A stretch of 34,721 bases of DNA from a virus: IMG/VR virus record IMGVR_UViG_3300010149_000065, positions 1 through 34,721 of that record. One strand, given 5' to 3'. The position numbers and the translations under genes were made by a program. A model generated the notes under the pieces. The model had not been told where the DNA came from. It worked only from the letters and a program-made list of their open reading frames with translations, and ran no database searches. Positions within the stretch are counted from its first letter, which is position 1. Each line of letters opens with the position of its first letter. Positions 1 to 34,721 of this stretch are shown here, one piece after another.

Positions 1-2
1 CG

Positions 3-605
3 CTTGTACGATCAGGAATTGAGACATTCAGTGATGATGAACTTGAAAAGTTTGATAAGATGTTTAGATATTCAGATTTGTTAAGTTATATCACAAATCT
101 TGATAATGCAATCACGAGTTCTTATGTACGAGTCTTCTGTTTAAAAGGCTTTACTGCGCTTAATACGAACACAAGCTCTTACCAAGTTAACTTTAACTTC
201 CCGCTTGCTGTGCCGGAAGATCCTACTGAATCACTTATTACATCGAGCGCTTACGTTAACGATGGTGTAAAATATTACTTTAAAGACGAACCATCTTCGG
301 TTGATAACATTCGAAATATATACCGTTACTATATTAACTCGAGCGGATCTGAAATTGTAGATGAACAATTCGTTGGTACTGTCGATACAGACACTGGCAT
401 GGTTCAAATTAAAGATTTCAACGTGACCGCTGATACGGCGATTAATATATTTGCACGGCCTGAATCAAATGATGTTGTTCCTAAAAGAAACCAGATTCTT
501 GAAGTTGACATAGAAAATACCGTGATCAATTCTCAAATTGATACACTTGCTACAAGAGGTTCTGCTGGTGCAATTGAATATACAACCACTCCCCGCGAAA
601 GATAA
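3..605 (+). CDS. 6: Baseplate wedge protein gp6, C-terminal part (5' truncated)
   Basis: The reading frame is open from base 3 with no stop, so the gene starts upstream of the window; the internal ATG at 60 is probably not the true start. About 200 residues remain. They look like the C-terminal region of the marine T4-like gp6 family: a beta-rich segment with a 'GTVDTDTGMVQI' turn and a 'PESNDVVPKRNQIL' stretch, which I recognise from gp6-type wedge proteins. In T4, gp6 forms the inner ring of baseplate wedges around the hub. Position supports this, since gp8 and other wedge genes follow. The stop overlaps the next start (TAATG at 603-607), implying translational coupling. The gp6 assignment rests on remembered family features and gene order; the N-terminal part cannot be checked here. 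Confidence 0.72.
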   Translation, partial: LVRSGIETFSDDELEKFDKMFRYSDLLSYITNLDNAITSSYVRVFCLKGFTALNTNTSSYQVNFNFPLAVPEDPTESLITSSAYVNDGVKYYFKDEPSSVDNIRNIYRYYINSSGSEIVDEQFVGTVDTDTGMVQIKDFNVTADTAINIFARPESNDVVPKRNQILEVDIENTVINSQIDTLATRGSAGAIEYTTTPRER

Positions 606-1714
606 TGCACGAGTCTATTGCAAATAGTAAACCTTTAAATCACGAAAGAGATAGGGTACGCGAGCTGATACCAGATTACTTGAGAGAGTCATCAGTGAAT
701 CTGATTTCTTTCATGGAGGAATATTACAACTATCTTAATAGGGAGAATTTCGCATCATACGAACTTGATCATGTAATTTCAGAAAACGATATTGATGCAA
801 CTTCAGCAAAATATCTTGATTCAATCCAATCAGAAATAGCAAAGGTTGTTCCTAACTCTTCTGTCATGGACAGAACCACACTTTATAAGAGGATAGTACA
901 TTATTATCGTATCAAAGGTACTCCTGAAAGTGTTGAAGTATTTTTTCAAATGATGTTTGACACTATCGTTGAAATATTTTATCCTGGTGATCATCTTTTA
1001 AAATTGTCAGCAGGTGATTACTCAGAAACGACTAATTTGTGGAGTGATAAAAGCGGATTCTTATCAAGCACTGATAAAATACAAGACGGTGAATTTTGGC
1101 AAAAGTATAGTTATCAAATTAAATCTGAAATTACTTCTCAGCGATGGTTTGACGCGTTTAGTCGATTAGTTCATCCTGCAGGTATGAAGTTATTCGCGTT
1201 AATTATTATCACTGCTAGCTTTCGAAACAAATGGTTTGATGAGCTTAATTACGAGTCGACCATATCAAATCCAGAAGGTTGGTTAAACGATTTGCGTCCA
1301 CCTTCGCTAGGGTATCATACTCCGCGCTATCAGCTTGGTTGGTTGCAGTCATCTATCGCCCAATTTATTGAAAGCTTAGCGGAAAATGTATATGATACAA
1401 CCACAGCCGCAGGCATAAATTTAAATCGTGATCGAATTGTTAGTTTAATTGCGCAGCTAATAGTTACTTCGACTATTACTGCTGATAAAATAAACCGTGA
1501 TCATTATTACACTCGAGGATATTGGGATGATGTAGAACCTCTCGCCAATTTAGGTGTAGCCTCTACAACACTTTCTGAATTAATTGATGACGCAGCTGCA
1601 CCTCAACCTACTGTTGATATCGACGGGTTCGTTGATACGAATAATTTTAGAGGACCCGATACTGATTCGATTTACTTACAACCCGATGGAGTTTCCAGAT
1701 ATAAATTCGCATAA
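605..1714 (+). CDS. Conserved baseplate-associated virion protein (gp7 position)
   Basis: This 369-residue protein sits where T4 has gp7, between gp6 and gp8, and its start overlaps the gp6 stop (TAATG). T4 gp7 is about 1030 residues, so this is not a plain gp7 orthologue. The N-terminal third is helical, with 'RVRELIPDYLRESS' and 'FMEEYYNYLNRE', followed by 'YRIKGTPESVEVFFQMMF' near residues 100-117. I recognise that combination from a conserved structural protein of marine T4-like phages encoded beside baseplate and fibre genes. A central aromatic region (about residues 140-220) ends in a hydrophobic 'KLFALIIITASF' stretch. The likely role is in the baseplate or in fibre attachment. The protein is virion-associated by context; its exact place in the particle is inferred. 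Confidence 0.6.
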   Translation: MHESIANSKPLNHERDRVRELIPDYLRESSVNLISFMEEYYNYLNRENFASYELDHVISENDIDATSAKYLDSIQSEIAKVVPNSSVMDRTTLYKRIVHYYRIKGTPESVEVFFQMMFDTIVEIFYPGDHLLKLSAGDYSETTNLWSDKSGFLSSTDKIQDGEFWQKYSYQIKSEITSQRWFDAFSRLVHPAGMKLFALIIITASFRNKWFDELNYESTISNPEGWLNDLRPPSLGYHTPRYQLGWLQSSIAQFIESLAENVYDTTTAAGINLNRDRIVSLIAQLIVTSTITADKINRDHYYTRGYWDDVEPLANLGVASTTLSELIDDAAAPQPTVDIDGFVDTNNFRGPDTDSIYLQPDGVSRYKFA

Positions 1715-1730
1715 TACCTTAAACATTTCA

Positions 1731-1738
1731 TATAAATA
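1731..1738 (+). promoter_or_regulatory. T4-type late promoter box before the repeat fibre gene
   Basis: Exact TATAAATA, the core recognised by the gp55 sigma factor in T4. Exactly five bases separate it from the ATG at 1744. With T4 spacing, the transcript would begin on the A of the start codon. Confidence 0.7.
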
Positions 1739-1743
1739 CTAAT

Positions 1744-2727
1744 ATGCCCGACGTAACAGTAACAACAGACATTGATACTTTTCTCCGAAGTTCAGACAAT
1801 GCAGATGCTCGAAGCAACCTTGGTGCTGCATCATCAGCTGACCTTAGTGGAAAGCAAGATACCATAGGTACTAACGTAACAGAGAGTGGCACAGACGCTT
1901 TTGCACAAGGTAACAGTACAACTGCAAGTGGAGATTATTCTCATGCAGAAGGCTTTGGCACAACCGCGAGTGGAGACAATTCTCACGCACAAGGGAAAAA
2001 CACAATTGCAAGTGGGGCACAATCTCACGCGGAAGGCGAAGGTACAGAAGCAAGTGGAGATTGGTCCCACGCTGAAGGTGTTAATACAACTGCAAGTGGA
2101 GATTATTCTCATGCAGAAGGTAACGGTGCAGATGCAAGTGGAAATTATTCTCATGCGCAAGGGCACGATACTATAGCAAGTGGAAGATATTCTCATGCAC
2201 AAGGTAGCGAAACAACTGCAGGTGGAGAATATTCTCATACACAAGGGCTTGAAGCTATCACTGATAAACATGCAGAACACGCTCATGCTGGTGGTAAGTT
2301 TTCAACAAAGGGAGACGCTCAAAGAATGGCTTTAGTTATGCGTCGGCAGATTACACACACCGCTAATACGTGGTATGCTTTAGGTCTAAAAGGTATTAAC
2401 CCAGTTTCATCATCGGAAAATAGATTGACTATTCCAACCGATACTGTTTATACTGGTAAAGTATTAATCTCTGGTGCAACACAAGGTTGTACAAAATCAT
2501 TTGGATTTGAGATTCTTTTTGTTGCAGAAAACGACGGTGGAACTACATCAATATTATCGAGTTCAATCACCACAATTTACGATAGTGATGCAACCGACTA
2601 TGACGTTCGCGTAACAGGTGACACTACAAACGATCAAGTTCTAATTGAGGTATCTTCCATATCATCTACTGATACAATTAGATGGGTCGCAAGTGTAGAT
2701 GTAGTCTCTGTGTCATTCCCAGCATAA
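1744..2727 (+). CDS. Tail fibre / adhesin-like protein with YadA-type 14-residue repeats
   Basis: This 327-residue protein has three parts. Residues 1-47 include 'SSDNADARSNLGAAS', a motif common in phage fibre N-termini. Residues about 48-173 are nine tandem 14-residue repeats of the form SGxxSHAxGxxTxA, the left-handed beta-roll pattern of YadA-like trimeric adhesin heads. Residues about 188-327 are a compact beta domain beginning 'KGDAQRMALVMRRQ' and ending 'RWVASVDVVSVSFPA', a C-terminal cap I recognise from many phage tail fibres. It probably trimerises and binds the host surface. It sits between baseplate wedge genes, as T4 fibre genes 9-12 do, and has its own late box. No Shine-Dalgarno sequence is visible. 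Long open frames inside it on other strands are products of the 42-base periodicity. Confidence 0.8.
   Translation: MPDVTVTTDIDTFLRSSDNADARSNLGAASSADLSGKQDTIGTNVTESGTDAFAQGNSTTASGDYSHAEGFGTTASGDNSHAQGKNTIASGAQSHAEGEGTEASGDWSHAEGVNTTASGDYSHAEGNGADASGNYSHAQGHDTIASGRYSHAQGSETTAGGEYSHTQGLEAITDKHAEHAHAGGKFSTKGDAQRMALVMRRQITHTANTWYALGLKGINPVSSSENRLTIPTDTVYTGKVLISGATQGCTKSFGFEILFVAENDGGTTSILSSSITTIYDSDATDYDVRVTGDTTNDQVLIEVSSISSTDTIRWVASVDVVSVSFPA
1885..2262 (+). repeat. Nine tandem 42-bp (14-codon) repeats in the fibre gene
   Basis: The coding unit follows the pattern SGxYSHAEGxxTTA. The Ser-His-Ala-(Glu/Gln)-Gly core is kept in the inner repeats, with variable residues between; the first (SGTDAFAQGNSTTA) and last (GGEYSHTQGLEAIT) are degenerate. 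The near-identical DNA could allow the repeat number to change by recombination or slippage. Confidence 0.9.
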
Positions 2728-2744
2728 CATAACAAATCAAAACA

Positions 2745-3962
2745 ATGGCAGATCATACAAGAAATATAAAAGAAAATAAGGACTCAGCAAATATAAACCT
2801 TATCGCCAACAAAGAAGCCGCCTATGCCCTGACAGGTGTAGCAGTCGGCGCGGTTTATAAGACCGAGGACACGGGGCAGATGATGGGGTATATGGGTGAT
2901 CCTTCTACGGACTCATTCGATATTGTCGGTGACGGTGCAGGAATGATGGGGGTTGATATGGCAGGGTTCTTTAGCGACATAGAAGACCCCTATGGTTATG
3001 GTCCAGAATCTGATGCAGGATACTCATCATTCTACGCCTTAAACGATAGTGGAAATAACCAGAGTGCCACTTATGAATCTGGTAAATGGATTTTATCGGG
3101 TAGTGTGCAAGCCTTTGAGTCTGCTGGTGGTGAAGCCCACCCCGCAGATGTTATAACGTGGACTGCCCTTAGTGGAGCGACAGGAACGATTGATTCAGTT
3201 ACACGTAATGAACCTCGCAACTGGAAACATGACGGGGTGATTCTTGTCACGGACAACGACGAGAAAATACTCCTAACAAACCTTCCAGACGGTCAGCAAG
3301 TTGAGATCGTTGGCGAGGGTGGGCGGCTTGAGCGTTACAATGGTGATAATGCTGGATTACTTACGAGTTTCCATATCTCAGATGCGGGTAGCCCTAACGG
3401 TGGGCAAGACCTTGATGGTCGCTATGATTGGGACATGACTGATGGTGTTTACTACCACGAAGACGGAGCGGGGCTTGCAGATGTAAAACATGACGGGACA
3501 CAGTGGGTTATCCGTTATTCTACCTACTCCGCGTTTGAATCTGATCCTTGTGATGCCTCTGTTCACCCGTCAGATGCAACGGGCTGGACTGCCACAGGAG
3601 GGTCAGGAACCATCGCGGATGACGGAGTGGACTATCTCCCCGAAGCAACCGAGTCTAACTGGTTCACGATTAAGAACACGGTTGAGTTAACGTGGCATGA
3701 CGACTGGTATTCTGGCGACCAAACCATCAACGGAATCACTGCGCCAGAAGGGACAGCCACGAACGTAGGGTGGGTTGCTGTAGGCGAACGCATACAAGGC
3801 ACTGATACATCAACTGATAACTACACTTGGACAACAACCCAAATTAACGGTTCTCAGCCCAACACCCAAGTCTTTCCTAAGATGGTCTTGTTGGACAATG
3901 CTGGAATATTAATCCCAGATGCATTCCCGAGCGGTGCGACTATTACCGTCAAATCCTCTTAA
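2745..3962 (+). CDS. Putative receptor-binding tail fibre protein (higher-GC gene)
   Basis: This 405-residue, acidic, Gly/Asp/Thr/Trp-rich protein has no enzyme motif. It contains a diverged internal duplication: residues about 95-150 ('YESGKWILSGSVQAFES...HPADVITWTA') and about 235-291 ('KHDGTQWVIRYSTYSAFES...HPSDATGWTA') share a W-[IV], A-F-E-S, HP-[AS]-D, W-T-A pattern. Such modules are typical of phage adhesion proteins. The C-terminal 'VFPKMVLLDNAGILIPDAFPSGATITV' reads as a beta cap. It lies between the repeat fibre and a small fibre-partner gene. GC is high for the window: hand counts give 60% for 3121-3180, 52% for 3301-3360 and 57% for 3721-3780, against 32-38% in neighbouring wedge genes. 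That suggests recent acquisition. There is no Shine-Dalgarno and no late box; an A/C-rich 17-base gap precedes the ATG. The function is inferred from context. Confidence 0.6.
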   Translation: MADHTRNIKENKDSANINLIANKEAAYALTGVAVGAVYKTEDTGQMMGYMGDPSTDSFDIVGDGAGMMGVDMAGFFSDIEDPYGYGPESDAGYSSFYALNDSGNNQSATYESGKWILSGSVQAFESAGGEAHPADVITWTALSGATGTIDSVTRNEPRNWKHDGVILVTDNDEKILLTNLPDGQQVEIVGEGGRLERYNGDNAGLLTSFHISDAGSPNGGQDLDGRYDWDMTDGVYYHEDGAGLADVKHDGTQWVIRYSTYSAFESDPCDASVHPSDATGWTATGGSGTIADDGVDYLPEATESNWFTIKNTVELTWHDDWYSGDQTINGITAPEGTATNVGWVAVGERIQGTDTSTDNYTWTTTQINGSQPNTQVFPKMVLLDNAGILIPDAFPSGATITVKSS

Positions 3963-3981
3963 TACCTAATATCAAAATATT

Positions 3982-4455
3982 ATGAATTACCTATTCGATA
4001 TAGCCACAGGCTACATGACACTCCGCAACGCCAACAAGCGTCACCTCAAAGTTGAAACCACGATTGACGAGACGGATGAAAGCCCGTTTCCAAAGCGTAT
4101 CGTCACACCGTTGAACGAGATTCGCTCAAGCGATTTGGAGTTTGATACAGCTACTGAGACTCTACAAATCGTTGATGACGAGGTTGTGGTTGTCCCAAGC
4201 CCTGCGGTTGCACCAGTTGTGCCTAAGTCTGTGACAAACTACCAGCTCAGACAAGCACTCAACGAATCACCAGAAGATAGAGCCGCAGTGGATGCATTGA
4301 TTAATAGTTCAGATGATCCTAACATTAAAGATGGGTGGGAGCATGCTTCTGAGTTTAAATCTGACAACGCACTTTTTGTAGGTGCAGTAACTTATCTTGG
4401 TTGGTCACAGGAAAAGGTCGATGACCTACTCATCCTTGCATCAACCTTTAAGTAA
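3982..4455 (+). CDS. Small tail-fibre-associated protein (fibre partner)
   Basis: This 157-residue protein has an N-terminal beta-type half ('MNYLFDIATGYMTLRN', acidic, valine-rich) and a helical C-terminal half, about residues 83-157. The second half reads 'VTNYQLRQALNESPEDRAAVDALI', then a D-x-W-E-x-A-x-E-F-x-x-x-N pattern and a final 'LGWSQEKVDDLLILASTF'. This resembles a short C-terminal domain seen in many tailed phages at the end of, or just after, tail fibre genes (typical form 'QARLAL...IEWE.A..F.R..PLV..L...LG'). It may help fold or attach the preceding fibre. It shares the higher GC of that gene (52% over 4021-4080), so the pair probably travelled together. The family resemblance is from memory. 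Confidence 0.5.
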   Translation: MNYLFDIATGYMTLRNANKRHLKVETTIDETDESPFPKRIVTPLNEIRSSDLEFDTATETLQIVDDEVVVVPSPAVAPVVPKSVTNYQLRQALNESPEDRAAVDALINSSDDPNIKDGWEHASEFKSDNALFVGAVTYLGWSQEKVDDLLILASTFK

Positions 4456-4498
4456 TTACTAATAAGTGGCATCGTTATTTAAATACCACTCGAAAACA

Positions 4499-4506
4499 TA
4501 TAAATA
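4499..4506 (+). promoter_or_regulatory. T4-type late promoter box before gp8
   Basis: Exact TATAAATA, 24 bases before the gp8 ATG at 4531. The predicted leader of about 19 bases carries a weak purine-rich ribosome-binding stretch (AAGAAAGAAAA). Confidence 0.7.
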
Positions 4507-4530
4507 AACTTAAGAAAGAAAACTACTAAT

Positions 4531-6108
4531 ATGGCAGCAATTATTACAGACGATTTCCGTAGAAATCAAGCACGGCTTTTAGTCAACGACATCAAAGCGT
4601 CAGCATCTGGCGACTTTGATTCGCCATCCGCGAATAGCGATGAAGACACATGGCCATACAGAGGAAATAACGCATACGGCGTTGGAATTGGTAAAACTGA
4701 TTCTTGGCAGAATGACAGTAGTGCACGAGCAGAAGACGATGTTAATTTTGAAGTCCCAGCTCCTAATTCACACGTGTACGAAAACAAAGATGTTTTAAGT
4801 AATCTATTTTCTATTAAAGAAATTGAACAGGCGAATGTTGAACAATTGATTGCGAAAAACACTTGGACGAATGGTAGAAAATATAAAATGTACGATCAAG
4901 CAGATGATGATATGTTTTATTCCACAGGAGATCTTTATCCATGCAGTGTAGTATATAATGACAACATCTACCTTTGTATTTCTAATAAAGCGCCGGACAG
5001 TAGTTCATCTAGTGTTGCTACGTCAACATCCGCACCATCTCACAGTAATAATTTTGAGTGGTTTGATAATAGCGATGGGTATGTTTGGGCTCATGTTCAA
5101 AGTGTTCCTACAGCGAATAAATTGATAACAAACCAATTTGTTCCAGTGTTAAAACCGAGTGAAACAAGTGTCACAACTCCTACAAATAAAACGGATGGTC
5201 TTCTTACAAGCATTTCAGTTACTAGTCAAGGTACTTCCTATGCTTCTGGGACAACGACAGTTGATGTTACACTCGTAGATATTGATGGTACTAAAATTGA
5301 TACATCAGACTTTCAGTTTAAACCAGTTATTAGTGCAGGTGCAATTACACGTATTGATATTCTTGAAGCCACAAGCCCAACTATAACTGCAGGTGACGGT
5401 TACTATTGGAATAACAACGTTCTTGAAGATGTAGCTTCTGGTACAGTTAAAATCGTGGATACCGCAAGCGGATCGGGTGCAGAAGCAATAGTTAATATCG
5501 CACCAGGTACTGGATTCGCAGCAAATGCAATTGATGTCTTACCAACCTGGTTTGTAGGTGTTAATGCTAGCTTTATAAATGAGGAAGGAGGTGATGCACC
5601 ACTACTTAAATTTAGACAGATTTCTTTAATTAAGAATTTTGATCGTAGTGTATCTGGTAAATTCGATTCTCCTGATTCCCCACTAACACCTACAACGTAT
5701 GATGCTCTTAAATGGATTACGTTGAGTGGAGAAGATGCAGCTAACTTAGCTTCCCTTAATCCAGGTGACATTCTAAAGCAAACGAGTTCAGGCGTCACTT
5801 CATACTTTTACTTTGATAAATACGAAAGTGACACAATCTTCTATCACCAAAACACGAATGAAGAAGTCAATTTCCTTAGCCCAATAGTTGGTTCCGATGA
5901 TATTCTTGTACATTCTTCTTCTACACTTTCCGAAGACGATGTAATTTCAACAGGTGTATCCACTATTGGAGTTGGTGAATACTCATCACTCGATAGCCCT
6001 AACACAACAAAGAGCATTAACGGTGAAGTGATTTTCCATGAAAATCGCGTTCCCTTTACACGATCTTCTGATCAAACTGAGGAAATAAAACTCATTATCC
6101 AACTTTAA
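4531..6108 (+). CDS. 8: Baseplate wedge protein gp8
   Basis: The 525-residue protein opens 'MAAIITDDFRRNQARLLVND', then 'YGVGIGKTDSW', 'NVEQLIAKNTWTNGRKYKMYD' and 'FYSTGDLYPCSVVYNDNIYLCI'. This is the order of blocks I know from gp8 of marine T4-like phages. In T4, gp8 is a dimeric wedge protein that binds gp7, gp10 and gp6. T4 gp8 is 334 residues. The extra length here lies largely in a beta-rich middle part (about residues 220-340) with 'LLTSISVTSQGTSY' and 'GSGAEAIVNIAPGTGF', a glycine-turn module also present in the next protein. The C-terminus 'RSSDQTEEIKLIIQL' is typical of the family. A late box lies upstream, and the giant DUF4815-type gene starts six bases after the stop. Confidence 0.85.
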   Translation: MAAIITDDFRRNQARLLVNDIKASASGDFDSPSANSDEDTWPYRGNNAYGVGIGKTDSWQNDSSARAEDDVNFEVPAPNSHVYENKDVLSNLFSIKEIEQANVEQLIAKNTWTNGRKYKMYDQADDDMFYSTGDLYPCSVVYNDNIYLCISNKAPDSSSSSVATSTSAPSHSNNFEWFDNSDGYVWAHVQSVPTANKLITNQFVPVLKPSETSVTTPTNKTDGLLTSISVTSQGTSYASGTTTVDVTLVDIDGTKIDTSDFQFKPVISAGAITRIDILEATSPTITAGDGYYWNNNVLEDVASGTVKIVDTASGSGAEAIVNIAPGTGFAANAIDVLPTWFVGVNASFINEEGGDAPLLKFRQISLIKNFDRSVSGKFDSPDSPLTPTTYDALKWITLSGEDAANLASLNPGDILKQTSSGVTSYFYFDKYESDTIFYHQNTNEEVNFLSPIVGSDDILVHSSSTLSEDDVISTGVSTIGVGEYSSLDSPNTTKSINGEVIFHENRVPFTRSSDQTEEIKLIIQL

Positions 6109-6114
6109 TATTTT

Positions 6115-9100
6115 ATGCCCATTCAAACATATTCTGATACACCTTATCACGACGATTTTTCTTCTGAAAATAACTATTTAAGAATACTATTTCGTCCTGG
6201 TCGGAGTGTACAAGTACGAGAACTTAACCAACTTCAATCGAATCTTCAAGATCAAATTGATAAGTTTGGTCGTCATGTGTTTAAAGATGGCGATCGTGTA
6301 TTAGATGGTTACACGACTTACGATGGAAGTATTAGAAGTATTCCAATCGAATTCACTGGTGCAAGTTCACCAACAGGTTTAACTGCATCACAACTGAGCG
6401 CTTTAAAAGGAAAGGAAATCCAATTATCTGGTACAACCAATGTTAAAGCAAAAGTACTTGGTGCTGAAGCAATTACAGGTGCCTATTATAGACTTTATGT
6501 AAAATACATTGGTACAGATACTCTCTTTGATGACGGTGATACGATTGAACTTAGTATAGGTGAAACTGATGTTACTCTTAATGGTACAGATATTTCAGCC
6601 GGAAATACGTTGGGCGTTTGTAGAGAAACAGCGAGTGGTGAAGACGTTGGTTATTACGGCGGGGTTTTTCAGGATTCGGGAATATTCTTTGTAAAAGGAC
6701 ACTTTGTATTTACCGATAATACTGAAGCCTTTTATGTAAAGAGTAGTGAAACATCGAAGCTTACGGGTAACGCAGTCTTTGATATTACAGAATCAATTAT
6801 TACTTCAGGTGATGATATAAGTTTATTGGATAATGCAACGGGCCAACCAAACCTTACAGCGCCTGGTGCAGATAGGTATAAAATATCGCTAAATCTAAAA
6901 TTCATTCCTTCGACAGAGACAACTGTTGTTGAAGGTCAACAGCGGATTACTCTACTGGATGTTAAAGAAGATATAGTAACACAATCTGTTCGAACACAAT
7001 ATAGTGAACTTGGTAAAACACTTGCTCAACGAACAGAAGATGAAAGTGGGTCATATGTAGTCAATCCATTTAAGCATGAAATTCGCGAATACTTAAACGA
7101 CGAAGCGGGTAATAGAGGTAAATATACTGCTGATCAAATTTACAATTCAGGTGATTCGTTACTCCCAGGTGTAACTGATGTTACTACAGCAGCGACCGAA
7201 GGTGCTAAAAGATATGTTCTTGGTGTTGAACCCGGTGTGGCATACATACAAGGTTATAGAACTGAATTGGAAGGAAAGCAGGATGTAGTAGCAAATAAAG
7301 GTAATGAGTCAAGCGATGTTGCAACAGAAACTGCATACAAATTCTCAGCAGATCGTGGTCAATATATTGAAGGCGCCTTCGTTGATCAAGATGCTAACTT
7401 AGACTCTGCGGATTTTACCAACTTTATTTTTGCCCCAGCTAATACATACCAACTTTTTGCGAGTGGAACAGATACGACGCTTATAGGAACATGCCGAATT
7501 CAAGCAATCGAAAATAGCGGTGTAAAAACGTCGAATGATACTACACCTGAAGCAGCTGTTGCAACAAAAAGATTATACATATACGATTTAGTTTTAGAAT
7601 CAAATAAAACTCTTAGTGATGCGACAGTTTTATGTGTTGATCACACTGCTTCATCACCAACTGGCCAGTCATATTTAGAAAACACTGATGGCTTTGTTCT
7701 TCATGAGATTGGCGATAATCTTTCTCGTATGGTTTATCCTATGGGTGACTATGATGTTAAGGATATCGATTCAACTAATACTTCGTATGTTGTACAAAAA
7801 CGCTACTCTGATAACTCAACCGCTTCTTCAACAATTAGTATCACGGCCGGTGCTGGTGATTCTTTCATTAGTACAGATCCTGATGATTATGTCATTATGC
7901 AAAATGACGCCGGGACCGATTCAACTGAAGGTGAAACATATGTTAAAGACGTAACGATTTCTGGATCTGATGCAACTCTTGTTTTAGTAAGAGCTGATGG
8001 AAGTGCAGCATCTAATGCAAGTGCCGATCCAGTTACGGTTTTTGCGCCAGTGCAAACTGATGCAAACCTTGGTATTAAGAAACAGACAACTGGAACTACC
8101 TTTACCGAAACTCGTACACTAAACAATGGTGACATAATTACATTAGATAAAGTTGACGTATACGAAATTGAGAGTGTATCACACGATGGAAACACATTAT
8201 CACTTTCCGATTTTGAACTAGTGACCGGACAATCCGATACGCAGTATGGTTATTCACAAGTAGTTTATAAAGGCCCTGCGAGTCTTGAATCTGCGTCAGT
8301 TATTGTTACATTCAGTTATTTTGAAATTCATACAGCAGGTGACTTCTTTTCTGCAAATTCATACACGACTAATGGTACGGTAGCAATGGCATTAGAAGAT
8401 ATTCCGGTGTATGAGGACTTAAGACTTTCCAATTGCTTAGACTTTAGACCTTCAATTCTAACTTCAACAGAAGGTGAAAGTATAAAACCAAATGCGATTG
8501 TGAACGTGAAGTTTGATTATTACAAACCTCGTAAAGACATCGTTACATTAAATCAACTTGGCGATATACAATTTATTGAAGGCGTAGCTTCTAAAGAGCC
8601 AGTGTATCCTCAAAATCCAAGTGATTCGCTTATTCTTTATCGTATCAGCAAGCCTGGTTACGTGTACTCCTTAGGTGATATTGAAATAGACGTTGCTAAA
8701 AACCGACGCTACACAATGAAAGACATCGGTTCACTTGAAAACCGTATTCAGTCTCTTGAGTATTACGCATCATTATCGCAACTCGAGTCAGAAGCTGCGG
8801 AAACACAATTGAATGATAGCTCTGGTCCAAGATACAAGAGCGGAATTCTAACAGACTCATTTAGAGGCCATGGTGTTGGTAATGTGAAAAGCGCAGGTTA
8901 TAGAAGTGCTATTGATAGAGAAAATTTCACTGCTCGACCTACATACTTATCAGATAACGCTAGGTGGCAATATATTCATGGTTCATCTGATATGCAATTT
9001 GCTGATGGAACATCCACAACAACGTGGAATGGTGATGCTATAGACTCTACACCTGTTTATACTGGTAAACGAAAGAACGCAGTAACTCTCGATTTCATTG

Positions 9101-11727
9101 AACAAACGCTTGTTGATCAACCTTATGCGTCAAATCATATTAGTGTAAACCCTTATGACGTTGCTACATGGAGTGGTTCACTTGAACTTTCACCATCAAG
9201 TGACGAATGGAAAAATATCAATTTTGTTCCTGATATTATAGAAAATATTGAAGGTGATAACTCAGCCCTTATTCGGGAAATTTCTAATAACCCTAACATA
9301 CTCGGTACTGAATGGAACGAATGGGAATCACAATGGTCACCTACACAACGTGCTCAAGCTGGTCTCGGTAATCCTCGTCAATTCGCTAAGCGATTATTTA
9401 GCACAAGGAGACACGACCACGTAGGTATATTTGAACGCGATAGAAGACAAGGTATTCAAACTTCTCTTGTTACTAACTTTAATAGAGAGGTAATTGACGA
9501 TAAGATATTAAACATCACCTTTGTTCCATTTATTCGCTCACGTAAAGTGTTCTATAAAGGAAGTATGCTTAAGCCAAATACCACGTTCTATCTATACTTT
9601 GATGACGTCAATATTACACCATACGCAGTTGATTCCACAACATTTGTATCGTTTGGTGGTGATGTTGCTGGTGATGCTAGTACAGAAATAGAAAGATTTG
9701 ATGGGCAAAGTTCAATCAGTGGTGCTGATGGAAGCATTATTTCTGATGCGGCGGGTAACGTTGAAGGATGGTTTGTTATTCCGAATAACGATTCATTACG
9801 ATTCCGCACTGGTTCTCGACAAGTTCGTTTAACTGATAAAGAAGACAATAACAGAACTCTCGAGTTATCGTCTGCTGAAACTACATATCATGCTAAAGGT
9901 CTTCTTGAGACAAGACAACGTACAATTCTTTCAACTCGACAATTGGTCTTAGAAAGAACGCGCTTAACCGAACAAAGGAATTTACTCGTAGGAACTCGAG
10001 TAGTACGAAGAGATCCCGTTGCTCAAACGTTTATGATTGGCAATGAGCCTACTGGTATTTTTCTTTCTTCAATTGACATTTATTTTCAAGAGAAAGATCC
10101 TAATCTTCCTGTTGAACTAAGCATCGTATCAGTCGAAAATGGAATTCCTACACAAAAGACAATTCCTTTATCGAAGGTATTAAAGAGTTCAACTGATGTA
10201 AACGTTGATGCCACGAGTGCAGCTTCTACAACAAACTTTAGATTTGACACACCAATTTATCTTCAACCTGGTATAGAGTACGCGATCGTTCTTATATCGA
10301 ACAGTGCAAGATATCGTGTTTGGCACGCTGAAGTTGGTGGTACTGACGTTGGGGCAAATAAGGAAAAGATTAGTAAGAATGTTAATCTTGGTGTAATGCT
10401 TAAATCCCAGAACGCTTCAACTTGGACACCTGATCAAAATAAAGATCTGAAATTTAAACTCAACCGCGCTGACTTTATAACATCTCCACAGGATGCAATA
10501 TTTAGTGGATTATCTCCTCAACGTGAACAGGTTACTTACATCGATGTTACTGATTCAGGTTCAGGTTATTTAACAGGAGCTCCTGCAATCACTATTGCAG
10601 CACCTTCGAGTGGAACTACTGCAACCGCAAAGGCACACGTAAGTAAAGGTGGAGTGATTGATACGATTGAGGTAGTTACAAATGGTTCGGGATACACGAG
10701 TGTACCAACTGTTACGATCGCAGGTCCGGGCAATATCAATATACCAACTGGTAATGTTACTACTGCAACAGACACTATCACTCTTCCAGATGGCGTGGCT
10801 GAGATGCAAAATGGCCAGCCTTTAGTGTACAACGACGGTGGCGGCACATCCATCAATGGTTTAACTGATGGTGATACATACTACGCTATAACATACGAAG
10901 AAGATGGTTCAACTCTTTATGAAGTTCCTTATAGTAGAATTATTAAATTGAGCACAACGGATAGTCCAACAAGTATCGCATCTATTTCAGGAACAGGAAA
11001 TGCTGCTCAATCACTAACACCTACTGGAACTGCTGCCGGCACAGCCGAGGTTGATGTTTGGAAAGCATCTTCGTACTTACCTATCATTCAAGACATGCTT
11101 CTTCCAGAATCTAGTGTTGATTATCTAATGAACGTAGCAGATAATAAATCGTATACAGTATATCCTGGAGAATTGATTTACACGGACGAACGCGTAACAC
11201 ATGATTCATCAAGTGCTCATGATGGTTCAGGTGATGATATGCTTAAACTCCAAGCAACGCTATCAACGACAAATTCTAAAATATCACCAGTTATTGATTT
11301 AGATAGAATTTCACTTGTTACATTTGATAATCTAATTAATAACTCGAGCGAATTTGAAACGTTGAGAGACGACGGTGAGTGTATGGCACGTTACATTAGT
11401 AAAAGCGTTAAACTTTCGTCTCCCGCCGATCAGATTAATGTTTACTTCGATGCTATGAGACCTGATGATAGTACATCAATTGAAGTTTATGCTAAGTTTA
11501 AATACCTCAATAGTAATACACCATTCGAGGCTTTAGGGTGGACAAAAATCGATCCTCTCAATGGAACAAAGGTTCCAGTCTCAACTGACTTCAGGTTTAA
11601 TGAAGTTAAGTTTGAAGGAAGTACTTCTGAAGAATATGATGAAGTTGCAGTGAAGGTACTGTTTAAATCTAGTGATAAAACATACTCACCTGAAATTAAG
11701 AATCTAAGAATAATAGCAACACTATAA
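6115..11727 (+). CDS. Giant DUF4815-type tail/baseplate protein (1870 aa)
   Basis: The N-terminus 'YLRILFRPGRSVQVRELNQLQ' followed by 'DKFGRHVFKDGDRVLDG' is the hallmark of DUF4815 (Pfam family name recalled), found in very long virion proteins of marine T4-like phages. Later blocks fit the same family: 'VYEDLRLSNCLDFRPS' and 'MKDIGSLENRIQSLEYYASLSQLE' in the middle, and 'GVMLKSQNASTWTPDQ' with 'LKFKLNRADF' near residues 1425-1460. Residues about 1472-1545 insert two copies of an I-x-V-x-x-x-G-S-G-Y module ('YIDVTDSGSGYLTGAP', 'IEVVTNGSGYTSVPTVTI'). The family is structural and likely baseplate- or fibre-linked; its biochemical role is not established to my knowledge. It sits between gp8 and the small fibre genes, the space T4 uses for gp9-gp12. 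No Shine-Dalgarno is visible; the ATG lies six bases after the gp8 stop. Confidence 0.8.
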   Translation: MPIQTYSDTPYHDDFSSENNYLRILFRPGRSVQVRELNQLQSNLQDQIDKFGRHVFKDGDRVLDGYTTYDGSIRSIPIEFTGASSPTGLTASQLSALKGKEIQLSGTTNVKAKVLGAEAITGAYYRLYVKYIGTDTLFDDGDTIELSIGETDVTLNGTDISAGNTLGVCRETASGEDVGYYGGVFQDSGIFFVKGHFVFTDNTEAFYVKSSETSKLTGNAVFDITESIITSGDDISLLDNATGQPNLTAPGADRYKISLNLKFIPSTETTVVEGQQRITLLDVKEDIVTQSVRTQYSELGKTLAQRTEDESGSYVVNPFKHEIREYLNDEAGNRGKYTADQIYNSGDSLLPGVTDVTTAATEGAKRYVLGVEPGVAYIQGYRTELEGKQDVVANKGNESSDVATETAYKFSADRGQYIEGAFVDQDANLDSADFTNFIFAPANTYQLFASGTDTTLIGTCRIQAIENSGVKTSNDTTPEAAVATKRLYIYDLVLESNKTLSDATVLCVDHTASSPTGQSYLENTDGFVLHEIGDNLSRMVYPMGDYDVKDIDSTNTSYVVQKRYSDNSTASSTISITAGAGDSFISTDPDDYVIMQNDAGTDSTEGETYVKDVTISGSDATLVLVRADGSAASNASADPVTVFAPVQTDANLGIKKQTTGTTFTETRTLNNGDIITLDKVDVYEIESVSHDGNTLSLSDFELVTGQSDTQYGYSQVVYKGPASLESASVIVTFSYFEIHTAGDFFSANSYTTNGTVAMALEDIPVYEDLRLSNCLDFRPSILTSTEGESIKPNAIVNVKFDYYKPRKDIVTLNQLGDIQFIEGVASKEPVYPQNPSDSLILYRISKPGYVYSLGDIEIDVAKNRRYTMKDIGSLENRIQSLEYYASLSQLESEAAETQLNDSSGPRYKSGILTDSFRGHGVGNVKSAGYRSAIDRENFTARPTYLSDNARWQYIHGSSDMQFADGTSTTTWNGDAIDSTPVYTGKRKNAVTLDFIEQTLVDQPYASNHISVNPYDVATWSGSLELSPSSDEWKNINFVPDIIENIEGDNSALIREISNNPNILGTEWNEWESQWSPTQRAQAGLGNPRQFAKRLFSTRRHDHVGIFERDRRQGIQTSLVTNFNREVIDDKILNITFVPFIRSRKVFYKGSMLKPNTTFYLYFDDVNITPYAVDSTTFVSFGGDVAGDASTEIERFDGQSSISGADGSIISDAAGNVEGWFVIPNNDSLRFRTGSRQVRLTDKEDNNRTLELSSAETTYHAKGLLETRQRTILSTRQLVLERTRLTEQRNLLVGTRVVRRDPVAQTFMIGNEPTGIFLSSIDIYFQEKDPNLPVELSIVSVENGIPTQKTIPLSKVLKSSTDVNVDATSAASTTNFRFDTPIYLQPGIEYAIVLISNSARYRVWHAEVGGTDVGANKEKISKNVNLGVMLKSQNASTWTPDQNKDLKFKLNRADFITSPQDAIFSGLSPQREQVTYIDVTDSGSGYLTGAPAITIAAPSSGTTATAKAHVSKGGVIDTIEVVTNGSGYTSVPTVTIAGPGNINIPTGNVTTATDTITLPDGVAEMQNGQPLVYNDGGGTSINGLTDGDTYYAITYEEDGSTLYEVPYSRIIKLSTTDSPTSIASISGTGNAAQSLTPTGTAAGTAEVDVWKASSYLPIIQDMLLPESSVDYLMNVADNKSYTVYPGELIYTDERVTHDSSSAHDGSGDDMLKLQATLSTTNSKISPVIDLDRISLVTFDNLINNSSEFETLRDDGECMARYISKSVKLSSPADQINVYFDAMRPDDSTSIEVYAKFKYLNSNTPFEALGWTKIDPLNGTKVPVSTDFRFNEVKFEGSTSEEYDEVAVKVLFKSSDKTYSPEIKNLRIIATL

Positions 11728-11912
11728 TGGAAAAAACATTTATAAGAAATAAGGCTGGCATTTTGATTAACTCCAATTCTTCAGCATACGCTGCAAGACG
11801 CGCGGCCAAGTCACGTGGAGAAAAACAGAGAAAGCAGGAAGAAGAAATCATTTTGCTTAAAACACAACTTGCGGAATTGAAAAGTCTTGTTGAATCACTT
11901 ACACCTGAATAA
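11727..11912 (+). CDS. Small conserved coiled-coil protein
   Basis: This is a 61-residue basic protein. The first half has 'RNKAGILINSNSSAYAARRAAKSR' character, an 'N-S-N/D-S-x-Y-x-x-x-x-A-A' pattern. The second half, 'EEEIILLKTQLAELKSLVES', is a clear amphipathic coiled coil. I recall similar tiny proteins after the giant structural gene in marine T4-like phages. The start overlaps the preceding stop (TAATG at 11725-11729), so it is translationally coupled to the DUF4815-type gene, suggesting a partner or chaperone role for that protein. The function itself is unknown. Confidence 0.6.
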   Translation: MEKTFIRNKAGILINSNSSAYAARRAAKSRGEKQRKQEEEIILLKTQLAELKSLVESLTPE

Positions 11913-11916
11913 ATAC
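11909..11916 (+). promoter_or_regulatory. Variant late promoter box (AATAAATA)
   Basis: AATAAATA overlaps the TAA stop of the small coiled-coil gene and ends four bases before the ATG at 11921. One base differs from the T4 late core, so this is weaker evidence than for the exact boxes. Confidence 0.35.
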
Positions 11917-11920
11917 TACT

Positions 11921-12580
11921 ATGGACTACACAGACTTCGATAATTTTAATTCACCTAATGATGGTGTTGAATTGTCCGACACGTTAAACGATTTTAGGAA
12001 AAAGACAAATGGCATCATTAAAAAAATCGATGATCCTAATTCTGTTAATCTAAATAAGCTTCAGGAACTTGCTGGAAAAAAACTTATAGGTAACACCGGT
12101 GCCTCAGCAGGAGATTGCTCTGAGGTAGACATTGTAGATGAAAGCGGTGGGATTAGTAATAACGACAATGACACTAGCATTCCTACATCTGCTGCGGTTA
12201 AAGATTATGTTGATACGAGTCGCCATCAAAACATAACAGTGCAACATGACGGTACTACTGCTACATTCATTAAAGGGTGCACTATAAGTAGAACTTCAGC
12301 CGGCCAATACACTATAACAGTTCCTGACTTGGGCAATTTGCCTACAGCAGTTGCATCATTGGCTTGTGATTGGAGCGTTCAAGCACCAGCCAATAGTACG
12401 CTTAATGGGCAACTAAATATTTCTGCTCGCACAATTAATAACACGACCATTGTAGTTGAGACAGTATCGTTATCGTCATACGGCGCTAGCGGAGGAGGTA
12501 ATGATGCTAATACCGTTTCATTCATTAGTAGATCTAATGTTGATGCGCCTTTTCAAGTGATAATTGATAACAACAGTTAA
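11921..12580 (+). CDS. Tail fibre-like virion protein
   Basis: This 219-residue protein has an N-terminus 'GVELSDTLNDFRKKTNGII' of the type seen at the start of many T4-like marine tail fibre proteins (D-T-x-x-x-x-R-x-K-T-N-x-I-I). 'DTSIPTSAAVKDYVDTS' (about residues 84-100) is the common 'TSxAVKxYVD' linker of fibre proteins. The remaining 115 residues form a Thr/Asn/Ser-rich beta domain ending 'SNVDAPFQVIIDN'. No collagen-like or chaperone region is seen. It probably forms a short fibre or collar appendage, in the place of T4 genes 11, 12 and wac. A variant late box precedes it and no Shine-Dalgarno is visible. Confidence 0.6.
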   Translation: MDYTDFDNFNSPNDGVELSDTLNDFRKKTNGIIKKIDDPNSVNLNKLQELAGKKLIGNTGASAGDCSEVDIVDESGGISNNDNDTSIPTSAAVKDYVDTSRHQNITVQHDGTTATFIKGCTISRTSAGQYTITVPDLGNLPTAVASLACDWSVQAPANSTLNGQLNISARTINNTTIVVETVSLSSYGASGGGNDANTVSFISRSNVDAPFQVIIDNNS

Positions 12581-12604
12581 TAGGAAAACCTTCCAACCTA
12601 ACTT

Positions 12605-13063
12605 ATGCGTTTATACCACTACATTCATAAGCTAAATAAAACACAAAATTTAGCGTTCACCACTTCTGCAAAAAAACCATCTACACGAGGTAAGTGTCTT
12701 TTGTTAACTAAAAAGACATTAAAGAAGTACAGATTACACATAAAATATATAGATTGTTGTAGTTTAGACGAAGATCTAGTGCTAACCTATGATAAAATAA
12801 AAGTATTAGCGAAAAGATTAAATGAACTAAACTTTGATATCGAAGTGCGGAAAAGAGAGCTAAGAAAAATGGTTGTTGAAGCATCAGCTTTAGGAAAGGA
12901 TGATATTGTAAATTGCATTTTAGAGACTATTGAATCGCTAAACACGTTTATCAATAGTGATTTCTCTAACATCACTAATATACAAGAAATTGACACTCTT
13001 ACATGTCCAGAATTACACATAGATTATGAGCAACACTACGGCAACAAAATATACGGAGTATAA
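12605..13063 (+). CDS. Hypothetical protein, first gene of a three-gene overlapping cassette
   Basis: I do not recognise this 152-residue protein. It is lysine-rich and basic in its first 55 residues ('KKTLKKYRLHIKYIDCC'). The middle is helical and probably coiled coil ('DKIKVLAKRLNELNFDIEVRKRELRKMV'), and the C-terminus is acidic ('NITNIQEIDTLTCPELHIDYEQ'). It has no membrane segment and no signal peptide. It does not have the Thr/Gly/Asp-rich look of the fibre genes beside it. Its end overlaps the next gene by 38 bases in another frame, which supports real coupled translation. No Shine-Dalgarno is visible. Confidence 0.5.
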   Translation: MRLYHYIHKLNKTQNLAFTTSAKKPSTRGKCLLLTKKTLKKYRLHIKYIDCCSLDEDLVLTYDKIKVLAKRLNELNFDIEVRKRELRKMVVEASALGKDDIVNCILETIESLNTFINSDFSNITNIQEIDTLTCPELHIDYEQHYGNKIYGV

Positions 13064-13574
13064 TATACACGGTAAAGGTGTACCAAAATTACAACACGCG
13101 GAAGATTTAGAAGCTGCTTTAAAATTGCTATCATCTAAAATCGTATATGATAGATTAGAGAAAACTGTAAGAAGTGGCCCTGTAGACCCCAACGCTCCTC
13201 ATGCTATTAATGCATCTTTAGCAAAGCTCACTGACTCAGATGTAATAGACCTATTGCCAGTATTAAAGAAATGTTTTCCTTCATTAAGATTTAGAGTAAG
13301 TGGTAAATTCATATACGGACCTGGTGATGCTATTGATGAGCATACAAACTCTAATGACCCGTCAAACACACTCTACATAACGTATGCAACAGGCAAGTCT
13401 AAATTCTCATACCGATTTTCTCTAGATGATGACTTTATCGATACATATGACGTTGTTGATGGCATTACCTTGAGAGCATTTGAACTTACTGCTCATGAGC
13501 CTTACACTTATCACAAAGTTGAGTGTGAATCAGGTTATAGAGTTTCAATTGGTTTGAGATATGTCAGTGTTTGA
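13026..13574 (+). CDS. Cupin / 2OG-Fe(II) oxygenase-like phage protein (tentative)
   Basis: The C-terminal part of this 182-residue protein reads as a double-stranded beta-helix: 'IDEHTNSNDPSNTLYITYATG' (residues 103-123), 'GITLRAFELTAHEPYTYHKV' (146-165) and 'GYRVSIGLRYV' (170-180). The layout H106-x-N, later H163, then R172/R178 is what 2-oxoglutarate/iron oxygenases and related cupins show, and phages carry small proteins of this shape. The usual second ligand (Asp/Glu of HxD/E) is Asn here, so activity as a classic oxygenase is doubtful; it could be a binding or structural cupin instead. The N-terminal 90 residues are helical and unassigned. It overlaps both neighbours (38 and 14 bases). 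The fold is inferred from motif order only. Confidence 0.4.
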   Translation: MSNTTATKYTEYNIHGKGVPKLQHAEDLEAALKLLSSKIVYDRLEKTVRSGPVDPNAPHAINASLAKLTDSDVIDLLPVLKKCFPSLRFRVSGKFIYGPGDAIDEHTNSNDPSNTLYITYATGKSKFSYRFSLDDDFIDTYDVVDGITLRAFELTAHEPYTYHKVECESGYRVSIGLRYVSV

Positions 13575-13902
13575 GCAAACATTCAGTAATCATACCTTAC
13601 CGGGAGATAAGTATATTGATATAAAATCACTAATTGTTACGCTCAACGCTATAAGAGTATTAGAATATAATGATATTTACGATATTAGTAATACGACATG
13701 CCGAGATAGCCCACTAAAAGAAAGTGTCATTAATTTTTATAAAAAAGAAGGGGTGTGTAAAGACGCTATTGTTGTAACAGATGATAATTTTTGTTTAGAT
13801 GGGCGGCACCGAGTATCGTACAGAAAACAAATAGATGAAGTGTACTGCGCTGCATATATAGTGCCTAGAAAGTACGTCAATAAATTTATTAAAAGACGCT
13901 GA
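13561..13902 (+). CDS. ParB/sulfiredoxin-fold-like small protein
   Basis: This 113-residue protein shows 'DDNFCLDGRHRVSYRKQ' at residues 74-90. DGRHR followed by a helix is the signature of the ParB N-terminal/sulfiredoxin-like fold, in which the Arg-His-Arg loop binds a nucleotide phosphate. The preceding 'KDAIVVTD' strand and following 'EVYCAAYIVP' strand fit that fold. There is no DNA-binding HTH domain, so it is not a full partition ParB. Phage ParB-like domains have been linked to nucleotide or nuclease activity, but nothing here shows which. It overlaps the previous gene by 14 bases and is the last of the three-gene cassette; a late box and the next structural gene follow. Confidence 0.55.
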   Translation: MSVFEQTFSNHTLPGDKYIDIKSLIVTLNAIRVLEYNDIYDISNTTCRDSPLKESVINFYKKEGVCKDAIVVTDDNFCLDGRHRVSYRKQIDEVYCAAYIVPRKYVNKFIKRR

Positions 13903-13949
13903 ATTGTAATAGTTTATGCAAGAAAGTCTACAAGCGAAAGTGATAAAGT

Positions 13950-13957
13950 TATAAATA
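13950..13957 (+). promoter_or_regulatory. T4-type late promoter box before the neck region
   Basis: Exact TATAAATA in the context GTTATAAATAG, the same context as the gp18 promoter. Nine bases separate it from the ATG at 13967, giving a predicted leader of about four bases. Confidence 0.7.
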
Positions 13958-13966
13958 GATAATAGC

Positions 13967-14311
13967 ATGGCAACTTATTCAAATCTTTTCATTGATCAGG
14001 GTTCTAACTTTACTTCGGTCATCGATGAAACAGGCGATTTAGATCTTACGAACTATAGTGCTATAGCTAAGATTGCGAAGTCGTATGATGGCACTGTTAA
14101 ATCTACGTTTACAACGAGCATTGACATTGCGACATCTAAAATAACAATTTCTTTAACCGCTGCTCAAACCGCTGCGTTAAAACCAGGAAGATACGTGTAT
14201 GATGTTATCATTACTGATGATTCGTCACCAGTCGTAGTAACTAGGGTTTTAGAAGGGCAGATCCACGTAACACCTGGAGTTACATTCGATGCTTCTGCTC
14301 CAGAAGTATAA
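13967..14311 (+). CDS. Conserved small beta-sandwich virion protein
   Basis: This 114-residue protein has 'YSNLFIDQGSNFTSVID' at the N-terminus, 'LTNYSAIAKIAKSY' in the middle and 'LKPGRYVYDVIITDDSS...VLEGQIHVTPGVT' at the end. I recognise this block order from small conserved proteins of marine T4-like phages encoded near neck and tail genes. It predicts as all-beta, immunoglobulin-like. It has its own late box and lies directly upstream of gp13, so it is probably a minor neck, collar or tail component. Its exact place in the virion is unknown. Confidence 0.6.
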   Translation: MATYSNLFIDQGSNFTSVIDETGDLDLTNYSAIAKIAKSYDGTVKSTFTTSIDIATSKITISLTAAQTAALKPGRYVYDVIITDDSSPVVVTRVLEGQIHVTPGVTFDASAPEV

Positions 14312-14323
14312 GGACATTTAGCA

Positions 14324-14331
14324 TATAAATA
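14324..14331 (+). promoter_or_regulatory. T4-type late promoter box before gp13
   Basis: Exact TATAAATA, exactly five bases before the gp13 ATG at 14337, so the predicted transcript starts on the start codon. Confidence 0.7.
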
Positions 14332-14336
14332 GAATT

Positions 14337-15098
14337 ATGGCCACACCAAATACACGACAAAAACTTATAGACTATTGTTTAAGAGCATTGGGCCATCCAG
14401 TTATTGAGGTTAATGTTGATGATGATCAGTTGGAAGATCGAGTTGACGAAGCAATTCAGCTTTATCAAGAATTCCATAGCGACGCCATTGTGCGAAACTT
14501 GTTAAAACATCAAGTTACACAAGCCGATATTGATAATGGCTATATCAGTATAGATGCTAATACGAACATTCTTTCAATTAATAATGTATTCAACGTCGAT
14601 AACACCAATTCTGGAACATCAATTATGTCAGTTGATTACCAGATACACTTAAATGATATTTTTGATCTAGGTGGAATATCGGGTGGAGGATTAGTAAACT
14701 ACGAGTTAACAAAGCAATACCTTTCTTTAGTTGATCGTAACATTAATGGTGTGTATGAAATGATTGAATTCAGTCGACACAAAAATAGAGTTAACTTCCA
14801 CGCAGAAACATTAACGGATGTTGGTGTAGGAAATTACGTAGTATTTGATGGCTATAGCGCTGTTGATCCTGAATCGTTTGCTGATGTATATAACGATATG
14901 TTTTTAAAGCGTTATACAACAGCGCTCTTTAAGAGACAATGGGGTCTTAATCTTATCAAGTTTGAAGGCATGACTCTTCCAGGTGGTGTAACACTTAACG
15001 GGCGCCAAATATATGATGACGCTATAGCGGATATTGAAAAGCTGGAAGAACAAGTAAGACTTCAACACGAATTGCCACCATTAGATTTTATTGGTTAA
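14337..15098 (+). CDS. 13: Neck protein gp13
   Basis: The N-terminus 'TRQKLIDYCLRALGHPVIEV' followed by 'VDDDQLEDRVDEAIQLYQEF' is diagnostic of T4-like gp13. The C-terminal 'YNDMFLKRYTTALFKRQWG' and 'GVTLNGRQIYDDAIADIEKLEEQV' also fit. In T4, gp13 with gp14 forms the neck that closes the filled head and takes the tail. Length is 253 residues against 309 in T4, as expected for marine members. The ATG at 14337 is supported by the conserved N-terminus even though it directly follows the late box and has no room for a Shine-Dalgarno. gp14 begins one base after the stop. Confidence 0.93.
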   Translation: MATPNTRQKLIDYCLRALGHPVIEVNVDDDQLEDRVDEAIQLYQEFHSDAIVRNLLKHQVTQADIDNGYISIDANTNILSINNVFNVDNTNSGTSIMSVDYQIHLNDIFDLGGISGGGLVNYELTKQYLSLVDRNINGVYEMIEFSRHKNRVNFHAETLTDVGVGNYVVFDGYSAVDPESFADVYNDMFLKRYTTALFKRQWGLNLIKFEGMTLPGGVTLNGRQIYDDAIADIEKLEEQVRLQHELPPLDFIG

Positions 15099-15099
15099 T

Positions 15100-15990
15100 A
15101 TGCCTAGGAATGTTCATTTTAGTCAAGGGACTACCGCAGAAAAAAGACTCTATGAAGACGTTGTTATAGAGGCTCTGAAGATATATGGTCACGATGTTTA
15201 TTATATTCCTCGGTCAATCGTTAACACAGACTTTATTTTTAATGAAGATGAATTGTCTAAATTCGGTGAGGCGTTTCAAATTGAAATGTATCTCGAAAAT
15301 GTTGATGGCTTCGAAGGAGATGGAGATCTGTTGACCAAATTTGGTGTTGAAATACGAGATAGTGTTAACCTAGTTGTTTCCAATCGTAGATGGGAGCAGC
15401 TTGTTTCACGGTTTCAGAATCCTACTGAAATAAGACCTCAGGAAGGTGATCTAATTTACTTCCCTCTTGTGAATGGTCTATTTGAAATTAACTATGTTGA
15501 GGATGAGACACCGTTCTATCAATTACAGAATATTCCAACGTTTAAGCTAACGTGTCAACAGTTTGAATATAGTAATGAAGAGCTTGATACAGGAATTGAT
15601 GAGATTGATATCTTTGAAACACGATACGCTATTCGAACACGAGTTAATCTTGGAAGTGGGAGTGGTGAATTTGTAATAGGTGAAGATGTAACTCAGACCA
15701 ATGGTACCCTAACAATCACTGGAGAAGTTGCAACTGTAGGCGATACGTATATAGATGTTGTTAATCAAAGAGCAAGTGATAGTAGTAATACTGGATTTGT
15801 TCCAACAACTGGTAGTTGGGGTAACATCACCGGTGCTAGTGGTGATTATGCTATTGCTACTATCGATTCATTCGATACGATTGACGATAATGATCCATAC
15901 GCTGATAATCCGGATTTTGAAGTTGAAGGAAATTCCTTTATCGATTTTAGCACCACTAACCCATTTGGAATGCCAAACATAACTAGTTAA
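15100..15990 (+). CDS. 14: Neck protein gp14
   Basis: I chose the ATG at 15100, one base after the gp13 stop, rather than an in-frame TTG nine bases upstream, because the family begins 'MPRxVxFSQGTTxExxLYEDxVIEALKIYG', which matches. 'MYLENVDGFEGDGDLLTKFG' and 'VSNRRWEQLV' are further gp14 blocks. T4 gp14 forms the neck with gp13 and joins head to tail. The length is 296 residues. About residues 185-265 contain a beta module ('GEFVIGEDVTQTNGTLTITGEV') that marine gp14 proteins often carry. The C-terminus 'NPFGMPNITS' comes two bases before gp15. Confidence 0.93.
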   Translation: MPRNVHFSQGTTAEKRLYEDVVIEALKIYGHDVYYIPRSIVNTDFIFNEDELSKFGEAFQIEMYLENVDGFEGDGDLLTKFGVEIRDSVNLVVSNRRWEQLVSRFQNPTEIRPQEGDLIYFPLVNGLFEINYVEDETPFYQLQNIPTFKLTCQQFEYSNEELDTGIDEIDIFETRYAIRTRVNLGSGSGEFVIGEDVTQTNGTLTITGEVATVGDTYIDVVNQRASDSSNTGFVPTTGSWGNITGASGDYAIATIDSFDTIDDNDPYADNPDFEVEGNSFIDFSTTNPFGMPNITS

Positions 15991-15991
15991 T

Positions 15992-16777
15992 ATGTTAAAC
16001 GGAACACACTTTTATAATAAGACAATACGCAAGTCAGTTGCAGTATTTGGCACGATATTTAATAATATCAAAATTTTGAGAACTGGTGCGACTGAAGAAA
16101 AGGTGCCAATTTCGTATGGGCCTCGGAAAAAGTTTTTAGCTCGTATTAATTCAGATTCGACAGGTTCAAAAAGTGAGACGATAGCAATTAAGTTGCCAAG
16201 GATGAGTTTTGAAATTACGTCGATAGAATACGATTCAACGGCAAAACTAAATAAGTTTAATCAGCGAGCGTTACCTATTGATGGTGATAATTCTCGTGTA
16301 GATTTGCTTTACCAATCAGTTCCATACACACTTGGAATGCAATTAAATATATATGCCGAAAATCAGAATGAAGCTTTACAGATAGTCGAGCAAATCATTC
16401 CTACCTTTTCTCCAGAATATACTATCGCGATTAAGGAATTAGAAGGTGCTGATACGACGACCGACGTTCCAATTGTTCTCAATGGTGTTACTTTTCAAGA
16501 TGATTATGAAGGAGACTTTTTAACTAGAAGAAGTATCATATACACTCTTGATTTTGGTATGAAAATTAAATTCGCTGGTGCAACGACAAAGAGTGCGATT
16601 ATTCGAAAGGTTGATACATTCTTTTTCGCAGATAAGGACGACCGTGATACACTGAAACTCAATGAGCCATACGGCACAGAAAATGAAAACGTCCGCGTTG
16701 CAGTGGATGACGCTGACGCCGCACCTCTTGACGATAGCGACACAATAACAACGACGTTTGGATTTGACCATGGATAA
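15992..16777 (+). CDS. 15: Tail sheath stabiliser / completion protein gp15
   Basis: This 261-residue protein opens 'MLNGTHFYNKTIRKSVAVFG' with 'GPRKKFLARI' and 'IKLPRMSFEITSIEYD', the characteristic gp15 N-terminal half. 'YTLGMQLNIYAENQNEALQIVEQI' and 'TRRSIIYTLDFGMK' complete the family pattern. In T4, gp15 forms a hexamer at the top of the tail that ends tube and sheath and docks to the neck. T4 length is 272. The last eight bases overlap the start of gp16 in another frame. Confidence 0.93.
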   Translation: MLNGTHFYNKTIRKSVAVFGTIFNNIKILRTGATEEKVPISYGPRKKFLARINSDSTGSKSETIAIKLPRMSFEITSIEYDSTAKLNKFNQRALPIDGDNSRVDLLYQSVPYTLGMQLNIYAENQNEALQIVEQIIPTFSPEYTIAIKELEGADTTTDVPIVLNGVTFQDDYEGDFLTRRSIIYTLDFGMKIKFAGATTKSAIIRKVDTFFFADKDDRDTLKLNEPYGTENENVRVAVDDADAAPLDDSDTITTTFGFDHG

Positions 16778-17201
16778 AAAAAATGAAATATATGATGCGC
16801 TCGAAGAAAACCTTGACATTATAAAAAAACCTAAGTCTTCAGTGTCTAATGAAGAAATCATAAAGGACACCGAGAGTGACGTTGAATATTCTCGTGATAA
16901 AATGAAATCTTTAATAGATCAATCGTGCGAAGCGATTGATACGATGATGGCGCTGGCGTCAGAGTCAGAACATCCTCGAGCGTTTGAGGTTCTTGGTACA
17001 ATGATAAAGCACACGAGTGAAATGACTCAGGATCTTGTTAAGTTGCAGAAGTCGCGACAAGATATTACACAACAAAAGAATGGGCCTTCAAGTACAACTA
17101 CGAACAATTCAATTTTCGTAGGCTCTACAACCGAGTTGCAAAAATTCTTAAAGTGTAGAACTGATGATGAAGAAGAAAAAACAATAGATGTCACAGAGTA
17201 A
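16770..17201 (+). CDS. 16: Terminase small subunit gp16
   Basis: I chose the ATG at 16770 (protein 'MDKKNEIYDALEENLDII'), which overlaps the gp15 stop by eight bases; an in-frame TTG at 16758 is a less likely start. The 143-residue protein is helical, with 'DVEYSRDKMKSLIDQSCEAIDTMM' and 'HPRAFEVLGTMIKHTSEMTQDLVKLQKS', the central coiled-coil core typical of T4-like small terminases. T4 gp16 has 164 residues, forms rings and stimulates the gp17 packaging motor. The tail 'NNSIFVGSTTELQKFLK' is conserved in the family and probably contacts gp17. It overlaps gp17 by 14 bases. Confidence 0.9.
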   Translation: MDKKNEIYDALEENLDIIKKPKSSVSNEEIIKDTESDVEYSRDKMKSLIDQSCEAIDTMMALASESEHPRAFEVLGTMIKHTSEMTQDLVKLQKSRQDITQQKNGPSSTTTNNSIFVGSTTELQKFLKCRTDDEEEKTIDVTE

Positions 17202-18786
17202 TACGATTAACGGCACAGGCGGTTATCTTGGAAATCCGCTTATTCGAAAAGATGGCCTTCAGACACCATTCTCAGCTAAAGAGGTTGATGAATATATGAA
17301 GTGTATGTCTGATCCAGTTTACTTCGCAGAAAAGTACGTAAAGGTTATTTCTCTCGATAAAGGTCTTGTCGCGTTTAAACCATATGAATATCAGAAAAAG
17401 ATGTTCACTCAATTTAATGAAAATAGATTTAATATTGTTTTAGCGTGTCGACAATCTGGAAAGTCTATTTCATCAGTGATCTATATTCTATGGTATAGTA
17501 TTTTTAACTCGGAAAAAACTATTGCGATCTTGGCGAATAAGGGTGCAACTGCTAGAGAGATGCTAAGTCGTATCACACTTGCATTGGAAAATTTACCTTT
17601 CTTTCTTCAGCCGGGTTGTAAAGCACTCAACAAAGGATCGATCGAGTTTTCAAATAATTCCAAAATTGTTGCGTCTGCAACTTCAGCAAGTTCTATTCGA
17701 GGTCTTTCAGCCAACCTACTTTTTCTTGATGAGTTCGCTTTCGTGGAAAACGCAAATGAATTTTACACCTCAACATATCCTGTAATTTCCGCAGGTAATG
17801 ACACAAAGGTTATTATTACATCAACTGCGAATGGGATTGGTAACCTATTCTGTTCATTGTGGGAAGGCGCACAAAAGAACAAGAATAATTTTACACCATT
17901 TAGAGTTGATTGGTTTGATGTCCCAGGCCGTGATGAAGCTTGGAAAGAAATGACGATTGCTAATACGTCTGAATTACAATTTGAACAAGAATTTGGAAAC
18001 AACTTTATTGGCACATCTAATACTTTAATTTCTTCGAATATTCTTATAGGTCTTCAAATGCACACACCAGATAAAAGGCACCGTGGTGTAAATTATTATG
18101 AAGATCCGATTACTGACCATCAATATGTTATGACTGTTGACGTTTCAAAAGGGCGTGGACAAGATTATTCGACGTTTACAGTAATCGACGCTACCTTTGG
18201 AAACTTTAAACAGGTCGCATGTTTTAGAGATAATATGATATCCCCAATGATTTTTCCAGATATCATTGTTCGGGTTGCGAAAGAATATAACGATGCTCTA
18301 GTGATTATCGAAAACAACGATGTTGGAATGGTTGTTTGTAATGATGTGTATTACGAACATGAGTATGAAAATATGTTTGTCGAATCAACTGTCAAAAAGA
18401 ATGGTATTGGTGTTATGATGACAAAGCGTGTTAAACGCATCGGGTGTTCCAACTTGAAAGATTTGGTTGAGCTAGGAAAATTGAATATTGTTGATGAACA
18501 TAGTATATTAGAACTTTCGACATTTGAGGCGAAAGGAAGTTCGTATGAAGCAAGTCAGGGCAATCACGATGACTTAGTTATGAACTTAGTCTTGTTTGCA
18601 TGGTTTGTTTCTTCAGAAGCGTTTGGTGATATTTCCACTGTAGATCTTAAAGAAATGCTATTTAAAGAAAAGATGGAGCAAATTGAAAACGATGTTCCAC
18701 CATTCGGCATAATTAGTGACGGGCGAGATGCGAGTAGTCATCATGAACAGATGGCTAATGACATTAAAGAATGGCATGATCTTTAA
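17188..18786 (+). CDS. 17: Terminase large subunit gp17 (packaging ATPase/nuclease)
   Basis: This 532-residue DNA packaging motor shows the ATPase motifs: Walker A 'ACRQSGKS' (residues 86-93), Walker B 'LLFLDE' (177-182) and coupling motif 'TSTANG' (about 211-216). The RNase H-like nuclease has its first acid in 'MTVDVSKGRGQDYSTF' (D318), a second in 'VIIENNDVG' (E375), and 'NHDDLVMNLVL' (D461/D462), which fits the third. T4 gp17 is 610 residues; the difference lies mainly at the ends. It packages DNA into the prohead through the portal encoded at 21615. Its start overlaps gp16. The frame is intact and all catalytic motifs are present. Confidence 0.97.
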   Translation: MSQSNTINGTGGYLGNPLIRKDGLQTPFSAKEVDEYMKCMSDPVYFAEKYVKVISLDKGLVAFKPYEYQKKMFTQFNENRFNIVLACRQSGKSISSVIYILWYSIFNSEKTIAILANKGATAREMLSRITLALENLPFFLQPGCKALNKGSIEFSNNSKIVASATSASSIRGLSANLLFLDEFAFVENANEFYTSTYPVISAGNDTKVIITSTANGIGNLFCSLWEGAQKNKNNFTPFRVDWFDVPGRDEAWKEMTIANTSELQFEQEFGNNFIGTSNTLISSNILIGLQMHTPDKRHRGVNYYEDPITDHQYVMTVDVSKGRGQDYSTFTVIDATFGNFKQVACFRDNMISPMIFPDIIVRVAKEYNDALVIIENNDVGMVVCNDVYYEHEYENMFVESTVKKNGIGVMMTKRVKRIGCSNLKDLVELGKLNIVDEHSILELSTFEAKGSSYEASQGNHDDLVMNLVLFAWFVSSEAFGDISTVDLKEMLFKEKMEQIENDVPPFGIISDGRDASSHHEQMANDIKEWHDL

Positions 18787-18797
18787 AAGTCATAAGT

Positions 18798-18805
18798 TAT
18801 AAATA
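18798..18805 (+). promoter_or_regulatory. T4-type late promoter box before gp18
   Basis: Exact TATAAATA in the context GTTATAAATAG, 11 bases after the gp17 stop. Unlike most boxes here it leaves a real leader of about 60 bases before the ATG at 18873. Confidence 0.75.
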
Positions 18806-18855
18806 GAAGTATTGAGACAAACCTTATTATGCTTAAACTTATAAATTAACAATTG

Positions 18856-18863
18856 AAAGGAAA
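18856..18863 (+). promoter_or_regulatory. Ribosome binding site of gp18
   Basis: AAAGGAAA lies nine bases before the ATG at 18873. It is one of the few clear Shine-Dalgarno sequences in the window and serves an abundant virion protein. Confidence 0.7.
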
Positions 18864-18872
18864 CAACTAAAA

Positions 18873-20978
18873 ATGGGATTTCAAGTATCACCAGGAGTAG
18901 AAGTCAACGAGGTTGACTTAACAAACGTGATTCCTGCAGTATCGACATCGATCGGTGCTTTCGCAGGACACTTCAGCTGGGGACCTGTTGGAGAAGTAGG
19001 ACTCGTCTCTTCGGAGAAAGAGTTAGTAAATGAATATGGCACACCAAGCAGCACTGCTGATGGTGGAGATTATGATAACTATACTTCATTCTTACAGGCC
19101 GCAAGCTTTTTAAAATACGCAAACACACTGCGTATATCTCGAGCGATTAGCGATGATGCTAAAAACGCTTCAGGCTCACGCCATAGAACAGCTACCGACG
19201 TAGTTAAGATTGACAACGATGATTCGTTTGATGATTTATCTAGCTTTGGCACCGTTGCTGGTGTTATTCAAGCACGTTGTCCAGGCGCACTTGGTAATAG
19301 TTTAAAGGCACACATTGCATGTGCAATCTATTCACCAAATGGAACAGCAGGTAAGTTTAGTGATTCAAACCTAGACAATTCTGTAAACGCAGTAGCTGGT
19401 ACAACAACCTGGGCTGCATCCAATGTTCAAGCTGGTGCAAATGATGAAATTCATGTCATTATTGTTGATGAAGATGGTAGATTTAGTGGTACAAAAGGTG
19501 CTATTCTAGAAATCTTCGAAGGCCTTTCACTTTATGCTGATGCTACAAAAGAGGGTGGTTCAAATTACTATAAGACAGTAATTAATCGCGATTCCGATTA
19601 TGTATACATCAACGAAACAGCATTTGCTACATCATTCCAATCATCGATTAGTGGTGTTGATTACGCTGTACCTGGTACATTAGGTTCATCCGGTAAAGTA
19701 TTCAGTGCTAATTTGGTTGCAGATTCAAGTATTGCCACTACTACTAATGCACTTACTGATGACAGTGCGATCGCTGAAATTGCAGTTGGAACATACACTG
19801 TAACTCATGGCGTTACACCTGGTATATTATATGAAGCAGATGCTGGTGCTACTGGTAGTGGCGCGAAGTTTGAAATTGCTATTTCCTTAAATGGAAGTAC
19901 ATACGAAGCTGCAGTAACTGTTTTAGATGGTGGGTTTGGCTATGATGTCGATGACCGCATTGACGTGCCATACTATGAACTACTGGGAGGTGTTAATGAC
20001 GATGATCAACATGTGCAAATTACCATCGCCACTGTTGATGACGAAGACTTATTTGGGTATTCATTATCAGGCGGTACTGATGGTAGCGATGCTGCAGATG
20101 CTGCAAGTAAGGCAGACGTTGTTACAGCACTTGGTTATTTTGACAATCCGTCAGAAATCGATGTTAATTTAGTATTTGCTGAAACTGACGATGATCCATC
20201 AGTTTCTTCAATTGTTGCAGATAAAGTTTTATCACTTTGCGATACAACTCGTAAAGATTGTGTAGGATTTATTTCTCCTGCACCGACTGCAAATGATGTA
20301 GATGCTGTATCGGCTGATTTGGACTTCAATAGTTCTTATGTTATCCTCGATAGTTCAGCGGTGTATGTCTATAATAAGTACACCGATTCATATCGCTATA
20401 TTCCTGCAAACGGCCACATCGCTGGTCTATGTGCAAGGACTGACGACACTAATGATCCTTGGTTCTCACCTGCTGGTTATAACCGTGGAAATTTACTCGG
20501 TGTAACTAAACTTAAGTGGAACCCTAACAAGAGTGAAAGAGATGAATTATACAAAAGTGGTATTAACCCAGTTATTGCAGAGCCTGGACAAGGAATTCTG
20601 TTATTCGGTGATAAGACTGCTCAAAGTAAACCATCTGCGTTTGATAGAATTAACGTTCGTAGACTCTTTATTGTTCTTGAAAAGGCGATTTCCACAGCTT
20701 CTAAATTCCAGTTGTTCGAATTGAACGATGAATTTACTCGAGCAATGTTTAGGAATATGACTGAACCTTTCCTTAGAGATGTTAAAGGTCGTCGTGGTAT
20801 TACTGACTTCATGGTTGTATGCGACGAAACAAATAACACAGGAGAAGTTATCGATACTAACAGATTTGTAGCAGATATTTATATTAAACCTGCACGTTCC
20901 ATCAACTTTATCACTCTTAACTTTATTGCTACAAGAACGGGTGTTGAATTCTCTGAAATCGTTGGAACTGGCAACTAA
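18873..20978 (+). CDS. 18: Tail sheath protein gp18
   Basis: The N-terminus 'FQVSPGVEVNEVDLTNVIPA' and 'GAFAGHFSWGPVGEV' are classic gp18 blocks. The C-terminal half has 'RNMTEPFLRDVKGRRGITDFMVVCDETNN' in the family pattern and 'ARSINFITLNFIATRTGVEFSEIVG', the extended-sheath interface arm. The length is 701 residues against 659 in T4. The middle (about residues 290-420) is a variable beta-rich insertion likely exposed on the sheath surface ('EAAVTVLDGGFGYDVDDRIDVPYY'). In T4 the sheath contracts around the tube to drive injection. It has its own late promoter and strong ribosome site, and is followed 26 bases later by the tube gene. Confidence 0.96.
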   Translation: MGFQVSPGVEVNEVDLTNVIPAVSTSIGAFAGHFSWGPVGEVGLVSSEKELVNEYGTPSSTADGGDYDNYTSFLQAASFLKYANTLRISRAISDDAKNASGSRHRTATDVVKIDNDDSFDDLSSFGTVAGVIQARCPGALGNSLKAHIACAIYSPNGTAGKFSDSNLDNSVNAVAGTTTWAASNVQAGANDEIHVIIVDEDGRFSGTKGAILEIFEGLSLYADATKEGGSNYYKTVINRDSDYVYINETAFATSFQSSISGVDYAVPGTLGSSGKVFSANLVADSSIATTTNALTDDSAIAEIAVGTYTVTHGVTPGILYEADAGATGSGAKFEIAISLNGSTYEAAVTVLDGGFGYDVDDRIDVPYYELLGGVNDDDQHVQITIATVDDEDLFGYSLSGGTDGSDAADAASKADVVTALGYFDNPSEIDVNLVFAETDDDPSVSSIVADKVLSLCDTTRKDCVGFISPAPTANDVDAVSADLDFNSSYVILDSSAVYVYNKYTDSYRYIPANGHIAGLCARTDDTNDPWFSPAGYNRGNLLGVTKLKWNPNKSERDELYKSGINPVIAEPGQGILLFGDKTAQSKPSAFDRINVRRLFIVLEKAISTASKFQLFELNDEFTRAMFRNMTEPFLRDVKGRRGITDFMVVCDETNNTGEVIDTNRFVADIYIKPARSINFITLNFIATRTGVEFSEIVGTGN

Positions 20979-20990
20979 ACAAAAAATAAG

Positions 20991-20996
20991 AAAGGA
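20991..20996 (+). promoter_or_regulatory. Ribosome binding site of gp19
   Basis: AAAGGA, within a purine run at 20988-21000, lies eight bases before the ATG at 21005. No late box lies between gp18 and gp19, so the two are probably on one mRNA. Confidence 0.7.
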
Positions 20997-21004
20997 AAAA
21001 TTAT

Positions 21005-21526
21005 ATGGCTACTGTAGACGATTTAAAAGCAAAATTAGTTGGAGGAGGAGCGAGAGCTAACCTTTTCAAAGCTACTCTTACATTCCCCGGATACGCGGCA
21101 GGTGATACTGAACTAGCACAATTCATGTGTAAAGCAGCAGCATTACCCGAAAGCACGGTTGGTTCAATTAGTGTTCCATACCGTGGAAGGCAACTAAAAG
21201 TTGCTGGTGACCGCACGTTCGAACCTTGGACTGTAACAATTATCAATGATACCGGATTTGAAATTAGAGACGCAATGGAGCGTTGGCAAAATGGTATCAG
21301 CACATACGCATCGAATTCTGGACTTACTAATCCTAGTGATTATCAGACAGATCTTGGTGTTGATCAATTAGATAAACAAGGTAATACTATAAAATCATAT
21401 GTATTACGCGGGGGATACCCTACAAGCATATCTTCAATTGAATTAAGTAATGATTCGACTGATGCTATTGAAGAATTTACTGTTGCGTTTGACTACCAAT
21501 ATTGGGAATCAAATACCAGCAGTTAA
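21005..21526 (+). CDS. 19: Tail tube protein gp19
   Basis: The 173-residue protein has 'GGGARANLFKATLTFPGY', 'FMCKAAALPESTVGSISVPYRGRQLKVAGDRTF' and 'WTVTIINDTGFEIRDAMERWQNGI', the standard gp19 blocks. The C-terminal 'GGYPTSISSIELSNDSTDAIEEFTVAFDYQYWE' is the second half of the tube fold. T4 gp19 is 163 residues and forms stacked hexamer rings that conduct DNA. The gene shares a transcript with gp18 and is closed by a perfect hairpin at 21549-21573. Confidence 0.96.
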   Translation: MATVDDLKAKLVGGGARANLFKATLTFPGYAAGDTELAQFMCKAAALPESTVGSISVPYRGRQLKVAGDRTFEPWTVTIINDTGFEIRDAMERWQNGISTYASNSGLTNPSDYQTDLGVDQLDKQGNTIKSYVLRGGYPTSISSIELSNDSTDAIEEFTVAFDYQYWESNTSS

Positions 21527-21548
21527 ATTATTAAATTTATATATGGTG

Positions 21549-21573
21549 AGCATGGGGGTTTTTCCCCCATGCT
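21549..21573 (+). terminator. Hairpin terminator after gp19
   Basis: Perfect 10-bp inverted repeat AGCATGGGGG / CCCCCATGCT with a five-T loop, followed by CTTTATC. The stem is strong but the T-tract is short, so it may terminate, attenuate or act as a 3' processing stabiliser. It sits 28 bases before the late box of gp20. Confidence 0.75.
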
Positions 21574-21600
21574 TTATCGTATTATCTTTGGTATGAGTGT

Positions 21601-21608
21601 TATAAATA
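21601..21608 (+). promoter_or_regulatory. T4-type late promoter box before gp20
   Basis: Exact TATAAATA, six bases before the ATG at 21615. The predicted mRNA has a leader of about one base. Confidence 0.7.
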
Positions 21609-21614
21609 AGTAAT

Positions 21615-23117
21615 ATGGCGATTAATATATTTGGATACGAAATAGCTAAAAGTCTTTCTAAGGGGAAAGAGAAAGAAGTTGTTTCGCCTATTCCTAAGGT
21701 AGATGATGAAGACGGTTTAAACGTCACTGTAGGTGGAGGATACTTTGGTCAATACGTAGATTTAAGCGAGTCGAGTGCTACTTCAGACCATGATCTTATA
21801 CGTAAGTACAGAGAAGTGGCTTTGCAACCAGAATGCGATTTAGCGATTGCAGACATCACTGATGCGGCCATTGCTTCTTCAGAAGATAAACCTCCTGTTA
21901 GTCTAAAGTTTACATCTTCTCATCCAGAGGAGGTTGAAAAAGAGATTGTAAAAGAATTTAAGAATGTACTGAAACTTTATAAGTTCAATCGCCGTGCCAA
22001 TGAATATTTTCGTAATTGGTATGTGGATGGAAAGTCGTATTTTAATGTGATCGTTGATAACGCCAATCCTCAAAAGGGCATAGTAGAAATACGACCAATT
22101 GAAGCTACACACATTAATAAAATACGCGAGGTCAAAACCGAAACAGATGAAAAAACCAAAGTTGAGTATGAAAAGGTTATTGACGAATATTATGTGTATT
22201 CGCCCGAAGCTGCAGGTCAAACTTCTGGAAATATCAATGGTGTAAAAATTGCAAATGACGCAATCATTCAAACGAATTCAGGTTTAAAAGATTCAGCAAA
22301 TCTAAGAACACTCGGTTATTTACATAAAGCATTAAAACTCGCCAATCAGCTTCGATACATGGAGGATTCGTTGGTTGTATACCGCGTATCCCGTGCGCCT
22401 GAACGAAGAATATTCTATATTGACGTAGGTAACTTACCTAAGGGTAAAGCCGAAGAGTACGTGCAACAAGTCGTATCAAGATATCGTAATAAGCTGGTTT
22501 ATGATGCCACTACGGGTAACATTACTGATGATAGACGACATATGTCAATGCTTGAAGATTTTTATCTTCCTCGCCGAGAAGGTGGTCGAGGAACAGAAAT
22601 TACGACTTTAAGCGGTGGAGAAAATCTTGGTCAAATTGAAGATGTGTTATTCTTTCAGAAAAAATTATATCGCGCGCTGAACGTTCCCGTTGCTCGATTA
22701 GAACAAGAAACACAATACACTACCGGTAAATCTAATGAAATTTCTAGAGATGAAGTTAAGTTCCAGAAGTTTATTGATCGACTAAGAAAAAGGTTCGCGC
22801 ATATGCTCTTAGACGCATTACGCATTCAGCTTATTCTTAAAGGTGTTATCGTAGAAAAAGACTGGGACGACATTGAAGAATCTATTAATATTGATTTTTT
22901 AGAAGATAACTATTTTGCTGAACTTAAAGAATTCGAAATTCTTAGAGAGCGATTAGAGATGGCTCAGATGTTAGAAGATCTTGTTGGCAAATACATCTCA
23001 GACGAGTATGTCAGAAAGACAATTCTTCGTCAATCGAGTGATGATATCGCTCGTTTAGATAAAGAAATCGCCGCTGAAAAGGAAGCCTCTGATGATGATG
23101 AGGATGAAGATTTTTAG
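21615..23117 (+). CDS. 20: Portal vertex protein gp20
   Basis: This 500-residue protein has family blocks throughout: 'LIRKYREVALQPECDLAIADITDAAI', 'YFRNWYVDGKSYFNVIVD', 'GYLHKALKLANQLRYMEDSLVVYRVSRAPERRIFYIDVGNLPK', 'YLPRREGGRGTEITTLSGG' and 'LYRALNVPVARLEQE'. T4 gp20 is 524 residues and forms the dodecameric ring that starts head assembly and carries the packaging motor. The C-terminus ends in an acidic run (DDDEDEDF). It is transcribed from its own late box just behind the gp19 hairpin. The ATG at 21615 gives the conserved start 'MAINIFGYEIAKSL'. Confidence 0.97.
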   Translation: MAINIFGYEIAKSLSKGKEKEVVSPIPKVDDEDGLNVTVGGGYFGQYVDLSESSATSDHDLIRKYREVALQPECDLAIADITDAAIASSEDKPPVSLKFTSSHPEEVEKEIVKEFKNVLKLYKFNRRANEYFRNWYVDGKSYFNVIVDNANPQKGIVEIRPIEATHINKIREVKTETDEKTKVEYEKVIDEYYVYSPEAAGQTSGNINGVKIANDAIIQTNSGLKDSANLRTLGYLHKALKLANQLRYMEDSLVVYRVSRAPERRIFYIDVGNLPKGKAEEYVQQVVSRYRNKLVYDATTGNITDDRRHMSMLEDFYLPRREGGRGTEITTLSGGENLGQIEDVLFFQKKLYRALNVPVARLEQETQYTTGKSNEISRDEVKFQKFIDRLRKRFAHMLLDALRIQLILKGVIVEKDWDDIEESINIDFLEDNYFAELKEFEILRERLEMAQMLEDLVGKYISDEYVRKTILRQSSDDIARLDKEIAAEKEASDDDEDEDF

Positions 23118-23147
23118 TATTAAACCAAAAGTGTAAATTACAAAACG

Positions 23148-23161
23148 TATAAATATAAATA
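23148..23161 (+). promoter_or_regulatory. Two overlapping late promoter boxes
   Basis: TATAAATA occurs at 23148-23155 and again at 23154-23161, sharing two bases. The first predicts a start about three bases before the ATG at 23164; the second would start inside the gene. Confidence 0.65.
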
Positions 23162-23163
23162 AG

Positions 23164-24078
23164 ATGAGAGAATTGTCGAATAATTTGTTTGCAGCAATTG
23201 TTAAAGGTGCAGATGAAGAAATAGCTTTTGATAGAGCTATTAAAGAAAAAATGGAAAAAGCTTTAGAAATTCATAAAGTTGGTTTAGCCTCATCTATTTT
23301 TAATGAGGTTCCTTCAACAAATAAAGAAGCAGGACAGTTGAAAAAAGATGGGTATGAAGTACACGAATCAACTGATCTTGAAGAAGCTAAAATACCAAGT
23401 TCTAATATATCTAAATTTTCAAGCCCGCAAGCAGCGAAGCGAGCAGCTTCGAAGCAGAAATATAAAACTCAAATATTTATGGGGGATGATGGAACATTTT
23501 GGGTTCCTTCAACAAATAAAGAAGCAGGACAGTTGAAAAAAGATGGGTATGAAGTATACGAATCAGCGGATCTTGAAGAAGCAAAAAATTGGTGGACAGT
23601 TACTATTACTAAGAAAGCTGGTAAACTCTTTAAAGGACAAACTGTTGATGTGAAAGCTACGAGCTTGAGCGATGCTATTAAGAAAGGTCTTAAGCAAATG
23701 AAAGCTAATCCAGCATTAGTCCCAAGTGATGCTGTAGATGCAGAGTTGGCAGAAAGCAAATTTACTGAAGATCTTGAAGAAGCAACTCTAAAGAAAGTTG
23801 AAGGAAGCCCTGCCAATATTGAAAAAGATTTTAAAGATCTTATTACAAATGCAAAAACCATTAAGGGTGTTACGGATGACGAATATATGAGATGGTATGC
23901 CAGTATGGACGAGAAAATCTATCTGAAATGGGACAAGATGGTTAAAGCTATTCCACAGTACAAGAAGGCATATAAGCTTGGTGTTGATGGTGCTTCTGGC
24001 GTATCACCGTTTCCTAAAGGAACTTTAGCATCAGCTATTTGGTCAAATGAAAAAGCCGCAGGCGAAATGGACTCATAA
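23164..24078 (+). CDS. Repeat-containing prohead core protein, possible gp21-processed polyprotein
   Basis: This 304-residue basic protein lies between portal and protease, the place of T4 gp67/gp68. Residues 1-48 resemble prohead core proteins ('FDRAIKEKMEKALEIHKVGLASSIFNE'). 'VPSTNKEAGQLKKDGYEV' occurs at 49-66 and 114-131, reflecting an in-frame DNA duplication. DLEE-Ala occurs at 71-75, 136-140 and 203-207; Leu-x-Glu before the cut is the known T4 gp21 consensus, so predicted pieces are 1-74, 75-139, 140-206 and 207-304. Piece 2 carries 'FMGDDGTFWVPSTNKEAG', piece 3 'WWTVTITKKAGKLFKGQTVDVKA', and piece 4 a helical 'DDEYMRWYASMDEKIYLKWDKMVKAIPQ'. Core location is inferred from position, N-terminus and cleavage sites; the polyprotein reading is my inference. 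Confidence 0.65.
   Translation: MRELSNNLFAAIVKGADEEIAFDRAIKEKMEKALEIHKVGLASSIFNEVPSTNKEAGQLKKDGYEVHESTDLEEAKIPSSNISKFSSPQAAKRAASKQKYKTQIFMGDDGTFWVPSTNKEAGQLKKDGYEVYESADLEEAKNWWTVTITKKAGKLFKGQTVDVKATSLSDAIKKGLKQMKANPALVPSDAVDAELAESKFTEDLEEATLKKVEGSPANIEKDFKDLITNAKTIKGVTDDEYMRWYASMDEKIYLKWDKMVKAIPQYKKAYKLGVDGASGVSPFPKGTLASAIWSNEKAAGEMDS
23307..23393 (+). repeat. 87-bp direct repeat, copy 1
   Basis: Nearly identical to 23502-23588 and 195 bp (65 codons) from it, so in frame. It encodes 'VPSTNKEAGQLKKDGYEV' followed by a DLEEAK site. Confidence 0.9.
23502..23588 (+). repeat. 87-bp direct repeat, copy 2
   Basis: Second copy. It differs from copy 1 at only a few bases near its 3' end (His to Tyr and Thr to Ala changes), implying a recent duplication or gene conversion. 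Confidence 0.9.
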
Positions 24079-24081
24079 AAC

Positions 24082-24273
24082 ATGAATAACAATACACCAA
24101 ATATATTATCGAACGTAATACTTAACGACCCTACCAAGGCCGCCGAATCTTTTAAGGCCGCTATTGGTGATAAGCTAAAAGACGCTTTGGACTTACGTAA
24201 AGTACGTTTAACATCAGAAATCTATAATAACAGCAAGAGTGCTGATAAAGTACACGAATCTAAAGAAGATTAA
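24082..24273 (+). CDS. Small prohead core protein (gp67/gp68-like)
   Basis: This 63-residue protein starts three bases after the previous stop. Its core 'SFKAAIGDKLKDALDLRKVRLTSEIYNN' matches the N-terminus of the preceding protein in the pattern F-x-x-A-I-x-x-K-x-x-x-A-L-x-x-x-K-V-x-L-x-S-x-I-x-N, so the two are related. Short helical proteins of this type between portal and protease are prohead core components (gp67, gp68) in T4-like phages. They help set the shape of the head and are degraded or trimmed by gp21. I cannot say which of the two T4 proteins it corresponds to. gp21 follows four bases later. Confidence 0.65.
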   Translation: MNNNTPNILSNVILNDPTKAAESFKAAIGDKLKDALDLRKVRLTSEIYNNSKSADKVHESKED

Positions 24274-24276
24274 CGA

Positions 24277-24921
24277 ATGAAATTAATAACGGAACATCTA
24301 GAATCGGTAGAATATATAACCGAAGCAAACGATAAAGGTGAAAAGAATGTTTTCATCGAAGGCGTTTTCATGCAAGCGGAACAGGAAAACCGCAATAAAA
24401 GAATTTACCCTAAAGACGTACTTACAGAAGCTACGAATAAGTACGTTAGGGAACAAGTTAAAACTGGAAGAGCTGTTGGTGAGTTGAATCACCCTGAAGG
24501 ACCAGCAATTAACTTAGATAAAGTTTCACACAGAATTACCGAACTTAATTGGAACGGTAATGACGTTGTTGGAAAGGCACTTATACTTGATACACCAATG
24601 GGCAAAATCGTGAAAGGTCTCGTTGAAGGTGGATGTAAGTTAGGTGTCTCTAGTCGTGGTATGGGTACTGTTGAGCAAAAGGCAGGCAAAACATTTGTTA
24701 AGAGCGATTTCGTTCTTTCGACTGTTGACATTGTTCAAGATCCTTCTGCTCCTTCCGCCTTCGTTGAAGGTATTATGGAAGGTGTTGAATGGGTGTGGGA
24801 AAATGGATTGCTAAAATCTCAACAAATTGAAGAATATGAGACTGAAATTAAAAAGGTTCCACTTGGACGCATTAGCGAATCCCAGGAGCGAATCTTCAAA
24901 GATTTCCTCTCCAAACTCTAA
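24277..24921 (+). CDS. 21: Prohead core protease gp21
   Basis: This 214-residue protein (T4: 212) is a serine protease of the herpesvirus-assemblin-like fold. 'VGELNHPEGPAINLDKVSHRI' contains the catalytic His (H72), and 'GGCKLGVSSRGMG' contains the catalytic Ser (S125 or S126). The N-terminal 'VFIEGVFMQAEQENRNKRIYP' and 'FVLSTVDIVQDPSAPSAFVEGIMEG' are further family blocks. In T4 it cuts scaffold, core proteins and the N-terminus of gp23 after (L/I)-x-Glu, clearing the head for DNA. Candidate substrate sites in this window are in the 304-aa core protein and gp23. The ATG at 24277 gives the family N-terminus 'MKLITEHLESVEYI'. Confidence 0.95.
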   Translation: MKLITEHLESVEYITEANDKGEKNVFIEGVFMQAEQENRNKRIYPKDVLTEATNKYVREQVKTGRAVGELNHPEGPAINLDKVSHRITELNWNGNDVVGKALILDTPMGKIVKGLVEGGCKLGVSSRGMGTVEQKAGKTFVKSDFVLSTVDIVQDPSAPSAFVEGIMEGVEWVWENGLLKSQQIEEYETEIKKVPLGRISESQERIFKDFLSKL

Positions 24922-24942
24922 ATTCATAAACAAGAAAAACAT

Positions 24943-26253
24943 ATGATTAATAACGAAAACGAAATAATCGAAGACGTTGAAGAAAAGGATCTTGTAGAGA
25001 ATCAGGAGCTTGAACAGGAATTTCCTGAAGAAGCTACTGAGGATCAATCAAGCCAACCTTTAACACAAGACGTATTAGACGTATTACTTGGTGAAACCAA
25101 GGAAGAAGAACAAGCTGAAGAAGAAGAAGACGAAATGTCCGAATCTGAAGAAGCTGAAGAAGAAGAAGAAGACGAAATGTCCGAATCTGAAGAAGAAGAT
25201 GATGAAGACGAAATGTCCGAATCTGAAGAAGACGAAATTGAACTTCCAGAAGTCGCTACTAAAGCAGGATACCTTGCAGCAAGTTTCGACGCTTTGAAAT
25301 CAATGAAGAAATCATCTATAGTTGCAGCATATAAGTCAATTAATATGGCTGAAGGCGAAGATGATGACATGCCTAAGAACAAGGCTGACATCATTAATGC
25401 CATGTATGGTCAACTTAAAGCGATGAAGAAAGATGACATTATGGCTTCATATAAAGCTATTAAAGATTCTTGCGGTGGAATGCACGAAGAAATCGAAACA
25501 GATGTGTATGCTGAAGATCTTAAAGTACTTACTGATTCTGAAAAAGAATTGACTGAGGGCTTTAAATCAAAGGTGGCTATCTTATTTGAAGGTGCAATCG
25601 CTAACCGTACTATTGAAATTAAAGAAGAGTTGGAAGCACAGTATCAAGATGATCTTCAAGAGGAAGTCACATACATTCGTGAGAATGTTGTAAATAAGAT
25701 TGATGATTATCTTTCTTATGTGGTTGAGTCTTGGATTCAAGAGAATCAGGAGTTTGTTGATAACAAGCTACGCACTGATATCGCAGAAAACTTCATGAAA
25801 TCACTACAGCAAGTGTTCACTGAGCACTATATTGAAGTGCCGGATTCTGAAGTTAATCTTGTTGATAATCTCTCAGATGATCTTAAAGCAACTACAGAAC
25901 AACTCGAAGAAATGCAAAACACGAACGAAAGTCTTAGTGAAGAACTTGAAAATCTTCATCGTCGTAACATTATCGAAGAGGCAGCTAAAGACTTAGCTAA
26001 CACTGAAAAGGTGAGATTTATGTCTCTTCTTGAAGAAGTTGAGTTTAACGATGCTAAATCATTTACTTCTAAGGTCGAAACGATTAAAGAAAACTTTGAC
26101 TTCTCTTCAACAACTGAAGTTATTCAGGAATCTGAGGAAACTCACGATTCAACTAACGTAAAAACAATCGTGGAAGGTGCGGGTGATCCTAATGCTAATT
26201 TGTCCTCAGACATGCAGCGTTATGTTAATACACTCTCACGCTTCAACAAATAA
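24943..26253 (+). CDS. 22: Prohead scaffold protein gp22
   Basis: This 436-residue protein (T4: 269) is longer because of an acidic N-terminal domain. Residues about 60-100 contain three 'EDEMSESEE' repeats in a run of Glu and Asp. A pair of 'LKxMKKxxIxAxYKxI' segments follows ('DALKSMKKSSIVAAYKSI' and 'GQLKAMKKDDIMASYKAI'). From about residue 185 the protein is the helical scaffold core typical of gp22 ('LFEGAIANRTIEIKEELEAQYQ', 'YVVESWIQENQEFVDNKLRTDIAENFMKSL') with a coiled coil at about 320-350. The C-terminus 'SSDMQRYVNTLSRF' is conserved and binds the shell in T4. The scaffold is removed by gp21. The position directly before gp23 is as in T4. Confidence 0.92.
   Translation: MINNENEIIEDVEEKDLVENQELEQEFPEEATEDQSSQPLTQDVLDVLLGETKEEEQAEEEEDEMSESEEAEEEEEDEMSESEEEDDEDEMSESEEDEIELPEVATKAGYLAASFDALKSMKKSSIVAAYKSINMAEGEDDDMPKNKADIINAMYGQLKAMKKDDIMASYKAIKDSCGGMHEEIETDVYAEDLKVLTDSEKELTEGFKSKVAILFEGAIANRTIEIKEELEAQYQDDLQEEVTYIRENVVNKIDDYLSYVVESWIQENQEFVDNKLRTDIAENFMKSLQQVFTEHYIEVPDSEVNLVDNLSDDLKATTEQLEEMQNTNESLSEELENLHRRNIIEEAAKDLANTEKVRFMSLLEEVEFNDAKSFTSKVETIKENFDFSSTTEVIQESEETHDSTNVKTIVEGAGDPNANLSSDMQRYVNTLSRFNK
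25129..25230 (+). repeat. Three 24-bp repeats encoding DEMSESEE in gp22
   Basis: Identical 24-base copies begin at 25129, 25171 and 25207, separated by Glu/Asp-rich spacers of 18 and 12 bases. The tract forms an acidic arm in front of the scaffold domain. Confidence 0.85.
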
Positions 26254-26285
26254 CCCAAACAACAAACAACAACAAAACAACTATT
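26254..26285 (+). promoter_or_regulatory. CAA-rich leader of the capsid gene without Shine-Dalgarno
   Basis: The 32 bases before the gp23 ATG are almost only A and C, built of CAA/CAAA units (AACAACAAACAACAACAA within). No AGGA-like site and no late box are present. An unstructured A/C-rich leader can itself promote ribosome loading. Confidence 0.5.
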
Positions 26286-27554
26286 ATGTTAAACGCAGAA
26301 AAAGAACTACAAAAGTGGGCTCCAGTGCTTGATCACTCGGACGCTCCTGCTATCGACGATAGCTATAAGAAGGCTGTTACAGCCAAACTACTCGAAAACA
26401 CTGAAGTCGCTCTCCGCGAAGAAGCACAAGCTTCTAGCTTTGGTGTACTTAGTGAAGCAGATGCAAATCAAAGCACCGCAGCTCTTCAGAGTCCTGATCC
26501 AGTGCTTATTTCACTGATCCGTCGTGCAATGCCTAACCTCATCGCTTATGATGTTGCAGGTGTTCAACCTATGTCTGGTCCTACTGGTCTTATCTTCGCG
26601 ATGAAGGCTCGTTATGGTGATGGTAATCCAATCACATTAGATTCACCTCAACAAGATGAAGCACTCTTCAACGAAGCTGACACAGACTTCTCTGGCACTG
26701 GTGCACACGCAGAAGGATTATTTGATTCTCCTGAAGCTGGTATCACAACAGGAACTGGTATTGTTACTAACACTGCTGAAACTTCATCAAGCCTTAATGA
26801 AATGGGTTTCACTATCGAGAAGTCAACTGTTACAGCTAAGACACGTCAACTTAAAGCTGAGTACTCAATGGAGCTTGCTCAAGACCTTAAGGCTGTACAC
26901 GGCCTTGACGCTGAAAGCGAACTTGCTAACATCCTTTCCGGTGAAATTCTCGCAGAGATTAACCGTGAAGTTATCCGTTCTATCGTTACAACTGGTAAAA
27001 AAGGTGGCATCGGTTCAACTGAGGCATTTGACCTTGTAGCTGATGCAGACGGCCGTTGGGCAGTTGAGAAGTTCCAGAGCTTGATCTTCCAGATCGAGAG
27101 TGAAGCAAATACTATTGCTCTTCAAACTCGCCGTGGAAAAGGTAACTATGTTATCTGTTCAAGCAACGTTGCTTCTGCTCTAGCAGCTGCAGGCAAGATC
27201 ACCTTCGGTGGTGAAGGTATCAGTGTTGATGCTACTGGTAACACATTTGCTGGTCTACTTAATGGTAAGCTTAAGGTCTACATTGACCCTTACGCTACTA
27301 CTGACTACGCAACTGTTGGTTACAAAGGTACAAGCGCTTACGATGCTGGTATGTTCTACGCTCCTTACGTTCCTCTTACTATGGTACGTGCAGTTGGCGA
27401 GAATAGCTTCCAACCTAAGATTGCCTTCAAGACACGTTATGGTCTTATCGCCAACCCAATGACTGGTGCTGGTGATGGAATTGGTTCTGTTAACAGCAAC
27501 CCTTACTTCCGCACATTCCGCGTGAAGAACATCAACGTTGGTGGACAATCCTAG
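26286..27554 (+). CDS. 23: Major capsid protein gp23
   Basis: This 422-residue HK97-fold capsid protein of the short, marine T4-like type (T4: 521) has 'SPDPVLISLIRRAMPNLIAYDVAGVQPMSGPTGLIFAMKARY', the block used for gp23 typing. 'RQLKAEYSMELAQDLKAVHGLDAESELANIL', 'GKGNYVICSSNVASAL' and 'YVPLTMVRAVGENSFQPKIAFKTRYGL' are also typical. Residues 1-57 form the delta domain that gp21 should remove: 'GVLSEADAN' offers Leu-Ser-Glu before Ala58, matching the protease consensus. No gp24 vertex paralogue follows, as in other marine members. GC is somewhat above the window (43% over 27061-27120), consistent with codon bias in a very abundant protein. A strong terminator follows. Confidence 0.97.
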   Translation: MLNAEKELQKWAPVLDHSDAPAIDDSYKKAVTAKLLENTEVALREEAQASSFGVLSEADANQSTAALQSPDPVLISLIRRAMPNLIAYDVAGVQPMSGPTGLIFAMKARYGDGNPITLDSPQQDEALFNEADTDFSGTGAHAEGLFDSPEAGITTGTGIVTNTAETSSSLNEMGFTIEKSTVTAKTRQLKAEYSMELAQDLKAVHGLDAESELANILSGEILAEINREVIRSIVTTGKKGGIGSTEAFDLVADADGRWAVEKFQSLIFQIESEANTIALQTRRGKGNYVICSSNVASALAAAGKITFGGEGISVDATGNTFAGLLNGKLKVYIDPYATTDYATVGYKGTSAYDAGMFYAPYVPLTMVRAVGENSFQPKIAFKTRYGLIANPMTGAGDGIGSVNSNPYFRTFRVKNINVGGQS

Positions 27555-27578
27555 TCTTAGGTACTAACCCCTAATCTT

Positions 27579-27612
27579 AAAGAAGGTCTCCATTTGGGGG
27601 CCTTCTTTTTTT
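27579..27612 (+). terminator. Rho-independent terminator after gp23
   Basis: A 13-bp stem (AAAGAAGGTCTCC with GGGGGCCTTCTTT, two G-T wobbles) and an ATTT loop, with the run of seven T at 27606-27612. Its last T is also the first base of the next late box. Confidence 0.9.
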
Positions 27613-27619
27613 ATAAATA
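27612..27619 (+). promoter_or_regulatory. T4-type late promoter box, fused to the gp23 terminator
   Basis: Exact TATAAATA that begins on the last T of the terminator tract and ends exactly five bases before the ATG at 27625, predicting a leaderless transcript. Confidence 0.7.
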
Positions 27620-27624
27620 AAATT

Positions 27625-28092
27625 ATGGCACAGAAAAATTTAACAGATAACAGGAATTTGCTTTCGCCTATTGGATTTAAGTTAACGATCAATAACGAAA
27701 AATACGCGAACACAGAATTCTTTGTTACGAGTATTGGAATTCCAGAGATCTCGGCCGAGGAAGTACAAATGAAGTTTAGAGGAGAGACGGGTTATACGTC
27801 TGGCGAACAAAGACAATTTGGTGCACTTTCCTTACGGATGGCGATTGATGAAGATATGAAAAACTATACTGAAATATACGATTGGCTAGAACGTAATACC
27901 AAAGGTCACGAAGAATGTGATATGATTTTATCTATTATGTCAAGTCACAGTTCTGTAAATAAGCAGCTGCAATTTAAAAGTGCTTTTCCTACATCATTAG
28001 GTGGTGTAGAATTTAGTACGCAATCAACATCGATTGATTATCTTCAAGCAGATGTTTCGTTTAGATACACTGAATTTGTAATCTTGAAGTAG
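27625..28092 (+). CDS. Tail-tube-like (gp19/gp54 superfamily) virion protein
   Basis: The 155-residue protein has 'NRNLLSPIGFKLTINN', 'FFVTSIGIPEI', 'FGALSLRMAIDEDMKNYTEIYDWLERN' and 'FPTSLGGVEFSTQSTSIDYLQADVSFRYTEF'. This order (N-terminal strand pair, a 'DEDMxNYxEIYxWL' helix, then 'FPxSL...' and a final strand 'FRYTxF') is one I know from small structural proteins of marine T4-like phages that share the gp19 tube fold. It may be a tube initiator, terminator or baseplate tube adaptor. It lies apart from the other tail genes, in the slot where some cyanophages place gp3, so a gp3-like role is an alternative. It has its own late box. Confidence 0.65.
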   Translation: MAQKNLTDNRNLLSPIGFKLTINNEKYANTEFFVTSIGIPEISAEEVQMKFRGETGYTSGEQRQFGALSLRMAIDEDMKNYTEIYDWLERNTKGHEECDMILSIMSSHSSVNKQLQFKSAFPTSLGGVEFSTQSTSIDYLQADVSFRYTEFVILK

Positions 28093-28093
28093 A

Positions 28094-28105
28094 GATAAAT
28101 AAATA
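28094..28105 (+). promoter_or_regulatory. Degenerate late promoter boxes before uvsY
   Basis: GATAAATA at 28094-28101 and an overlapping ATAAATA at 28099-28105 lie just before the ATG at 28110. Neither matches the exact TATAAATA core, so late transcription of uvsY from here is only possible. Confidence 0.35.
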
Positions 28106-28109
28106 TAGT

Positions 28110-28559
28110 ATGCTTGATTTGAATGATATATTAACTATGTGGAAAAAGGATTCTGTTATCGACGAAATTTGTCTTGATGAAGAAACAATTAAATCCTCTA
28201 AGTTGCACGCGAAATACCTTGAACTTTATTCTATGGCGAAACTCCTTTTGAAGAAAAGAGAGATGGAACTACGATCAATGAAAAAAGATAAGTGGCTCTA
28301 CTACAATGGTAAAATGACGAAAGAAGATATGGATTCTCGTAAATGGAGATACGACCCATTTGATGGAATGTCCAAACCAATGAAATCCGACATGGATATG
28401 TATTACTCGACAGATGATGATTTGATTAAAATTACTGCTAAGATCGATTATCAGAAAACTATCATCGAAACTCTCGAAGAGATCATGGGTAATATTCGTT
28501 GGAGACACAACGCAGTTAAAAATATTTTAGACTTTAAAAAGTTTACATCGGGAATGTAA
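28110..28559 (+). CDS. uvsY: Recombination mediator UvsY
   Basis: This 149-residue protein (T4: 137) opens 'MLDLNDILTMWKKDSVIDE', then 'SSKLHAKYLELYSMAKLLLKKREMELRSMKKDKWLYYNGKM', and ends 'IRWRHNAVKNILDFKKFTSGM'. These are the conserved UvsY blocks. In T4, UvsY loads the UvsX recombinase onto single-stranded DNA coated with gp32 and is essential for recombination-dependent replication. UvsX is not in this window. The stop overlaps the uvsW start (TAATG at 28557-28561), so the two are translationally coupled. Confidence 0.93.
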   Translation: MLDLNDILTMWKKDSVIDEICLDEETIKSSKLHAKYLELYSMAKLLLKKREMELRSMKKDKWLYYNGKMTKEDMDSRKWRYDPFDGMSKPMKSDMDMYYSTDDDLIKITAKIDYQKTIIETLEEIMGNIRWRHNAVKNILDFKKFTSGM

Positions 28560-30052
28560 TGTTATTTGCGACAAAAAAGGATGAGTCGAAAGTGCTCATA
28601 ACGAGCGAGGATAGTGGCATTTTAATGGAGCTGCATGAGTATTTTAGCTTTTACGCAGAAGGGTATAAGTTTATGCCTGCTTATCGCAATAAGATGTGGG
28701 ATGGTAAAATAAGACTTTTCGATAGACGCACACAGACTTTACCACATGGTTTACTAGAGCAGGTTAACAACTTTTGTTACGAAAGAGGTTACACATTTAA
28801 GATAGATGATAATCTTAAAGAAAAATTCGTTGAAAAAGACGATCTCACAAACTTCGTAAATACCCTAACAATTGGAAGTAAAGAAAAACCAATTACACCT
28901 CGTGATTATCAGGTAAATGCCTTTATTCACGCCTTACAGCGAAAAAGATCCATACTTATTTCTCCAACAGGTTCTGGTAAATCGTTGATAATCTACTTAT
29001 TGATGCGTTATTATTTGAATCATGAATTCGACAAAAAAGTTTTAATCGTAGTTCCTACAACATCTTTGGTTGAACAGATGTATAAAGATTTTCAAGCGTA
29101 TTCTTTGTGTGATAACGATTTTGATGTAGAAGAAGATGCACATAGAATATACTCAGGAAAAGAAAAAATAAACTTCGATGCATCAGTAGTTATAACGACA
29201 TGGCAAAGTGCTATTAAGTTACCTGCGTCTTGGTTCACTCAATACGGCATGGTAGTTGGTGATGAAGCTCATACCTTTAAAGCAAAATCGTTAACGACTA
29301 TCATGAATCGATTGGTGAATGCGAATTTAAGAGTCGGCACAACTGGTACGATAGACAATGCGATCGCTAATCAGATGACGCTTGAAGGTAATTTTGGACC
29401 AGTTAATAAAGTGATAAGCACAAAAGAACTTATCGATTCTGATACTTTATCACAACTCACTGTGCAATGTTTAGTTCTTAAATACCGCGAAGAAGAAAGA
29501 AAACTTTGCAGAGGACTAAAATATCAAGAAGAAATTGATTTTATTGTTTCACACGAAAAAAGAAATAGGTTTATCGTAAATTTAACATGCGATCAAAAAG
29601 GTAACTCGCTTGTTTTATATAACCTTGTCCATAAGCATGGTAAACCTCTTTATGACTCGTTTGTACAAAAATTGAAAGGCACTGGTCGTAAAGTCTTTTT
29701 CGTTTCTGGCGCAGTGAATGCAGAAGAGCGAGAAAGAATACGTGAAATCACTGAAAAAGAAAAGAACGCTATTATCGTCGCGAGTGTTGGAACTTTTTCG
29801 ACAGGTATAAATATAGTTAACCTCCACAACATCGTGTTTGCATCACCTACCAAATCACAGATACGCGTTTTACAATCTATTGGACGAGGTCTAAGAAAAA
29901 CAGAAGACGGACAAGGCACAACGATTTACGATTTAGCAGATGATCTTGCATGGAAAAAGAAAAAGAATTACACACTCAACCACGCTATTCAAAGAGTTAA
30001 AATATACACCATAGAAAAGTTTAAATACAAAATTCACGAAGTCCCAGTATGA
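28559..30052 (+). CDS. uvsW: Recombination helicase UvsW
   Basis: This 497-residue superfamily 2 helicase has Walker A 'SPTGSGKS' (residues 135-142), 'VLIVVPTTSLVEQM', DEAH at 235-238 ('VVGDEAHTF'), motif III 'VGTTGT' and motif VI 'QSIGRGLRKT'. The N-terminal domain 'YKFMPAYRNKMWDGKIRLFDRRTQTLPHGLL' is the substrate-binding part specific to UvsW. In T4 it branch-migrates recombination intermediates, unwinds R-loops and helps switch replication from origin-dependent to recombination-dependent initiation. The start overlaps uvsY and the stop overlaps the next start (ATGA at 30049-30052). Confidence 0.95.
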   Translation: MLFATKKDESKVLITSEDSGILMELHEYFSFYAEGYKFMPAYRNKMWDGKIRLFDRRTQTLPHGLLEQVNNFCYERGYTFKIDDNLKEKFVEKDDLTNFVNTLTIGSKEKPITPRDYQVNAFIHALQRKRSILISPTGSGKSLIIYLLMRYYLNHEFDKKVLIVVPTTSLVEQMYKDFQAYSLCDNDFDVEEDAHRIYSGKEKINFDASVVITTWQSAIKLPASWFTQYGMVVGDEAHTFKAKSLTTIMNRLVNANLRVGTTGTIDNAIANQMTLEGNFGPVNKVISTKELIDSDTLSQLTVQCLVLKYREEERKLCRGLKYQEEIDFIVSHEKRNRFIVNLTCDQKGNSLVLYNLVHKHGKPLYDSFVQKLKGTGRKVFFVSGAVNAEERERIREITEKEKNAIIVASVGTFSTGINIVNLHNIVFASPTKSQIRVLQSIGRGLRKTEDGQGTTIYDLADDLAWKKKKNYTLNHAIQRVKIYTIEKFKYKIHEVPV

Positions 30053-30489
30053 ATAAATCCATAGAAGACTATCTTAGTAAATTTGAGACGGTGGCATACC
30101 GCCTTTCAGACAAAAGTCATATCGTAGGTGTAGAAGATGCGTATGATGATGAAAGAAACATGGTCTATATAAATAATCCTGTAGAAGTATATCAGGAAAA
30201 TGGAACAACCTATATGACTCCTTGGGTATTTCCAAGTGAAGAAGAATGTGTAGGGATTAGTATGGATAACGTAATCACATCCATTATACCAGATGTTGAT
30301 ACTCAACTATGCTATCACAAATATGTAATCAAATCAAGATTAGATAAACATATGTCAAATGAAGAAGTAAATATTATTATGGATCTATTATTTAATCCTC
30401 CAGTTGATAATCTAGATAGTGGTATTAATAACTCCAGTATGTATGATCCTTATAAAGGAATAGAGTGGAGGAAATATTATAACAATTGA
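30049..30489 (+). CDS. Conserved phage protein, probable small Sm-like beta barrel
   Basis: This 146-residue protein overlaps uvsW by four bases. The first 85 residues, 'ETVAYRLSDKSHIVGVEDAYDDERNMVYINNPVEV', 'TYMTPWVFPSEEECVGISMDNVITSI', have the strand pattern of short Sm/LSm-like barrels. I recall such proteins next to uvsW and gp55 in cyanophage genomes, with a typical 'I-x-N-P-V-x-V ... P-W-x-P-x-x-x-x-x-x-I-x-x-D-x-V-x-x-x' pattern. The C-terminal 60 residues are polar and probably disordered. The function is unknown: an RNA- or protein-binding role would fit the fold but is not shown. The fold itself is inferred from pattern only. Confidence 0.5.
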   Translation: MNKSIEDYLSKFETVAYRLSDKSHIVGVEDAYDDERNMVYINNPVEVYQENGTTYMTPWVFPSEEECVGISMDNVITSIIPDVDTQLCYHKYVIKSRLDKHMSNEEVNIIMDLLFNPPVDNLDSGINNSSMYDPYKGIEWRKYYNN

Positions 30490-30577
30490 AGATAGTATTC
30501 TTTGTTTGTTCTTAATTATTATACCAAGAAAGTGGAGACTTGTACATAATAAAATTCACTTTATAGCACTTTTTTTA

Positions 30578-30606
30578 TGTACAAACACGTCGTTTTAGTG
30601 TATAAT
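30578..30606 (+). promoter_or_regulatory. Sigma70-like promoter of gp55-gp47-gp46
   Basis: TGTACA (30578-30583), exactly 17 bases, then TATAAT (30601-30606) with an extended -10 (AGTG). It closely matches the promoter at 34033, sharing TGTACAAAC and TTTTAGTGTAT. The -10 lies only eight bases before the gp55 ATG, so the mRNA is nearly leaderless. This is presumably an early or middle promoter, read by host polymerase. Confidence 0.7.
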
Positions 30607-30614
30607 ATAACATA

Positions 30615-31193
30615 ATGAAAAAGAAAGCCAAAGATAAACCACACTACGTGAATAACCGAGAGTTTTCTACATCGGTTGTTGAATATGTAAACTCCGTCAA
30701 CGAAGCAAAAGAACATGGCAAAGAGGAACCGCGCATTACAGAGTACATTGGTACATGTTTTTTGAAAATCGCTGAAGGACTTTCTCATAAACCCAATTTT
30801 TATGGGTACACTTATCGTGAAGAAATGGTTATGGATGCAGTAGAAAATTGTATTAAAGCTATTATGAATTATAATATTGAAAAAGCAACTCGCACTGGAC
30901 TGCCTAATGCATTTTCATATTTCACACAGATAAGCTATTTTGCATTCTTACGTCGAATAGCTAAAGAGAAAAAATACCAAGATGTTAAAGATTTGTTTAA
31001 AGAACATGCAGACGCTGAAAGCTTTATGGATTCTGATAATCACGTTGATGCATCAGGAATAGTTAATCGTGTTAGATATAGAAGTCAAGCTCTAAGAAAA
31101 AGAGATACTGCTCGTAAGAACTTCGCGAAAAAGATTAACAAAACCAAAAAGTCTCAGAAAGGTACTGATGGCAAATTAGATAACTTTATTTAG
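30615..31193 (+). CDS. 55: Late transcription sigma factor gp55
   Basis: This 192-residue protein (T4: 185) has 'PRITEYIGTCFLKIAEGLSHKPNFYGYTYREEMVMDAVENCIKAIMNYN' followed by 'NAFSYFTQISYFAFLRRIAKEKKY'. That is the sigma region 2-like core of T4-type gp55 which binds core RNA polymerase and the TATAAATA box. The C-terminal part is basic ('RDTARKNFAKKINKTKKSQKG') and ends 'KLDNFI', resembling the short tail that binds the sliding clamp. It directs transcription of the late genes encoded in 1731-28092. It is itself under a non-late promoter, as expected, and has no Shine-Dalgarno. Confidence 0.93.
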   Translation: MKKKAKDKPHYVNNREFSTSVVEYVNSVNEAKEHGKEEPRITEYIGTCFLKIAEGLSHKPNFYGYTYREEMVMDAVENCIKAIMNYNIEKATRTGLPNAFSYFTQISYFAFLRRIAKEKKYQDVKDLFKEHADAESFMDSDNHVDASGIVNRVRYRSQALRKRDTARKNFAKKINKTKKSQKGTDGKLDNFI

Positions 31194-31194
31194 T

Positions 31195-32253
31195 ATGCGA
31201 ATTGCAATCATTAATGATACACACTTCGGTGTTAAGAATGGGTCGGACATATATCTTAAGTATGCTGAGAAGTTTTACGACAATATCTTTTTTCCGTATC
31301 TTCTAAAGAATAACATTAAAGACATTATTCACCTCGGCGATTATTTCGAGCATAGAAAATATGTAAACTATAAAGTCTTGAAGCGTAATTATGATATGTT
31401 TATTTCTAAACTTTATGATTATGATATTCATATGGATATTATTCCTGGAAATCATTGCGTTTATTACAAGAATACCAATAAGCTTAATTCGCTTACACAG
31501 ATATTAGAAAAGTATAATGACCGTATTAGAATCCACATGGATCCAACAGTGAATTCGTATGATGGTTTAAATATTGGGTTGCTCCCTTGGATTTGTGAAG
31601 AGAACCGTGATGCATCGATGGAATTTATTAAAAATTCTTCAGCGTCTATTCTTATGGGGCATTTGGAGTTGGGTGGATTTAAATACATGGCTAACGCGAA
31701 TATACAATCCCATGGTATGGATAAAAGTATGTTCGACAGATACGAGGCGGTGTATTCTGGACATTATCACACGAAAAGTAGTCAGGGAAATGTGACGTAT
31801 CTAGGAACACAGTATGAGTTGACATGGTCAGATGCCGATGATCCAAAGTACTTCCACATTTTAGACACTGAAAGCCGTGAGATAGAAGCAGTACGCAATC
31901 CTTATACACTTTTCCAAAAACTTTACTATGATGAAGACAAGGTTGCAGATTTTACACCGAGTTCAATTAAGGATACATACATTAAAATAATTGTAACTAA
32001 CAAAAAGGATCTTTATAAATTTGATAAGTATGTTGAAGCTTTATACGATTGCAATCCGTATGAAATAAAAATTATTGAAAACTTTGATGATTATAACGGT
32101 GAAAATGTAGAGGACACTGATGTAAAGGTTGATGATACCGCAACACTTTTAAACACTTACATTGACGCCATTGAAACACCACTTAACCAAGACACTTTGA
32201 AAAAGATGATGCAAGAGCTTCTGATTGAGGCACAAACAATTGATACGATATAA
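31195..32253 (+). CDS. 47: Recombination nuclease subunit gp47 (Mre11/SbcD-like)
   Basis: This 352-residue metallophosphoesterase (T4: 339) has motif I 'INDTHFG' (D8, H10), motif II 'HLGDYFEHRK' (D49), motif III 'PGNHCVYYKN' (N86, H87), 'MGHLELGGF' (H156) and 'SGHYHTKS' (H190, H192). All metal ligands are present. Motif III is normally GNHD/E; Cys88 replaces the acid. With gp46 it forms the Mre11-Rad50-type complex that resects double-strand ends and, in T4, degrades host DNA. It starts one base after the gp55 stop, and its stop overlaps the gp46 start (TAATG at 32251-32255). Confidence 0.95.
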   Translation: MRIAIINDTHFGVKNGSDIYLKYAEKFYDNIFFPYLLKNNIKDIIHLGDYFEHRKYVNYKVLKRNYDMFISKLYDYDIHMDIIPGNHCVYYKNTNKLNSLTQILEKYNDRIRIHMDPTVNSYDGLNIGLLPWICEENRDASMEFIKNSSASILMGHLELGGFKYMANANIQSHGMDKSMFDRYEAVYSGHYHTKSSQGNVTYLGTQYELTWSDADDPKYFHILDTESREIEAVRNPYTLFQKLYYDEDKVADFTPSSIKDTYIKIIVTNKKDLYKFDKYVEALYDCNPYEIKIIENFDDYNGENVEDTDVKVDDTATLLNTYIDAIETPLNQDTLKKMMQELLIEAQTIDTI

Positions 32254-33968
32254 TGATTACATTCAAAAAATTAAAATATAAAAACTTCCTATCAACAGGC
32301 GATAAAGAAACGACGATTAATCTTAATGAGGATTCCGCAACGCTTATCGTTGGTGCAAATGGTGCTGGTAAATCTACGATGCTAGATGCTTTATCTTTTG
32401 CGTTATTTGGTAAACCACACCGCAACATTAATAAGCCTCAGTTAATTAATTCGATTAATAACAAACAATGTTTAGTTGAGGTTGAATTCGATGTTGGCAC
32501 TTTTAAATATAAGATTATTCGAGGTATGAAGCCAAACATTTTTGAAGTGTATAAAAATGGAAAGCTTCTTGATCAGGAATCGCATAGCCGCGATTATCAG
32601 AAAATAATCGAACAAAACATTTTAAAACTCAACCACAAGTCATTTCATCAGGTGGTCGTATTAGGCTCTTCTAACTTTGTTCCCTTTATGCAATTGCCTT
32701 CCTACCAAAGAAGAAGTGTGATTGAAGAACTTTTAGACATTGGTGTATTCACTAAAATGAATAATGTTCTTAAAGAAAAAAGTAATCAATTGCGAAATAA
32801 GATTACTCAAACCGATAGTGATATCGCTATTCTAAAAGAAAGAATAGATCTTCAAGAAAAGCATATTTCTGAATTGAAAAAAATAGATTCTTCACAAGAG
32901 AAAAAACGAATCGCTGAAGTTGAAACATTGAATGAGGAAATTGACAGTCTTATTACGAGTAATGCTAGTCTACAATTGGAATACGATAATGACTACACCA
33001 CCGCAGTCGCTTCACACGCATCTTCGGCAAAAGGTAAAACTAAATTAGAAATTAAGAAAAATGCGTTAAAGCAAGAAATGGATTCTGTTGTCACTGAATC
33101 GCAATTCTACGAAAAAAACGATTATTGTCCAACGTGTTCGCAAGACATATCAGAAGAGTTGAAATCAGAAAAGAGAATAGGTTGTAAGACTACAGCTAAA
33201 AAACTTAATACGTCATACATGCGTTTAAAGGACCATTTGGTATCAGCCCAGAGTCAGATTGATGCGTTGTATGCTAAAGTCGTACATTTGAATGAAGTTA
33301 ATAGTAGTATTCGCCAAAACGAATCGAAAATCAATATTCTTAATAGTAGACTTTCTCACTTACATAAGTGCGGTAGTGTAAATGATACGAAATCGGCTGA
33401 AGCAAAATTAAAAGTAGATAGGAAAAAGAGTGACAATTTATTTGAAATTAAAACCAGTCAATCGTCTTTAAACGCATATTTCGATGCAATTGGCGAACTT
33501 CTTCGTGATACTGGAATTAAGACAAAGGTGATTCGTCAGTATCTTCCAATAATGAATAAGCTCATTAATCAGTATTTGCAAATCTTGGACTTTTTTGTTC
33601 TATTCAATCTTGATGATGCCTTTAACGAGACTATCAAATCACGCCATAGAGATGAATTTACGTATGCTTCGTTTTCAGAAGGAGAAAAACAACGAATTGA
33701 TTTAAGTTTGTTGTTTGCTTGGAGACAAATCGCGAAAATGAAAAACAGTGCAAACACAAATCTTCTTATTCTTGACGAAACTTTTGATTCAAGTATGGAT
33801 GCTGATGGTGTTGATAATCTGCTTAAAATCCTATACACTCTTGGTAAAGAAACAAATGTTTTTATTATTTCGCATAAACAAGACTTACTTGAAGGTAAAT
33901 TTCCACAGAAAATTGAGTTTGAGAAAGTGAATAATTTTAGCAGAATAAAGAAATCAGCTATCGTGTAA
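32253..33968 (+). CDS. 46: Recombination nuclease subunit gp46 (Rad50/SbcC-like ATPase)
   Basis: This 571-residue protein (T4: 560) has Walker A 'GANGAGKS' at 34-41, Q-loop region 'VVLGSSNFVPFMQLP' and a long coiled coil broken by a zinc hook 'DYCPTCSQDI' (C292, C295). The ABC signature 'SFSEGEKQRIDLSLLFAWRQ' lies near 472-491, Walker B 'LLILDETFDSS' near 504-514, and the switch His is in 'IISHKQ'. It is the ATPase and DNA-tethering half of the complex with gp47, used for end resection in recombination-dependent replication. It is coupled to gp47 by a one-base overlap. All catalytic motifs are intact. Confidence 0.96.
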   Translation: MITFKKLKYKNFLSTGDKETTINLNEDSATLIVGANGAGKSTMLDALSFALFGKPHRNINKPQLINSINNKQCLVEVEFDVGTFKYKIIRGMKPNIFEVYKNGKLLDQESHSRDYQKIIEQNILKLNHKSFHQVVVLGSSNFVPFMQLPSYQRRSVIEELLDIGVFTKMNNVLKEKSNQLRNKITQTDSDIAILKERIDLQEKHISELKKIDSSQEKKRIAEVETLNEEIDSLITSNASLQLEYDNDYTTAVASHASSAKGKTKLEIKKNALKQEMDSVVTESQFYEKNDYCPTCSQDISEELKSEKRIGCKTTAKKLNTSYMRLKDHLVSAQSQIDALYAKVVHLNEVNSSIRQNESKINILNSRLSHLHKCGSVNDTKSAEAKLKVDRKKSDNLFEIKTSQSSLNAYFDAIGELLRDTGIKTKVIRQYLPIMNKLINQYLQILDFFVLFNLDDAFNETIKSRHRDEFTYASFSEGEKQRIDLSLLFAWRQIAKMKNSANTNLLILDETFDSSMDADGVDNLLKILYTLGKETNVFIISHKQDLLEGKFPQKIEFEKVNNFSRIKKSAIV

Positions 33969-33991
33969 GAAATTATTTTTGTACATAAGTG

Positions 33992-34004
33992 ATTGGTAAC
34001 CAAT
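33992..34004 (+). promoter_or_regulatory. Palindrome upstream of the peptidase promoter
   Basis: ATTGGT-A-ACCAAT is a perfect 13-base palindrome in the 118-base gap after gp46. It is short for a terminator and has no T-tract, so an operator-like site is more likely. A TGTACATAA copy (33980-33988) lies just upstream. Confidence 0.3.
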
Positions 34005-34032
34005 AAGTTGCCATTTCGGTGTAATTTTATGG

Positions 34033-34061
34033 TGTACAAACCGCCTTTTTTAGTGTATTAT
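34033..34061 (+). promoter_or_regulatory. Sigma70-like promoter of the peptidase gene
   Basis: TGTACA (34033-34038), exactly 17 bases, then TATTAT (34056-34061), with the same TGTACAAAC and TTTTAGTGTAT blocks as the gp55 promoter. A normal leader of about 20 bases follows, with AAAAAAGG (34073-34080) six bases before the ATG. Confidence 0.7.
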
Positions 34062-34086
34062 ATATACAGAATAAAAAAGGTTAGCC

Positions 34087-34721
34087 ATGGAAATACAGAA
34101 ACAACAAGCACACTCTTCACTTGCGAAGCTTTTATCGCAAGAGAATATTCACGTAACTCATTCACACACATTAAAAACTGCTCAATTTGATGTAAAAAAT
34201 CGAGTACTCGCTCTTCCTATTTGGAAAAACAAAGGGAAAGTGGTTTACGATATGTTGGTTAGTCACGAAGTTGGTCATGCTTTATATACACCAGCTAATG
34301 GATTAGAATATTTTGTTAAAAAGTATGGCAGCGCCAATTTCTCTATTCTAAACATCATTGAAGATATAAGAATCGAGCGTCTCATACAGAATAAGTATGC
34401 AGGTCTTCCAAGAATATTCAATGGTGCATATAAATCGTTACACGAGTCAGATTTATTTCAAATTGATGGTGTTAATCTATCAGAAATGTCTTTCATTGAC
34501 CGCTTAAATGTCCATGCGAAAATTGGAAAATTTGTGGATGTTCCAATGGATGAGGAAGAATACGCCCTATATGAGGAATGTTATGCCGCTGTCACATGGG
34601 CAGAAGTCGTAGAGCTCTATAAGAAAATTTTAGAACACATCAAAAAGAATGCAGAATCAGAAAGTAGTAAAGATTCTGAACCATCATCAAATGATGAAGG
34701 AAATGAGTATGACGATTCAAG
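34087..34721 (+). CDS. HExxH metallopeptidase of marine T4-like phages, N-terminal part (3' truncated)
   Basis: The frame is open from the ATG at 34087 to the window end, about 211 codons. Residues 58-66 'LVSHEVGHAL' contain the zinc motif HExxH (H60, E61, H64), and 'NIIEDIRIERLIQNKY' (about 89-104) supplies the likely third ligand, as in gluzincins. 'FDVKNRVLALPIWKNKGKVVYDML' before it, and 'HEVGHALYTP' followed by 'EDIRIE', match a large protein I know from T4-like cyanophages, annotated as a peptidase or CobT/VWA-like protein and often paired with a MoxR-type AAA ATPase. The VWA region, if present, would lie outside the window. The last residues visible are Ser/Glu/Asp-rich. It has a clear promoter and Shine-Dalgarno. 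Its substrate is unknown. Confidence 0.75.
   Translation, partial: MEIQKQQAHSSLAKLLSQENIHVTHSHTLKTAQFDVKNRVLALPIWKNKGKVVYDMLVSHEVGHALYTPANGLEYFVKKYGSANFSILNIIEDIRIERLIQNKYAGLPRIFNGAYKSLHESDLFQIDGVNLSEMSFIDRLNVHAKIGKFVDVPMDEEEYALYEECYAAVTWAEVVELYKKILEHIKKNAESESSKDSEPSSNDEGNEYDDS

Follow-up and report, generated by a model that had tools for sequence, protein, structure and literature searches.

A predicted gp67-carried chain of small cargo modules with gp21-type cut sites at its joints

Between the genes for the portal protein gp20 and the head protease gp21 we found a 304-aa ORF which is best read as a gp67-carried cargo chain that gp21 would cut into pieces, a reading to which we assign a probability of roughly 0.8. 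The ORF lies on a stretch of 34,721 nucleotides of a T4-like marine phage (the window), which comprises positions 1 to 34,721 of the IMG/VR virus record IMGVR_UViG_3300010149_000065. The basis of this reading is the gene position, a gp67-like start, an enrichment of protease sites, module edges marked by these sites, exchange of modules with the sites kept, and seams that are conserved as DNA. The features of the region are given below, with an arrow at each predicted cut.

21615..23117, + strand: portal protein gp20 (PHROG 213, E 1.7e-176)
23164..24078, +: putative cargo polyprotein, gp67-linked, 304 aa (P0001; ORF call and homologues)
23164..23307, +: residues 1-48, gp67-like prohead-core carrier domain (profile-profile match, gene slot)
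23307..23392, +: 86-bp direct repeat, copy 1 (repeat comparison)
23308..23385, +: residues 49-74, remnant of the second half of module 75-139 (86-bp repeat; same relic in locus L003)
23374..23388, +: predicted cut site and seam 1, DLEE74↓A75, DNA GATCTTGAAGAAGC (motif and repeat)
23386..23580, +: module M6 (residues 75-139, KIPSSNIS type; recurrence in other ORFs)
23502..23587, +: 86-bp direct repeat, copy 2, 95% identical (repeat comparison)
23569..23583, +: predicted cut site and seam 2, DLEE139↓A140 (motif and repeat)
23581..23754, +: module M1 (residues 140-197, WWTVTITKK type; recurrence in other ORFs)
23746..23757, +: predicted cut site LAE197↓S198 ([LI]xE[AGS] motif)
23770..23784, +: predicted cut site and seam 3, DLEE206↓A207 (motif)
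23782..24075, +: module M27 (residues 207-304; sole cargo in loci L010-L012 and L014)
24082..24273, +: 63-aa plain gp67-like paralogue, no cargo or site (ORF and homology)
24277..24921, +: head protease gp21, presumed cutter (Pfam Peptidase_S77, E 1.7e-42; PHROG 207)
24943..26253, +: scaffold gp22, 5 predicted sites (homology and motif count)
26286..27554, +: major capsid protein gp23 (homology), with a single site LSE57↓A at 26448-26459

Predicted cut sites and gp67-like start of the 304-aa protein

DLEEA motifs start at residues 71, 136 and 203 of the 304-aa protein, which places predicted cuts after residues 74, 139 and 206. These three sites, in a protein encoded between gp20 and gp21, had been named in the original prediction and were all recovered, but its count was one short, as LAE197↓S198 is a fourth candidate. 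Two or more DLEEA motifs occurred in 0 of 20,000 residue shuffles of the protein, and the three named sites are therefore real and not to be expected by chance; at least four [LI]xE[AGS] sites were reached in 0.8% of the shuffles. LEE[AS] was confined to this protein among the 32 window proteins scanned, and the count of [LI]xE[AGS] was five each in gp21 and gp22, one in gp23 and zero to two in the others. T4 gp21 and gp22 are both cleaved by gp21. The gp23 site LSE57↓A lies at what we take to be the expected maturation position, and this LxE was retained in relatives of gp23. The cognate S77 protease is encoded nearby, past the 63-aa ORF and hence two genes downstream as had been claimed, and its motif was found at the domain joints of the 304-aa protein. 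T4 gp21 cleaves after L/I-X-E, also in gp67 (PMC9026906). The N-terminal part of the window's gp22 (24943-26253) carried repeated acidic EEDEMSESEE tracts. No family was matched by the 304-aa protein in searches against Pfam and PHROGs.

The gene order of the window is 20-ORF-63aa-21-22-23, compared with 20-67-68-21-22-23 in T4. Residues 1-48, together with the 63-aa ORF and their relatives, matched a profile of the gp67-position family over 46 columns (hhalign, E 2e-5, probability 77%), which had been built from the small proteins of T4, C48C1, S-RSM4, AG-345-P14 and Melnitz; T4 gp67 as a single sequence did not match the carrier profile significantly (probability 2%). Because of the profile match the best reading of the N-terminus, from its sequence, is a core protein of the gp67 type, with the 63-aa ORF a plain paralogue of it. 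The core-targeting N-terminus had originally been drawn as residues 1-74, of which 1-48 are gp67-like and 49-74 turned out to be a module relic. The 304-aa protein showed no acidic C-terminal tail of the gp67 type and carried mildly basic modules instead; nor did it have a short N-terminal signal of the internal protein (IP) type ending in (L/I)xE↓A, in place of which stands the 48-aa gp67-like carrier. The 63-aa paralogue (24082-24273) ends in a KVHES stretch that resembles the linker ahead of seam 1. In loci L082-L092 the gene in the neighbouring slot encoded an unrelated 95-aa small protein and not a gp67-like paralogue.

Modules and their exchange among related loci

The three large pieces of the chain had been described as domain-like. 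Residues 75-139 (M6), 140-197 (M1) and 207-304 (M27) recurred as modules in other proteins, M6 and M1 with varied neighbours. M6 occurred in 8 non-redundant ORFs, where it had 6 types of neighbour on the left and 7 on the right, with a DNA identity of up to 96% to the copies within other proteins. For M1, 19 non-redundant ORFs showed 12 types of neighbour on each side; M1 was not found in 12 further gp21-bearing records, which were mostly fragments. The pieces are indeed small but, with pI values of 8.2, 9.6 and 8.8, only mildly basic. An in-frame duplication of 87 bp had also been reported; the repeat is real, with a length of 86 bp and four mismatches between the copies. Full M6 copies elsewhere ruled out that this repeat is a whole module unit. 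Since residues 49-74 are the relic of half of module 75-139, the duplication comprises half a module plus the seam, and the idea that copying it would by itself add a module did not hold. A stand-alone 70-aa ORF related to module 75-139 was encoded in Pseudomonas phage ZQG1, a siphovirus (L031, 3977-4189), without a chain.

Structure models of the pieces had been suggested as a further check and were informative for M1, the sole part that was modelled fairly confidently (pLDDT about 76-87). AlphaFold mean pLDDT was 46.9 for the whole 304-aa protein and 35.6 for an 809-aa chain, low values which we attribute to module homologues that could not be aligned deeply. For M1 the models weakly suggest an independent domain with exposed linkers, features that are putative for the other parts of the chain. 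A PDB fold search gave no meaningful match.

A search of IMG/VR with the 304-aa protein returned 29 loci, most of which had only one module in common with it. Here modules 75-139 and 140-197 were embedded in very dissimilar ORFs, the longest with 746 aa, whose joints carried (L/I)xE↓A/S/G; the largest chain, of 809 aa, was a neighbouring one. In 26 non-redundant ORFs, chosen by homology and not by motif, we counted 132 [LI]xE[AGS] sites compared to 26.9 +/- 5.4 after residue shuffling, the highest count in 300 shuffles being 42. Of the ends of module-sized BLAST matches, which were defined without using the motif, 30% were no more than 3 aa away from a site, versus 9% of random positions, and the right-hand ends peaked sharply one residue past the cut. 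This enrichment is partial, with the majority of HSP ends away from sites, and indicates that sites preferentially mark module edges. Cutting the ORFs at their sites yielded 39 recurrent fragment families; the module families were mostly 50-150 aa long and common to different chains, and tandem module copies occurred.

One related locus (L003; portal 96% and gp21, over the part present, 99% identical to those of the window) retained the carrier and modules 140-206 and 207-304; in the place of module 75-139 it had some 180 aa of different sequence. Loci L010-L012 and L014 encoded 153-aa gp67 fusions consisting of the carrier and module 207-304 alone. In a second family of 13 loci (gp21 86-89%, portal 70-80% identical) the start and the last module were constant with zero to three changing modules in between, and L083 and L084 had the same two middle modules in opposite order. 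Comparison of homologues for sites and module number over a constant N-terminus had been part of the original prediction, and it came out in its favour: the sites were kept while the modules between them were replaced, deleted, duplicated and reordered, and the gp67-like N-terminus was retained. The homologues thus support the modular polyprotein reading, from which we infer cleavage and packaging.

With gp21 as the only query, a survey comprised 80 loci, of which 60 had both neighbours; the distinct intervals numbered 56. The gp67 gene was plain, acidic-tailed or fused to non-acidic cargo in this survey. After three rows that were not gp67 had been set aside by eye, [LIV]xE was found at the joint in all 16 gp67-cargo fusions, many of which are related and do not represent 16 independent events, versus 0 of 11 acidic-tailed gp67s. 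A, S or G stood at P1' within 45 aa in 13 of the 16; the other three read LKE↓V (L111), LDE↓K (L132) and LEE↓E (L139). Some joints therefore depart from the strictest motif, with V at P3 or with K, V or E at P1'. The cargos were of about eight unrelated kinds, one of which was Pfam DUF6321 (E 1e-25), beginning directly after AIDE↓A. In L130 and L135 a sulfatase-looking ORF of 469-476 aa was inserted between the portal and the gp67-like gene.

The seam, the proposed mechanism and its alternatives

In the mechanism that we propose, the 304-aa ORF would encode a precursor polyprotein whose residues 1-48 bring the chain into the assembling head, with 75-139, 140-197 and 207-304 as three separate small cargo proteins. 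Gp21, active in the prohead, would cut at LEE74↓A, LEE139↓A, LAE197↓S and LEE206↓A. The freed carrier would be expected to be degraded or lost in the manner of T4 gp67, while the cargo pieces would survive loose in the packaged head and then probably be injected with the DNA, as T4 IPI-III. The cargo set might be altered by in-frame exchange of modules at the seam, a presumed recombination route.

The repeated DLEEA could also be a mere recombination seam or flexible linker that was copied during module swapping, in an uncut, multidomain head-core or structural protein. What speaks for this is the DNA itself, as codon conservation at the seams was far above the expectation from codon use. LEE sites in chains were encoded by CTTGAAGAA at 95 of 103 sites, a count that leans partly on motif-fetched loci (many of 40), retrieved with a search pattern that hardly constrained the Leu codon and accepted both Glu codons. 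The Leu was CTT in 94% of these sites versus 37% elsewhere in the same ORFs, and CTTGAAGAA was present in 67 of 73 distinct seam contexts versus 10 of 35 non-motif LEE in other ORFs of the same loci. The 14-mer GATCTTGAAGAAGC, which occurred three times in the window (23374, 23569 and 23770), each time inside the 304-aa gene, was near-invariant at seams even where changes would be synonymous, which hints that the DNA is homogenised or acts as a seam for recombination. The source of the DNA-level conservation could be recombination rather than proteolysis. At the protein level, however, 172 of 275 sites had other cores (LGE, IEE, LKE, LDE, LTE and others) with the P3/P1 rule kept, and several of the non-LEE cores had varied codons. 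Seam-like sites defined by DNA encoded [LIV]xE in 166 of 183 cases, a set biased by its definition of which only the protein-level pattern is used here; the non-conforming ones lay mostly within modules. Changes at the seam fell mostly at P4, P2 and P1', were conservative at P3 and were rare at P1. Rare broken seams were DLEK in L072 (3137-3943) and DFQE in L065 (9989-11116). Furthermore, the gp67 fusions place a site ahead of unrelated cargo, and gp21 is encoded nearby with the motif matching its T4 specificity. We consider an uncut protein quite unlikely on these grounds, and the seam as a gp21 cut site is well supported as a pattern. It may in addition serve as microhomology for in-frame exchange, and because it is conserved both as DNA and as protein, a crossover at the seam keeps the frame and the cut site. 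Whether the seam (GATCTTGAAGAAGC, DLEE↓A) is both gp21 cut site and crossover point of a general cassette system in T4-like marine phages, in which any modules could be joined in frame and would always be cut apart, we regard as an even bet.

Two further explanations accept the chain and differ in the fate of the pieces. The modules might be sacrificial core filler, cut by gp21 and then entirely degraded and expelled, as most T4 gp67 and gp22 fragments are, without delivery. Most of the fragments into which T4 gp67 is cleaved are lost from the head (PMC9026906), and by this analogy the cargo might leave it too; the size and sequence of the inserts also vary freely. This explanation nevertheless appears unlikely, as the modules recur as families across chains, matches end at sites more often than random positions would, and DUF6321 and DUF192 are known domains among the cargos. 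In addition, S-SCSM1 gp029, a multidomain cyanophage homologue with a DUF6321-type module, is a virion protein according to its annotation; S-SCSM1 virions were analysed by mass spectrometry. Alternatively, the chain might stay joined and be injected as one long protein, as was described in other phages for chains of 2-15 domains injected with the DNA (PMC5512222). We hold this to be very improbable, since Pfam found no embedded peptidase or known large effector domain in the 304-aa protein or in 10 chains, and since the joints carry sites that match an external prohead protease.

Chains elsewhere and comparison with known systems

Large chains in T4-like contigs adjoined apparent ribonucleotide reductase genes, as read from sequence, and C48C1 has an annotated ribonucleotide reductase pair in a comparable region. 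C48C1, the best cultured match by gp21, has a gp67 that is plain and acidic, and its motif density pointed to no chain. The 105-kb record G001 contained gp21 (69% identical) plus a chain that ranked first in site enrichment among its 103 ORFs, ahead of gp22 and gp21 (Poisson p 1.4e-3 for the chain, a modest value that is uncorrected and from a single genome). Since G001 retains a plain gp67, cargo fusion is not universal, and for the large chains elsewhere a head-targeting signal is putative at best. ORFs beside chains start with MISFKTFIAE↓A, MKSFKKYIAE↓A and MINFKSYIAE↓A, compared with MKTYQEFIAE↓A in a T4 IP. An NMNAT-like gene that adjoins chains is of a type detected in cyanophage virions (PMC9602691, PMC3037559). 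NMNAT/cytidyltransferase-like ORFs with CTS-like starts MKSFKQFxE were seen in L004 (306-2249), L009 (2735-4582) and L020 (1164-2807), some of them with DLEE↓A modules at the C-terminus. A tblastn search of cultured phages with the 304-aa protein and the large chains retrieved nothing beyond a 55-aa M6-like domain of Pseudomonas and Stutzerimonas phages. In bacterial genomes the one match, a weak one in Paenibacillus (25% identity), was taken as chance.

If the proposed processing is true, a head protease dices a cargo chain in a tailed phage. The polyprotein strategy is familiar in RNA viruses; in the part of the literature that we covered we found no phage polyprotein cut by a prohead protease. 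Large hypothetical ORFs of T4-like marine phages would be explained, a sequence rule for capsid-delivered proteins would be at hand, and the cassette seam would let phages combinatorially reshuffle small injected proteins. The carrier with its cut site could then serve as a general head-loading tag. Each of T4 Ip1-3 blocks type IV restriction enzymes (PMC12373910), and by likeness to them the cargo may have a counter-defence role, so that the chains would be a place to seek new counter-defence factors.

Among cultured T4-like phages, S-SM2_109, S-SCSM1 gp029 and S-RSM4_123 share with the chains xxE↓A/S/G joints and modules of DUF6321, which alignment or Pfam placed in all three, or of DUF192, but they have no gp67 carrier, fewer sites and several V at P3. 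S-SM2_109 contained DUF192 (339-441) and DUF6321 (637-706) with sites after residues 329, 443, 493 and 556, and S-RSM4_123 had TELEE↓G ahead of DUF6321; we found no report on the processing of the three proteins in the literature. Large modular, chain-like hypothetical proteins with xxE↓A/S/G joints are encoded upstream of gp17 in S-SM2 (GU071095, 91801-93927) and S-SCSM1 (NC_070962, 42662-44215). Polyvalent proteins (Iyer et al. 2017) likewise have many domains per virion-carried polypeptide that are shuffled between elements, but many of them have peptidase and enzymatic domains of their own, whereas here small modules are combined with sites for the prohead protease. In phiKZ and SPN3US internal head proteins are protease-cut, possibly several times per precursor; in SPN3US the sites serve to take off N-terminal propeptides, or a C-terminal one in the protease itself, and multi-cargo chains were not reported (PMC10052503). 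T4 gp67 (PIP) has the same gene slot, a related 46-residue N-terminal region and belongs to the gp21 substrate class, as predicted here for the 304-aa protein, but has an acidic tail where the latter has cargo modules with cut sites. T4 IPI, IPII and IPIII are small proteins that enter the head by an N-terminal signal, which is removed after (L/I)xE, and near-identical starts were found beside other chains; they are encoded by separate genes with one cargo each, in contrast to several cargos on one carrier in one chain. Loading by such a chain is best read as a variant of T4-type internal protein loading.
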